From a virus, in IMG/VR virus record IMGVR_UViG_3300045284_000139, positions 1 to 34,630 of that record: 34,630 bases of DNA; one strand, written 5' to 3'. The position numbers and the translations under genes are program-made. Under the pieces are notes generated by a model, which saw nothing but the letters and a program-made list of their open reading frames with translations, had not been told where the DNA came from and did not search any database. Positions 1 through 34,630 of this stretch are shown piece by piece. Numbering within the stretch: position 1 is the first letter of the stretch; each line of letters starts with the position of its first letter.

Positions 1-933
1 CGGTGTTCGTGCGCCGGGGGTATTCGCCGTGCCATTGGCAGCGGTCGAAGCTCTGTTCTTGGCCTGATCGTAGAGCCACGCCTTGGTGGCGATCCTGATG
101 ATCGGGGCCTCGTGAATGGCGTTGATGCGCGGGGCGTCGATGCCCTGCGACAGCAGGTACTTGCCGATGGTGTCATAGGTCTTGGCCGCCCGCTCGGCAG
201 TGCCGTAGAGGTTCGGCAGTTCGCGGGCGACCTGCTCGTGCGAGGCCCGCTTGCTTTCCTCGATCTGCGCCTGCTCGCGGCGCTGGGCGGCGGCGATGTC
301 CTGCTGGCCGCGCTCGTGCGCCTGGCGCAGCAGGTGACCCTCGGCCTCATGCATCTGCTTGAGCCGCGCCCACTCGGCCGGGTTCTGCTCGGCCAGCGCG
401 CTCCAGTTGACCTGCGCCCAGCGGTCACCGAATGCCTTGAAGAAGGTTTGCCCGTTGGCCTGCCACCATTCGGCGCCCTTGACGACGACATCGGCCGCCT
501 GCCTGGCGTACTCGATCGCCTCCTGGCGGATGCGCGCTGCTTCCTGCTCCTTGCCCTTCACATGCTCGTTGCGCTGCTGCTCGTATTTCTTGATGAGCGG
601 ACGCAGTTGCGGCGGGATCGTTTCCCATGCCGCCTTGTCCTCGGCCGACCAGAACGAGGGGGCGTCGTTCAGCGCGGCCGTGTCCTGCCCGAGCGGCTCG
701 TCGGCGTCCGGCGGCAGCTCGAGGTCGTCGGCCACGCCATCGTCGGGCTCGACCTCGTTGCCCTCGGGCTGTGCGTTGCCGAGGTCGGGCTCATCGGGCG
801 CAGGCGGCCTGGGCGGGGCGGCGGCCTCGCCCGCATCGAGCTTGTCGAGCAGCGCCGCGGCCTCGTGGGCGTTCGTTATCTCAGGCGCCGGCGGGGCGCT
901 CTCAGGCGTCGGGGTGCTGGTTTCGTCGGCCAT
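1..933 (-). CDS. Phage scaffolding protein, 3' end cut by window
   Basis: A capsid scaffold guides assembly of the major capsid protein into a procapsid and is then removed. The 311 visible codons (no stop before the edge) have an acidic Pro/Glu/Asp-rich N-terminus over about 90 residues. A 'SFWSAEDKAAWETIPPQLRP' element and a long charged helical segment rich in Glu, Gln, Arg and Ala follow. This is the usual build of podovirus scaffolds downstream of P22-like portals. The start at 933 (MADETSTP) has AAGGAA upstream and overlaps the end of the preceding gene by 32 nt. The major capsid gene would be expected just beyond the left edge. The family assignment comes from composition and position; the C-terminus is not seen. 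Confidence 0.7.
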   Translation of the reverse strand, partial: MADETSTPTPESAPPAPEITNAHEAAALLDKLDAGEAAAPPRPPAPDEPDLGNAQPEGNEVEPDDGVADDLELPPDADEPLGQDTAALNDAPSFWSAEDKAAWETIPPQLRPLIKKYEQQRNEHVKGKEQEAARIRQEAIEYARQAADVVVKGAEWWQANGQTFFKAFGDRWAQVNWSALAEQNPAEWARLKQMHEAEGHLLRQAHERGQQDIAAAQRREQAQIEESKRASHEQVARELPNLYGTAERAAKTYDTIGKYLLSQGIDAPRINAIHEAPIIRIATKAWLYDQAKNRASTAANGTANTPGARTP

Positions 934-1171
934 TGCGGCGTTCCTTGATCAGTTTGTTACCCTCGTATTCGTCGACTTCACTCATCAGCAGCATCTTCAA
1001 CTCGGTCGCCACGCGGGCACGGGTGTAATGCTCCTCGCGGGCCGCAGCGTCGGCCGGGCTGCTGGCGAGCCACATGCGCGTCTCGACGGCGATGAACTCG
1101 TCGAAAACAAAGCCCGCATCGCGCAGCACCTCGCGGGCGCGCAGGTATCTCTGCTCGGGGTCGGTGCTCAT
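902..1171 (-). CDS. Small phage protein of unknown function
   Basis: 89 residues, mostly charged helix, with no motif I recognise. The start at 1171 (MSTDPEQRYL) was chosen over an in-frame upstream start because AAGGGGG precedes it and it forms a clean ATGA overlap with the stop of the 63-aa gene. The 3' end overlaps the scaffold gene by 32 nt. It sits in the portal-to-scaffold interval, where podoviruses often carry small non-essential or assembly-related genes. Function unknown. Confidence 0.65.
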   Translation of the reverse strand: MSTDPEQRYLRAREVLRDAGFVFDEFIAVETRMWLASSPADAAAREEHYTRARVATELKMLLMSEVDEYEGNKLIKERRNGRRNQHPDA

Positions 1172-1359
1172 GGCGCCCCCTTGCCTTCGCGAAGAATACG
1201 CATAACGCATTCAACCGCTTCATCTTCCGTCGGAAATTCCCCTTTGACCGTGTCAGTCAACTGCCGTTTGTATTTTTCAACTTCCTCGGGATAGGCGTCG
1301 AGGACGTAGCCCGATCGGCTTTCAACAATAGCCAAGTATGTTTTATCGCTCTCGCTCAT
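1168..1359 (-). CDS. Small hypothetical protein
   Basis: 63 residues beginning MSESDKTYLAIVES. It is acidic and has no recognised domain. ATGA overlaps at both ends (1359 with the upstream 84-aa gene, 1168 with the downstream 89-aa gene) mark it as a translationally coupled member of the late operon. GAGG lies about 10 nt upstream of the start. Function unknown. Confidence 0.6.
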   Translation of the reverse strand: MSESDKTYLAIVESRSGYVLDAYPEEVEKYKRQLTDTVKGEFPTEDEAVECVMRILREGKGAP

Positions 1360-1610
1360 GTCGTCGCCTCATATCGCTCGACGAATACGGGCGCGGGAAC
1401 CGGATAAATTTCCCCCTGTCCCTTTACGATCCAATCGCCAGGCACGGCACGCGCCCGCGCCGTCTCGGTCTCGATCGCGATGGTGCCGTCAGCATTGCGG
1501 AAGAAAATGTCCTCGCCGTCAGCAGCCAGGGCGCAGACCGCGGCCCAGCTCTCGTCGGTGTCGAGCCATTCGGCCGCCTCGACCTCGACCGGCAATGCTC
1601 TGTACTTCAT
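1356..1610 (-). CDS. Small conserved-type phage protein (PGDWIVKG/GEIYPV motif)
   Basis: 84 residues. The second half reads PGDWIVKGQGEIYPVPAPVF, resembling the short conserved phage proteins with a 'GDWI(I/V)KG..GE.YP' signature found in many tailed phages. Their function is not known to me. The start at 1610 (MKYRALPV) forms an ATGA overlap with the fibre gene's stop, and AGGGAGA lies upstream. The longer in-frame extension to 1892 runs through the fibre gene in another frame and is not needed. Confidence 0.65.
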   Translation of the reverse strand: MKYRALPVEVEAAEWLDTDESWAAVCALAADGEDIFFRNADGTIAIETETARARAVPGDWIVKGQGEIYPVPAPVFVERYEATT

Positions 1611-3883
1611 GGCGCGGTCTCCCTGATGACGATGCTGGAGGCCATGACGCCTCCCAGAAGGCGCGCGCCTGCCGCGCCGTTGAAGGTCGTGGTGCCTGCC
1701 GCGCTGCCACCCGCACGCACGCGAAACGTCGTGGCGCTGGTCGTGCCGCTGGTCATGACGTGCGTAAACTTGAAGTTTGTGTTGGTCCCCGCAGCTTGTG
1801 CAAGCTGCGGCATTGCCGCGAGCGCGTTTGCCGTCGCATCCTGAAACAAAGCGACCGTCATCGTCGTGTTGACGGAGTTTGCCCCGCCCCACACGACCTC
1901 GATGACCAGCTTCGACGTGGCGCTCTTTGGCGTGATCGCCAGCGTCATGAACTCGGTGCCCTCTGTGATCTGCGGGATCGTGTCATCGAGGGGAATGACC
2001 GTCGTGCCGGTCGCCACCGCGCCGGTCTCGACGCTCACCATCTGGATCTGCGCGCCAGGGGCCGTGACGGTGCCGGTGAAGGTTCCAGCACCTGCCCAAT
2101 TGAGCAGGCCGTTGGCCTCGACGTTGCCGCGCCAGGTGGCAGCTGTGTAAAACGACAGCGTTTGCAGGTTGCCGTTGAACTGGACGCCGGCCCGCACCGT
2201 TCCGGTGTCGGTCGATGCGTTGAACGGCGTATAGGCATAAGTGCCGTCCGCCAGCCTGAAATTACTCCCCGCCTGCACGCTGCCGCTGAACGTCGCCGCC
2301 GTGCCGGTGATTGCGCCCGTGAACGTCGTCGCGCCCAACGTCTTGTTGCTGAGCGTCTGCGTCGCCGTCTCACCGACCAGGCGGTCCCAGCCGGTCGTGC
2401 CGTTGTTGTTGTAGTACGGCAGGCCGGGGCTGCTGCCGTTCATGTAGAGCGAGCCGTAGGACCCGAACGTGCTGAAGGTCGGGTTGGAGAGGCCGGCAAA
2501 CAGCCCGAGGTTGCCGCCCGCGCCGTTGCCCAAAGTCAGCGCGAAATAGTCGGCACCGTTGGTCACCAGACCGCTGGTCGAGAGCGCCCGCAGCCAGCCG
2601 CTGAACTGCGTGTCGCCTGCCCGGTCGACCTGGAACAGCGGGTTAATGCCGGTGGCGCCGCCCATGACGCGCAGCGCCGATCCGCCGCCGCCGGTCGGGT
2701 CGGTCAGCACGACATCGAAGTAATCCTGGCTCGCCGAGGTCGTGGTGCCGCGGACGATCAGGGCCTTGGTGCCGGCGGTCGCCGACCTGAACTCGGCCAG
2801 CGCACCGGGCGTGCTGGTGCCGACGCCGAGCCGCTTGTTGGTACTATCCCAACTGAAGTCGGCCAGCACGCCGGTCAGCACGTTGGAGGCGCTGCCATAG
2901 CCCACCGCGCCGGCCGCCAGGGTCGCTGCACCGCCGGTCGCGCCGGCAACTGCCGTCTGCACGAAGGCCGTCGTGGCGATGCTGGTATCGTTGTCGCCTG
3001 CGGTCGGTGTCGGCGCCGTAGGGTTGCCCGTCAGTGCGACGTTGGCCTTGATCGTCGGACTGGGATAGCTGCCGGCGAGATCGCCGCTTGCCGCGCCATT
3101 GGGCGGCAAGGTCGTCGGGATCGAGCTGGTGAGCGCGTAATTCGACAACGGGCCGCCGACCAGCGTCGGGTTGGGATAGGTCCCGGTCAGCGCGCCGCCA
3201 GCCGCGCCGGTCGGTGGCCCCGGCAGTGTCGTCGGCAGCGCCGACTGTACGAAGGCTGTGGTCGCGATCTGGGTCGTGCTGGTGGTCGACGGCGTGGCGG
3301 TCGGGGCCGTGGGTGCGCCGGTCAGGCCGACGCTCGCCTTGATGGTCGGTGATGGATAGGTGCCGGCGAGATCACCGCCCGCCGCACCGCTGGGTGCGCC
3401 GCCTGCAGGGGCCGCCCACGCCGAGACACCACCGACCGTCGTCAGCACCTGCCCGTTGGTAACGGACGGCTTGATGGTCGGGCCGGGATAGCTGCCATTC
3501 AAGTCGCCGCTTGCCGGGCCACCGGGCGGGAACGTCGAGGGCTTCCCGGTGATGGCGCTCCAGTCGACCGGCGGCAACGTCGACTGCACCGCCGCCGACA
3601 CCTGCGCCACCGTGATGCTCCGGCTCGTGCCCGACTGGTTCGCCTCGAGCTGGTCGCTGATGGTGGCACCGCCAGCCGCCGGCAAGGCCGATATTTTCAC
3701 CCCCGGCAGGGTCACGCTCGCCACGCCGCTCTCCGCGGTCAGTTGCGACGCCCCCGAGCGGCTGGGCACGCTGCCCAGCGGGTGCGGTCGCTTCACGCCG
3801 CTGGCACCACGCGCCAGGAACTGCGACACGCCCGCGTAGCCGGGGTCCAGCGGGTGCGGTTTCTTTACCCCTCGGATGCCCAT
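1607..3883 (-). CDS. Large tail-fibre-like / receptor-binding virion protein
   Basis: 758 residues, Gly/Thr/Ala-rich and low in charge. Near the N-terminus is a duplicated 'GVK(K/R)PHPL' element. From about residue 110 to 320 there are four copies of a 'G(D/A)L.G(S/T)YP.PT(I/L)' unit and two or three 'TAPT...IATTAFVQ' units, both typical of phage tail fibres. A 'TLSNKT' element follows in the middle. The C-terminal ~140 residues look like a beta-sandwich receptor-binding tip. Its place between portal and scaffold is unusual for a fibre, and a separate collar-type fibre lies at 25.1-26.1 kb. The start at 3883 shares one base with the portal stop (TAATG). It could instead be a head-decoration fibre; I am sure of the repeat architecture, less of the attachment site. 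Confidence 0.75.
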   Translation of the reverse strand: MGIRGVKKPHPLDPGYAGVSQFLARGASGVKRPHPLGSVPSRSGASQLTAESGVASVTLPGVKISALPAAGGATISDQLEANQSGTSRSITVAQVSAAVQSTLPPVDWSAITGKPSTFPPGGPASGDLNGSYPGPTIKPSVTNGQVLTTVGGVSAWAAPAGGAPSGAAGGDLAGTYPSPTIKASVGLTGAPTAPTATPSTTSTTQIATTAFVQSALPTTLPGPPTGAAGGALTGTYPNPTLVGGPLSNYALTSSIPTTLPPNGAASGDLAGSYPSPTIKANVALTGNPTAPTPTAGDNDTSIATTAFVQTAVAGATGGAATLAAGAVGYGSASNVLTGVLADFSWDSTNKRLGVGTSTPGALAEFRSATAGTKALIVRGTTTSASQDYFDVVLTDPTGGGGSALRVMGGATGINPLFQVDRAGDTQFSGWLRALSTSGLVTNGADYFALTLGNGAGGNLGLFAGLSNPTFSTFGSYGSLYMNGSSPGLPYYNNNGTTGWDRLVGETATQTLSNKTLGATTFTGAITGTAATFSGSVQAGSNFRLADGTYAYTPFNASTDTGTVRAGVQFNGNLQTLSFYTAATWRGNVEANGLLNWAGAGTFTGTVTAPGAQIQMVSVETGAVATGTTVIPLDDTIPQITEGTEFMTLAITPKSATSKLVIEVVWGGANSVNTTMTVALFQDATANALAAMPQLAQAAGTNTNFKFTHVMTSGTTSATTFRVRAGGSAAGTTTFNGAAGARLLGGVMASSIVIRETAP

Positions 3884-6249
3884 TACACAGGCCTCTGCTG
3901 GAGTTCGATGTTGCCCGGCTTCGGCTGCAGGGAAATCTTCAATGCCTCGAGCTGCGCCTCGCGCTCGATCTCCTGGCGCGACAGGTCGGCATCGAGCGCC
4001 GCCTTCTCACGCGCCAACTGCAGGTCCTGCGCCGCCTTCTCGCGGGAAAGCTGCAATTCGAGGTCGGCCGCCTCGCGGCGAAGCTGCATGTCGATGGCCG
4101 CCGCCTCGCGTTTCTGCTGCGACTCGGCCTGCATCTTCTGCTGCGCCAGCGCGTTGTCGGAAACCAGCTTCTGCTGCGCCAACTGCACGTCGGCCTGGTG
4201 CTTGGCCGCCGCCGCCGCCGCATCGGCCTGGACCTTGAGCATGGCCGGGTCCGGCTTCTGCTGGCCCTGCTGCTGCGCGGCGGCCTGCGCCACCTGCTCG
4301 GGCGGCTGGAAGAACATGCCCGGCGTCTTGAAGCCGAGCTTCTCGGCCAGCTTCTGAGACGTGTTGGCGATGTTCTCCGGGGTCACATAGGGGCCGGTCG
4401 GCCCGCCCTGCATCAAGACCAGTTTCTCCTGCGCGGCAGCGATCAACTGCAGGTGTTCGAGTTCCTGCTGCGTGTTGCCGGTGCCCAGCCCGACATTCAC
4501 CGTCAGGCTCATGTCGTCCGGCCATTTGCTCGGGTCGACCGTCTTGAACGTCTTGCCGGCCCAGTACTGCGTCGGTCCCATCGCGGCCCGCTTGAGGGCG
4601 CGATAGACCAGCCGGTAGATGCGGGCCACCGCCGTCTCGGCCAGCACGCGGGCGATCAGCTTCTGGCGCTGCGCCGCCGCGCTCATCAGCAGGTTCATGC
4701 CGCGCGCCGTCTTGTTGATGTCGTCCGCCTGCAGCCCCTGCGATTGGCGTGACGTGCCGGTGCGGTTCTCCTTGACCGTCTGGAAGTACTCGAGCGCCCC
4801 CAGCGCGTCCTGCATGATCGACGGCACCTTCTGCCAGTCGATGTGCCCGTCGCCCGGCTTGGCGCCCGCCTTGAAGCGGATCGGCGAGCCCGGCACCCAG
4901 TCGAGCAGGCTGTCGAGGATCACCGCATCCGACACCGCCGGACGGGGCCGGTTGGACATGTAGAGGTTGTCCAGCATGCCCCGCGTCAGCACCGACGAGA
5001 TCAGTTGCAGGTCCTGCGTCTGGTCGAACAGCGAGCGGCCGACCAGGCTGTGCGGCATCAGGATCGGCGTGGCCAGCGCGATCGGCGCGACGCCGTCCTC
5101 CCACTCCTCGCGCTCGATGATGCGGCCGCCGTCCCCGCCTGAGTGGGCATACACGATGCGCAGCATCTCCGAGACGCCGTCGCCGTTGGCATCAGCCCGC
5201 AGGTAGGCCACCACCAGCCACAGCGGGCGCTCGCTGTCGCCCACCGTGTCGCGCTCGTCGCGGTAGAGCGAGGAGGCGTTGGACGTGAGCTGGGCGGCCT
5301 CGCCCGTGTCGGTGCGGTCGCTCTGCAGGTCGTCGACCTCGTCCGGGTCCATGCCCATCTTGACCAGCTCGGAGGCCGTGGTGCGCCTGATGAAGCCGAG
5401 GAACGACGCCTCGTCCTGGGTGCGGGCGTCCGGCGTGAAGCGGATGTCCTGCGGCGCGATGCTCGCGGCGACCACCTTCTGCACCTTGCGGGTGATCTCG
5501 ATGGTTCCGCTGAACGTCTGCTGCGGGGCCATGGCGGGCATCCCGAACGGGATAGCCCCTGCGCCGGCCGGGCCTATGCCGTTTTGTTCCGCTCCAGGTG
5601 TCGCAACTGTCGCAACTGTCGCAGGACTCGGGGGCATGGGCGGGCCGCCGGCAGCAGCCATCGACATCGCCGCCGGGTCCATGCCGGGCATCGCCCCCGG
5701 CTCCGGTGCCGGGTCGGGCGTCAGTTCCAGCTCGATCTCGGGCGGGTCGGGCTCGTTGGCCGCCTCCGACAGCATCACGTCGATGGCGTCCTGCGGCATG
5801 CCCTGGACCGGCAGGCGCTGGATGTCCTCCTTCTCGGCCAGGTCGACGCTCATCCCGCCAAGGCGGAACATCAGCGCGTCCTTGATCAGCGAGTGCAGCA
5901 GCGTAAAGCCGTCGTTCTCGACCATGAAGCAGTGGGTGACATAATCGGTCGCCTCCTGCGCGATCGGCTCCTCGCCGGGGGCGCCGGGCACGAACTGCAC
6001 CACCTGGTCCGAGCCGGTGAAGACCTCCATCAGGCCCGGCATGACGCTCTCGATGGTGTCGGCAAACTCGGACGTGACGACCTGGGATGCGCCCTCCTGC
6101 TCGTCGCCGTAGGGATCGCGGTCGTAATAGCGCAGCGCCACCAGGCGCATGTCGGAGAGCGTGCCGGACTGGTAGTCGCGGCTGCTCTGCTCCTCCTTGC
6201 GCAGGATCGAGAGCAGGTCGTCGTCGTCGAGGGGTTCGCGGTCAGCCAT
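3883..6249 (-). CDS. Portal protein (P22-like, podovirus type)
   Basis: 788 residues. The portal is the dodecameric ring at the head vertex through which DNA enters and leaves and onto which the tail assembles. The N-terminal 'LRYYDRDPYGDEQEG.SQVV.SEFADTIESVMPGLMEVF' region is characteristic of large podovirus portals. A Pro/Gly/Met-rich insertion occupies about residues 175-245. The wing/stem region carries 'RIIEREEWEDGVAPI' and 'SLLDWVPGSPIRFKAGA'. The last ~120 residues are a Gln/Ala/Glu/Lys coiled coil matching the P22-type barrel. The start at 6249 (MADREPL) was preferred to an upstream GTG because it has GGGAG upstream and the 8-nt ATGGCTGA overlap seen elsewhere in this operon. Confidence 0.92.
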   Translation of the reverse strand: MADREPLDDDDLLSILRKEEQSSRDYQSGTLSDMRLVALRYYDRDPYGDEQEGASQVVTSEFADTIESVMPGLMEVFTGSDQVVQFVPGAPGEEPIAQEATDYVTHCFMVENDGFTLLHSLIKDALMFRLGGMSVDLAEKEDIQRLPVQGMPQDAIDVMLSEAANEPDPPEIELELTPDPAPEPGAMPGMDPAAMSMAAAGGPPMPPSPATVATVATPGAEQNGIGPAGAGAIPFGMPAMAPQQTFSGTIEITRKVQKVVAASIAPQDIRFTPDARTQDEASFLGFIRRTTASELVKMGMDPDEVDDLQSDRTDTGEAAQLTSNASSLYRDERDTVGDSERPLWLVVAYLRADANGDGVSEMLRIVYAHSGGDGGRIIEREEWEDGVAPIALATPILMPHSLVGRSLFDQTQDLQLISSVLTRGMLDNLYMSNRPRPAVSDAVILDSLLDWVPGSPIRFKAGAKPGDGHIDWQKVPSIMQDALGALEYFQTVKENRTGTSRQSQGLQADDINKTARGMNLLMSAAAQRQKLIARVLAETAVARIYRLVYRALKRAAMGPTQYWAGKTFKTVDPSKWPDDMSLTVNVGLGTGNTQQELEHLQLIAAAQEKLVLMQGGPTGPYVTPENIANTSQKLAEKLGFKTPGMFFQPPEQVAQAAAQQQGQQKPDPAMLKVQADAAAAAAKHQADVQLAQQKLVSDNALAQQKMQAESQQKREAAAIDMQLRREAADLELQLSREKAAQDLQLAREKAALDADLSRQEIEREAQLEALKISLQPKPGNIELQQRPV

Positions 6250-6502
6250 CAGCCCGCTCCCATTTGACGCCGTCACTGCTCACAACGGGGCTATAGATCG
6301 GGATCTCGTAGCCATCTTCGACAATTTCAAAGTCGGGACTGCGCCCCATGAATTCGACGCGGTCAGCCGTAAAGGCAGGGGCCGCACGCAGGATCACAAC
6401 GTGCCGCTGGATCTCTTCCAGGCGGCCCGGATAGGCGTGCATTTCCTGGCCGGAAATGAACCAGCGGCCGAGTCGGCGGTCGCGTTTGTAAGGATCAGCC
6501 AT
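6242..6502 (-). CDS. Small hypothetical protein upstream of portal
   Basis: 86 residues beginning MADPYKRDRRLGRWFISGQE, with several aromatic and charged residues and no recognised domain. The start at 6502 shares one base with the upstream stop (TGATG), and the stop lies within the portal start by an 8-nt overlap. The protein ends in Ala-Asp-Gly, like the proteins encoded by three small genes upstream. Function unknown; the tight coupling to the portal suggests a head-assembly or accessory role (inference). Confidence 0.6.
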   Translation of the reverse strand: MADPYKRDRRLGRWFISGQEMHAYPGRLEEIQRHVVILRAAPAFTADRVEFMGRSPDFEIVEDGYEIPIYSPVVSSDGVKWERADG

Positions 6503-7725
6503 CACTCTGCCGCCTCTGCCAGAGGATGCCGGTCGCGGCTGGCCTCGAGCATATCCATTATCGTCACGAACTCGCGCCGGACCTCGTCCGCCTCCGGCAA
6601 CAGGTTGCCCACCATGTCGGCATCGTGGCGGCTCGTCGCCATGAGCGTCGGCCGCTGGAAATACGCATGGTAGACCCTGGAGTACGAGTTCCGCTTCCAC
6701 CACCATTTGCAGTAATCCGCCCCGCTTACCCACCGGCCGGGGACAGGCTTGCCCGGCGGCGAGACCTCGACGAACGCCATGCCGTCAGCCGGCGTCGGCA
6801 CATGGAACTGATCGTCCTGCACGAAGTCAGGCAGCACGCAGTCCATCGTGTCCGTCAGCACAGTCGGCGCGGTGGCGCACAGGGCCGGCGACAGCCACGC
6901 CGGATTGTTGAAGCAGGAGTAGACGTGCAGCGCCTCGGGGCTCTGCCAGATCAGCCGGGGGCCGATCGGCAGGCGCTCGGGGAAATCCCCATGGTTCATG
7001 AACAGCGCCAGGCTCTCGGCGTGCAGGTGCGCCGCCGCGATGTCACCCAATGCGCGGTCGGGGATGGCCAGGACCTTGCTCTCGGCGTCGCGGTGTTGCT
7101 CGAGCGCAGGCGCCGCCGCCTCGAGGTCGACGTTGACGCCAGCCTGCGCAATGGCGGCGTGATCCCTGGCCAGCCGCAGCATGTTGGCGAAATAATCTTT
7201 CGCGTAGACATGGTCCGGCATCAGCATGTGAAAGCCCATGCCGTCGCGGCCCGCATGGTGCACCAGCAGGTTCTGGATGCAGCCGATCAGGCAGAACTGT
7301 GTCCCGTATTTCTCGGCCCGCTCGGCGGGCGTGGCATCCGGCGGCGGCGCCATCTCGGCCAGCAGCGCGTCGGGGATCTCGCGCATGACCAGCTCGATGC
7401 CGGCGCCACGCAGCGGACGGGTCAGCAAGAACAGCCTGGCCCGCGCTGCCCGCGGCGCATAGATCATGAGCCGGCAGCGCCCGGCCAGTGCCTCGATGTT
7501 GGCCTCGGCAGCCAAGGTCGGCAGGCACCACTTGGCGAAGCGGTCGAGGAACGCCTGCCCCCAGACCGCGCAGCCCAGCAAGACGCTGTCAGGCCGCCAG
7601 GCGGCGGGGCGGCCGTAGAGGACGGCGATCTCGGCGTCGAACCACGGCGCGAGCTTCCTGGCGATGGCGCGACCCCGGCTCTCGGGCATCAGGGGTTCGG
7701 GGATCAACGCTGCCACCATCGCCAT
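6502..7725 (-). CDS. Glycosyltransferase-like protein (GT-A-type, tentative)
   Basis: 407 residues. The N-terminal part 'LLGCAVWGQAFLDRFAKWCLP' followed by 'RCRLMIYAPRAA' resembles alphaproteobacterial nucleotide-sugar-transferase-like proteins with a WG-x(2)-(F/Y)-(L/I)-D-x-F opening. Near residues 195-225 'FHMLMPDHVYAKDYFANML' sits where that group has an acidic 'D.V.(S)DG.F' metal-site region. The second half (a 'LTDTMDCVLPDFV' region, later 'YFQRPTLM') matches nothing I can name. The start at 7725 (MAMVAAL) has GAGGCGAGGGG upstream; Met at 7719 is an alternative. It lies between TerL and portal, tightly overlapping its neighbours. A role in modifying virion, host surface or modified DNA bases is inference; a structural role cannot be excluded. 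Confidence 0.4.
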   Translation of the reverse strand: MAMVAALIPEPLMPESRGRAIARKLAPWFDAEIAVLYGRPAAWRPDSVLLGCAVWGQAFLDRFAKWCLPTLAAEANIEALAGRCRLMIYAPRAARARLFLLTRPLRGAGIELVMREIPDALLAEMAPPPDATPAERAEKYGTQFCLIGCIQNLLVHHAGRDGMGFHMLMPDHVYAKDYFANMLRLARDHAAIAQAGVNVDLEAAAPALEQHRDAESKVLAIPDRALGDIAAAHLHAESLALFMNHGDFPERLPIGPRLIWQSPEALHVYSCFNNPAWLSPALCATAPTVLTDTMDCVLPDFVQDDQFHVPTPADGMAFVEVSPPGKPVPGRWVSGADYCKWWWKRNSYSRVYHAYFQRPTLMATSRHDADMVGNLLPEADEVRREFVTIMDMLEASRDRHPLAEAAE

Positions 7726-7874
7726 CCCCTCGCCTCTTCGGCAGCCAGTTCCTCCTCGCATATGCAGACGTGGCAGACGAACTCCTTGAAATCGGCCGGG
7801 AACTCCTCCAGCCGGCCGCACTTCTCGCACTTGCGGAACTTCAGCCCGCCTTCGATGACCGTGAACTTAGCCAT
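7704..7874 (-). CDS. Small zinc-ribbon-like protein
   Basis: 56 residues with two CXXC pairs (Cys16-Cys19 and Cys34-Cys37, plus Cys39), an arrangement typical of a zinc ribbon. The start at 7874 (MAKFTVIE) was chosen because it nests in the preceding stop through the 8-nt ATGGCTAA overlap used by neighbouring genes. The stop overlaps the glycosyltransferase-like gene by 22 nt. Zinc-ribbon mini-proteins are common in phage accessory regions. DNA or protein binding is possible; no specific role can be assigned. Confidence 0.6.
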   Translation of the reverse strand: MAKFTVIEGGLKFRKCEKCGRLEEFPADFKEFVCHVCICEEELAAEEARGWRWWQR

Positions 7875-8055
7875 CGGCGGCCTCAAGCGCACGCCGCGCT
7901 GACCTGGTCGCCAGCATCTTGCGGATCCGCGCATATTTGCGCTGACAGGGGACGCACAGATATTGCCCGTGGTCGTCGTTCACCAGGAACGCGGGCCGAC
8001 TGGTAACGCAGAGGCAGGCGTCGCAGCTCTCACGGGTCACGTCGAACTCAGCCAT
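7867..8055 (-). CDS. Small Cys-rich zinc-ribbon-like protein
   Basis: 62 residues with Cys11-XX-Cys14-X-Cys16 and Cys34-XX-Cys37, followed by a basic helix (KYARIRKML). This fits a small zinc-binding domain. The start at 8055 (MAEFDV) lies in an 8-nt ATGGCTGA overlap with the previous gene. The protein ends in Ala-Asp-Gly, as its codons also supply the next gene's start. It is a neighbour, and perhaps a distant paralogue, of the next CXXC protein (7704-7874). Function unknown. Confidence 0.6.
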   Translation of the reverse strand: MAEFDVTRESCDACLCVTSRPAFLVNDDHGQYLCVPCQRKYARIRKMLATRSARRALEAADG

Positions 8056-8293
8056 CGGACGCCACCGTCCCGACCGAGTAGGCACCGACGCCGGCAACCG
8101 CTTCGATCATCCCGCGCAGCCGCACGATCTCCAGATAGGCCCAAAAGATCAGGGCGTTGTCGTCACCCTCTTTGCCCTCTGGGTAATTACCGTCATCTCC
8201 CAGACGCTCGGAGATCAGGTTCGACAGTTCGTCCAGGCGGTCGGTCATCCCCGCCCGCGTGATGTCGATCGACAGGGCTATGTTGTCAGCCAT
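8048..8293 (-). CDS. Small hypothetical protein
   Basis: 81 residues, acidic, beginning MADNIALSIDITRAGM, with amphipathic helical stretches and no recognised motif. Both ends use the 8-nt GATGGCTGA-type nested junction. The C-terminus is Ser-Asp-Gly. It is part of the block of four tiny genes between TerL and the glycosyltransferase-like gene. Function unknown. Confidence 0.6.
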   Translation of the reverse strand: MADNIALSIDITRAGMTDRLDELSNLISERLGDDGNYPEGKEGDDNALIFWAYLEIVRLRGMIEAVAGVGAYSVGTVASDG

Positions 8294-8519
8294 CAGCGGT
8301 CAACGCACGATTGTTGTTTTGGGAGTCGGGCGGGTTGGCATTTTGTTGCGCGCAGATGCGTTCCCAAGCCGACAGCATCGGGGCAGGCCATCGTCTGAAG
8401 ACGCGCGCCCACTGCTGGTGAGCAAGGCGCTGCATTTCAGGATCGCCCCGCTCGACAAGCACTCCGTCTCGCAATCGCACGGGGCCGTAATCAGTCATAA
8501 ACAGGCTCTCTATGGCCAT
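8286..8519 (-). CDS. Small hypothetical protein downstream of TerL
   Basis: 77 residues from ATG at 8519, which overlaps the TerL stop by one base (TGATG). A GTG at 8522 and an internal ATG at 8498 (MTDYGPVRLRDG) are alternatives. The 'LAHQQWARVFRRWPAPMLSAW' segment is an aromatic amphipathic helix. It ends Thr-Ala-Asp-Gly within the next gene's start. No known domain. Coupling to TerL suggests late expression. Confidence 0.55.
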   Translation of the reverse strand: MAIESLFMTDYGPVRLRDGVLVERGDPEMQRLAHQQWARVFRRWPAPMLSAWERICAQQNANPPDSQNNNRALTADG

Positions 8520-10003
8520 CACACCACCCGCCGCCGAAGGTTGGCGTAAAGCTCCGCGGTCCTCTGCGACTGGCGCTGGTCCCTGACCGCCACCGGATAG
8601 GCGAACGTGAGCGCCAGCGCGTCGCCGTAGTCCGGGCTGGCAAGGCCGCGCTTGCGCATGTCGTCTTTCCGCTCGAGCAGGATCGCGTTGGCGGCGTTGT
8701 AGCCATACTCGACACCGACAAGGTCGTCAGCGAGGTCGCGATCGACCGGGAGGCAGCCGGTCAGGCACCAGTTCTTGAGGTAGCCCCACATCTCGGCGCG
8801 CTTGTTGGCATAGGCCGCCGTGGCGTCGCCTATGCTGCCGCGATCCGGGCTGGCACCGAAGTTGACGGCCACGACCTGGGTGTAGCCGAGCTGCTGGAGT
8901 CGGTCGAAGACGCCCGCGCCGATGCCGGTGGCGTCGACGAACACGCCGGCAGGCTTGTAGAGGTCGATCTGCTCACCGACCCGTGAGGCAACCTGCATGA
9001 GGTCGGGGATGCGGAACTTGGCGGCCGGCAGGGAGCGGGCGTCGATGCCCTGGCGGAAGCAGATGACGGTCTGGTCCTCGCCCTGCCTGGCGATGTCGAC
9101 GCCCATGATGAGCGGGGCGGTGGCGTCCAGGACGGTGGGGCGGGCCATGGCCTGCTCGACGCGCTCGCCGTCGATGAATTGGGTCGATCCGGCGCGGGGG
9201 AACTCGCCCTTGACGCGGACGCGCACGAAGTCCGAGTCCTCGCCGTAGTCGGCAATCCACTCGGCGACCTGGGTTTTGTTGGAAAACGGTACTTGCCGGG
9301 CGTCGACCTGTTGCCTGTTCCAGCGGTGCTTGAGGCTGCCGAAGCACTCGCGGAAGCGGCCGGTGTTGCGGGTCGGATTGCCGAACGCGCACCAGATGAT
9401 CTCGGTGTCGGCGTCGGTCAGGGCGCCCTCGGCCACTTCCCAGACCTTGTCGGCAATGGCGGATGCCTCGTCGAAGATCAGGACGATGCGCTTGCCCTTG
9501 TTGTGCAGGCCGGCAAACGCCTCGGTGTTGTATTCGGACCATGTCAGCGCGTCGGCCTTCCAGGTGTCGCGGTGCGCGGGGTCGGCCCTGAACATGCTGG
9601 TGGCTGTGACGGTGAACCAGTGGCTCGCAATGAACAGCCGGTGCCACTTGTGCAGCTCGGGCCAGGTCTTTGTGCGCAACTGAGGCTCGGTGTTGGCGGT
9701 CACGGCGACGCGTGCATCGACGCATGTCGCCATGGCCCACAGGATGATCCACGAGGACAGAGCGCCCTTGCCGATGCCGTGCCCGGACGCGACGGCCTCG
9801 CGGATCACGTCGTCGCTGCGCCGGAGACCCTGGCCGATTTCATCGAGGACGCTGCGCTGCCACGGTAGCGGGCCGGTCGAGTCGGCGAGGTCGGTGCCGG
9901 GCCTTTCCCATGGGAAGCAGTTCAGCACGAAGCCGAGCGGATCGAGGACGTACTGGCCGACGTGGGCAGCCAGCCGGTCGATGGGGGCGCCGTCACGGGG
10001 CAT
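8519..10003 (-). CDS. terL: Terminase large subunit (ATPase-nuclease)
   Basis: 494 residues. TerL powers DNA translocation into the procapsid and cuts the concatemer. The ATPase half shows a Walker A-like GHGIGKGA (residues 74-81) and Walker B IVLIFDE (173-179). The RNase H-like nuclease half shows acidic residues in IMGVDIARQGED (Asp303), GVFVDATGIG (Asp357) and SPDYGDALAL (Asp461). The usual Thr/Ser after the Walker A lysine is Gly here. ATG at 10003 (MPRDGAPI) has GAGGGCGAAG immediately upstream and overlaps TerS by only 11 nt; a GTG at 10066 would add 21 residues. Followed by a TGATG-coupled small gene. Confidence 0.95.
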   Translation of the reverse strand: MPRDGAPIDRLAAHVGQYVLDPLGFVLNCFPWERPGTDLADSTGPLPWQRSVLDEIGQGLRRSDDVIREAVASGHGIGKGALSSWIILWAMATCVDARVAVTANTEPQLRTKTWPELHKWHRLFIASHWFTVTATSMFRADPAHRDTWKADALTWSEYNTEAFAGLHNKGKRIVLIFDEASAIADKVWEVAEGALTDADTEIIWCAFGNPTRNTGRFRECFGSLKHRWNRQQVDARQVPFSNKTQVAEWIADYGEDSDFVRVRVKGEFPRAGSTQFIDGERVEQAMARPTVLDATAPLIMGVDIARQGEDQTVICFRQGIDARSLPAAKFRIPDLMQVASRVGEQIDLYKPAGVFVDATGIGAGVFDRLQQLGYTQVVAVNFGASPDRGSIGDATAAYANKRAEMWGYLKNWCLTGCLPVDRDLADDLVGVEYGYNAANAILLERKDDMRKRGLASPDYGDALALTFAYPVAVRDQRQSQRTAELYANLRRRVV

Positions 10004-10481
10004 CTTCGCCCTCGATGATCTGGCCTTCGATGAGCTGGGGTTCGCGCTGTTGCCTTGCACGTTCACGCATGTCCTCGAGGAGGCTGTTGACGTTGAGGTC
10101 TACGTTTCCGCTGTGCTCGAAGCGGTCGCGCTGGCCGAGGTACTGTTTTCCGAGCCAGACGAGCATTGTGGTGTTGCCCTCCTCGAGGGCTCGCCATTGG
10201 TGGCGGCGCAGGCTCATGCGGCCTTTTTGGAGGCCCATTTTGTGAAGTCGGAGGAACTTTCGATCGTGTGCTAGGAAGCTGGTTGAGACGTTGAGGAAGG
10301 CCGCGATTTCCTCGTGTGTGCACTGCAACATTCCAAGCTTTTCAATGGCTTCGTAGTCGATTGTCTTCCTAGGCTTGCGGGGCTTTTTGAACAGGCTGAG
10401 GGGGTCTGGGCCGTCGCCGTTGTTCTCCTTCCAGCCGCGGGTTGGGATGTTACGGGTTGGGGCGGTGGCGGGGTCGCTCAT
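9993..10481 (-). CDS. terS: Terminase small subunit (probable)
   Basis: 162 residues directly upstream of TerL. The small subunit recognises the packaging site and recruits TerL. An N-terminal Pro/Lys-rich stretch is followed by a helix-turn-helix-like segment ('IEKLGMLQCTHEEIAAFLNVSTSFL') and a C-terminal charged region with 'RMSLRRHQWRALEEGNTTMLVWLGKQYLGQ', a pattern I associate with phage small terminases. The start at 10481 (MSDPATAP) forms an ATGA overlap with the methyltransferase stop. A longer in-frame extension to 10724 is read through the methyltransferase gene and was rejected. The assignment rests on HTH, size and position. Confidence 0.8.
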   Translation of the reverse strand: MSDPATAPTRNIPTRGWKENNGDGPDPLSLFKKPRKPRKTIDYEAIEKLGMLQCTHEEIAAFLNVSTSFLAHDRKFLRLHKMGLQKGRMSLRRHQWRALEEGNTTMLVWLGKQYLGQRDRFEHSGNVDLNVNSLLEDMRERARQQREPQLIEGQIIEGEDAP

Positions 10482-11776
10482 GCTGCGGCCAGGGGAGCTG
10501 TAGCCAGCGACCGGAAGGGCTCGCCGTTGTCGCGCTGGGCGGTCTGGCCGGTGAAGTTCTGCCAGCGGGTGATGGCGACATCGACGTAGGCGGGGTTGAG
10601 TTCGATGCCGTGGCAGGCCCGGCCGGTCATCTCGGCGGCGATGATGGTTGTGCCTGAGCCTGAGAAGGGTTCGTAGACGGCCTGGCCTGGGGAACTGTTG
10701 TTCTCGATCGGGCGCTTCATGCACTCGACGGGCTTCTGGGTCGAGTGGTTGGTCTTTTCCTCGGTCTTGCCGGCGTTGCCGAAGGGATTGTTATTATTGA
10801 TCTGCCATAGCGTCGTCTGCTTACGGTCGCCGGCCCATCCGCCAGTGCTTCGCACGGCATACCAGCAAGGCTCATGCTGCCAATGGTAGTCGCCGCGTCC
10901 GAACACAAAGTGCTGCTTTGCCCAGATGATCTGGGCGCGCATTTTGAAGCCGGTGGCTTCCAGGCTGTTCTGGACCGTCGCTGAGTGCAGGCCGCCGTGC
11001 CAGACGTAGGCTACGGCGCCGGGAAAGAGCGCCCACGCCTCGCGCCAGTCGGAGCGGTCGTCGTTGTCAACCTTTCCGGTTGCCCGCCCGGAGTATTGGC
11101 CGCCGATCCTTTTGCCGATGTTGAGGTCGTATTTTTCACGCCAGCCGGCATCGTATTCGACGCCATAGGGCGGGTCGGTGACCATCAGGTGCGGGGCGAT
11201 GCCGGCGAGCGCCTTGTCGACTATTGCAGCGTCGGTGCAGTCACCGCAGACGAGGCGATGGCGGCCGAGCAGCCAGATGTCGCCGGGCTGGGAGACGGGG
11301 TTCTCGGGGGCGTCGGGGACCTCGTCGGGGTCGGTGAGGCCCTGGGTGCCGCCGGGGGCGAGGTAGCGGTCCAGCTCGTCGGCCGAGAAGCCTATCAGGT
11401 CGAGATCGAAGCCCACGTCGCTAAGGCCCTTAATCTCCCCGCTGAGCAATTCCAGGTCCCAGCCGGCATTCAGTGCGATCTGGTTGTCGGCTATCACCAG
11501 CGCCCGTTTCTGGGCTTCTGAGAGGCCCTTTAGGCGGATACAGGGGACGGAGGCGAGGCCGAGGCGCTTAGCGGCGTCGAGGCGGCCGTGGCCAGCAATA
11601 ATGTTATCGGCTTCGTCGATCAGCAGCGGATTGGTGAAGCCGAAGGCGGTGATCGAGGCGACGATCTGGGCGATCTGGGAGTCGGGATGGGTGCGCGGGT
11701 TGCGGCCGTAGGCTTTCAGCGCGTCGGGGGCGACGAGGGCGTATTCGCCGAAGGATAAGGGTTTTTGCTTTCCCAC
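10478..11776 (-). CDS. ParB-like nuclease domain / DNA methyltransferase fusion
   Basis: 432 residues. Residues ~10-100 form a ParB/Srx-like domain (NPRTH at 26-30, IIAGHGRLDAAK at 59-70, VIADNQ at 94-99). Residues ~165-420 form an amino-methyltransferase with motif IV DPPY at 201-204 and the SAM-binding FSGSGTT at 371-377. Motif IV before the SAM motif is the beta-class order of N6-adenine/N4-cytosine enzymes. Such fusions are common in phages, placed upstream of terminase. Methylation could protect phage DNA from host restriction or mark packaging DNA (inference). Start is GTG at 11776 with GGGAG about 12 nt upstream; no ATG fits. It is coupled to TerS by ATGA. The ParB-like part is not evidence for plasmid partition. 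Confidence 0.9.
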   Translation of the reverse strand: MGKQKPLSFGEYALVAPDALKAYGRNPRTHPDSQIAQIVASITAFGFTNPLLIDEADNIIAGHGRLDAAKRLGLASVPCIRLKGLSEAQKRALVIADNQIALNAGWDLELLSGEIKGLSDVGFDLDLIGFSADELDRYLAPGGTQGLTDPDEVPDAPENPVSQPGDIWLLGRHRLVCGDCTDAAIVDKALAGIAPHLMVTDPPYGVEYDAGWREKYDLNIGKRIGGQYSGRATGKVDNDDRSDWREAWALFPGAVAYVWHGGLHSATVQNSLEATGFKMRAQIIWAKQHFVFGRGDYHWQHEPCWYAVRSTGGWAGDRKQTTLWQINNNNPFGNAGKTEEKTNHSTQKPVECMKRPIENNSSPGQAVYEPFSGSGTTIIAAEMTGRACHGIELNPAYVDVAITRWQNFTGQTAQRDNGEPFRSLATAPLAAA

Positions 11777-11862
11777 GCGGTGAAGCTCCCGCCGATTGGG
11801 GTATTATGTTACCGTTTTACGCGCTGGGTTGCGCGACGCAAGCGATTTCACAGGAGGGCGCG

Positions 11863-12162
11863 ATGACGACGAAGGCAGAGAAGCACGAGGTCGAGGCGCA
11901 CGGGCACGAGGTCAAGGCGCGGCCTGGGGCGCATGTCGAGGCGCGGGAGACGACGGACGTTGACGACATCCAGTTGCTGGCGGATGCGGTTGTTGCAGCG
12001 ATCCAGACGGCGGCGTTTGACGACATGACGTGGGCGGAGGTCGACATGGCGCTGCGGCGGGCGAGTTCATTGATAAAACTGAATTGGCAGGCGACGGGGA
12101 CGGTGCAGCCTGCGGAGCCGCCTGTTGTGCGGGCTGCCCCGAAGGGCACCTATCCGGGCTAG
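11863..12162 (+). CDS. Hypothetical protein, lone plus-strand gene
   Basis: 99 residues, soluble. The N-terminal third is charged and His/Glu/Lys-rich; the middle is helical (DIQLLADAVVAAIQTAAFDDMTW); the end is Pro-rich. The start at 11863 (MTTKAEKHEV) is well supported by CAGGAGGGCG just upstream, better than an in-frame ATG at 11806. It runs opposite to every neighbour, diverging from the methyltransferase and converging on the 74-aa gene with a 13-nt gap. Leftward transcription into the late genes would be antisense to it. Function unknown. Confidence 0.7.
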   Translation: MTTKAEKHEVEAHGHEVKARPGAHVEARETTDVDDIQLLADAVVAAIQTAAFDDMTWAEVDMALRRASSLIKLNWQATGTVQPAEPPVVRAAPKGTYPG

Positions 12163-12175
12163 CGATTACGGTCAG

Positions 12176-12400
12176 TCATGCCAGGATCTCCATGGCCCTG
12201 GCGATGTCCTGCATCGCCCGCCAGTCGTCGCCGGCATGCAGCGCCTGGTGGGCCTGCTCCAGGTGGTGCAGGGCCTTGGTGACCGCCTCAGTCTGCCTGC
12301 CGGCAAACACGCCAGCCTCGTAGAGCTGCTGGCGCAGCTCTGCGATCGTGCGGTTGCGGTCAGACAGCACCGCCGTCATCTGCGCCAGCCGGTCGATCAT
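12176..12400 (-). CDS. Small helical protein, end of leftward early operon
   Basis: 74 residues predicted to be entirely helical (IAELRQQLYEAG..., ALHHLEQAHQALHAGDDW), with no named domain. The start at 12400 overlaps the previous stop (ATGA) and sits in the loop of an 8-bp-arm hairpin (12385-12411), which could limit initiation. The first 17 bases of the gene are an exact copy of 12776-12792. It converges on the plus-strand gene ending at 12162. Function unknown. Confidence 0.6.
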   Translation of the reverse strand: MIDRLAQMTAVLSDRNRTIAELRQQLYEAGVFAGRQTEAVTKALHHLEQAHQALHAGDDWRAMQDIARAMEILA

Positions 12401-12411
12401 GCGCCGGCTGG
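12385..12411 (-). promoter_or_regulatory. Hairpin over the start codon of the 74-aa gene
   Basis: Perfect inverted repeat CCAGCCGG (12385-12392) / CCGGCTGG (12404-12411) with an 11-nt loop holding the ATG at 12400. In RNA this would be a strong stem enclosing the initiation codon. It abuts the 19-bp palindrome at 12411-12429. There is no U-run, so it is not a standard terminator. The regulatory role is inferred. Confidence 0.4.
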
Positions 12412-12726
12412 TCGCTGTCTGACAGCGACTGCCTGAATGGCTGCTTGCGCCGTTTGCGGCGTCACCGTGCATCGGCTGGTGTTACATCTGGGCCCCACGT
12501 ACTTGCACAGACCTTGTGCCTTGCAGATGGCGCGAGCTACGCCTTCGATCTGACTGGCGGCAAACAGAGGTTTCATCCGCTCATCGAGGTCGGAGGCTAC
12601 GGGCTCTGCGGGGGACGGGCGCTCTGAGCGGAGGCGGGTGATCTCGGCTTTAATAATGGGGGCGAAGCGACCCGGATGTTCCGCCAGCCACATCATGGCT
12701 AGTTCGATGTCCGGCTTCTCGCTCAT
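12397..12726 (-). CDS. Hypothetical protein
   Basis: 109 residues starting MSEKPDIELAMMWLAEHP. The middle 'PLFAASQIEGVARAICKAQGLC' is helical and is followed by a small Cys cluster (Cys-Lys-Tyr, RCNTSRC). ATG at 12726 was chosen because AGAGGAG precedes it; an in-frame ATG at 12792 would add 22 residues and starts in the 17-bp repeat shared with the downstream gene. ATGA overlap with the 74-aa gene. Function unknown; the Cys residues might bind metal. Confidence 0.55.
   Translation of the reverse strand: MSEKPDIELAMMWLAEHPGRFAPIIKAEITRLRSERPSPAEPVASDLDERMKPLFAASQIEGVARAICKAQGLCKYVGPRCNTSRCTVTPQTAQAAIQAVAVRQRPAGA
12411..12429. promoter_or_regulatory. 19-bp palindrome, copy 1
   Basis: GTCGCTGTCTGACAGCGAC is a perfect palindrome around one central base, identical to 14997-15015. 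It lies in the 3' end of the 109-aa gene, 11-29 nt upstream of the 74-aa gene start. It could be an operator for a dimeric protein, or in RNA a 7-bp stem with a UCAGA-type loop (nut-like site). Neither is proven. Confidence 0.5.
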
Positions 12727-12917
12727 GGCTTCTCCTCTGTCCTGGCGTCTCCTGCCGGAGGGGCGGGGAGAGGCTGCCAGCCGGTCGATCATTTTCCGCC
12801 CCGGTCCGTCGCTGGAAGCGAATTAGCCCTCGGCTGGTAGGGTGGTGCCACCCGGTGGCTCGGAGGTCGACTTTTGGCCTGACGCTGCGGCGGGAAAGGG
12901 CATCCAGAGCGCATGGC

Positions 12918-13208
12918 CTAGGTCGTCCTCGGTTTGCGCTTGGGTTTGGGCGGTGGTGGCGCCTCGAGGCGGTCGAGGCGGGCTGAGAACTGGGCGACGG
13001 CGAAGGCGAGGCGCTTGACGGCGGCGCCGTCGAGGGCCGGGTCGCCGCGCATGTTGCCGAGCTTGGTTGCGACCGTGTCGACGCGCTCGTGCAGCCAGGC
13101 GACGGCGGTGTGCAGGGCGGGCAGGTCGATCTCGCCTTGGCTGGCCGTGATCGCGTCGAGGGCAGTGCGCAGGGCGGCCAGCTCGCGGACGATGGCGCGC
13201 TTTTTCAC
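12918..13208 (-). CDS. Coiled-coil-like hypothetical protein
   Basis: 96 residues, helical throughout (ELAALRTALDAITASQGE..., LHTAVAWLHERVDTVATKLGNM, LAFAVAQFSARLDRLEA), ending in a basic Pro/Lys/Arg tail. The start is GTG at 13208, overlapping the preceding stop as GTGA, matching the coupling throughout this operon. No domain recognised. The basic tail could bind nucleic acid. It belongs to the operon with the replication gene. Confidence 0.6.
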   Translation of the reverse strand: MKKRAIVRELAALRTALDAITASQGEIDLPALHTAVAWLHERVDTVATKLGNMRGDPALDGAAVKRLAFAVAQFSARLDRLEAPPPPKPKRKPRTT

Positions 13209-13402
13209 AGGTCGCCCTGCTGTGGCTCGCGCCGTTCGGTGAGCGAGTGCCATTCGTCCCAGGTGACCGGCGTGTCGTATTCGGCGGCGAGTTGCTCGAT
13301 CTGCTGCCACCACTTGCCGGCATCGTCGGGGAGCTTGCCGAAGCGCTGGGCGCGGGCGCTCGACAGCAGGCGGGCGCGGTGGAGCAATTCCTGGCGGGTC
13401 AC
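13205..13402 (-). CDS. Small hypothetical protein
   Basis: 65 residues starting at GTG 13402 (MTRQELLHRARLLSSARAQR). The middle 'AGKWWQQIEQLAAEYDTPVTWDEWHSL' is rich in Trp. GTGA overlaps join it to the replication gene upstream and the 96-aa gene downstream. Being directly downstream of a probable initiator, it could be a replication accessory (helicase loader position), but no loader motif or Walker sequence is visible. Confidence 0.55.
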   Translation of the reverse strand: MTRQELLHRARLLSSARAQRFGKLPDDAGKWWQQIEQLAAEYDTPVTWDEWHSLTERREPQQGDL

Positions 13403-13956
13403 TGAAACCGTTTCATGAACGCGGCGCGCTTTGCGGCGGTGACCTCGGCCAGGCGTTCGCGGGTGGCCCTGGCGTCCGGCGACTCGGCTTTGGGGACTCG
13501 GATGGGCTCGAGTGCGGCAGGCGCGCGGGCCGGAGCCCCCACATCCGGCGCAGGCTCGCGCGCGGCATCAGTAAGACTCTGAATTAAATCATCTGGACTC
13601 TGATCTCTGTACTCTGAGGTAGCATGTTGCTTGCAGCTTGCTAGCACGCTGCTAGCATCGGCACTTTCGATGATCCAACCCACTGAAATCAAAGGATTAA
13701 GTGCTTCTGCTAGCACGCTGCTAGCAAGGCGCAAGCGGAATGCTAGCACGTCGCTAGCACAGTCGATTATCCCCAGCTCGCTCTCACTTGCTAACAGCCA
13801 CAGCATCGGCGCCAGCGCCCGGCTGGCGAGCGGCAGGCCGTGCCAGGTCGGATCGTCGAGCAGGCTGCGGTGGAGTCGTATCCACGGCGGGCGGCGGTGC
13901 TTGTAATGCTGGAACCGTGCCCAGCCCTTGATGCGCAGTATCCTCCGCTCACTCAT
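13399..13956 (-). CDS. Probable phage replication initiator (lambda O-like in layout)
   Basis: 185 residues. The N-terminal 'IKGWARFQHYKHRRPPWIRLH' and 'SLLDDPTWHGLP...LWLLAS' region is the pattern seen at the start of many phage replisome-organiser proteins, a winged-helix-type DNA-binding domain (family knowledge). The C-terminal half is less ordered and ends in a basic helix. The gene itself contains three origin-like iterons and an AT-rich stretch, as lambda O contains its origin. The start at 13956 (MSERRILRIKG) is coupled to VRR-NUC by ATGA. Three Ala-Ser-(Ser/Asp)-Val-Leu-Ala hexapeptides come from the iterons. The biochemical role is inferred. Confidence 0.6.
   Translation of the reverse strand: MSERRILRIKGWARFQHYKHRRPPWIRLHRSLLDDPTWHGLPLASRALAPMLWLLASESELGIIDCASDVLAFRLRLASSVLAEALNPLISVGWIIESADASSVLASCKQHATSEYRDQSPDDLIQSLTDAAREPAPDVGAPARAPAALEPIRVPKAESPDARATRERLAEVTAAKRAAFMKRFQ
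13576..13617. repeat. AT-rich stretch with three ACTCTGA repeats (possible unwinding element)
   Basis: ACTCTGA occurs at 13576-13582, 13597-13603 and 13611-13617 around the run GAATTAAATCATC. This is the most AT-rich part of the gene and lies about 20 bp from the nearest 19-bp iteron. In iteron origins such a segment is where the duplex first opens. Proposed by analogy only. Confidence 0.4.
13639..13759. repeat. Three 19-bp iterons: candidate replication origin
   Basis: TGCTAGCACGCTGCTAGCA occurs exactly at 13639-13657 and 13708-13726; 13741-13759 differs only in the centre (TGCTAGCACGTCGCTAGCA). Each carries two inverted TGCTAGCA/GCTAGCA cores. Degenerate half-sites flank them (TTGCTTGCAG near 13627, TTGCTAACAG near 13789). 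Spacing is 69 and 33 bp, both multiples of three. They sit inside the probable initiator gene next to an AT-rich segment (13576-13617), the lambda-type origin layout. Initiator binding is inference. Confidence 0.6.
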
Positions 13957-14369
13957 GCTGCCCTCCTCGGCCACAGGCTGCCGTTGCCGGCGACGGTGGC
14001 GTGCAGCGGGATGCCGTTGGTCCTGAGAGCGCGCTCGACATCGTCGAGGCTCCAGCACAACTCGTAGGCCGCATCAGCCAGCGCGAACTCGACAGCCACG
14101 GCGACCTGGGCGGCGCTCGGCCTCCCCTTGCCGGCCTTCAGCTCGAGCCCAATGACAACGGTGCGCCCCTGGGGCGCCGGGTGCAGAACGAGCAGGTCCG
14201 GCACGCCTTTGCGCCCTCCCCTCGCCTTGAGCAGCCCCGCCGCCGCAGGCGTCATCCGGCCGGCGCCATGGTCGATCGCGAACCAGATCGTCGGCGGGCG
14301 CAGGGCCAGCCGCAGGAATTGCGCCGCGGCAAGGTGCAGAGCCTGCTCGGGGCGCGCCCGGCGCCTCAC
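13953..14369 (-). CDS. VRR-NUC domain nuclease
   Basis: 138 residues. The core 'RKGVPDLLVLHPAPQG' ... 'VIGLELKAGKGRPSAAQ' is the PD-(D/E)XK signature of VRR-NUC proteins: Asp in GVPDLL, Glu and Lys in LELKAG, then the Ser-x-x-Gln element. Stand-alone VRR-NUC proteins are common in phage replication modules and cleave branched or structured DNA in related systems. The start is GTG at 14369, overlapping the upstream stop (GTGA); the longer in-frame reading to 14411 is unnecessary. It is coupled to the replication initiator by ATGA, consistent with processing replication or recombination intermediates, perhaps with ERF and NinB encoded rightward. Confidence 0.85.
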   Translation of the reverse strand: MRRRARPEQALHLAAAQFLRLALRPPTIWFAIDHGAGRMTPAAAGLLKARGGRKGVPDLLVLHPAPQGRTVVIGLELKAGKGRPSAAQVAVAVEFALADAAYELCWSLDDVERALRTNGIPLHATVAGNGSLWPRRAA

Positions 14370-14737
14370 CGCTCGTCCTTGAGGTCGCTCCTCGGCGTCC
14401 CCGACACCCACGCCTCGAACCGCCGCTCGGCCTCCGCCGACAGCGTTCCCCGCGCCTTGCAGTCGAAGATCGAGCCCCCGCCCCGCGCCACCACCGCGGC
14501 GTCCAGCTCGTACAACACGAACTTGATCGCGGCGTCAGTCGACTGGCCGCTGTCAAACAGCGGCTGGGCAGCCCCGAGCGGATCCAGCCCGCCGGTTGGC
14601 CCCGGCAGGGTGGCGGGGTTTTCGGGTGATCGCCCTAGCCGCGCCGATCTCAGGGCCAGGGCCGCCGCCGCCCGGCCGTCCTCGCCCATGGCCCGCAGCC
14701 GTCGCACCTCGGCAAGAAGGGCGGCAGTCGGGGTCAT
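14366..14737 (-). CDS. Hypothetical protein
   Basis: 123 residues. The N-terminal helix is (TAALLAEVRRLRAMGEDGRAAA), the middle is Pro/Gly-rich, and the C-terminal part reads 'AAIKFVLYELDAAVVARGGGSIFDC' and 'AERRFEAWVSG'. No known domain. The start at 14737 is in an ATGA overlap and the stop in a GTGA overlap with VRR-NUC. Function unknown; part of the leftward early operon. Confidence 0.6.
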   Translation of the reverse strand: MTPTAALLAEVRRLRAMGEDGRAAAALALRSARLGRSPENPATLPGPTGGLDPLGAAQPLFDSGQSTDAAIKFVLYELDAAVVARGGGSIFDCKARGTLSAEAERRFEAWVSGTPRSDLKDER

Positions 14738-14931
14738 CGGCCCAGACTGGCGAGGAGCGCCAGCATCTGGCTTTCGGCGGCCAGCACGGGCTCGCCGGCA
14801 CCCATTGGGCTTTGCCTGATCTTGCGGTCGAAGTACGCGACCGCCTGGCTGCCCTCACCATAGGCCCGCAGCGCCAGCGCCCGGTAATCGCCCAGCGTCG
14901 GCTTCGGCTTGGTGCTGGGGAGTCTAGCCAT
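14734..14931 (-). CDS. Small hypothetical protein
   Basis: 65 residues, basic at the N-terminus (MARLPSTKPKPTLGDYRALA), then a helical segment containing 'YFDRKIRQSPMGAGEPVLAAESQMLALL'. The start at 14931 lies 8 nt inside the preceding reading frame. An upstream extension to 15114 in the same frame crosses the terminator-like hairpin and looks non-coding. Function unknown. Confidence 0.55.
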   Translation of the reverse strand: MARLPSTKPKPTLGDYRALALRAYGEGSQAVAYFDRKIRQSPMGAGEPVLAAESQMLALLASLGR

Positions 14932-15262
14932 GCCCGTCCCCGCGAATAAAAAGCGCCCGTGGCAGGACGGGGGAGTCTGTCGCCACGGGCGAAGTGGTCG
15001 CTGTCTGACAGCGACTTGGAGCCGGTCCGCTGGGATTGTGTGCACCGGCCCCCCTCTCGACAGGCCTCGGGGAGCGAACAACCCGGCGCGTGCCGGGCGA
15101 GAACGAACCCGCACCCTCGACCCGCACCTGGTCCAGTGTGGCGAGCCAGTGACCGGGGAAACACCGCCCGACCTCGCGCAGGACGAGCCCGCCGGGGTGG
15201 CGGCTGACGATCAGGACATCGACCCAGCGGGCGCCGTGGTCGGGGCGGTATAAGGCCCTCAC
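14924..15262 (-). CDS. Hypothetical protein; N-terminal half convincing
   Basis: 112 codons from GTG at 15262, which overlaps the 31-aa gene stop as GTGA. Residues 1-50 (YRPDHGARWVDVLIVSRH..., LREVGRCFPGHWLATLDQVRVE) look like a genuine small globular domain. The C-terminal ~60 residues are low-complexity Arg/Pro/Ser/Thr, and their DNA carries the 19-bp palindrome and a terminator-like hairpin, so the true protein could be read-through or the region could be partly regulatory. It overlaps the next gene by 8 nt. No family recognised. Confidence 0.5.
   Translation of the reverse strand: MRALYRPDHGARWVDVLIVSRHPGGLVLREVGRCFPGHWLATLDQVRVEGAGSFSPGTRRVVRSPRPVERGAGAHNPSGPAPSRCQTATTSPVATDSPVLPRALFIRGDGHG
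14945..14991 (-). terminator. Rho-independent terminator-like hairpin
   Basis: On the minus strand a 10-bp perfect GC-rich stem, CGCCCGTGGC / GCCACGGGCG (arms 14954-14963 and 14982-14991, 18-nt loop), is followed by CTTTTTATT. This is the strongest intrinsic-terminator pattern in the window. It lies inside the leftward early operon, just upstream of the 65-aa gene and 5 nt past the 19-bp palindrome. It would limit early transcription unless antiterminated. Confidence 0.65.
14997..15015. promoter_or_regulatory. 19-bp palindrome, copy 2
   Basis: GTCGCTGTCTGACAGCGAC, identical to 12411-12429. In the direction of leftward transcription it is followed 5 nt later by the terminator-like hairpin. 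It may be a protein operator or an RNA hairpin acting in antitermination; this is inference from placement. Confidence 0.5.
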
Positions 15263-15354
15263 AGCGCGCTCACAGCTCGCCAGACGACCCAGATGATCGC
15301 CGCCAGCTCGACCTCGGTGGCAACGATCAGGACCGCCCAAGCGAGCGGGTTCAC
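15259..15354 (-). CDS. Tiny membrane protein (31 aa)
   Basis: 31 codons from GTG at 15354, three bases after the Cro-like stop, to TGA at 15259. Most of the protein is one hydrophobic helix (WAVLIVATEVELAAIIWVVW), so it would be a single-span membrane peptide. The stop overlaps the next start as GTGA, the coupling used in this operon. No homologue recognised. The call rests on hydrophobicity and junctions, so it is moderate only. Confidence 0.45.
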   Translation of the reverse strand: MNPLAWAVLIVATEVELAAIIWVVWRAVSAL

Positions 15355-15357
15355 GGT

Positions 15358-15603
15358 TCACCCGCCCCACGGGAAGTCAGGGCGCAGCATCCGGCGCGTG
15401 ACCTTCCCCTTCGTGACGGCTTCAATAATCGGGCAGATTTCGGCAGGTATTTTGGCGCCCGGCCTTGCCCTCAAGCGGCGCAGCATCTCTGAGATATAGC
15501 TCTGGTGCGGCCGACCGAGAGCCTCGGCCAGCGCTCGCTGCCCCTTCACTTCCACGATGGCGTCTTCCAACGCCTCGAGCGGCGTTCTGCGCGGTTTTGT
15601 CAT
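15358..15603 (-). CDS. Cro-like / YdaS-type HTH regulator
   Basis: 81 residues. The N-terminal helix-turn-helix 'LEDAIVEVKGQRALAEALGRPHQSYISEMLRR' is followed by 'IPAEICPIIEAVTKGKVTRRMLRPDFPW', the tail typical of YdaS/Cro-type phage regulators (where '(V)TR..LRPD' closes the domain). It is first gene of the leftward early operon, divergent from the repressor, hence the lytic (Cro) role. ATG at 15603 coincides with the transcription start predicted from its promoter, so the mRNA may be leaderless. Binding to the shared operator is expected but inferred. Confidence 0.85.
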   Translation of the reverse strand: MTKPRRTPLEALEDAIVEVKGQRALAEALGRPHQSYISEMLRRLRARPGAKIPAEICPIIEAVTKGKVTRRMLRPDFPWGG

Positions 15604-15608
15604 ACCTC

Positions 15609-15638
15609 ATTGTAACACCGTGGTGTTTGACGGGTCAA
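15609..15638 (-). promoter_or_regulatory. Promoter of the cro-like gene
   Basis: On the minus strand TTGACC (15638-15633), an 18-nt spacer and TACAAT (15614-15609). The -10 is close to consensus. The predicted start of transcription is at about 15602-15603, on the ATG. The AACACC-N2-GGTGTT operator fills the spacer next to the -10. Its -35 directly abuts the -35 of the divergent repressor promoter. Confidence 0.7.
15614..15627. promoter_or_regulatory. Candidate repressor operator 1
   Basis: AACACC-GT-GGTGTT, perfect 6-bp arms around two bases. It lies between -10 and -35 of the cro promoter and touches the -35 of the rightward promoter, so a bound dimer would block cro and could modulate the repressor gene. 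A similar site (AACACCACCATGTT, 12 of 14 matches) overlaps the promoter at 16142. Confidence 0.6.
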
Positions 15639-15656
15639 CGCCGCAACCACCACAAT
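15627..15656 (+). promoter_or_regulatory. Candidate repressor promoter
   Basis: TTGACG (15627-15632), 18-nt spacer, CACAAT (15651-15656); AAGGAGG follows at 15664-15670. The two divergent -35 boxes form the contiguous sequence TTGACGGGTCAA (15627-15638), so polymerase could hardly occupy both promoters at once. The -10 is weak, as is common for maintenance promoters. Confidence 0.5.
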
Positions 15657-15683
15657 GGTCGATAAGGAGGCTAGCTTTGCCTC

Positions 15684-16082
15684 GTGACCACACTAGGCGA
15701 ACGGGTGAAGGAACTTCGCGAAAACAAGGGCTGGAGCCAAGAACAGCTCGCGGAAAACGTGAGCCGGCGCGGATACAAGATCGGCCAGAGCGCGATCGGG
15801 AATATCGAGGCCGAGCGCGTCAAGAACCCCAAGTGCATCGTCCAGCTAGCCGCCGCCCTCGATATCTCGCCTGTCTGGCTGCAGACCGGGAAGGGCCAGA
15901 AAGAGGCGACCGAACACCGCCCGCCGACAAGGCAAGTATTCATCAGTCATGCAACAAACGACCAGGACAAGGTCGACTTCCTGATGAACAAGATTTACGA
16001 CGCCGACAAAATGCCCATGGGTTCGCCCGAGGAAAAGGCCGTCGTCGTCCTGTTCAGGCACCTCAAAAAGCAACAGCAATAG
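15684..16082 (+). CDS. CI-like phage repressor (XRE HTH, no S24 peptidase)
   Basis: 132 residues. Residues 1-63 are an XRE/HTH_3 domain ('LGERVKELRENKGWSQEQLAENV', 'GQSAIGNIEAERVKNP', 'LAAALDISPVWLQTG'). The remaining ~65 residues are a short linker and helical tail, far shorter than a LexA/S24 autocleavage domain, with no Ser-Lys protease pattern. It is divergent from the Cro-like gene across an 80-nt operator region, so it is likely the maintenance repressor. Induction would then need something other than RecA-stimulated self-cleavage, for example an antirepressor. Start is GTG at 15684 with AAGGAGG 13 nt upstream. Confidence 0.85.
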   Translation: MTTLGERVKELRENKGWSQEQLAENVSRRGYKIGQSAIGNIEAERVKNPKCIVQLAAALDISPVWLQTGKGQKEATEHRPPTRQVFISHATNDQDKVDFLMNKIYDADKMPMGSPEEKAVVVLFRHLKKQQQ

Positions 16083-16113
16083 CCTGAAATGCGCTAGCCG
16101 CAGGGCAATTCCT

Positions 16114-16135
16114 AATGTTGAACTTTCTCAACATT
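16114..16135. promoter_or_regulatory. AATGTTGA-N6-TCAACATT palindrome
   Basis: Perfect 8-bp arms (16114-16121, 16128-16135) just after the repressor gene and 6 nt before the -35 at 16142. It could be a second regulator's operator. It is too AT-rich and lacks a U-run for a good terminator. Confidence 0.45.
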
Positions 16136-16141
16136 GGCGTG

Positions 16142-16170
16142 TTGACATAAACACCACCATGTTTTAAAAC
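16142..16170 (+). promoter_or_regulatory. Strong promoter of the rightward operon with operator 2
   Basis: Consensus TTGACA (16142-16147), 17-nt spacer, TAAAAC (16165-16170). The spacer holds AACACCACCATGTT (16150-16163), matching operator 1 at 12 of 14 bases, and GTGTT-N6-AACAC (16139-16154) overlaps the -35. Expression of the downstream genes is therefore likely controlled by the repressor. Confidence 0.65.
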
Positions 16171-16200
16171 ACTCCCGTTAACCAACACAGGGAGCTAGCA

Positions 16201-16362
16201 ATGTTCAGACTTTTCATCCTCGCGGCCGTCGCCGTCGCCGGCATCGTGGGCACGGCGCAGGCCCAGACCTCCTGCACCCGCGCCGGCAACACGACCTACT
16301 GCAGCGGCTCCGGCGGCACCTATAGCTGCACCCGCGTCGGCAACACGACCTACTGCAACTGA
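16201..16362 (+). CDS. Tiny secreted Cys-repeat protein (53 aa)
   Basis: 53 codons with a clear signal peptide: Arg near the start, a hydrophobic core (FILAAVAVAGIVG) and an Ala-Gln-Ala cleavage region near residues 20-22. The ~31-residue mature part contains a duplicated SCTR(A/V)GNTTYC unit (4 Cys in all), separated by a Ser/Gly linker. GGGAGC lies about 6 nt upstream, and it is the first gene after the operator-controlled promoter. It would be a periplasmic or extracellular disulfide mini-protein. I know no function; a host-altering accessory gene is possible. Confidence 0.75.
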   Translation: MFRLFILAAVAVAGIVGTAQAQTSCTRAGNTTYCSGSGGTYSCTRVGNTTYCN

Positions 16363-16426
16363 GCGGTTGCTCACGGTGAGGGGCGGCCCGCCAGCCTCCC
16401 CGATCCGCCAGCAACCGGAGAGACCA

Positions 16427-16633
16427 ATGACCATCCACAATGCCGCATCCATCCTCACCACCAAAGACAAGCTCGCCGCCGCCCGCGCCATGCTGGCCGC
16501 GCTGGTTCCGGTTCTGGAGGCGATGGAACCGCGCGACGGGGCACAGACCATTCACATGGGCAAGGCGACCGTTGACGCGCTGTTTGCCGCATACGCCCAA
16601 GCCGAAACCGCCGGCATCAAGGCGGAGGGCTGA
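16427..16633 (+). CDS. Small hypothetical protein
   Basis: 68 residues from ATG at 16427 (MTIHNAASIL), with CCGGAGAG upstream. It is alpha-helical, Ala-rich (KLAAARAMLAALVPVLEAME), with no domain known. The gap of 64 nt after the secreted protein is the largest within this operon; the next gene starts 4 nt after the stop. Function unknown. Confidence 0.6.
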   Translation: MTIHNAASILTTKDKLAAARAMLAALVPVLEAMEPRDGAQTIHMGKATVDALFAAYAQAETAGIKAEG

Positions 16634-16637
16634 AGCC

Positions 16638-16952
16638 GTGAGTGCGAAATTCCCCACCAGCCTTGAGCGCACCCGCCTCAACACCATCGCCCGCCGCTTC
16701 ACGCTGGCGGCCACCGCCGAGCGCCGCGCCGACTGCGACGCGCTCATCGACGAGGGCGTGCGCTTCCTGACCGCCTGCGCCGCCGCCGGAATGCCGGCCG
16801 CCTACGTGGTCGATGCCGCGAAGGGCCTGCGCGACGAGCTGTCGAACCTGATGGCACAGATCAACCGCGATCTCGACGACGTGGGCGAGGTCGCCGCCCC
16901 GCCGCTCGAGATGAGCGAGTTGGACGACCTCATCCTCGGAGCCGGCCGATGA
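16638..16952 (+). CDS. Hypothetical helical protein
   Basis: 104 residues from GTG at 16638 (VSAKFPTSLERTRLNT). It is helical, with 'ERRADCDALIDEGVRFLTACAAAGMPAAYVVDAAKGLRDELSNLM' and an acidic C-terminus. No named family. Stop overlaps the next start (ATGA). Early-operon accessory gene of unknown role. Confidence 0.6.
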   Translation: MSAKFPTSLERTRLNTIARRFTLAATAERRADCDALIDEGVRFLTACAAAGMPAAYVVDAAKGLRDELSNLMAQINRDLDDVGEVAAPPLEMSELDDLILGAGR

Positions 16953-17173
16953 GCCCGGTCAAAGCCGAATGGATCAAGCCGACACCCTACGAGACGTATC
17001 TGCGGGGCGTCGAGTATGCGGCGATCCACATTCGCCTCGATAAGCCGGTCGTGACCGACTTCCCCTTCGACAGCCTGTCCAAGCAGTCCCAGCCGCACAT
17101 GCGGGGCGTCATCGCCCAGGCTTACGGCATCGACCTCGCGCCGCGCACCCGCCGCATCGGAGTCGGGCGATGA
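16949..17173 (+). CDS. Small hypothetical protein
   Basis: 74 residues starting MSPVKAEWIKPTPYETYLRG, basic towards the end (APRTRRIGVGR). No domain recognised. ATGA overlaps at both ends show translational coupling. Function unknown. Confidence 0.6.
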   Translation: MSPVKAEWIKPTPYETYLRGVEYAAIHIRLDKPVVTDFPFDSLSKQSQPHMRGVIAQAYGIDLAPRTRRIGVGR

Positions 17174-17499
17174 CCACGCACAAGATCGACGCCCAGCGGA
17201 GCGGCAACCACCCCACGATGGGAGATTGGGATGCCGACTACGTCATCACGTTCACCTGCCGGCCCGGCGCCCCCGACACCTTCGACGAGCCCGGCTATGG
17301 CCCCGAGATCGACTTCGTCTCGATCTCGCCCGGCGCGGGCGACCATGGCGCCTTTACCGACCTCGCGCAGAAGGACCTCGAGGAATGGGCGGCCGACTGG
17401 CTGGACGAACACCTCGACGAGTGCTGCGCGATTGCAGAGGCGGACGATGCCCGCGCCGCCGACGAGGCCGCCGACATGAAGCGCGAGGACCAGCCATGA
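17170..17499 (+). CDS. Acidic hypothetical protein
   Basis: 109 residues with a strongly acidic C-terminal half. It contains 'GDWDADYVITFTCRPGAP', 'GYGPEIDFVSISPG' and 'DLEEWAADWLDEHLDECC', and resembles small acidic phage proteins, some of which mimic DNA or inhibit host enzymes; that comparison is speculation from charge only. ATGA overlaps on both sides. Confidence 0.6.
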   Translation: MTTHKIDAQRSGNHPTMGDWDADYVITFTCRPGAPDTFDEPGYGPEIDFVSISPGAGDHGAFTDLAQKDLEEWAADWLDEHLDECCAIAEADDARAADEAADMKREDQP

Positions 17500-17777
17500 G
17501 CATCGTTGACCAGGCCAACGCCACCATGAGGCAGGCTGCGGCCGAGATCGAGCGCCTGCGGGCCGTCAACGCCGGGCACCAGAGGGTCATTGCCACCTAC
17601 CGCGCCGAGCTGGACCGGCAGATAGCCGTCACCGCCGAGATGCTCGAGGCGCTGGAGAAATTTGTCGACCACTACCTCGGTCTTGATGAACCCTACGGGT
17701 TAGCCCGCGCCGCCATCGCCCACGCGAAGGGCGAGACGTTCACCACCGGGCAGGCCCGCAACGGAGTCGCGCCGTGA
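17496..17777 (+). CDS. Hypothetical coiled-coil protein
   Basis: 93 residues from ATG 17496 (MSIVDQANATMRQAAAEIERLRAVN). The first ~60 residues are a likely coiled coil; the rest is short and helical. Longer reading in the same frame back to 17226 overlaps the previous gene and is rejected. Coupled by ATGA upstream and GTGA downstream. Function unknown. Confidence 0.6.
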   Translation: MSIVDQANATMRQAAAEIERLRAVNAGHQRVIATYRAELDRQIAVTAEMLEALEKFVDHYLGLDEPYGLARAAIAHAKGETFTTGQARNGVAP

Positions 17778-17926
17778 CGAAGGATGGGGTGTTCTGGGCG
17801 GCGGCGGGTTTTGTCGCGCTGTCCTTTGGCTATGAAGTCATCCGGCAGTGGGTCGGTGAGTACCTTGATGACCGTAGAGAGCGGCTGGCCGACGAGGCCG
17901 CCGGGCGGCGCGAGGAGCGGCGATGA
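17774..17926 (+). CDS. Small membrane-anchored protein (50 aa)
   Basis: 50 codons from GTG at 17774. A short hydrophobic N-terminal segment (VFWAAAGFVALSFGY) is followed by a very charged Arg/Glu/Asp tail, suggesting an inner-membrane peptide with a cytosolic tail. GTGA and ATGA overlaps on either side support translation. No homologue recognised. Confidence 0.5.
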   Translation: MTKDGVFWAAAGFVALSFGYEVIRQWVGEYLDDRRERLADEAAGRREERR

Positions 17927-17979
17927 CGTGGCTTCCCGTCATCCTGCTCCTGATCCTTTTTCTCGTGGCGGATGAATGA
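17923..17979 (+). CDS. Micro-ORF: 18-aa hydrophobic peptide
   Basis: ATG at 17923 to TGA at 17977-17979 encodes MTWLPVILLLILFLVADE, a short transmembrane-like helix. The ATG overlaps the previous stop (ATGA) and the stop overlaps the next start (ATGA), so ribosomes could pass directly through it. It may act as a membrane micro-protein or only bridge translation between its neighbours. Support is positional; expression is unproven. Confidence 0.4.
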   Translation: MTWLPVILLLILFLVADE

Positions 17980-18272
17980 CCCGCGCCGCGATTGCCGGGC
18001 TTTTGGGGGCGGTGGGGATGGTGATGCTGGGAGCCGCCATCCCCACCTGCGCCCAGACCTACCCGCCGGCCGGCTGGCAGCTCCAGCAGCGCATCGACGG
18101 CGAGTGGCAGGTCCTGCGCACGCAGCGCGGCAACTACGCCACGGTCCAGAGCGATACGGCATGCGCCCTCGATCTCGCGTCCGCCGCCAAGGTCATGCCG
18201 TCCGGCACCGTCCTGGCCTGCCGCAAAGCCATCCAGCCCATACCCATCCAGCGCAACGCACGAGGAAACTGA
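17976..18272 (+). CDS. Small secreted/periplasmic protein
   Basis: 98 residues with an N-terminal signal peptide (basic start, hydrophobic AAIAGLLGAVGMVMLGAA, then CAQTYP), possibly cleaved after Ala or at the Cys as a lipoprotein. The mature part reads 'GWQLQQRIDGEWQVLRTQRGNYATVQSDTACALDLASAAKVMPSGTVLACRK', with two Cys likely to pair. ATGA overlap with the micro-ORF; ERF starts 2 nt after its stop. Function unknown. Confidence 0.65.
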   Translation: MTRAAIAGLLGAVGMVMLGAAIPTCAQTYPPAGWQLQQRIDGEWQVLRTQRGNYATVQSDTACALDLASAAKVMPSGTVLACRKAIQPIPIQRNARGN

Positions 18273-18274
18273 AA

Positions 18275-19135
18275 ATGTCCGACAACATCCCCGAGAGCGA
18301 CGCCGCGTCCGATTATGACTTGCCAACATTCGGCCGCGCCTCAAGCGAGCGGTCGGCCGGGATCGAAAAGCTGGCCGGCGCGCTGGCCAAGGCGCAGGGC
18401 GCCATGAGCAACGCAGAGAAGACGGGAGAAAACCCGGCCTTCAAGAGAGCCGGCAAGGTCTCGACATACGCCACCCTCGCCGCCGTTCTCGATGCCGTGC
18501 GCAAGCCGTTGTCCGACAATGGACTATCGGTTTCACAGTGGCCCCGCACCAACGGACAGGGCGTCGAGATCGAGACTGTCCTGAAACACGAGAGCGGCCA
18601 GTACATGCGCGACACGCTCTGGCTGCCGTGCCCGCAGATGACGGTGCACACCGTTGGCTCAACGATCACCTACTTGAGGCGATATACCTTGATGGCGATC
18701 GTCGGCGTGGCCCCCGAGGACGACGACGGCAATGCGGCAGCCGAGGCCCACAAGCCCGGCGTGCCCGGCTCTGCCTCGGGCGGCGGCGCCTTCCGTCCCG
18801 CCGGCCCGCGCCGCATGTCGAGCAACGGCCAGCGCCTGGCCAACGACGACGCGCACCTGATCGACACCGAACGCGACAAGGGCACCACCGGCAAGCCGCC
18901 GACACAAGACGAGCGCGCCCAGAAGATCGCCGCCAAGGCGAAGGCCTGGGTCGACAATGCTGCGGCCACGCTGCGGCTCTCCGGGCAGTCGGTCGACTCG
19001 CTATCGCGCTTCCTGGCCGACCACGAGGAACAAATCACGTTTCTCAATGACCACGCGCCGACCGAGTTCGAGCGGTTCTTCGAGGTCTACAACGATGTGG
19101 CTGACAAGGCCCGCGCAATGGTGGGGGGAGCGTGA
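18275..19135 (+). CDS. erf: ERF-family single-strand annealing protein
   Basis: 286 residues. ERF proteins form rings on single-stranded DNA and anneal complementary strands in phage recombination. Residues ~25-155 carry the family pattern: 'LAGALAKAQGAMSNAEK...NPAFK', 'VSTYATLAAVLDAVRKPLSDNGLSVSQWP', 'TVLKHESGQYMRDTLWLPC' and 'GSTITYLRRYTLMAIVGVAPEDDDGNAA'. The C-terminal half is a Gly/Pro linker and a helical domain (~215-286). Start at ATG 18275 with GAGGAA upstream. It is upstream of NinB in the same operon, forming a recombination module. Confidence 0.92.
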   Translation: MSDNIPESDAASDYDLPTFGRASSERSAGIEKLAGALAKAQGAMSNAEKTGENPAFKRAGKVSTYATLAAVLDAVRKPLSDNGLSVSQWPRTNGQGVEIETVLKHESGQYMRDTLWLPCPQMTVHTVGSTITYLRRYTLMAIVGVAPEDDDGNAAAEAHKPGVPGSASGGGAFRPAGPRRMSSNGQRLANDDAHLIDTERDKGTTGKPPTQDERAQKIAAKAKAWVDNAAATLRLSGQSVDSLSRFLADHEEQITFLNDHAPTEFERFFEVYNDVADKARAMVGGA

Positions 19136-19338
19136 TGGACGAACAGTATGACGCCCACGTCCATGCCTGGCAGCTCAACGAGATCGAGCGGCTGCGGGCG
19201 GCCCTGCGGGCTATCACCGACCACTTCGCCAGCGTGATGGGCGGACCAATGATCAAAGGCGCCGGCATCAAATTTGAAAATGGCGTCGAGGGCATCCCGA
19301 CCATCGCCGCAGCCCGCGCCGCATTAGGAGACAATTGA
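19135..19338 (+). CDS. Small hypothetical protein
   Basis: 67 residues from ATG 19135 (MDEQYDAHVHAWQLNEIERLRAALRA), with GGGGGAG upstream; GTG at 19132 directly before it is in frame and possible. A short coiled coil is followed by a Gly-rich stretch. TGATG junctions on both sides couple it to ERF and the next gene. Function unknown. Confidence 0.6.
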   Translation: MDEQYDAHVHAWQLNEIERLRAALRAITDHFASVMGGPMIKGAGIKFENGVEGIPTIAAARAALGDN

Positions 19339-19985
19339 TGGACGCCGCCCTATCCAACGCGCCGCCATTGCAGGATCGGCTCGCCCTCGACTACGAGGAC
19401 CTGCGCGCCGAGATCGCCCACGCCCTCGCGACCATGCCGCCCATGTTCGGCATCAGCATCGAGAGCGACGACGACATCCTGGCCGCCCGCGAGGTCGCGC
19501 TCTCGCTCAAGGCCCTGCAGAGCCGGGTCGCCGCCGCCTTCAAGGCTGAGAAGGAGCCCTGGCTGGAGGGCGGCCGAACCTGCGACGCATTCTTCAAGGC
19601 CCTGCGCGTCGGCCTCGACGCCACGGTTCTGGCCATCACCACCCAGGCCGCCGCGTGGCAGGCGACGAAGCTGGCCATGGCCCGCGAGAAGGCCGCCGAG
19701 GAGGCCCGCTTCGCCGCGTTCCTCGACGAGCCGCCGCCCGAGCCAGCCAAGCCCGCCGCAGCCACCCGCGTTGCTGACGGGGGCGCCGTGGCCGTCTCGG
19801 GGGCCGTCCGATGGGACTACGAGATCACCGACCCGGACGCCCTGCCCCGCGAGCTGCTGCAGGTCAACGCCGCAGCGGTCAAAGCCCGCGTCGCCGGGCT
19901 CAAGGCGACCACCACCATCGACAAGGCGGCCACAGCCATCCCTGGCGTGCGGATATTTGAGAAAATTCAGGCGACATTCCGATGA
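19338..19985 (+). CDS. Phage protein of the RecT/ERF neighbourhood
   Basis: 215 residues. The N-terminal half is a long helical region (YEDLRAEIAHALATM..., LSLKALQSRVAAAFKAEKEPWLEGG) with a coiled-coil core. A Pro/Ala linker follows around residue 140. The C-terminal domain reads 'VRWDYEITDPDALPRELLQVN', 'VKARVAGLK' and 'IPGVRIFEK'. That ending recurs in phage proteins encoded beside annealases such as RecT or ERF; their role is unknown to me. The ATG at 19338 has AGGAG upstream. Association with ERF-dependent recombination is inferred from position. Confidence 0.65.
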   Translation: MDAALSNAPPLQDRLALDYEDLRAEIAHALATMPPMFGISIESDDDILAAREVALSLKALQSRVAAAFKAEKEPWLEGGRTCDAFFKALRVGLDATVLAITTQAAAWQATKLAMAREKAAEEARFAAFLDEPPPEPAKPAAATRVADGGAVAVSGAVRWDYEITDPDALPRELLQVNAAAVKARVAGLKATTTIDKAATAIPGVRIFEKIQATFR

Positions 19986-19992
19986 GGCACCC

Positions 19993-20430
19993 ATGAGTTC
20001 GCCCGAGAGACGACGCTACACTCTCCGCGACAAGAGCGGCGCCCAATGGGTCGGTTCGTTAATCGCTACCCTCGAGCCGGGCTGGGTCGTCAGTATCTCC
20101 CCGCCCAGGCGCTCGCCCTCGCAGAACGATCTTTTTCACTCGCTCGTCGACCAGATCGCCGCGGCGCTGCCCGAGTACAAAGGCCACGTCATGGACGCCA
20201 ATGCCTGGAAGACGCTGCTGATCGTGAGCCATTCCATAGCCACGGCCGGCGAGGACGACGGGCGCCCCGTGCAGCTCGTGCCCGACCTCGAGGGCCAGGG
20301 CCTCGTCCAGATCAGGGAAAGCTCGGCCCGCATGTCAAAGGCCCGTGGCTCGAGCCTGATCGACTACGTGCAGGCGTGGGCAGCACAGAACGGCGTGCGG
20401 TTCCAGGCGGAGGAAAGGGAGGCAGGATGA
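19993..20430 (+). CDS. ninB: NinB-family recombination protein
   Basis: 145 residues. NinB (lambda Orf) is a recombination mediator that loads annealase on SSB-coated DNA. The pattern 'SQNDLFHSLVDQIAAALPE...MDANAWKTLLIVSH', then 'LVQIRESSARMSKARGSSLIDYVQAWAAQNGVRF' is that of the family (early N-D-x-x-H element, S-x-x-(L/M)-x-x-x-x-x-S-x-L-I-(D/E)-Y near the end). It starts at ATG 19993, 7 nt after the preceding stop. It acts with ERF, three genes upstream. Confidence 0.85.
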   Translation: MSSPERRRYTLRDKSGAQWVGSLIATLEPGWVVSISPPRRSPSQNDLFHSLVDQIAAALPEYKGHVMDANAWKTLLIVSHSIATAGEDDGRPVQLVPDLEGQGLVQIRESSARMSKARGSSLIDYVQAWAAQNGVRFQAEEREAG

Positions 20431-20822
20431 GCGACCCCATGACAGGACCCTACCGGCCCACGCAGTGGCGGAAAAACCGCGCCAGCAAGAACAGCATGGA
20501 TGGGCTGCCAAGCGACGAGGAACTGGCCGGGCAGACGCCCGAGCAGGCCGAGCGCTTCCCGCTCTACACGCCAGAGCAGGTCGAGGGTGAAACCGGCACG
20601 GTGCGCTTTGACATGACGTTCAAGGACGTGATCAAGGTCCGCGACCAGGCCGAGATGGTGATTGCGGCGATGCGGCTGGTTATTGAAAAGACCCGCGACC
20701 ATGACATAGGGTCGATCCGCCAGCGCATCGAGGCGCGGCGCGAGGCGCATTCGTTGAGCCGGACGCTGGCGAGGTTCAACGGCAAGAGCCCTCGCGGCGA
20801 CTGGAAGCCGAAGAAGCGTTAG
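20427..20822 (+). CDS. Hypothetical protein, last gene of rightward early operon
   Basis: 131 residues, hydrophilic. A Pro/Glu-rich N-terminus is followed by a helical region (DMTFKDVIKVRDQAEMVIAAMRLVIEK) and a basic tail (GKSPRGDWKPKKR). Start at ATG 20427, ATGA overlap with ninB, preceded by GGAGGCAGG. No domain recognised. After it the packing loosens, and I take this as the operon end. Confidence 0.6.
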   Translation: MSDPMTGPYRPTQWRKNRASKNSMDGLPSDEELAGQTPEQAERFPLYTPEQVEGETGTVRFDMTFKDVIKVRDQAEMVIAAMRLVIEKTRDHDIGSIRQRIEARREAHSLSRTLARFNGKSPRGDWKPKKR

Positions 20823-21062
20823 GATGGCAAAAGTCGGCAGAACTGTTTTGCCGTATTATGCCGCGCATCAACGCAGCGTACCCTCAAGCCCTAGCTGCGC
20901 CTCTAGACCATTACAAAGTATCTATTATACGATAATTTTTCTGGCCTCTTTAAGGCAACGCCTTGATTCTGCGTATAGTCGCCAGACTATCCCCGTTATG
21001 CACCCTGTCTGAGTTCCGCCCCCGTTCCATCAATCCATAGCGTGTCAGGCATTTTCCGTAAC
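20823..21062. other. Intergenic spacer of lower G+C
   Basis: About 240 nt without a convincing gene. It holds a GGCAAAA-N13-TTTTGCC inverted repeat right after the operon (20826-20852), and an AT-rich core with a possible promoter TTACAA-N16-TAATTT (near 20911-20938). Both are weak. The lower G+C suggests it arrived together with the HNH gene that follows. Confidence 0.4.
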
Positions 21063-21569
21063 ATGGACCAGCAACCATCCAAATTTGACCCACGCAGCGG
21101 CAGGCCCCGTAAGAGCCTGGCTCAAGTCTTAGCCCGATATAAGGTCCATCAGTCGGACTGCTGGGAGTGGACCGGCGCCCGCAATCAGCATGGCTATGGC
21201 ATGGTCGGCCTGATGCTGGACGGCAAAATCAACACCATGCCGGCTCACCGGCTACAATGGATGCGGCTCAACGGCAAACCAGCCGAGGGCATGGACATCT
21301 GCCACCGTTGCGACAACCGAGGGTGCATCAACCCGGCTCATCTATTTGAAGGAACGCCCCGCGACAATATCAGGGACATGATTAGCAAGGGTCGGGACGT
21401 TCGACTGCGGGGGGAAGACCATTCCCACACCACCCTGACAACGGCCCAAGTTATCGCCATCAGGGCCGATCCACGTAAGGGTCCAGCGATAGCCGCCGAT
21501 TACGGGGTCAGTACCACCACGATCCGTAATATCAAACGTGGGGCGACGTGGGGGCATGTCGGGAAATAA
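21063..21569 (+). CDS. HNH endonuclease A (homing-type)
   Basis: 168 residues from ATG 21063 (GTG 21042 is possible; neither has a clear ribosome site). The HNH core is: 'CWEWTGARNQHGYGMV', 'AHRLQWMRLNG', 'DICHRCDNRGCINPAHLFEGT', then 'NIRDMISKGR'. The C-terminal ~50 residues form a DNA-binding tail, 'LTTAQVIAIRADPRKGPAIAADYGVSTTTIRNIKRGATW'. This is the usual build of free-standing phage HNH_3 homing nucleases. It shares layout with two other HNH genes in the window and stands alone between operons. Confidence 0.9.
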   Translation: MDQQPSKFDPRSGRPRKSLAQVLARYKVHQSDCWEWTGARNQHGYGMVGLMLDGKINTMPAHRLQWMRLNGKPAEGMDICHRCDNRGCINPAHLFEGTPRDNIRDMISKGRDVRLRGEDHSHTTLTTAQVIAIRADPRKGPAIAADYGVSTTTIRNIKRGATWGHVGK

Positions 21570-21582
21570 CCCGCTCCCCTCT

Positions 21583-21608
21583 CCCGGCGGACTGCGATGC
21601 CCGCCGGG
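21583..21608. terminator. GC hairpin between convergent genes
   Basis: CCCGGCGG (21583-21590) / CCGCCGGG (21601-21608), 10-nt loop, lies between the HNH A stop and the stop of the Gly/Pro-rich gene on the other strand. It could end transcription from both sides. Neither strand has a U-run, so it is a weak terminator call. Confidence 0.35.
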
Positions 21609-21621
21609 CTGCGGCGGGGCG

Positions 21622-22002
21622 TCAGGTCGGCGTCGGAACCGGCGGGACCGGCTGGCCAGTGACATAGTCGGGCGGCCCAGGCGGCAGCGGCTTGGGCGGC
21701 GGGGTGCTGGCATCGAGCGATGCGTAGTGCCACACGCCCTCGGGATCGCGCACGAGGATCAGCGTCTCACCCGCTGCCACGACCGGCGGCCGGCCGCTCG
21801 GCAGGCTGTTGTCGGGGAACGCCGGATGCCCGCTGCCCGGCGGACGGTTGCCCGGATGGCCGTGGCCGGGCAGGGAATTGTCGGGTCGCCCGCCCCCGCC
21901 GCCGACACCGAAGCCCGGATCGGTCGCATGGAACGGCTGCAGCAGATAGAGGTCGCCGCTGCCTTCAACCTTGGTGACATGGACGAGCTTGGCGTTTGGC
22001 AT
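21622..22002 (-). CDS. Gly/Pro-rich protein with PDNSLP repeats
   Basis: 126 residues. An N-terminal module 'KLVHVTKVEGSGDLYLLQPFH' is followed by a Gly/Pro/His low-complexity stretch with repeated 'PDNSLP' and 'G.GHPGN'-type elements. It ends with a small domain (GETLILVRDPEGVWHYASLD) and a Pro-rich tail. I associate such PDNSLP-type proteins with phages and prophages of Hyphomicrobiales; function unknown. ATG at 22002 was chosen over longer upstream readings. It is divergent from the membrane-protein gene at 22076. Confidence 0.6.
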   Translation of the reverse strand: MPNAKLVHVTKVEGSGDLYLLQPFHATDPGFGVGGGGGRPDNSLPGHGHPGNRPPGSGHPAFPDNSLPSGRPPVVAAGETLILVRDPEGVWHYASLDASTPPPKPLPPGPPDYVTGQPVPPVPTPT

Positions 22003-22075
22003 GAGGAGGTCTCCGTGGTTCAGGTTGCTCGAGCGGACGCACGCTACGCTACGCAGATGATAGAGGCTACCTGAC

Positions 22076-22285
22076 ATGCTGATCGACGAGACCGTCTTCC
22101 TGTTTGCGCTGGGCGTCATGGCACTGTGCGCCACCTGGATCTTTCTGCACTGGTCGCTCGGCCTGATGCTCGAAGCCTGGCACGCCATGGAAGGACGGGA
22201 ATGGCGGCAGCCCGAAGGCCCGCTGGTCGGGCCGGGCCAGATCCTTGTGATTACCGAAGAAGGGGAGAGGCATGTCCGACGCTAG
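22076..22285 (+). CDS. Small membrane protein
   Basis: 69 residues. One strong hydrophobic segment (VFLFALGVMALCATWIFLHWSLGLM, residues 7-31) is followed by a soluble acidic tail. GAGG lies upstream. The gene overlaps the LuxR-type HTH gene by 14 nt. It could be a membrane partner or lysis accessory; nothing specific can be assigned. Confidence 0.55.
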   Translation: MLIDETVFLFALGVMALCATWIFLHWSLGLMLEAWHAMEGREWRQPEGPLVGPGQILVITEEGERHVRR

Positions 22286-22526
22286 GCCGATCTGGGACTG
22301 CTGTACCCAGATGCAGCGCGACGTCCTGATCCTGCTCGCCGACACCGGCATCACCGACAAGGCCATCGCCGAACGCCTCGGTCTCACCGAGGCACAGGTC
22401 AAAAGCCGCCTGCGCCGGGTCTACGACAAGCTCAAGATCAGGCGGCGCGCCCAGCTCGCCATTGCCATCATCGAGGAACGCGAACGCCTCGATCGGGTCA
22501 CCTGGCCGGGGTCATGGTGCCGGTGA
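22272..22526 (+). CDS. Stand-alone LuxR-type HTH regulator
   Basis: 84 residues that are essentially a GerE/LuxR DNA-binding domain: 'QRDVLILLADTGITDKAIAERLGLTEAQVKSRLRRVYDKLKIRRRAQLAI'. No sensor or receiver domain is attached. It overlaps the membrane-protein gene by 14 nt, and its 3' end overlaps the glycoside-hydrolase gene on the opposite strand by 29 nt. Given its position between early and late regions it could switch on late genes (inference). Confidence 0.8.
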   Translation: MSDARPIWDCCTQMQRDVLILLADTGITDKAIAERLGLTEAQVKSRLRRVYDKLKIRRRAQLAIAIIEERERLDRVTWPGSWCR

Positions 22527-23628
22527 ACGTGCCGGTGAACGTGCCGTTGACCGTGCCGGTGTAGGGCGGCGTCGGTGTTCCTCCCCCGCCTTCAGGCGGC
22601 GTGATGGGAGGCGTGGTTCCGCTCGACATGGCCCCGAACTGCGCCACCGTGCCGGCCGTCGGCTTGCAGTTGCCCATGACGTAGCAGACGCCGAAGTAGC
22701 GTTCGACATTCGCCATGTCGGGCTGGTCGAGCATCTCGTAGACCGTGACCTCCTGGAAGACATCGGCGTACTTGGCGACGACCTCGTCGAGCGCCTGCTT
22801 GAGCGCGATGTTGCAGTTGCCCGCGCCGTCGGTCGTGCCGTCATAGATCTCGCCGCAGTTCACCTCGTTGAAGAATACAGGCACGCCGAACTTCCTCGCC
22901 GCGGAGCGCGCCTGGCCGAGGTACTTGTCCATCCAGAAGCCGACGTCGTGGACCCGCGGGTAATAATGAAAGCTGACGTAGTTGAAGTTCCAGCCGCTCG
23001 CCTTGGCCATGTCGAGGAACCACACGTCGCCGTCGGCCTGGCCCTCGCACTGGCTGCCGCTGCCGGCTTCGTTGTTGCACGACATGATGTTGATGGTGGT
23101 CTTGAAGCCCATGTGCAGTTCGGCCTCGGCCTGCTCGACGCCGCGCACGGACGGCAGCATGGCGTTGATGCGGTCCTGGGCGCCGGCCTTGGGCGCGTCC
23201 TGCTCGTTGCCGATCTCCCAGATCTTGATGTCGTCCTTGTAGCGCTTGACCAGGTTGTAGGTCGCCTGCTGCGTGCCGGGGTAGAGCATCGGTCTCACCG
23301 TCACGCCGTACTTCCTGGCGAGGGGTACGAGCTTGTCGAGGATGTCGGTGCTGGTGGTGCCGACGTCAGTGCGCCAATTGACGAGGTGGTTCTGCTGCAT
23401 CCACTGCATGCGCGCCTCGATGCCTGACAGGGGATAGCTCGCCCTGCCGTCGTGACCGTTCAGCCCGAACGTGATGGTCGTCGTCCCGGTCGCGGCGGGC
23501 CGTGGCACGACCGTATGCCCGGCGATCTTCCCCGGCGGGGCCTTTGGCGGCTCCGGTGCGGCGGGCCTCTGCTGGGCCTGTACGGGAACGGCGAGGATCA
23601 GCAGCAGGATGGCGGCCAGTTTCAGCAT
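22498..23628 (-). CDS. Secreted clan-A-type glycoside hydrolase
   Basis: 376 residues from ATG 23628, with AAGGAGA upstream. An N-terminal signal peptide (LKLAAILLLILAVPVQAQ) precedes a Pro-rich linker and a TIM-barrel-like domain (~residues 55-330). 'IKIWEIGNEQD' carries the Asn-Glu acid/base pair of clan GH-A, and 'GVPVFFNEVNCG' the likely nucleophile Glu. Several Cys (NIMSCN, NEVNCG, AGNCN, VCYVMGNC) suggest export. The C-terminus is a Thr/Gly repeat (GTVNGTFTGTFTGTM). Last gene of the late operon, after the M15 peptidase. It may degrade host capsule, slime or wall-linked glycan; substrate unknown. Confidence 0.75.
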   Translation of the reverse strand: MLKLAAILLLILAVPVQAQQRPAAPEPPKAPPGKIAGHTVVPRPAATGTTTITFGLNGHDGRASYPLSGIEARMQWMQQNHLVNWRTDVGTTSTDILDKLVPLARKYGVTVRPMLYPGTQQATYNLVKRYKDDIKIWEIGNEQDAPKAGAQDRINAMLPSVRGVEQAEAELHMGFKTTINIMSCNNEAGSGSQCEGQADGDVWFLDMAKASGWNFNYVSFHYYPRVHDVGFWMDKYLGQARSAARKFGVPVFFNEVNCGEIYDGTTDGAGNCNIALKQALDEVVAKYADVFQEVTVYEMLDQPDMANVERYFGVCYVMGNCKPTAGTVAQFGAMSSGTTPPITPPEGGGGTPTPPYTGTVNGTFTGTFTGTMTPAR

Positions 23629-23641
23629 GTCGCTGTCTCCT

Positions 23642-24097
23642 TCAGGCAAAGCCGGTGGTGGTCCCGGCATTTGTTATGGTGAGGCACTCGCACCGGGCGT
23701 CGTCGATGTTCACGGTGATCGCCAGGTGAACCCAGTCGCCATACTCGTGGATCAATTGGTCGATGCCGAGCGTGTCGAGATAGGGCTCGATCGCGTGGCA
23801 GACCTCGAGCGGCGTACCGAAGGCTGGCACGATGAAGTCAGCGGCGAGGCCGGACATATGGGCGCTGGTGCTGGAGCCGCCGGTCGCGGTGTTGACGGCA
23901 GGGCTGCGGTAGCCGCTGGTGATCTGGACGGGGTTAGCGCCGCAGATGTCGCGGACTTCCTCCATGACCTGAGCAAGCTGCTGTAGGTGGACATGGGCCT
24001 CCGGGGTCGGCGTGTTGTCGAGCCCCATGCGCGAGGCGGTCTGCGAATAGACAAATTCCGAAAGGCTGAAGTGTTCTGACAGCATCACTGTAGGCAT
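23642..24097 (-). CDS. M15-family peptidase endolysin
   Basis: 151 residues. It has the zinc peptidase pattern of the M15A group: 'QITSGYRSPAVN', 'STSAHMSGLAADF' (His and Asp ligands) and 'DWVHLAI' (third His, with Trp). Such enzymes cut peptide cross-links in peptidoglycan at lysis. There is no signal peptide, so release needs a holin; two small membrane proteins are encoded just upstream. The ATG at 24097 lies 2 nt after the HNH B stop. Likely the main endolysin. Confidence 0.9.
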   Translation of the reverse strand: MPTVMLSEHFSLSEFVYSQTASRMGLDNTPTPEAHVHLQQLAQVMEEVRDICGANPVQITSGYRSPAVNTATGGSSTSAHMSGLAADFIVPAFGTPLEVCHAIEPYLDTLGIDQLIHEYGDWVHLAITVNIDDARCECLTITNAGTTTGFA

Positions 24098-24099
24098 GG

Positions 24100-24645
24100 C
24101 TATTTGTCTTCCAGATGTTTCCACGCCACGCGACGACGAATTCTCGACACCGTGGTTATGTTGACGCCGTAATCGGTGCTGATTTCGCGCAGCAGGCGGC
24201 GATCTTGCTGAATAGCCAGGGCATCCGCATCTGTGAGCTTGGCTGCGTTGTTGTCCGCTCCTCGTCTGATGGTGGCGCGGAACGCTGTGGAATTCCGAAT
24301 TGACTGGCCCAGACGAGAACCGCGAGCTTGCCGTCCTTTTGCGACCTTATCCGCGACGTTGTGGTCGTTCGTTCCGGTGAAGAGATGGTCTGGATTGACG
24401 CAGGCGCGGACATCACAACGATGGAGAACCTGAAGGCCGGACGGGATAGGTCCTTTAGCAACGGTCCACGCGAGACGATGACCGAGTATCATCTTGCCGC
24501 GTCGGTTAACGTGAGCGTAGCCGCTGTTGTTGATGTGACCGAGCCATAGATGGCAGCCTGAATTGGGTTCCGGTATGGCGTAGAAAGCGATTATCTCCGC
24601 TTCTGTCGCGTCATAAGGCGGTATATTTCGGGTTGCTTTTGTCAT
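24100..24645 (-). CDS. HNH endonuclease B (homing-type) in the lysis cassette
   Basis: 181 residues. HNH core: 'GCHLWLGHINNSGYAHV', 'GHRLAWTVAKGPIPSGLQVLHRCD', 'ACVNPDHLFTGTNDHNVADKVAKGR'; the C-terminal part is an HTH-like tail, 'LTDADALAIQQDRRLLREISTDYGVNITTVSRIRRRVAW'. It is embedded in frame-like coupling: ATGA with the membrane gene upstream and 2 nt before the M15 gene, so it may be co-expressed with lysis genes. It belongs to the same type as HNH A and C. Confidence 0.88.
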   Translation of the reverse strand: MTKATRNIPPYDATEAEIIAFYAIPEPNSGCHLWLGHINNSGYAHVNRRGKMILGHRLAWTVAKGPIPSGLQVLHRCDVRACVNPDHLFTGTNDHNVADKVAKGRQARGSRLGQSIRNSTAFRATIRRGADNNAAKLTDADALAIQQDRRLLREISTDYGVNITTVSRIRRRVAWKHLEDK

Positions 24646-24878
24646 TTATCTCTCTTGCTGAAACCGGCAGCGAAGGCCAGCACGGCGGCGAGCGCGCCCT
24701 GCAAGAGCTGGTTCAGCACGGCGCCGATGTTCTCGCAACTGTAGCGACCTTCGACGATGCGTTCGCCCCACCACAGGCAATGGCCGAGCCCGATCAGGCC
24801 GACCAGTCCCTGGAAGGCGAGCACTGACGCGATCAAATAAAAACAGGCTCTGATCGCGTCGAACGGTGGCTTGTCCAC
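24642..24878 (-). CDS. Small membrane protein, holin-like candidate
   Basis: 78 residues with two hydrophobic segments (FYLIASVLAFQGLVGLIGLGHCL, residues ~13-35; LLQGALAAVLAFAAGF, ~58-73) and a charged C-terminus. Start is GTG at 24878 with GGAG upstream. Two spans, small size and location before the endolysin fit a holin or spanin-like accessory, though no family is recognised. Confidence 0.55.
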   Translation of the reverse strand: MDKPPFDAIRACFYLIASVLAFQGLVGLIGLGHCLWWGERIVEGRYSCENIGAVLNQLLQGALAAVLAFAAGFSKRDK

Positions 24879-24897
24879 TCATGCTCCGCCTGCCCGC

Positions 24898-25101
24898 TTA
24901 ACGCAGGGCCGGAACATGGACGACACCGGACAGGAGGTGCCACAGCACGAGGATGCAGAGCAGGGCGACGATCACCCAGATCACCCGCATCACGTTCGCG
25001 GGCAGCGGCACGCCGATCTGGCCGAGGACCCAAATCACCAAATACACGACGAGGACAATGACGCAGATGCTGATGAGGGCGTAGATGACGGCGTCGATCA
25101 T
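24898..25101 (-). CDS. Small membrane protein, holin-like candidate 2
   Basis: 67 residues with two long hydrophobic helices (AVIYALISICVIVLVVYLVIWVL and VMRVIWVIVALLCILVLWHLL) joined by a short Gly/Pro turn. This is class II holin-like topology, and short proteins of this type are frequent in phage lysis regions of Hyphomicrobiales. Start at 25101; followed 19 nt later by the other small membrane gene. Which of the two is the holin cannot be decided. Confidence 0.6.
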   Translation of the reverse strand: MIDAVIYALISICVIVLVVYLVIWVLGQIGVPLPANVMRVIWVIVALLCILVLWHLLSGVVHVPALR

Positions 25102-25115
25102 GGCAGCCTCCCCGG

Positions 25116-26069
25116 CTAAATGCGGACAATGGAGTTGAGCGCGAGCGTCGGCTGCACGAGCGCGAAAGCGCCAGTGGCGCCCGTCAAGGTGCCCCCCATA
25201 CTGCCGGTCAAGGTGCCTCCCGTATTGATGACGGAAAGGCTTGTCAGGAACCTGCCGATTGAGTTGCCTGCCGCATCTGCAAGTTCACCGCCCGCATATC
25301 CGCCAGTAAGCGTGCCGCTGACACTACCGCTTAAAGTGCCGCTGACACTGACACCGACGCCGTCGTTGCTCTGCGCCCCGCCCACGGCCCCCAGCACCGA
25401 GGCAACGTAACTGTTAAGGCGCCCGCTCTCTGTGCCGCCCATGTTGCCCAGGCCAGCCGCCACCCGGCCGCGCAGGTCGGGCAGGTTGAAGGTGGCGGTG
25501 CCGTCCCCCACGCCGTGCGCCGTGCCGAGAGCCGCAAAGAGGCCGGCATAGGCCGTCCGGCTGATCGCCTGGCCGTAGCACAGCAGCGAACCATGCGGGG
25601 CGGTGGCGCCGGCAAAGGTCACGACCTCGCCCGTCCGATCCGGCAGGTCGAGCAGGCGGTAGGCGGCGGCGGCGGCGTTGTAGGCCACCCGTGACGTGAA
25701 ATCCGCGCCCCACAGGTCGTTAGGGATTAGCCGCCACGCGCCCGCGGCGAAGTAGTGCAGCGGCACCGCCCCGAGGCCGCCCACGTTGAGCGTCGCCCCG
25801 GCGGTATTGGCGGCGTGGAACTGGATCAGCTCGCATTCGCCGTCCGCGAGAGCCGCGGGCGGGACGGTGTGGGTCACGAGGTAGGCGCCCGCAGTTCCCG
25901 TCGTGACCTTGACCGAGTTGCGCTTCCAGAAGCGCTTGATGGCCCCCTGGTGCGCCCGCAGGACGTTGTTCACGCCCGACGACATCATCCCTTCAGGACT
26001 TCCATCCGGTGCCGCAGCGGTGTTTGCGCTGTCGGTTTCGTTCCAATTGACGGCCGCAATATCAGCCAT
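25116..26069 (-). CDS. Tail-collar-domain fibre protein
   Basis: 317 residues. An N-terminal 'VNWNETDSANTAAAPDGSPEGM' region (virion attachment type) is followed by a beta-rich middle. Around residues 155-225 is the phage tail-collar signature: 'APHGSLLCYGQAISRTAYAGLF', 'GVGDGTATFNLPDLRGRV'. The C-terminus carries repeated 'SGTLSGSVSGTL' and 'GGTLTGSMGGTL' units, ending 'LALNSIVRI'. A probable tail fibre or receptor-binding protein. The gene lies between the ejection-type protein and the lysis cassette. Confidence 0.85.
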   Translation of the reverse strand: MADIAAVNWNETDSANTAAAPDGSPEGMMSSGVNNVLRAHQGAIKRFWKRNSVKVTTGTAGAYLVTHTVPPAALADGECELIQFHAANTAGATLNVGGLGAVPLHYFAAGAWRLIPNDLWGADFTSRVAYNAAAAAYRLLDLPDRTGEVVTFAGATAPHGSLLCYGQAISRTAYAGLFAALGTAHGVGDGTATFNLPDLRGRVAAGLGNMGGTESGRLNSYVASVLGAVGGAQSNDGVGVSVSGTLSGSVSGTLTGGYAGGELADAAGNSIGRFLTSLSVINTGGTLTGSMGGTLTGATGAFALVQPTLALNSIVRI

Positions 26070-26104
26070 GTCTTACTCCTGCCCTGTCAGGCCGGGCGCG
26101 CCGC

Positions 26105-28318
26105 TCATGGCGCCCCTCCTCCAGTGTTCCCACCGACAACACCGCCGACCCGCGCAGCCCCGGCCCGGCTGGCGGCGCGCTGTTTCAACATCTCCTCGAC
26201 CAGGGCGAGCGTCTGGGCGTTCTGTCCCTGGTTCGGGCTGAACACCATGCGGCCAATCTCGTCGCGCACCGCTTCGTTGGGAGCCGATACCTTGCCCCAG
26301 ATCTCCTGCGCCTTCTGGAGCGCCGCCATGATGTCGCCCCCGCCGGTCGGCACCTTCAGCCCGGAGAAATTGACCCCGCCTGCGATTTCCGCCGCCTTGT
26401 CGGTTGTCTGCGAGCCGCCCAGCACGCCGCTGCGTGTCCGCTCGAACCGCATGATGGTGTCGGCCGCCTTGAAGATGTCATCAGCCCGCTCGCCGAATGC
26501 GCTGGTGACCTTGCGGCGTATGTCGCTGGACTGCGTGATCTGTCGCGCCAGGGCGATGGCATTGGCATCTGTCCCGCCCGTTGCCGCCCGGCCGGCATTG
26601 ATGGCGCCGAATTGCAGGGCGTTGCCCTGCATGACATCGGCCGTTTTCAGCATCTGCTCGACCGTCGAGGGCAGTTTGTCGCCGGCCCTGGTCGAGCGGT
26701 CGAATATGCCGGTGCCGGTCTCGTAGAAGTCGGGCAGCGACTTCGCCTTGGCATAGGCCACGTCGGCCGCCCGGAGTTCCGGGTTGGCAGCCTTCAATGC
26801 GTCAACAAAATCGTTTGCCGTCTGGGTCCACTGAAAGGCCGTGCTGCCGGGTTGGCCGTGCTCGTTCAGCCCGAGACCCTGTATCTCCCGCTTGATCATG
26901 TGCATGACCTCGACGGGAGACTCCGGCGGCCGGCCTGTTCCGATCCGCGCCTCTTTCAGGCTGTTCATGACGCGAAGCGAGGCGTCTGCGATCTTGGGAT
27001 TGGCTAAAAGCTGCCTCAGTTCGGGACTCTGTGTCAGTCCCGCCGGAACCATCTCTCCCTGATAGGCGCGGTTGCCGACCTCGCGGGCCGTTTTATCGAA
27101 TATGTTGCCGCCCAGTTCCGGCAGCGGCTCGGTGAAGAAAGTTCCTTCCGGCGGCGGGTTCGGCCCCTCGATGGCTGATCGCAGCTTGGGATTGTACGTC
27201 CCGGCGCGCTGGTTAAGCAGGGTGTCGGCAACATCCGCCGTCTCACCTTCCAGCGTGCGCGTCATGCGGCCGGTACGCATCAGGCTCCGCGTCACGTCCG
27301 CCAGCATGGCGTCGTCGCCCAGGCCCTTCAGTTGCTCGAGCGCCTCGGCCGGCGTGATGCGCCCACGCTCGACGGCGGTTGCAATCGTCGCGGCGGCCTG
27401 CCGCTTGACCGCATCTCCCGGTGCCATCGTGGCGTTGCGGATCCGGTCGGCCAGGTAGGTCGCCGGGTTGTCGCCCGGAACCATCGCCCCCTCTGGAACA
27501 TCCGCCGATAGGCTCTTGGGACGCACAGACCCCAGCCGTTCCGCGACATCCGCCACCTTCTGGACGCCTGACAGCACCGCCTGCCCCGGAGGCGTCGTCG
27601 CCGCCCAGCGGCCGAGGCCGCCCGCGCCCTGTGCCCCCAGCATGAAAGCCGGCCCTAATACGCCCCCCCACTCGGCACCTTTCCTGGCACTGTCGAGGCG
27701 CTCGTCGAAGCCACCTTCCCCCCCTAAAAACCCGCCGACCCCGCCATAGCCGGCGCCGGTAAGAGCGGCACTTCCCAGCCTGAGTCCGGTCCCCAGGACG
27801 CCGCCGACCTGGGACATGGGCAACGCCAGCGGTACGCCCATCATGCTGAGAGGGATCATGGGCGCAACCGCACCGGCAATATGAGCGGCGGCGGCGGCCT
27901 TTGGATTATCTGCTGCAAATTTCTCGGCCTTGGCCCGCTCGCGGGCCAGCTCCTCCTCATATCGTCCCTCATAGGTCGGGGCCGACGACACGGTCTGCGA
28001 AGGCGGCGCCGCATCGGGCACGGCGGCATCGCCGCTGCCGAAGGCAGTCTGGCGCGGCCTCTGCATCATCCAGTCCGAGAAGCTCGGGAACGCCGCCCGA
28101 ACCGCTGCCGTAACTTCGTCCCCGGCACCCTGCAGAACGCCGCCGCCGAATGCCTGGCCAAGGGAGTCCGAATAGTTGCCGGCATCGGCTTTTCCTTTGG
28201 CCGCCGCCCCCTCGCGCATCATGATATTCTTGGCACCCTGCGCGGCCTCTTCAGGACTGTTGGCCTGAATGCCAACCACGCGGCCATCGGGGAGCTTGAT
28301 ATTGAAGATTTCACTCAT
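26105..28318 (-). CDS. Large internal virion / ejection-type protein
   Basis: 737 residues. The N-terminus (IFNIKLPDGRVVGIQANSPEEAAQGAKNI) is a short module often found at the start of phage virion proteins. Residues ~135-230 are hydrophobic, Gly/Ala-rich (PMIPLSMMGVPLALPMSQVGG...), compatible with membrane interaction; the rest is largely helical. Size, composition and the position just after the virion lysozyme resemble podovirus ejection proteins, which cross the envelope with the DNA. The start at 28318 is coupled (ATGA). No family name is certain. Confidence 0.6.
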   Translation of the reverse strand: MSEIFNIKLPDGRVVGIQANSPEEAAQGAKNIMMREGAAAKGKADAGNYSDSLGQAFGGGVLQGAGDEVTAAVRAAFPSFSDWMMQRPRQTAFGSGDAAVPDAAPPSQTVSSAPTYEGRYEEELARERAKAEKFAADNPKAAAAAHIAGAVAPMIPLSMMGVPLALPMSQVGGVLGTGLRLGSAALTGAGYGGVGGFLGGEGGFDERLDSARKGAEWGGVLGPAFMLGAQGAGGLGRWAATTPPGQAVLSGVQKVADVAERLGSVRPKSLSADVPEGAMVPGDNPATYLADRIRNATMAPGDAVKRQAAATIATAVERGRITPAEALEQLKGLGDDAMLADVTRSLMRTGRMTRTLEGETADVADTLLNQRAGTYNPKLRSAIEGPNPPPEGTFFTEPLPELGGNIFDKTAREVGNRAYQGEMVPAGLTQSPELRQLLANPKIADASLRVMNSLKEARIGTGRPPESPVEVMHMIKREIQGLGLNEHGQPGSTAFQWTQTANDFVDALKAANPELRAADVAYAKAKSLPDFYETGTGIFDRSTRAGDKLPSTVEQMLKTADVMQGNALQFGAINAGRAATGGTDANAIALARQITQSSDIRRKVTSAFGERADDIFKAADTIMRFERTRSGVLGGSQTTDKAAEIAGGVNFSGLKVPTGGGDIMAALQKAQEIWGKVSAPNEAVRDEIGRMVFSPNQGQNAQTLALVEEMLKQRAASRAGAARVGGVVGGNTGGGAP

Positions 28319-30549
28319 TGGATGCGCTTCCCAGTTGTATCGTAAACGGGAACATCTTCAGGCTTGTCCTGGGCTGGCTTTGGTCCGCGGATCGGCACAA
28401 TGATATTGTTGGGATCGTAGCCGCGCCGTTCGGCAATGCCGGTATAGGCCTTCACATGCGTCTGATATGACTCGTCCAGGCTCTTGAACCGTGAATTTAA
28501 TTCCGACATCAGCTTTGCCCTGACATCTGGATTGAGCATGGCCTGCCCGTTCAACTGCCCGATGTAGGCACCGAGCCGATCCGCGACTGACGCCGTCGCG
28601 ACGACACCCGCCGTCTCGCTCTCGCGCACGACGGAGTCCGGGTCCATCAGCTTCGCAAAGGCGTAAACCAGGTTGAGATCGGCGGCCCGCGTGGGTCTGG
28701 TCGCCGCATCCTTGGCTGACTCCAGCATGGGAACGACGATGCGGTATGCCTTGACCGGCGGCGCTGAGTTGAAGTCATCGCGCAGCTTGTCCTCCTCCTG
28801 GCTCGCGAACTTGCTCTGCTCGAACGTCAGCGTGTCGCCCGACTGCTTGGCCGCGTCTTGTCGCGTCTGCTGCCTTTCCGCGAGGTCGCGTTCGTATCTC
28901 TTCTGTTCTGCGTCTGCCCGGCTCTGGGCTTCCGCTTGCCGTTGCGCCACGTCGCGCTCGTTGCGGGCATTCTCAGCCGCGGCCCTGCGCTGCTCCGCTT
29001 CCACCGTAGCCGCTTGCCCACGCTGAAACTGCCGGTCGCTCTGCTGCTGCTTCCACACCTCCACTTTGGATTTGTGCTGCTCCAATATGTCCGACCGCTG
29101 CGCCTGCAACAGCCTGTTGGCCTCGGCTGCGGCCTGCTCGGGGTGACCGCTAAGGACAAGGCTCTGGAGCCGAATGCTGTCGGCCTGAGTGAGCGTCGGC
29201 CTGTCCGGCAATACGGGGACCGGCGGCGGCATAATATCCAAGGGCACGGCGCTGGGAGCCATGGGTGGCGTATTCGGTCCCGGTGCGGTCTGCGGCTGCA
29301 CGATGCCAGGGCCACCCGGACCCGTCTGCATGAACGCGGGCGTCGGCGCATTGGGATCGACTCCCGTGCCGCCCGGCATGACGGCTGCTCCCTGCGGCGG
29401 CCCTGTCGGGATCACGGGAAACGGCACAGAGCCCGGCGGCGCAGCCACGGGCGGGCGTGCAGGGAACGGCAGCCCGATACGCGGCAGAACCACCTCTCCC
29501 GTGCCGTCCCCCTGCGCCACCGGCACACCTTCCGGCGCGGGGCCTTGCGGCGTTGCCCGCGGACCCAGCCCTGGCCGTGGCAGCGGCCCCGGCGGCGCTA
29601 CAGGCACCGCGTCGGGGTCTGGACCGACACCGGGCACCGGAGCCGTCGCTGGATCCACCGGCCTCTGTTGCGGCAGCAGGGCGCGCGTGTTGGCAACACG
29701 GTTTGCGAAGCCATGCCCGCCTGTCGGATTTGCAGGCGTGTACCCCGCCGGCCGGAAGAAATGCATCATGGCCGCGTTCGCTTCCTCTGGCGTCGTGGCC
29801 CGCTTCAGCAGCGCATAGGCGCGCTGGGCGCCCATGTCGCCGCCCTGCATCTCCGACATGAGGAAGTCGATCTGCACCTGCGGGTCGGTCGCCGGCTTTG
29901 GTCCGCCCGGTTGCGCCGCCGCGAAGTTCCGCAGGGCCGTCTGCCGGTCGAGGCGCCATTGCGCCATGCCGAAGGCCGACCCGCCGTCGCCCGTGTTGTT
30001 GGCGGGATTGAACCCGCTTTCCTGATAGAGGTTGCCCGCGACCGTTGCCGCAGCGAGTGGCGACAAGCCATGCTGTGCCATGAGATAGCTGACGATTGGG
30101 GCGCCCGCCGTCTTGAGGTCCGGCCCCGGCTGCGGCGTGCCTGTCGTCGGCGTTCCGTTCGGCCCCATCAGCGGCGGGTTCGGCCCTGCGGCGTTGAAGC
30201 CCGGCGCTGGCCCATTTGGCCCGTACTGACTCGCAAGCAACTGCAGTTGCTTCTCCTTGCGCAGCGCCTCGGCCCGTTTGTCGTCGTACTCCTGCGCCCG
30301 CAACCCGATCTCGGCGCGCTTGAGCCGATCCTGCTCGGCCGCATTCGCCGCCTGAACATTCATGCTGTTGCCCATCATCAGCCCCGGCCCGATGCCGGCC
30401 ATGGTCGGCTGCCCGGTGGCCGCCGCCTGGCCGAACCCGCCGGCAAGGCCGAAGCCGAGGTTGCCGATGTTCTGCAGGACCTGCGCCCACGTCGGCCCGG
30501 TGTCCTGCTGCTGGAGCAGGGCCAGATAGGGGTTCTGGGTATCAGGCAT
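28315..30549 (-). CDS. Virion-associated lysozyme (tail lysozyme domain)
   Basis: 744 residues. A Gly/Ala-rich N-terminus and coiled coil precede, at ~148-275, a phage tail lysozyme domain: 'APIVSYLMAQHGLSPLAAATVAGNLYQESGFNPANNTGDGGSAFGMAQWR', with the catalytic Glu in QESGFN. A long Pro/Gly linker (~290-440) is followed by a highly charged coiled coil (~470-590) and a helical C-terminal part. It would cut peptidoglycan locally for DNA entry. ATGA coupling joins it to the ejection-type gene. Confidence 0.8.
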   Translation of the reverse strand: MPDTQNPYLALLQQQDTGPTWAQVLQNIGNLGFGLAGGFGQAAATGQPTMAGIGPGLMMGNSMNVQAANAAEQDRLKRAEIGLRAQEYDDKRAEALRKEKQLQLLASQYGPNGPAPGFNAAGPNPPLMGPNGTPTTGTPQPGPDLKTAGAPIVSYLMAQHGLSPLAAATVAGNLYQESGFNPANNTGDGGSAFGMAQWRLDRQTALRNFAAAQPGGPKPATDPQVQIDFLMSEMQGGDMGAQRAYALLKRATTPEEANAAMMHFFRPAGYTPANPTGGHGFANRVANTRALLPQQRPVDPATAPVPGVGPDPDAVPVAPPGPLPRPGLGPRATPQGPAPEGVPVAQGDGTGEVVLPRIGLPFPARPPVAAPPGSVPFPVIPTGPPQGAAVMPGGTGVDPNAPTPAFMQTGPGGPGIVQPQTAPGPNTPPMAPSAVPLDIMPPPVPVLPDRPTLTQADSIRLQSLVLSGHPEQAAAEANRLLQAQRSDILEQHKSKVEVWKQQQSDRQFQRGQAATVEAEQRRAAAENARNERDVAQRQAEAQSRADAEQKRYERDLAERQQTRQDAAKQSGDTLTFEQSKFASQEEDKLRDDFNSAPPVKAYRIVVPMLESAKDAATRPTRAADLNLVYAFAKLMDPDSVVRESETAGVVATASVADRLGAYIGQLNGQAMLNPDVRAKLMSELNSRFKSLDESYQTHVKAYTGIAERRGYDPNNIIVPIRGPKPAQDKPEDVPVYDTTGKRIQ

Positions 30550-30552
30550 GAC

Positions 30553-31311
30553 CTATCTCCTCACCCGGCCCCCGAAGAAGTCGCGCTTACCCCGTGTTTC
30601 CCAGCCGGGCACATACCCCGGAGGCGGCGCACCCTGCGTTTCCCAGCCGGGCATGTACCCCGGAGCCGGCGCACCGTTGTACTGATCAGTGGGCACGATG
30701 CGGCCGGGAACGGATGGCACGAACGTCTCCGAGGGCCGCACTACGCTATTGGGGTCATACAGCGGCATCTCCGAGGGCCGCACTACGCTATTGGGGTCAT
30801 ACAGCGGCATCTCCGAGGGCCGCACTACGCTGTACTGGTCGCTTGGCACGATGCGGCCGGGAACGGACGGCACGAACGTCTCCGGCCCCTGCTCGCCAAC
30901 GGTGTAGTATTTCCCCGGCGTGACCGGGCCGCCGTCAGCCCGCGCGCCGCCATAGTTCGACCAGCCCGCGATCTCGCTGTCGATCGACGGCCCCGCCGTC
31001 ACCCTGTTGAGCGCCGCATAGTCGGACGGCGAGGCCATGTTCGACCACTGCGCGATCTCGGCGTCGCTCGCAGCCGTCCGGGCGTTGAGGTCCGGCCCCT
31101 TGCCGAGCTGCCCCGCCAGCGCGCCGAGGCCCTGCCCCGCGCCGGCAATGCCCTGGCCGAGGTTGAAGCCCGGAGACTGCGGCAGGGCACCCATGCCGCC
31201 GCCGCCGCCGCCGCCGCCGCCCATCAGCGCAGGCGGCTTGAAGGCTTGCCGCGCCATCTCGGCCAACTGGGCGGGCGTGTACTGGGTGATCGGCAGGTTA
31301 AATCCGGCCAT
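30553..31311 (-). CDS. Repeat-rich virion-module protein
   Basis: 252 residues. A helical start (YTPAQLAEMARQAFKPPALM) is followed by a run of nine Gly, then 'DGGPVTPGKYYTVGEQGPETFVPSVPGRIVP', a motif like that in C-termini of tape-measure-type and other virion proteins. After it come a 14-residue tandem repeat (SVVRPSEMPLYDPN) and a second 14-residue repeat (GAP.PGY.PGWETQ). Overlaps the PP-loop gene by 14 nt. The role is unknown; an adhesive or flexible structural part is plausible. Confidence 0.6.
   Translation of the reverse strand: MAGFNLPITQYTPAQLAEMARQAFKPPALMGGGGGGGGGMGALPQSPGFNLGQGIAGAGQGLGALAGQLGKGPDLNARTAASDAEIAQWSNMASPSDYAALNRVTAGPSIDSEIAGWSNYGGARADGGPVTPGKYYTVGEQGPETFVPSVPGRIVPSDQYSVVRPSEMPLYDPNSVVRPSEMPLYDPNSVVRPSETFVPSVPGRIVPTDQYNGAPAPGYMPGWETQGAPPPGYVPGWETRGKRDFFGGRVRR
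30597..30884. repeat. Nested 42-bp tandem repeats
   Basis: Three repeat sets lie in one gene. A 42-bp unit starting TTTCCCAGCCGGGCA is duplicated at 30597 and 30639. A 42-bp unit (30727-30768, 30769-30810, plus 21 bp of a third) is nearly exact. A 39-bp segment containing GCACGATGCGGCCGGGAACG recurs at 30693 and 30846, bracketing the tandem array. All keep the reading frame. They are coding repeats, not CRISPR: no spacers. Confidence 0.85.
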
Positions 31312-32035
31312 CGCTCATCTCCTTCGTCAGCGTCTGCCAGTGCGGCACGACCTCGGCCGCAACCAGCGCAAGGCGTGCCTGGTATTTTTCATAAAGATCG
31401 GGATGGTAGCGGCTCAGATAGGCCGCCCGTCCCTCGGACCACCAGGCGGTGCAAGTCGAACACTCTGGCGCATTCACCTGATGCTCATAGACTCGGCAGA
31501 TCGGCGCATCGACGGCGCGCAGGTATTCGAAGACCTCGTCGTGCGACCAGCCCTCGAGCGGCAGCCACAGCTCGTAGCCCAGGCTGGTGTCGCCGCTATA
31601 GGCCGGCAGGCGCGGCAGGTCGGCCCGCTTGGTCCCCCGGATCGCCAGCGTCACCTTGTCCTCCAGCATTCGCTGGTGCATTGGCAGGATCAGGTTCGCG
31701 GCGCAGCAATCCATGCGATCGACAATGCGTTGCCCACTCATCCCCATGGCCATTCCGGCCTGCGTGCTGCTCGTCGGCACGAGGTCTGACGGCAGGCCCG
31801 CCACCTCTGACCACGCCGCTGCGTTGGTCTCGATCCGCCGGAAGTCGGGCACCATGCCGGCCACCCGGTCGACGATCTCGCGCACCTCGGGCAGCAGGTC
31901 GCCGGCATCGACGTGGTACAGCGTGAGCCTGTCCCAGTACGGGCGCAGCAGATAGACCAGCGACAGGCTGTCCTTGCCACCGCTGAACTGCAGCGCGCCG
32001 CGCTCGTGTCTGTCGAAGGGCGTGCCCGTGGTCAT
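31298..32035 (-). CDS. PP-loop (PAPS/APS-reductase-like) protein with Fe-S signature
   Basis: 245 residues. The PP-loop 'LQFSGGKDSLS' (residues ~16-26) binds ATP or an adenylyl nucleotide in the PAPS-reductase superfamily. A Cys-Cys pair (MDCCAAN) and a C-x-x-C (ECSTCT) are separated by exactly 80 residues, the CC-X80-CXXC pattern known to ligate [4Fe-4S] in assimilatory APS reductases. The catalytic C-terminal ECG(L/I)H of those enzymes is missing. It is in the late virion operon (ATGA upstream overlap). A role in sulfur metabolism or in a nucleic-acid modification is possible; substrate unknown. Confidence 0.8.
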   Translation of the reverse strand: MTTGTPFDRHERGALQFSGGKDSLSLVYLLRPYWDRLTLYHVDAGDLLPEVREIVDRVAGMVPDFRRIETNAAAWSEVAGLPSDLVPTSSTQAGMAMGMSGQRIVDRMDCCAANLILPMHQRMLEDKVTLAIRGTKRADLPRLPAYSGDTSLGYELWLPLEGWSHDEVFEYLRAVDAPICRVYEHQVNAPECSTCTAWWSEGRAAYLSRYHPDLYEKYQARLALVAAEVVPHWQTLTKEMSDGRI

Positions 32036-32922
32036 ACGAACATCGCCGCAATGCTCGCCGCCGTGCCGACGCCGCCCATGATCGTGCTGGCGGTGGCCGC
32101 GCCCGGATTGCTGGCGCTCTGCCCGGTGCCGGTGGTGGTGCCGCTGGTGTTGCTGCTGCCCGATGTAAAGCCGCCGGGGTAGGCCGCCTGAAGGCGCTGG
32201 GCGAGGCCGGTCAGGAAATCCAGCCCGCCGGTCTGGCCGTAGTTGTAGCGCTGCACCTGCTCGTCGGTGAGCTTCTGCTGATAGGCGTCCTGCATGCTGC
32301 CGGCCTGCGCGCCCATGGCGAGGCGCTGGGCATCCATGTTCTGGAACTGCGGCAGCATGCCCTGCGTCGAGAGCTGACGGTTCCGCTCGTCGCTGTAGGC
32401 CTGCGCACCGGCTTTGACCGTGGAGTCGGTCGCAGCGCGGTCGAAGTTGGTCGTCGCGGTCTGCAGCGCAGTCTGCCCGAGGCCCGCGCCTGGCCGACCG
32501 GAGCCGGCAAACGTGCTTTGCAGGGCCGGAATGACGCTGTTCGTGAAGTTCTCGGTGGCAGGCCGGAGGCTCGCCGCGAGCGCGTCCTGGAAGTACGGGT
32601 TTTTGTCGACGTTGAGGTAATCGCCATTCAGCGTGCTGTTCACCAGCCCTGTATTCGCCGCAGCAAACGGGTTTTGATAGTTCGCCATGCCGGATAGGGC
32701 CGCATTGGTCGCGTCCGAGGGCGCCGCCGTATAGCTGCCAGGGTACAGGCCCGGAGGCCCCTGGTTGATGTAGGACGCGATGCCCCCCGCACCTGGGTCG
32801 CTGCTCCCGATGATCTGCTTCAGGAACGGGTCGAGGAATTGCGACGGGCCGGTCGACGACGACCCCGACTGTGTTGATTGCGTCTTCTGCGTCTGCTCCG
32901 CAGGTGTTGGTCCACTGCCCAT
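32032..32922 (-). CDS. Virion-module protein, Gly/Ser/Thr-rich
   Basis: 296 residues from ATG 32922. The N-terminus is Gln/Ser/Thr-rich (QTQKTQSTQSGSSSTGPSQFLDPFL), the middle has helical repeats (NPFAAANTGL..., TALQTATTNFDRAATDSTVKAGAQAYSDERNRQLSTQGML) and the C-terminus is low-complexity Ser/Thr/Gly with a hydrophobic end (GGVGTAASIAAMFV). Similar helical, Gln-rich proteins precede ejection genes in podoviruses, so a DNA-ejection or internal role is possible. TAATG coupling upstream, ATGA to the PP-loop gene downstream. Confidence 0.6.
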   Translation of the reverse strand: MGSGPTPAEQTQKTQSTQSGSSSTGPSQFLDPFLKQIIGSSDPGAGGIASYINQGPPGLYPGSYTAAPSDATNAALSGMANYQNPFAAANTGLVNSTLNGDYLNVDKNPYFQDALAASLRPATENFTNSVIPALQSTFAGSGRPGAGLGQTALQTATTNFDRAATDSTVKAGAQAYSDERNRQLSTQGMLPQFQNMDAQRLAMGAQAGSMQDAYQQKLTDEQVQRYNYGQTGGLDFLTGLAQRLQAAYPGGFTSGSSNTSGTTTGTGQSASNPGAATASTIMGGVGTAASIAAMFV

Positions 32923-33344
32923 TATAGCCTCCGAGCCCACACGGGGCGTCCGTCCATCTCGATCTGCTCGCCGCCCATGGCCGCCACGACGCGCCGCCAG
33001 CCGGCACGACTCGGCATGCCCCAGATTGCGACGCAACCAAGTGACCGCGCCCAAGGTTCGATCTTTTCCATGAACACGCCGGCCCACTCGGCCATGCGGG
33101 TCCCGCCCACCAACCAGATCCGGCATCCTTTGCGCGGCTCGATCAGCGTGATCTGGGTGGCGGCGGCGGCGATGTACTGAGTGCCGTCCAACACAAGCCA
33201 AGCTTGGGCATGACCGCTTTCGACCAGCCCCCGCACGGTGGCTTCATCCCCGCCGTTGGTGCGCCGGGCTGCGCGCTCGAGGAACGGCCAAATTTTTGGC
33301 CAAAAGAGCGCAAGGTCGCCAGGATGGACGCCAACAACCGTCAT
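32922..33344 (-). CDS. GNAT-like phage protein
   Basis: 140 residues. The order 'LALFWPKIWPFLERAARRTNG', 'VRGLVESGHAQAWLVLDG', 'AAAATQITLIEPRKGCRIWLVGGTRMAEW', 'EPWARSLGCVAIWGMPSRAGWRRVVAAMGG' looks like a compact acyltransferase (GNAT) fold, as in small phage proteins beside virion genes. The canonical acetyl-CoA loop (Q/R-x-x-G-x-G/A) is not clear. An ATGA junction precedes it (33344), with a small minus-strand frame (33341-33430). Function unknown. Confidence 0.6.
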   Translation of the reverse strand: MTVVGVHPGDLALFWPKIWPFLERAARRTNGGDEATVRGLVESGHAQAWLVLDGTQYIAAAATQITLIEPRKGCRIWLVGGTRMAEWAGVFMEKIEPWARSLGCVAIWGMPSRAGWRRVVAAMGGEQIEMDGRPVWARRL

Positions 33345-33430
33345 CCCGTTTGGCCTTTTAGTTCGTGGTTATTGAAGGCATAAAAGGCGAGCCGGGCCGC
33401 GCTCGCAACGCGGACACCGGCTCTAACCAC
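33341..33430 (-). other. Possible tiny gene or gene remnant (…FYAFNNHELKG)
   Basis: The frame that ends in an ATGA overlap with the GNAT-like start encodes 'ARLAFYAFNNHELKGQTG'. From a GTG at 33430 it would be 29 residues, with no good ribosome site. The coupling style matches every real junction nearby, and the peptide has a normal composition. It may be the tail of a gene displaced or cut by the HNH C insertion upstream. Confidence 0.35.
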
Positions 33431-33451
33431 CTTCGCGAAAGGACCGCGAAC

Positions 33452-33943
33452 ATGGCTAACGCCACCCCTAAACGCTTTCAGTGCCCGGATCACTGGTCGC
33501 TGGGCAAGCGACTGACCTACTACACCGACCGAAGCGGCGGCCCCGACGCTTGCTGGCCGTGGACCGGCCATAAAACTCCCAGAGGGTACGGCGGCCTTCA
33601 ATGGAAGGGCAAACCGTGGCGAGCGCATCGCTTGGCGTGGATCGAAGCCAACGGCCCGATCCCGCCGGATAAGCCGCATATCCTGCACGACTGCGACCAC
33701 CCGCCGTGCTGCAACCCGGCTCATCTGTTCTGCGACACGCATGCCGCCAACATGGCCGATAAGATGAGAAAGGGTCGCGCGCCCCATGGGGAAACCAACG
33801 TCATCGCCAAACTGACCGAGGCGGACGTGCGGGCTATACGGGCGGCGGCGGGGACGCATCGCGACATCGCCAAGCGTTTCGGCATTGACCATACGCACGT
33901 CGGAGACATCAAACGCAGAGAAAGATGGCGTCATTTGCTCTAG
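33452..33943 (+). CDS. HNH endonuclease C (homing-type), antisense to late operon
   Basis: 163 residues from ATG 33452 with AAAGGA upstream. HNH core: 'CWPWTGHKTPRGYGGL', 'AHRLAWIEANGPIPPDKPHILHDCD', 'CCNPAHLFCDTHAANMADKMRKGR'; C-terminal HTH-like tail 'LTEADVRAIRAAAGTHRDIAKRFGIDHTHVGDIKRRERW'. It is inserted on the opposite strand between late genes; its stop overlaps the stop of the 84-aa gene by 4 nt. Of the same build as HNH A and B, implying repeated colonisation by one nuclease lineage. Confidence 0.9.
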   Translation: MANATPKRFQCPDHWSLGKRLTYYTDRSGGPDACWPWTGHKTPRGYGGLQWKGKPWRAHRLAWIEANGPIPPDKPHILHDCDHPPCCNPAHLFCDTHAANMADKMRKGRAPHGETNVIAKLTEADVRAIRAAAGTHRDIAKRFGIDHTHVGDIKRRERWRHLL

Positions 33944-34194
33944 CCTATCCTCCAGGCCGTGCCGTCTGACCGCACGGGAACGTGGTTCGTGCCGCCGCCC
34001 GCGACCACGCTGTTGAAGGTGGTTACGGTCGCATCGGAGACGATGGCCCTCGCCCCCACGCCCGCATCCGTCGCCGGGATCAGGCTGGCCACCGCCACAG
34101 GCGTCGTCGCCATGTTGAAATGCTGGATGAGGCGGTTCACCCGCTCCACCAGGGAGCGCGTATCAGCGGTGGTCGAAAGGGCTGGGAGGCTCAT
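33940..34194 (-). CDS. Small virion-module protein
   Basis: 84 residues. An N-terminal helix (DTRSLVERVNRLIQHFN) is followed by a beta-rich part ending 'NHVPVRSDGTAWRIG', an ending common in small phage proteins next to virion genes. The start at 34194 is in an ATGA overlap with the upstream virion gene. Likely a virion or assembly component. Convergent with HNH C. Confidence 0.65.
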   Translation of the reverse strand: MSLPALSTTADTRSLVERVNRLIQHFNMATTPVAVASLIPATDAGVGARAIVSDATVTTFNSVVAGGGTNHVPVRSDGTAWRIG

Positions 34195-34630
34195 TGGTAA
34201 CCAGCCGGGCGCACGTCCAAATCATCAATTCCGGTTGCGTGCCGCCATGTTGAGCCGGCTGGAATGACGGCTCTAATTCTGTGGTAGCGTCCCGTGACAT
34301 AAAGAGGTGCCATACCTGCCGCCGTCAGCCCGACCGGCGCGCTATAAGAAATTGCACCTTGCTGTGTCTCACGCGAGGCGATGGCAATGGTCGGCGCACC
34401 ACCGTCAATGAGCGGGCGGCACGACCTCACCACTGATCTGGTGCCCTTCCCCGGATTAAATTCGGCGGTCTCGAGCGCCGCCTGCATGGCGGGACCGCTG
34501 AAAGCGCCGCTCTTGTGGCTCGTGTCGAAGCCGAACAACTGCAGCGACACCACGCCCGTCCAGAACGTGCTGTCGAGCGAATAGGGCAGCGTGTCGAGGT
34601 TGCCGAAGGCGTCGAGCTGCTCGAGGTTGT
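34191..34630 (-). CDS. Virion protein ('NLDTLPYSLDS' type), 5' end cut by window
   Basis: The frame is open to the right edge and shows 146 codons. It begins 'NLEQLDAFGNLDTLPYSLDS', followed by 'TFWTGVVSLQLFGFDTSHKSG', 'ALETAEFNPGKGTRSVVRSCRPLIDG' and 'YVTGRYHRIRAVIPAGSTWRHATGIDDLDVRPAG'. This set is typical of the head-stabilisation or tail-hub-type protein encoded after the capsid gene in podovirus-like phages. An internal GTG at 34553 is not the real start. The exact virion role is inferred. Confidence 0.7.
   Translation of the reverse strand, partial: NLEQLDAFGNLDTLPYSLDSTFWTGVVSLQLFGFDTSHKSGAFSGPAMQAALETAEFNPGKGTRSVVRSCRPLIDGGAPTIAIASRETQQGAISYSAPVGLTAAGMAPLYVTGRYHRIRAVIPAGSTWRHATGIDDLDVRPAGYQ

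Follow-up and report, generated by a model that had tools for sequence, protein, structure and literature searches.

The placement of a replication origin within the gene that encodes its initiator is a known plan. In phage lambda (O/ori-lambda) and in the Stx phages, iterons and an AT-rich region lie in the middle of the initiator gene O (PMC7466680), and that gene stands upstream of a helicase or loader gene. The lambda-type iterons are imperfect palindromes of about 19 bp, four of them in lambda and six in the Stx phages (PMC7466680). Among the RepA_N plasmids, the origin of pSK41 is central in rep, whose product has a winged-helix N-terminal domain related in fold to DnaD; in the chimeric initiator of pPR9 the N-terminal domain and the origin have been replaced together as a module of about 500 bp while the C-terminal domain was kept (PMC5703833). 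RepA_N systems belong mostly to Gram-positive plasmids, an exception being the RepA of the PLE satellite, whose origin lies in a non-coding region (PMC7145576). The gp38/oriL pair of phage SPP1 is a further comparable system, distinguished by a second origin, oriR (PMC6316719).

Here we analyze 34,630 nucleotides of viral DNA (IMG/VR record IMGVR_UViG_3300045284_000139, positions 1 to 34,630), referred to below as the window. We consider it very probable that the window contains an origin of theta-type replication embedded in the gene for the initiator that acts on it. A sequence-only reading of the same DNA had compared the locus with lambda O/ori, differing in the iteron, and as an analogy this holds: the window shares with lambda and the Stx phages repeated sites in the initiator coding sequence, DNA-level selection on those sites and an adjacent AT-rich stretch. 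It does not amount to evidence of homology, as neither the window protein (E 0.1) nor 101 relatives (E 0.01) match the Phage_rep_O profile (PF04492), and the repeat unit is 11 bp rather than about 19 bp. Further unlike the lambda and Stx origins, the window gene has a site that is an 8-bp palindrome repeated at an 11-bp pitch, and one of its arrays is written inside the codons of the folded DNA-binding domain.

The initiator gene and its relatives

The gene occupies positions 13399..13956 on the minus strand and encodes 185 amino acids, arranged as a winged-helix DNA-binding domain (approximately residues 1-100), a linker and a C-terminal helix (residues 160-184). Its earlier designation as a probable initiator is supported by a profile match to phrog_26426, annotated as "replication protein" (E 2.8e-23), a profile that all 102 aligned family members also match, and by the annotations of relatives in named phages: "replication protein O" in Cr-LKS3, "DnaD-like helicase loader" in phiPLPE, and "replication protein" in PBR31. 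Some family members additionally match PHROGs named "replication initiation O-like".

An AlphaFold2 model of the protein is confident over residues 1-100, which are winged-helix-like. The best structural neighbours of the model (Z 6.6-7.6) include the Gram-positive-type primosomal DnaB 5wtn, the RepA-iteron complex 5kbj and the RepA structure 4pta; the two RepA proteins, which are the likeness to the RepA_N systems, align over 80 residues with Z of 7.2 and 6.6, values below 8 at which unrelated folds score too and chance may suffice. The modelled kinship with primosomal DnaB and the RepA_N initiators is thus suggestive only. RepA_N origins differ in having semi-palindromic repeats around a poly-A tract, and the RepA_N N-terminal domain (PF06970) gave no profile match in the window protein or its relatives. 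A Foldseek search with the model returned no significant match, a search of PDB sequences with the family profile returned nothing useful, and no plasmid homologues of the DNA-binding domain were found.

Two arrays of 11-bp units

The sequence-only reading had reported two exact and one near-exact 19-bp repeats within the coding sequence, and these are present: TGCTAGCACGCTGCTAGCA occurs exactly at 13639-13657 and 13708-13726, and with two mismatches at 13741-13759, whereas shuffles of the window yield a mean of 0.01 matches. A fourth copy, again with two mismatches, lies on the opposite strand at 13628-13646. The unit itself had been misjudged, since on the coding (minus) strand the repeat is one of 11 bp, GCTAGC followed by five variable bases, and there are nine such units (five and four) rather than three copies. 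The units are strictly phased within two arrays, and 58 bp, measured from start to start, separate the last unit of one array from the first of the other. Array 1 (13704..13758, minus strand) comprises five units GCTAGCNNNNN, the third of which reads GCTTGC; it encodes residues 67-84, within the winged-helix domain. Array 2 (13613..13656, minus strand) comprises four units with the cores GCTAGC, GCTAGC, GCAAGC and GCTACC, and encodes residues 101-115, directly past the domain.

The octamer TGCTAGCA, an 8-bp palindrome around the core GCTAGC, has five exact copies in the window, all five of them in the initiator gene. The repeats had also been said to use unusual codons, and the count agrees: CTA makes up 2.1% of leucine codons and GCT 7.1% of alanine codons in the other genes of the window, while in the initiator gene the repeats account for every CTA codon (three) and for all but one of the five GCT codons.

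The AT-rich stretch

Adjoining and overlapping array 2 is a stretch (13574..13640) of 43% G+C, against 66% for the window, which is the proposed unwinding element. Its lowest 60-mer falls in the lowest 0.23% of the window in G+C, with lower ones at 20.9 kb and 16.1 kb. As noted previously, it contains three ACTCTGA repeats on the plus strand (13576..13582, 13597..13603 and 13611..13617), which read TCAGAGT on the coding strand; the third overlaps the end of array 2. Their spacings of 21 and 14 bp correspond to a phase of 7 bp. In most homologues the array is followed by purine-rich AGAGAC repeats, and the window gene has instead this 7-bp-phased CAGAG variant. The AGAGAC repeats were expected to occur across all three frames, but the homologues have them almost exclusively in the Glu-Thr frame, which means that the protein may account for some of the excess; their codon choice is still above that of synonymous shuffles. 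GC skew was set aside as evidence for an origin: the cumulative skew does peak at 13-14 kb, but the genes change direction near 15 kb as well, which makes the signal non-discriminating.

Selection on the DNA across homologues

When IMG/VR was scanned with the protein-blind DNA pattern TGCTAGCANNNTGCTAGCA, matches came from at least 120 viral contigs, and among the matches listed the pattern lay inside a homologue of the initiator gene in 90 of the 120. A second set of homologues was collected by protein search, using only the first 36 amino acids as query to avoid circularity. The octamer counts within the gene and in its flanks (up to 1.2 kb) were 65 versus 1 in the 80 viral loci of this set, and 55 versus 2 in its 39 loci from bacterial genomes.

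Codons were then shuffled synonymously within each gene, which keeps both the protein and the codon usage. The five octamers of the window gene compare with a mean of 0.15 and a maximum of 2 in 5000 such shuffles, and the 106 octamers of 60 dereplicated homologues with a mean of 4.8 and a maximum of 13 in 300 shuffles. The DNA-level selection inferred earlier is therefore borne out: shuffling preserves the protein and loses the repeats. Arrays of four units at 11-bp spacing are found in 40 of 60 and 28 of 30 genes, while spacings of 8-10 and 12-15 bp give such arrays in 0-2 genes. The octamer is used in both of the frames that avoid its internal TAG stop, being read as AS or as LA. Homologues that keep the encoded hexapeptide while the bases of the repeat drift, named earlier as a refuting pattern, were not seen as a rule. 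One diverged homologue (L109; LLHYKDRAPTF) contains ten TGCTAGCA octamers in a single gene, at spacings that include 10, 11, 13 and 44 bp.

A second core and residue 18

In a sister group of homologues, FQHF replaces FQHY and the sites are TGATATCA, with the core GATATC at the same 11-bp pitch and the same location in the gene; there, 40 sites compare with 4.3 in synonymous-codon shuffles, none of which reached the observed count. The core is inherited together with the DNA-binding domain: tyrosine at residue 18 accompanies GCTAGC in 47 of 47 genes and phenylalanine accompanies GATATC in 28 of 28, so that all 75 scorable genes agree, the other 15 of the 90 homologues (about a sixth) being unscored for having too few sites of either core or equally many of both. 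For the tree, core labels were assigned from exact core counts, a GATATC array scoring 4/6 per unit against GCTAGC. The correlation is a lead rather than proof, because the tree needs only two changes per trait. One Y18 protein (L186) is nested in the F18 clade, and its array (approximately 2760-2800) is of the GCTAGC type with one GATATC unit; this mixed array is possibly an intermediate of a change in specificity. A de novo scan for other palindromic cores at 11-bp spacing gave weak candidates only, in genes with neither core.

Exchange of the DNA-binding cassette

Comparison with a phage contig, L001, reveals that the DNA-binding part of the gene has been exchanged as a unit. The two are similar at 12925-13573 (91%) and 13952-14370 (80%) but not between, so that a minus-strand cassette (13574..13951) comprising the DNA-binding domain, the iterons and the AT-rich stretch has no similarity to the otherwise homologous L001. 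The conserved C-terminal tail (13402..13573, minus strand; about 57 codons) is 93% identical to that of L001 and is the proposed recruiter of the replication machinery. In place of the cassette, L001 has a DUF1376-like domain (a weak match) and five 11-bp units ATCCAGTNGCN at its positions 3846-3900, again within the initiator gene, which suggests that 11-bp origin arrays exist in another initiator family also. When repeats of the L001 type were scanned for, they turned up in a single further contig, where the protein context differs.

Between genes of the GCTAGC and GATATC types, the C-termini are 60-79% identical in some cases and the DNA-binding domains 47-60% identical over their aligned parts. 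Judged from these sequence comparisons, the joint replacement of domain and repeats is as predicted if a domain and its cognate site move together, and pPR9 offers a precedent for cassette exchange of this kind (PMC5703833).

Gene neighborhood and distribution

As with the O genes of lambda and the Stx phages, family members are found upstream of helicase or loader genes: the gene after the initiator encodes a DnaC-like loader in phiPLPE and a DnaB helicase in Cr-LKS3. Among 20 downstream genes of other homologues, picked by length and position and so not a random sample, nine encode helicases (DnaB, Toprim-DnaB or superfamily 2) and three encode IstB/DnaC-like proteins. No helicase or loader was recognized among the window proteins scanned, for which reason use of the host helicase is assumed.

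Elsewhere in the window, a minus-strand gene at 10478-11776, near the terminase gene, encodes a ParB-N domain fused to an N6/N4 DNA methyltransferase (phrog_498, E 2e-140). The product of 3883-6276 (minus strand) is an SU10-type portal protein (PF23899, E 2e-171) and is indicative of a podovirus-like virion. A YdaS/Cro-like protein (15358-15603, minus strand) and an HTH repressor (15684-16082, plus strand) form a divergent regulator pair, which suggests that the phage is temperate and is controlled from a region near 15.6 kb. Also on the plus strand, 17972-19135 encodes an ERF-type single-strand annealing protein (domain at approximately residues 126-261), the start of which is probably overcalled. 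Genes resembling HNH homing endonucleases lie at 21042-21569 (by Pfam match) and at 24100-24645 and 33365-33943 (by eye).

A search of the phage collection for close DNA relatives of the window returned none. The initiator family occurs in at most 11 of 50,697 phage records from isolates, yet in at least 565 stretches of metagenomic viruses, and this imbalance may be why it was missed. The genomes and hosts over which the 11-bp code is spread range from Pseudomonadota to Planctomycetota, Gemmatimonadota, Nitrospirota and Cyanobacteria.

Alternative explanations

Could the repeats be operators, through which the initiator represses or times its own transcription, or a partition or segregation site, with replication starting elsewhere? 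The sites do lie within the initiator gene and adjoin no other gene, and the same phage encodes the ParB-domain/methyltransferase protein (10478-11776). We nevertheless regard this explanation as unlikely: the arrays are located 200-340 bp inside the coding sequence rather than at a promoter, have an AT-rich or AGAG-repeat stretch as their partner, and accompany initiator genes in many phages. Binding of the initiator within its own gene could also serve autoregulation, instead of initiation or besides it.

Two other readings seem to us highly improbable. That the repeats arise only as a side effect of ASxVLA, a conserved peptide motif required by the protein, is suggested by the ASSVLA that two of them encode and by the recurrence of the motif in relatives. 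We rejected it on the strength of the synonymous-codon shuffles, which keep the protein and lose the repeats, and of the use of the octamer in two frames; moreover, the octamer occurs at several positions in the gene and at a pitch not divisible by three, the corresponding location in GATATC-type relatives has DIxxIS with an unchanged pitch, and elsewhere in the window gene ASRALA is encoded without the octamer, so that a related peptide does not force the DNA. Equally far-fetched is the notion that the sites serve as targets for a DNA methyltransferase or restriction enzyme, or act as hot spots of recombination through which modules are exchanged. GCTAGC and GATATC are indeed palindromic six-base sites of the restriction type, the window has a methyltransferase gene and the exchange of modules takes place beside the sites; against this, the octamer is nearly restricted to the initiator gene among many loci, the core switches along with the DNA-binding domain, and L001 shares neither the domain nor the site, so the sites have not supplied homology for a crossover.

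Proposed mechanism and implications

For the preferred reading, a replication origin within the initiator gene, we propose the following scheme, in which binding, melting, helicase recruitment and actual use as an origin are drawn by analogy from lambda O (PMC7466680), the RepA_N initiators and SPP1 gp38 (PMC6316719). The winged-helix N-terminal domain would bind the 11-bp-phased palindromic units TGCTAGCA, with their core GCTAGC, in both arrays; with a pitch close to one turn of the helix, bound copies would be aligned, several together, on one face of the DNA. The nucleoprotein complex on the two arrays would then strain and open the AT-rich DNA beside them, where the ACTCTGA repeats lie (most relatives have AGAGAC repeats instead). 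The helicase would be brought in by the C-terminal tail of the initiator, being supplied by the neighboring helicase or loader gene in many relatives and presumably by the host in the window phage.

We are about evenly divided on a broader proposal: that these loci constitute an undescribed and large class of phage replicons, spread over many bacterial phyla, whose origins share a single 11-bp code with GCTAGC and GATATC as its two readings, the switch of core being paired with a small change in the initiator that is marked by tyrosine or phenylalanine at residue 18, and that some members encode the helices that read the iterons in codons which those same iterons overlap. If this is true, a single piece of DNA has to accommodate the evolution of both the protein and its binding site. 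In the open-access literature searched, we found no description of this 11-bp palindromic code, of its two readings, of its wide spread or of iterons within the codons of the folded domain, and among the papers listed for the octamer its uses were all unrelated.

In hundreds of environmental phages whose genes are now labelled simply as hypothetical or as replication protein, the likely origin and its initiator are marked by a signature of GCTAGC or GATATC every 11 bp, followed by AGAG repeats. Because its DNA-binding domain varies jointly with the sites and is transferred with them in a single cassette, the family is also a natural setting in which swaps of a few residues and bases could test the specificity code, and it offers an example of a binding site written into protein-coding sequence in two frames.
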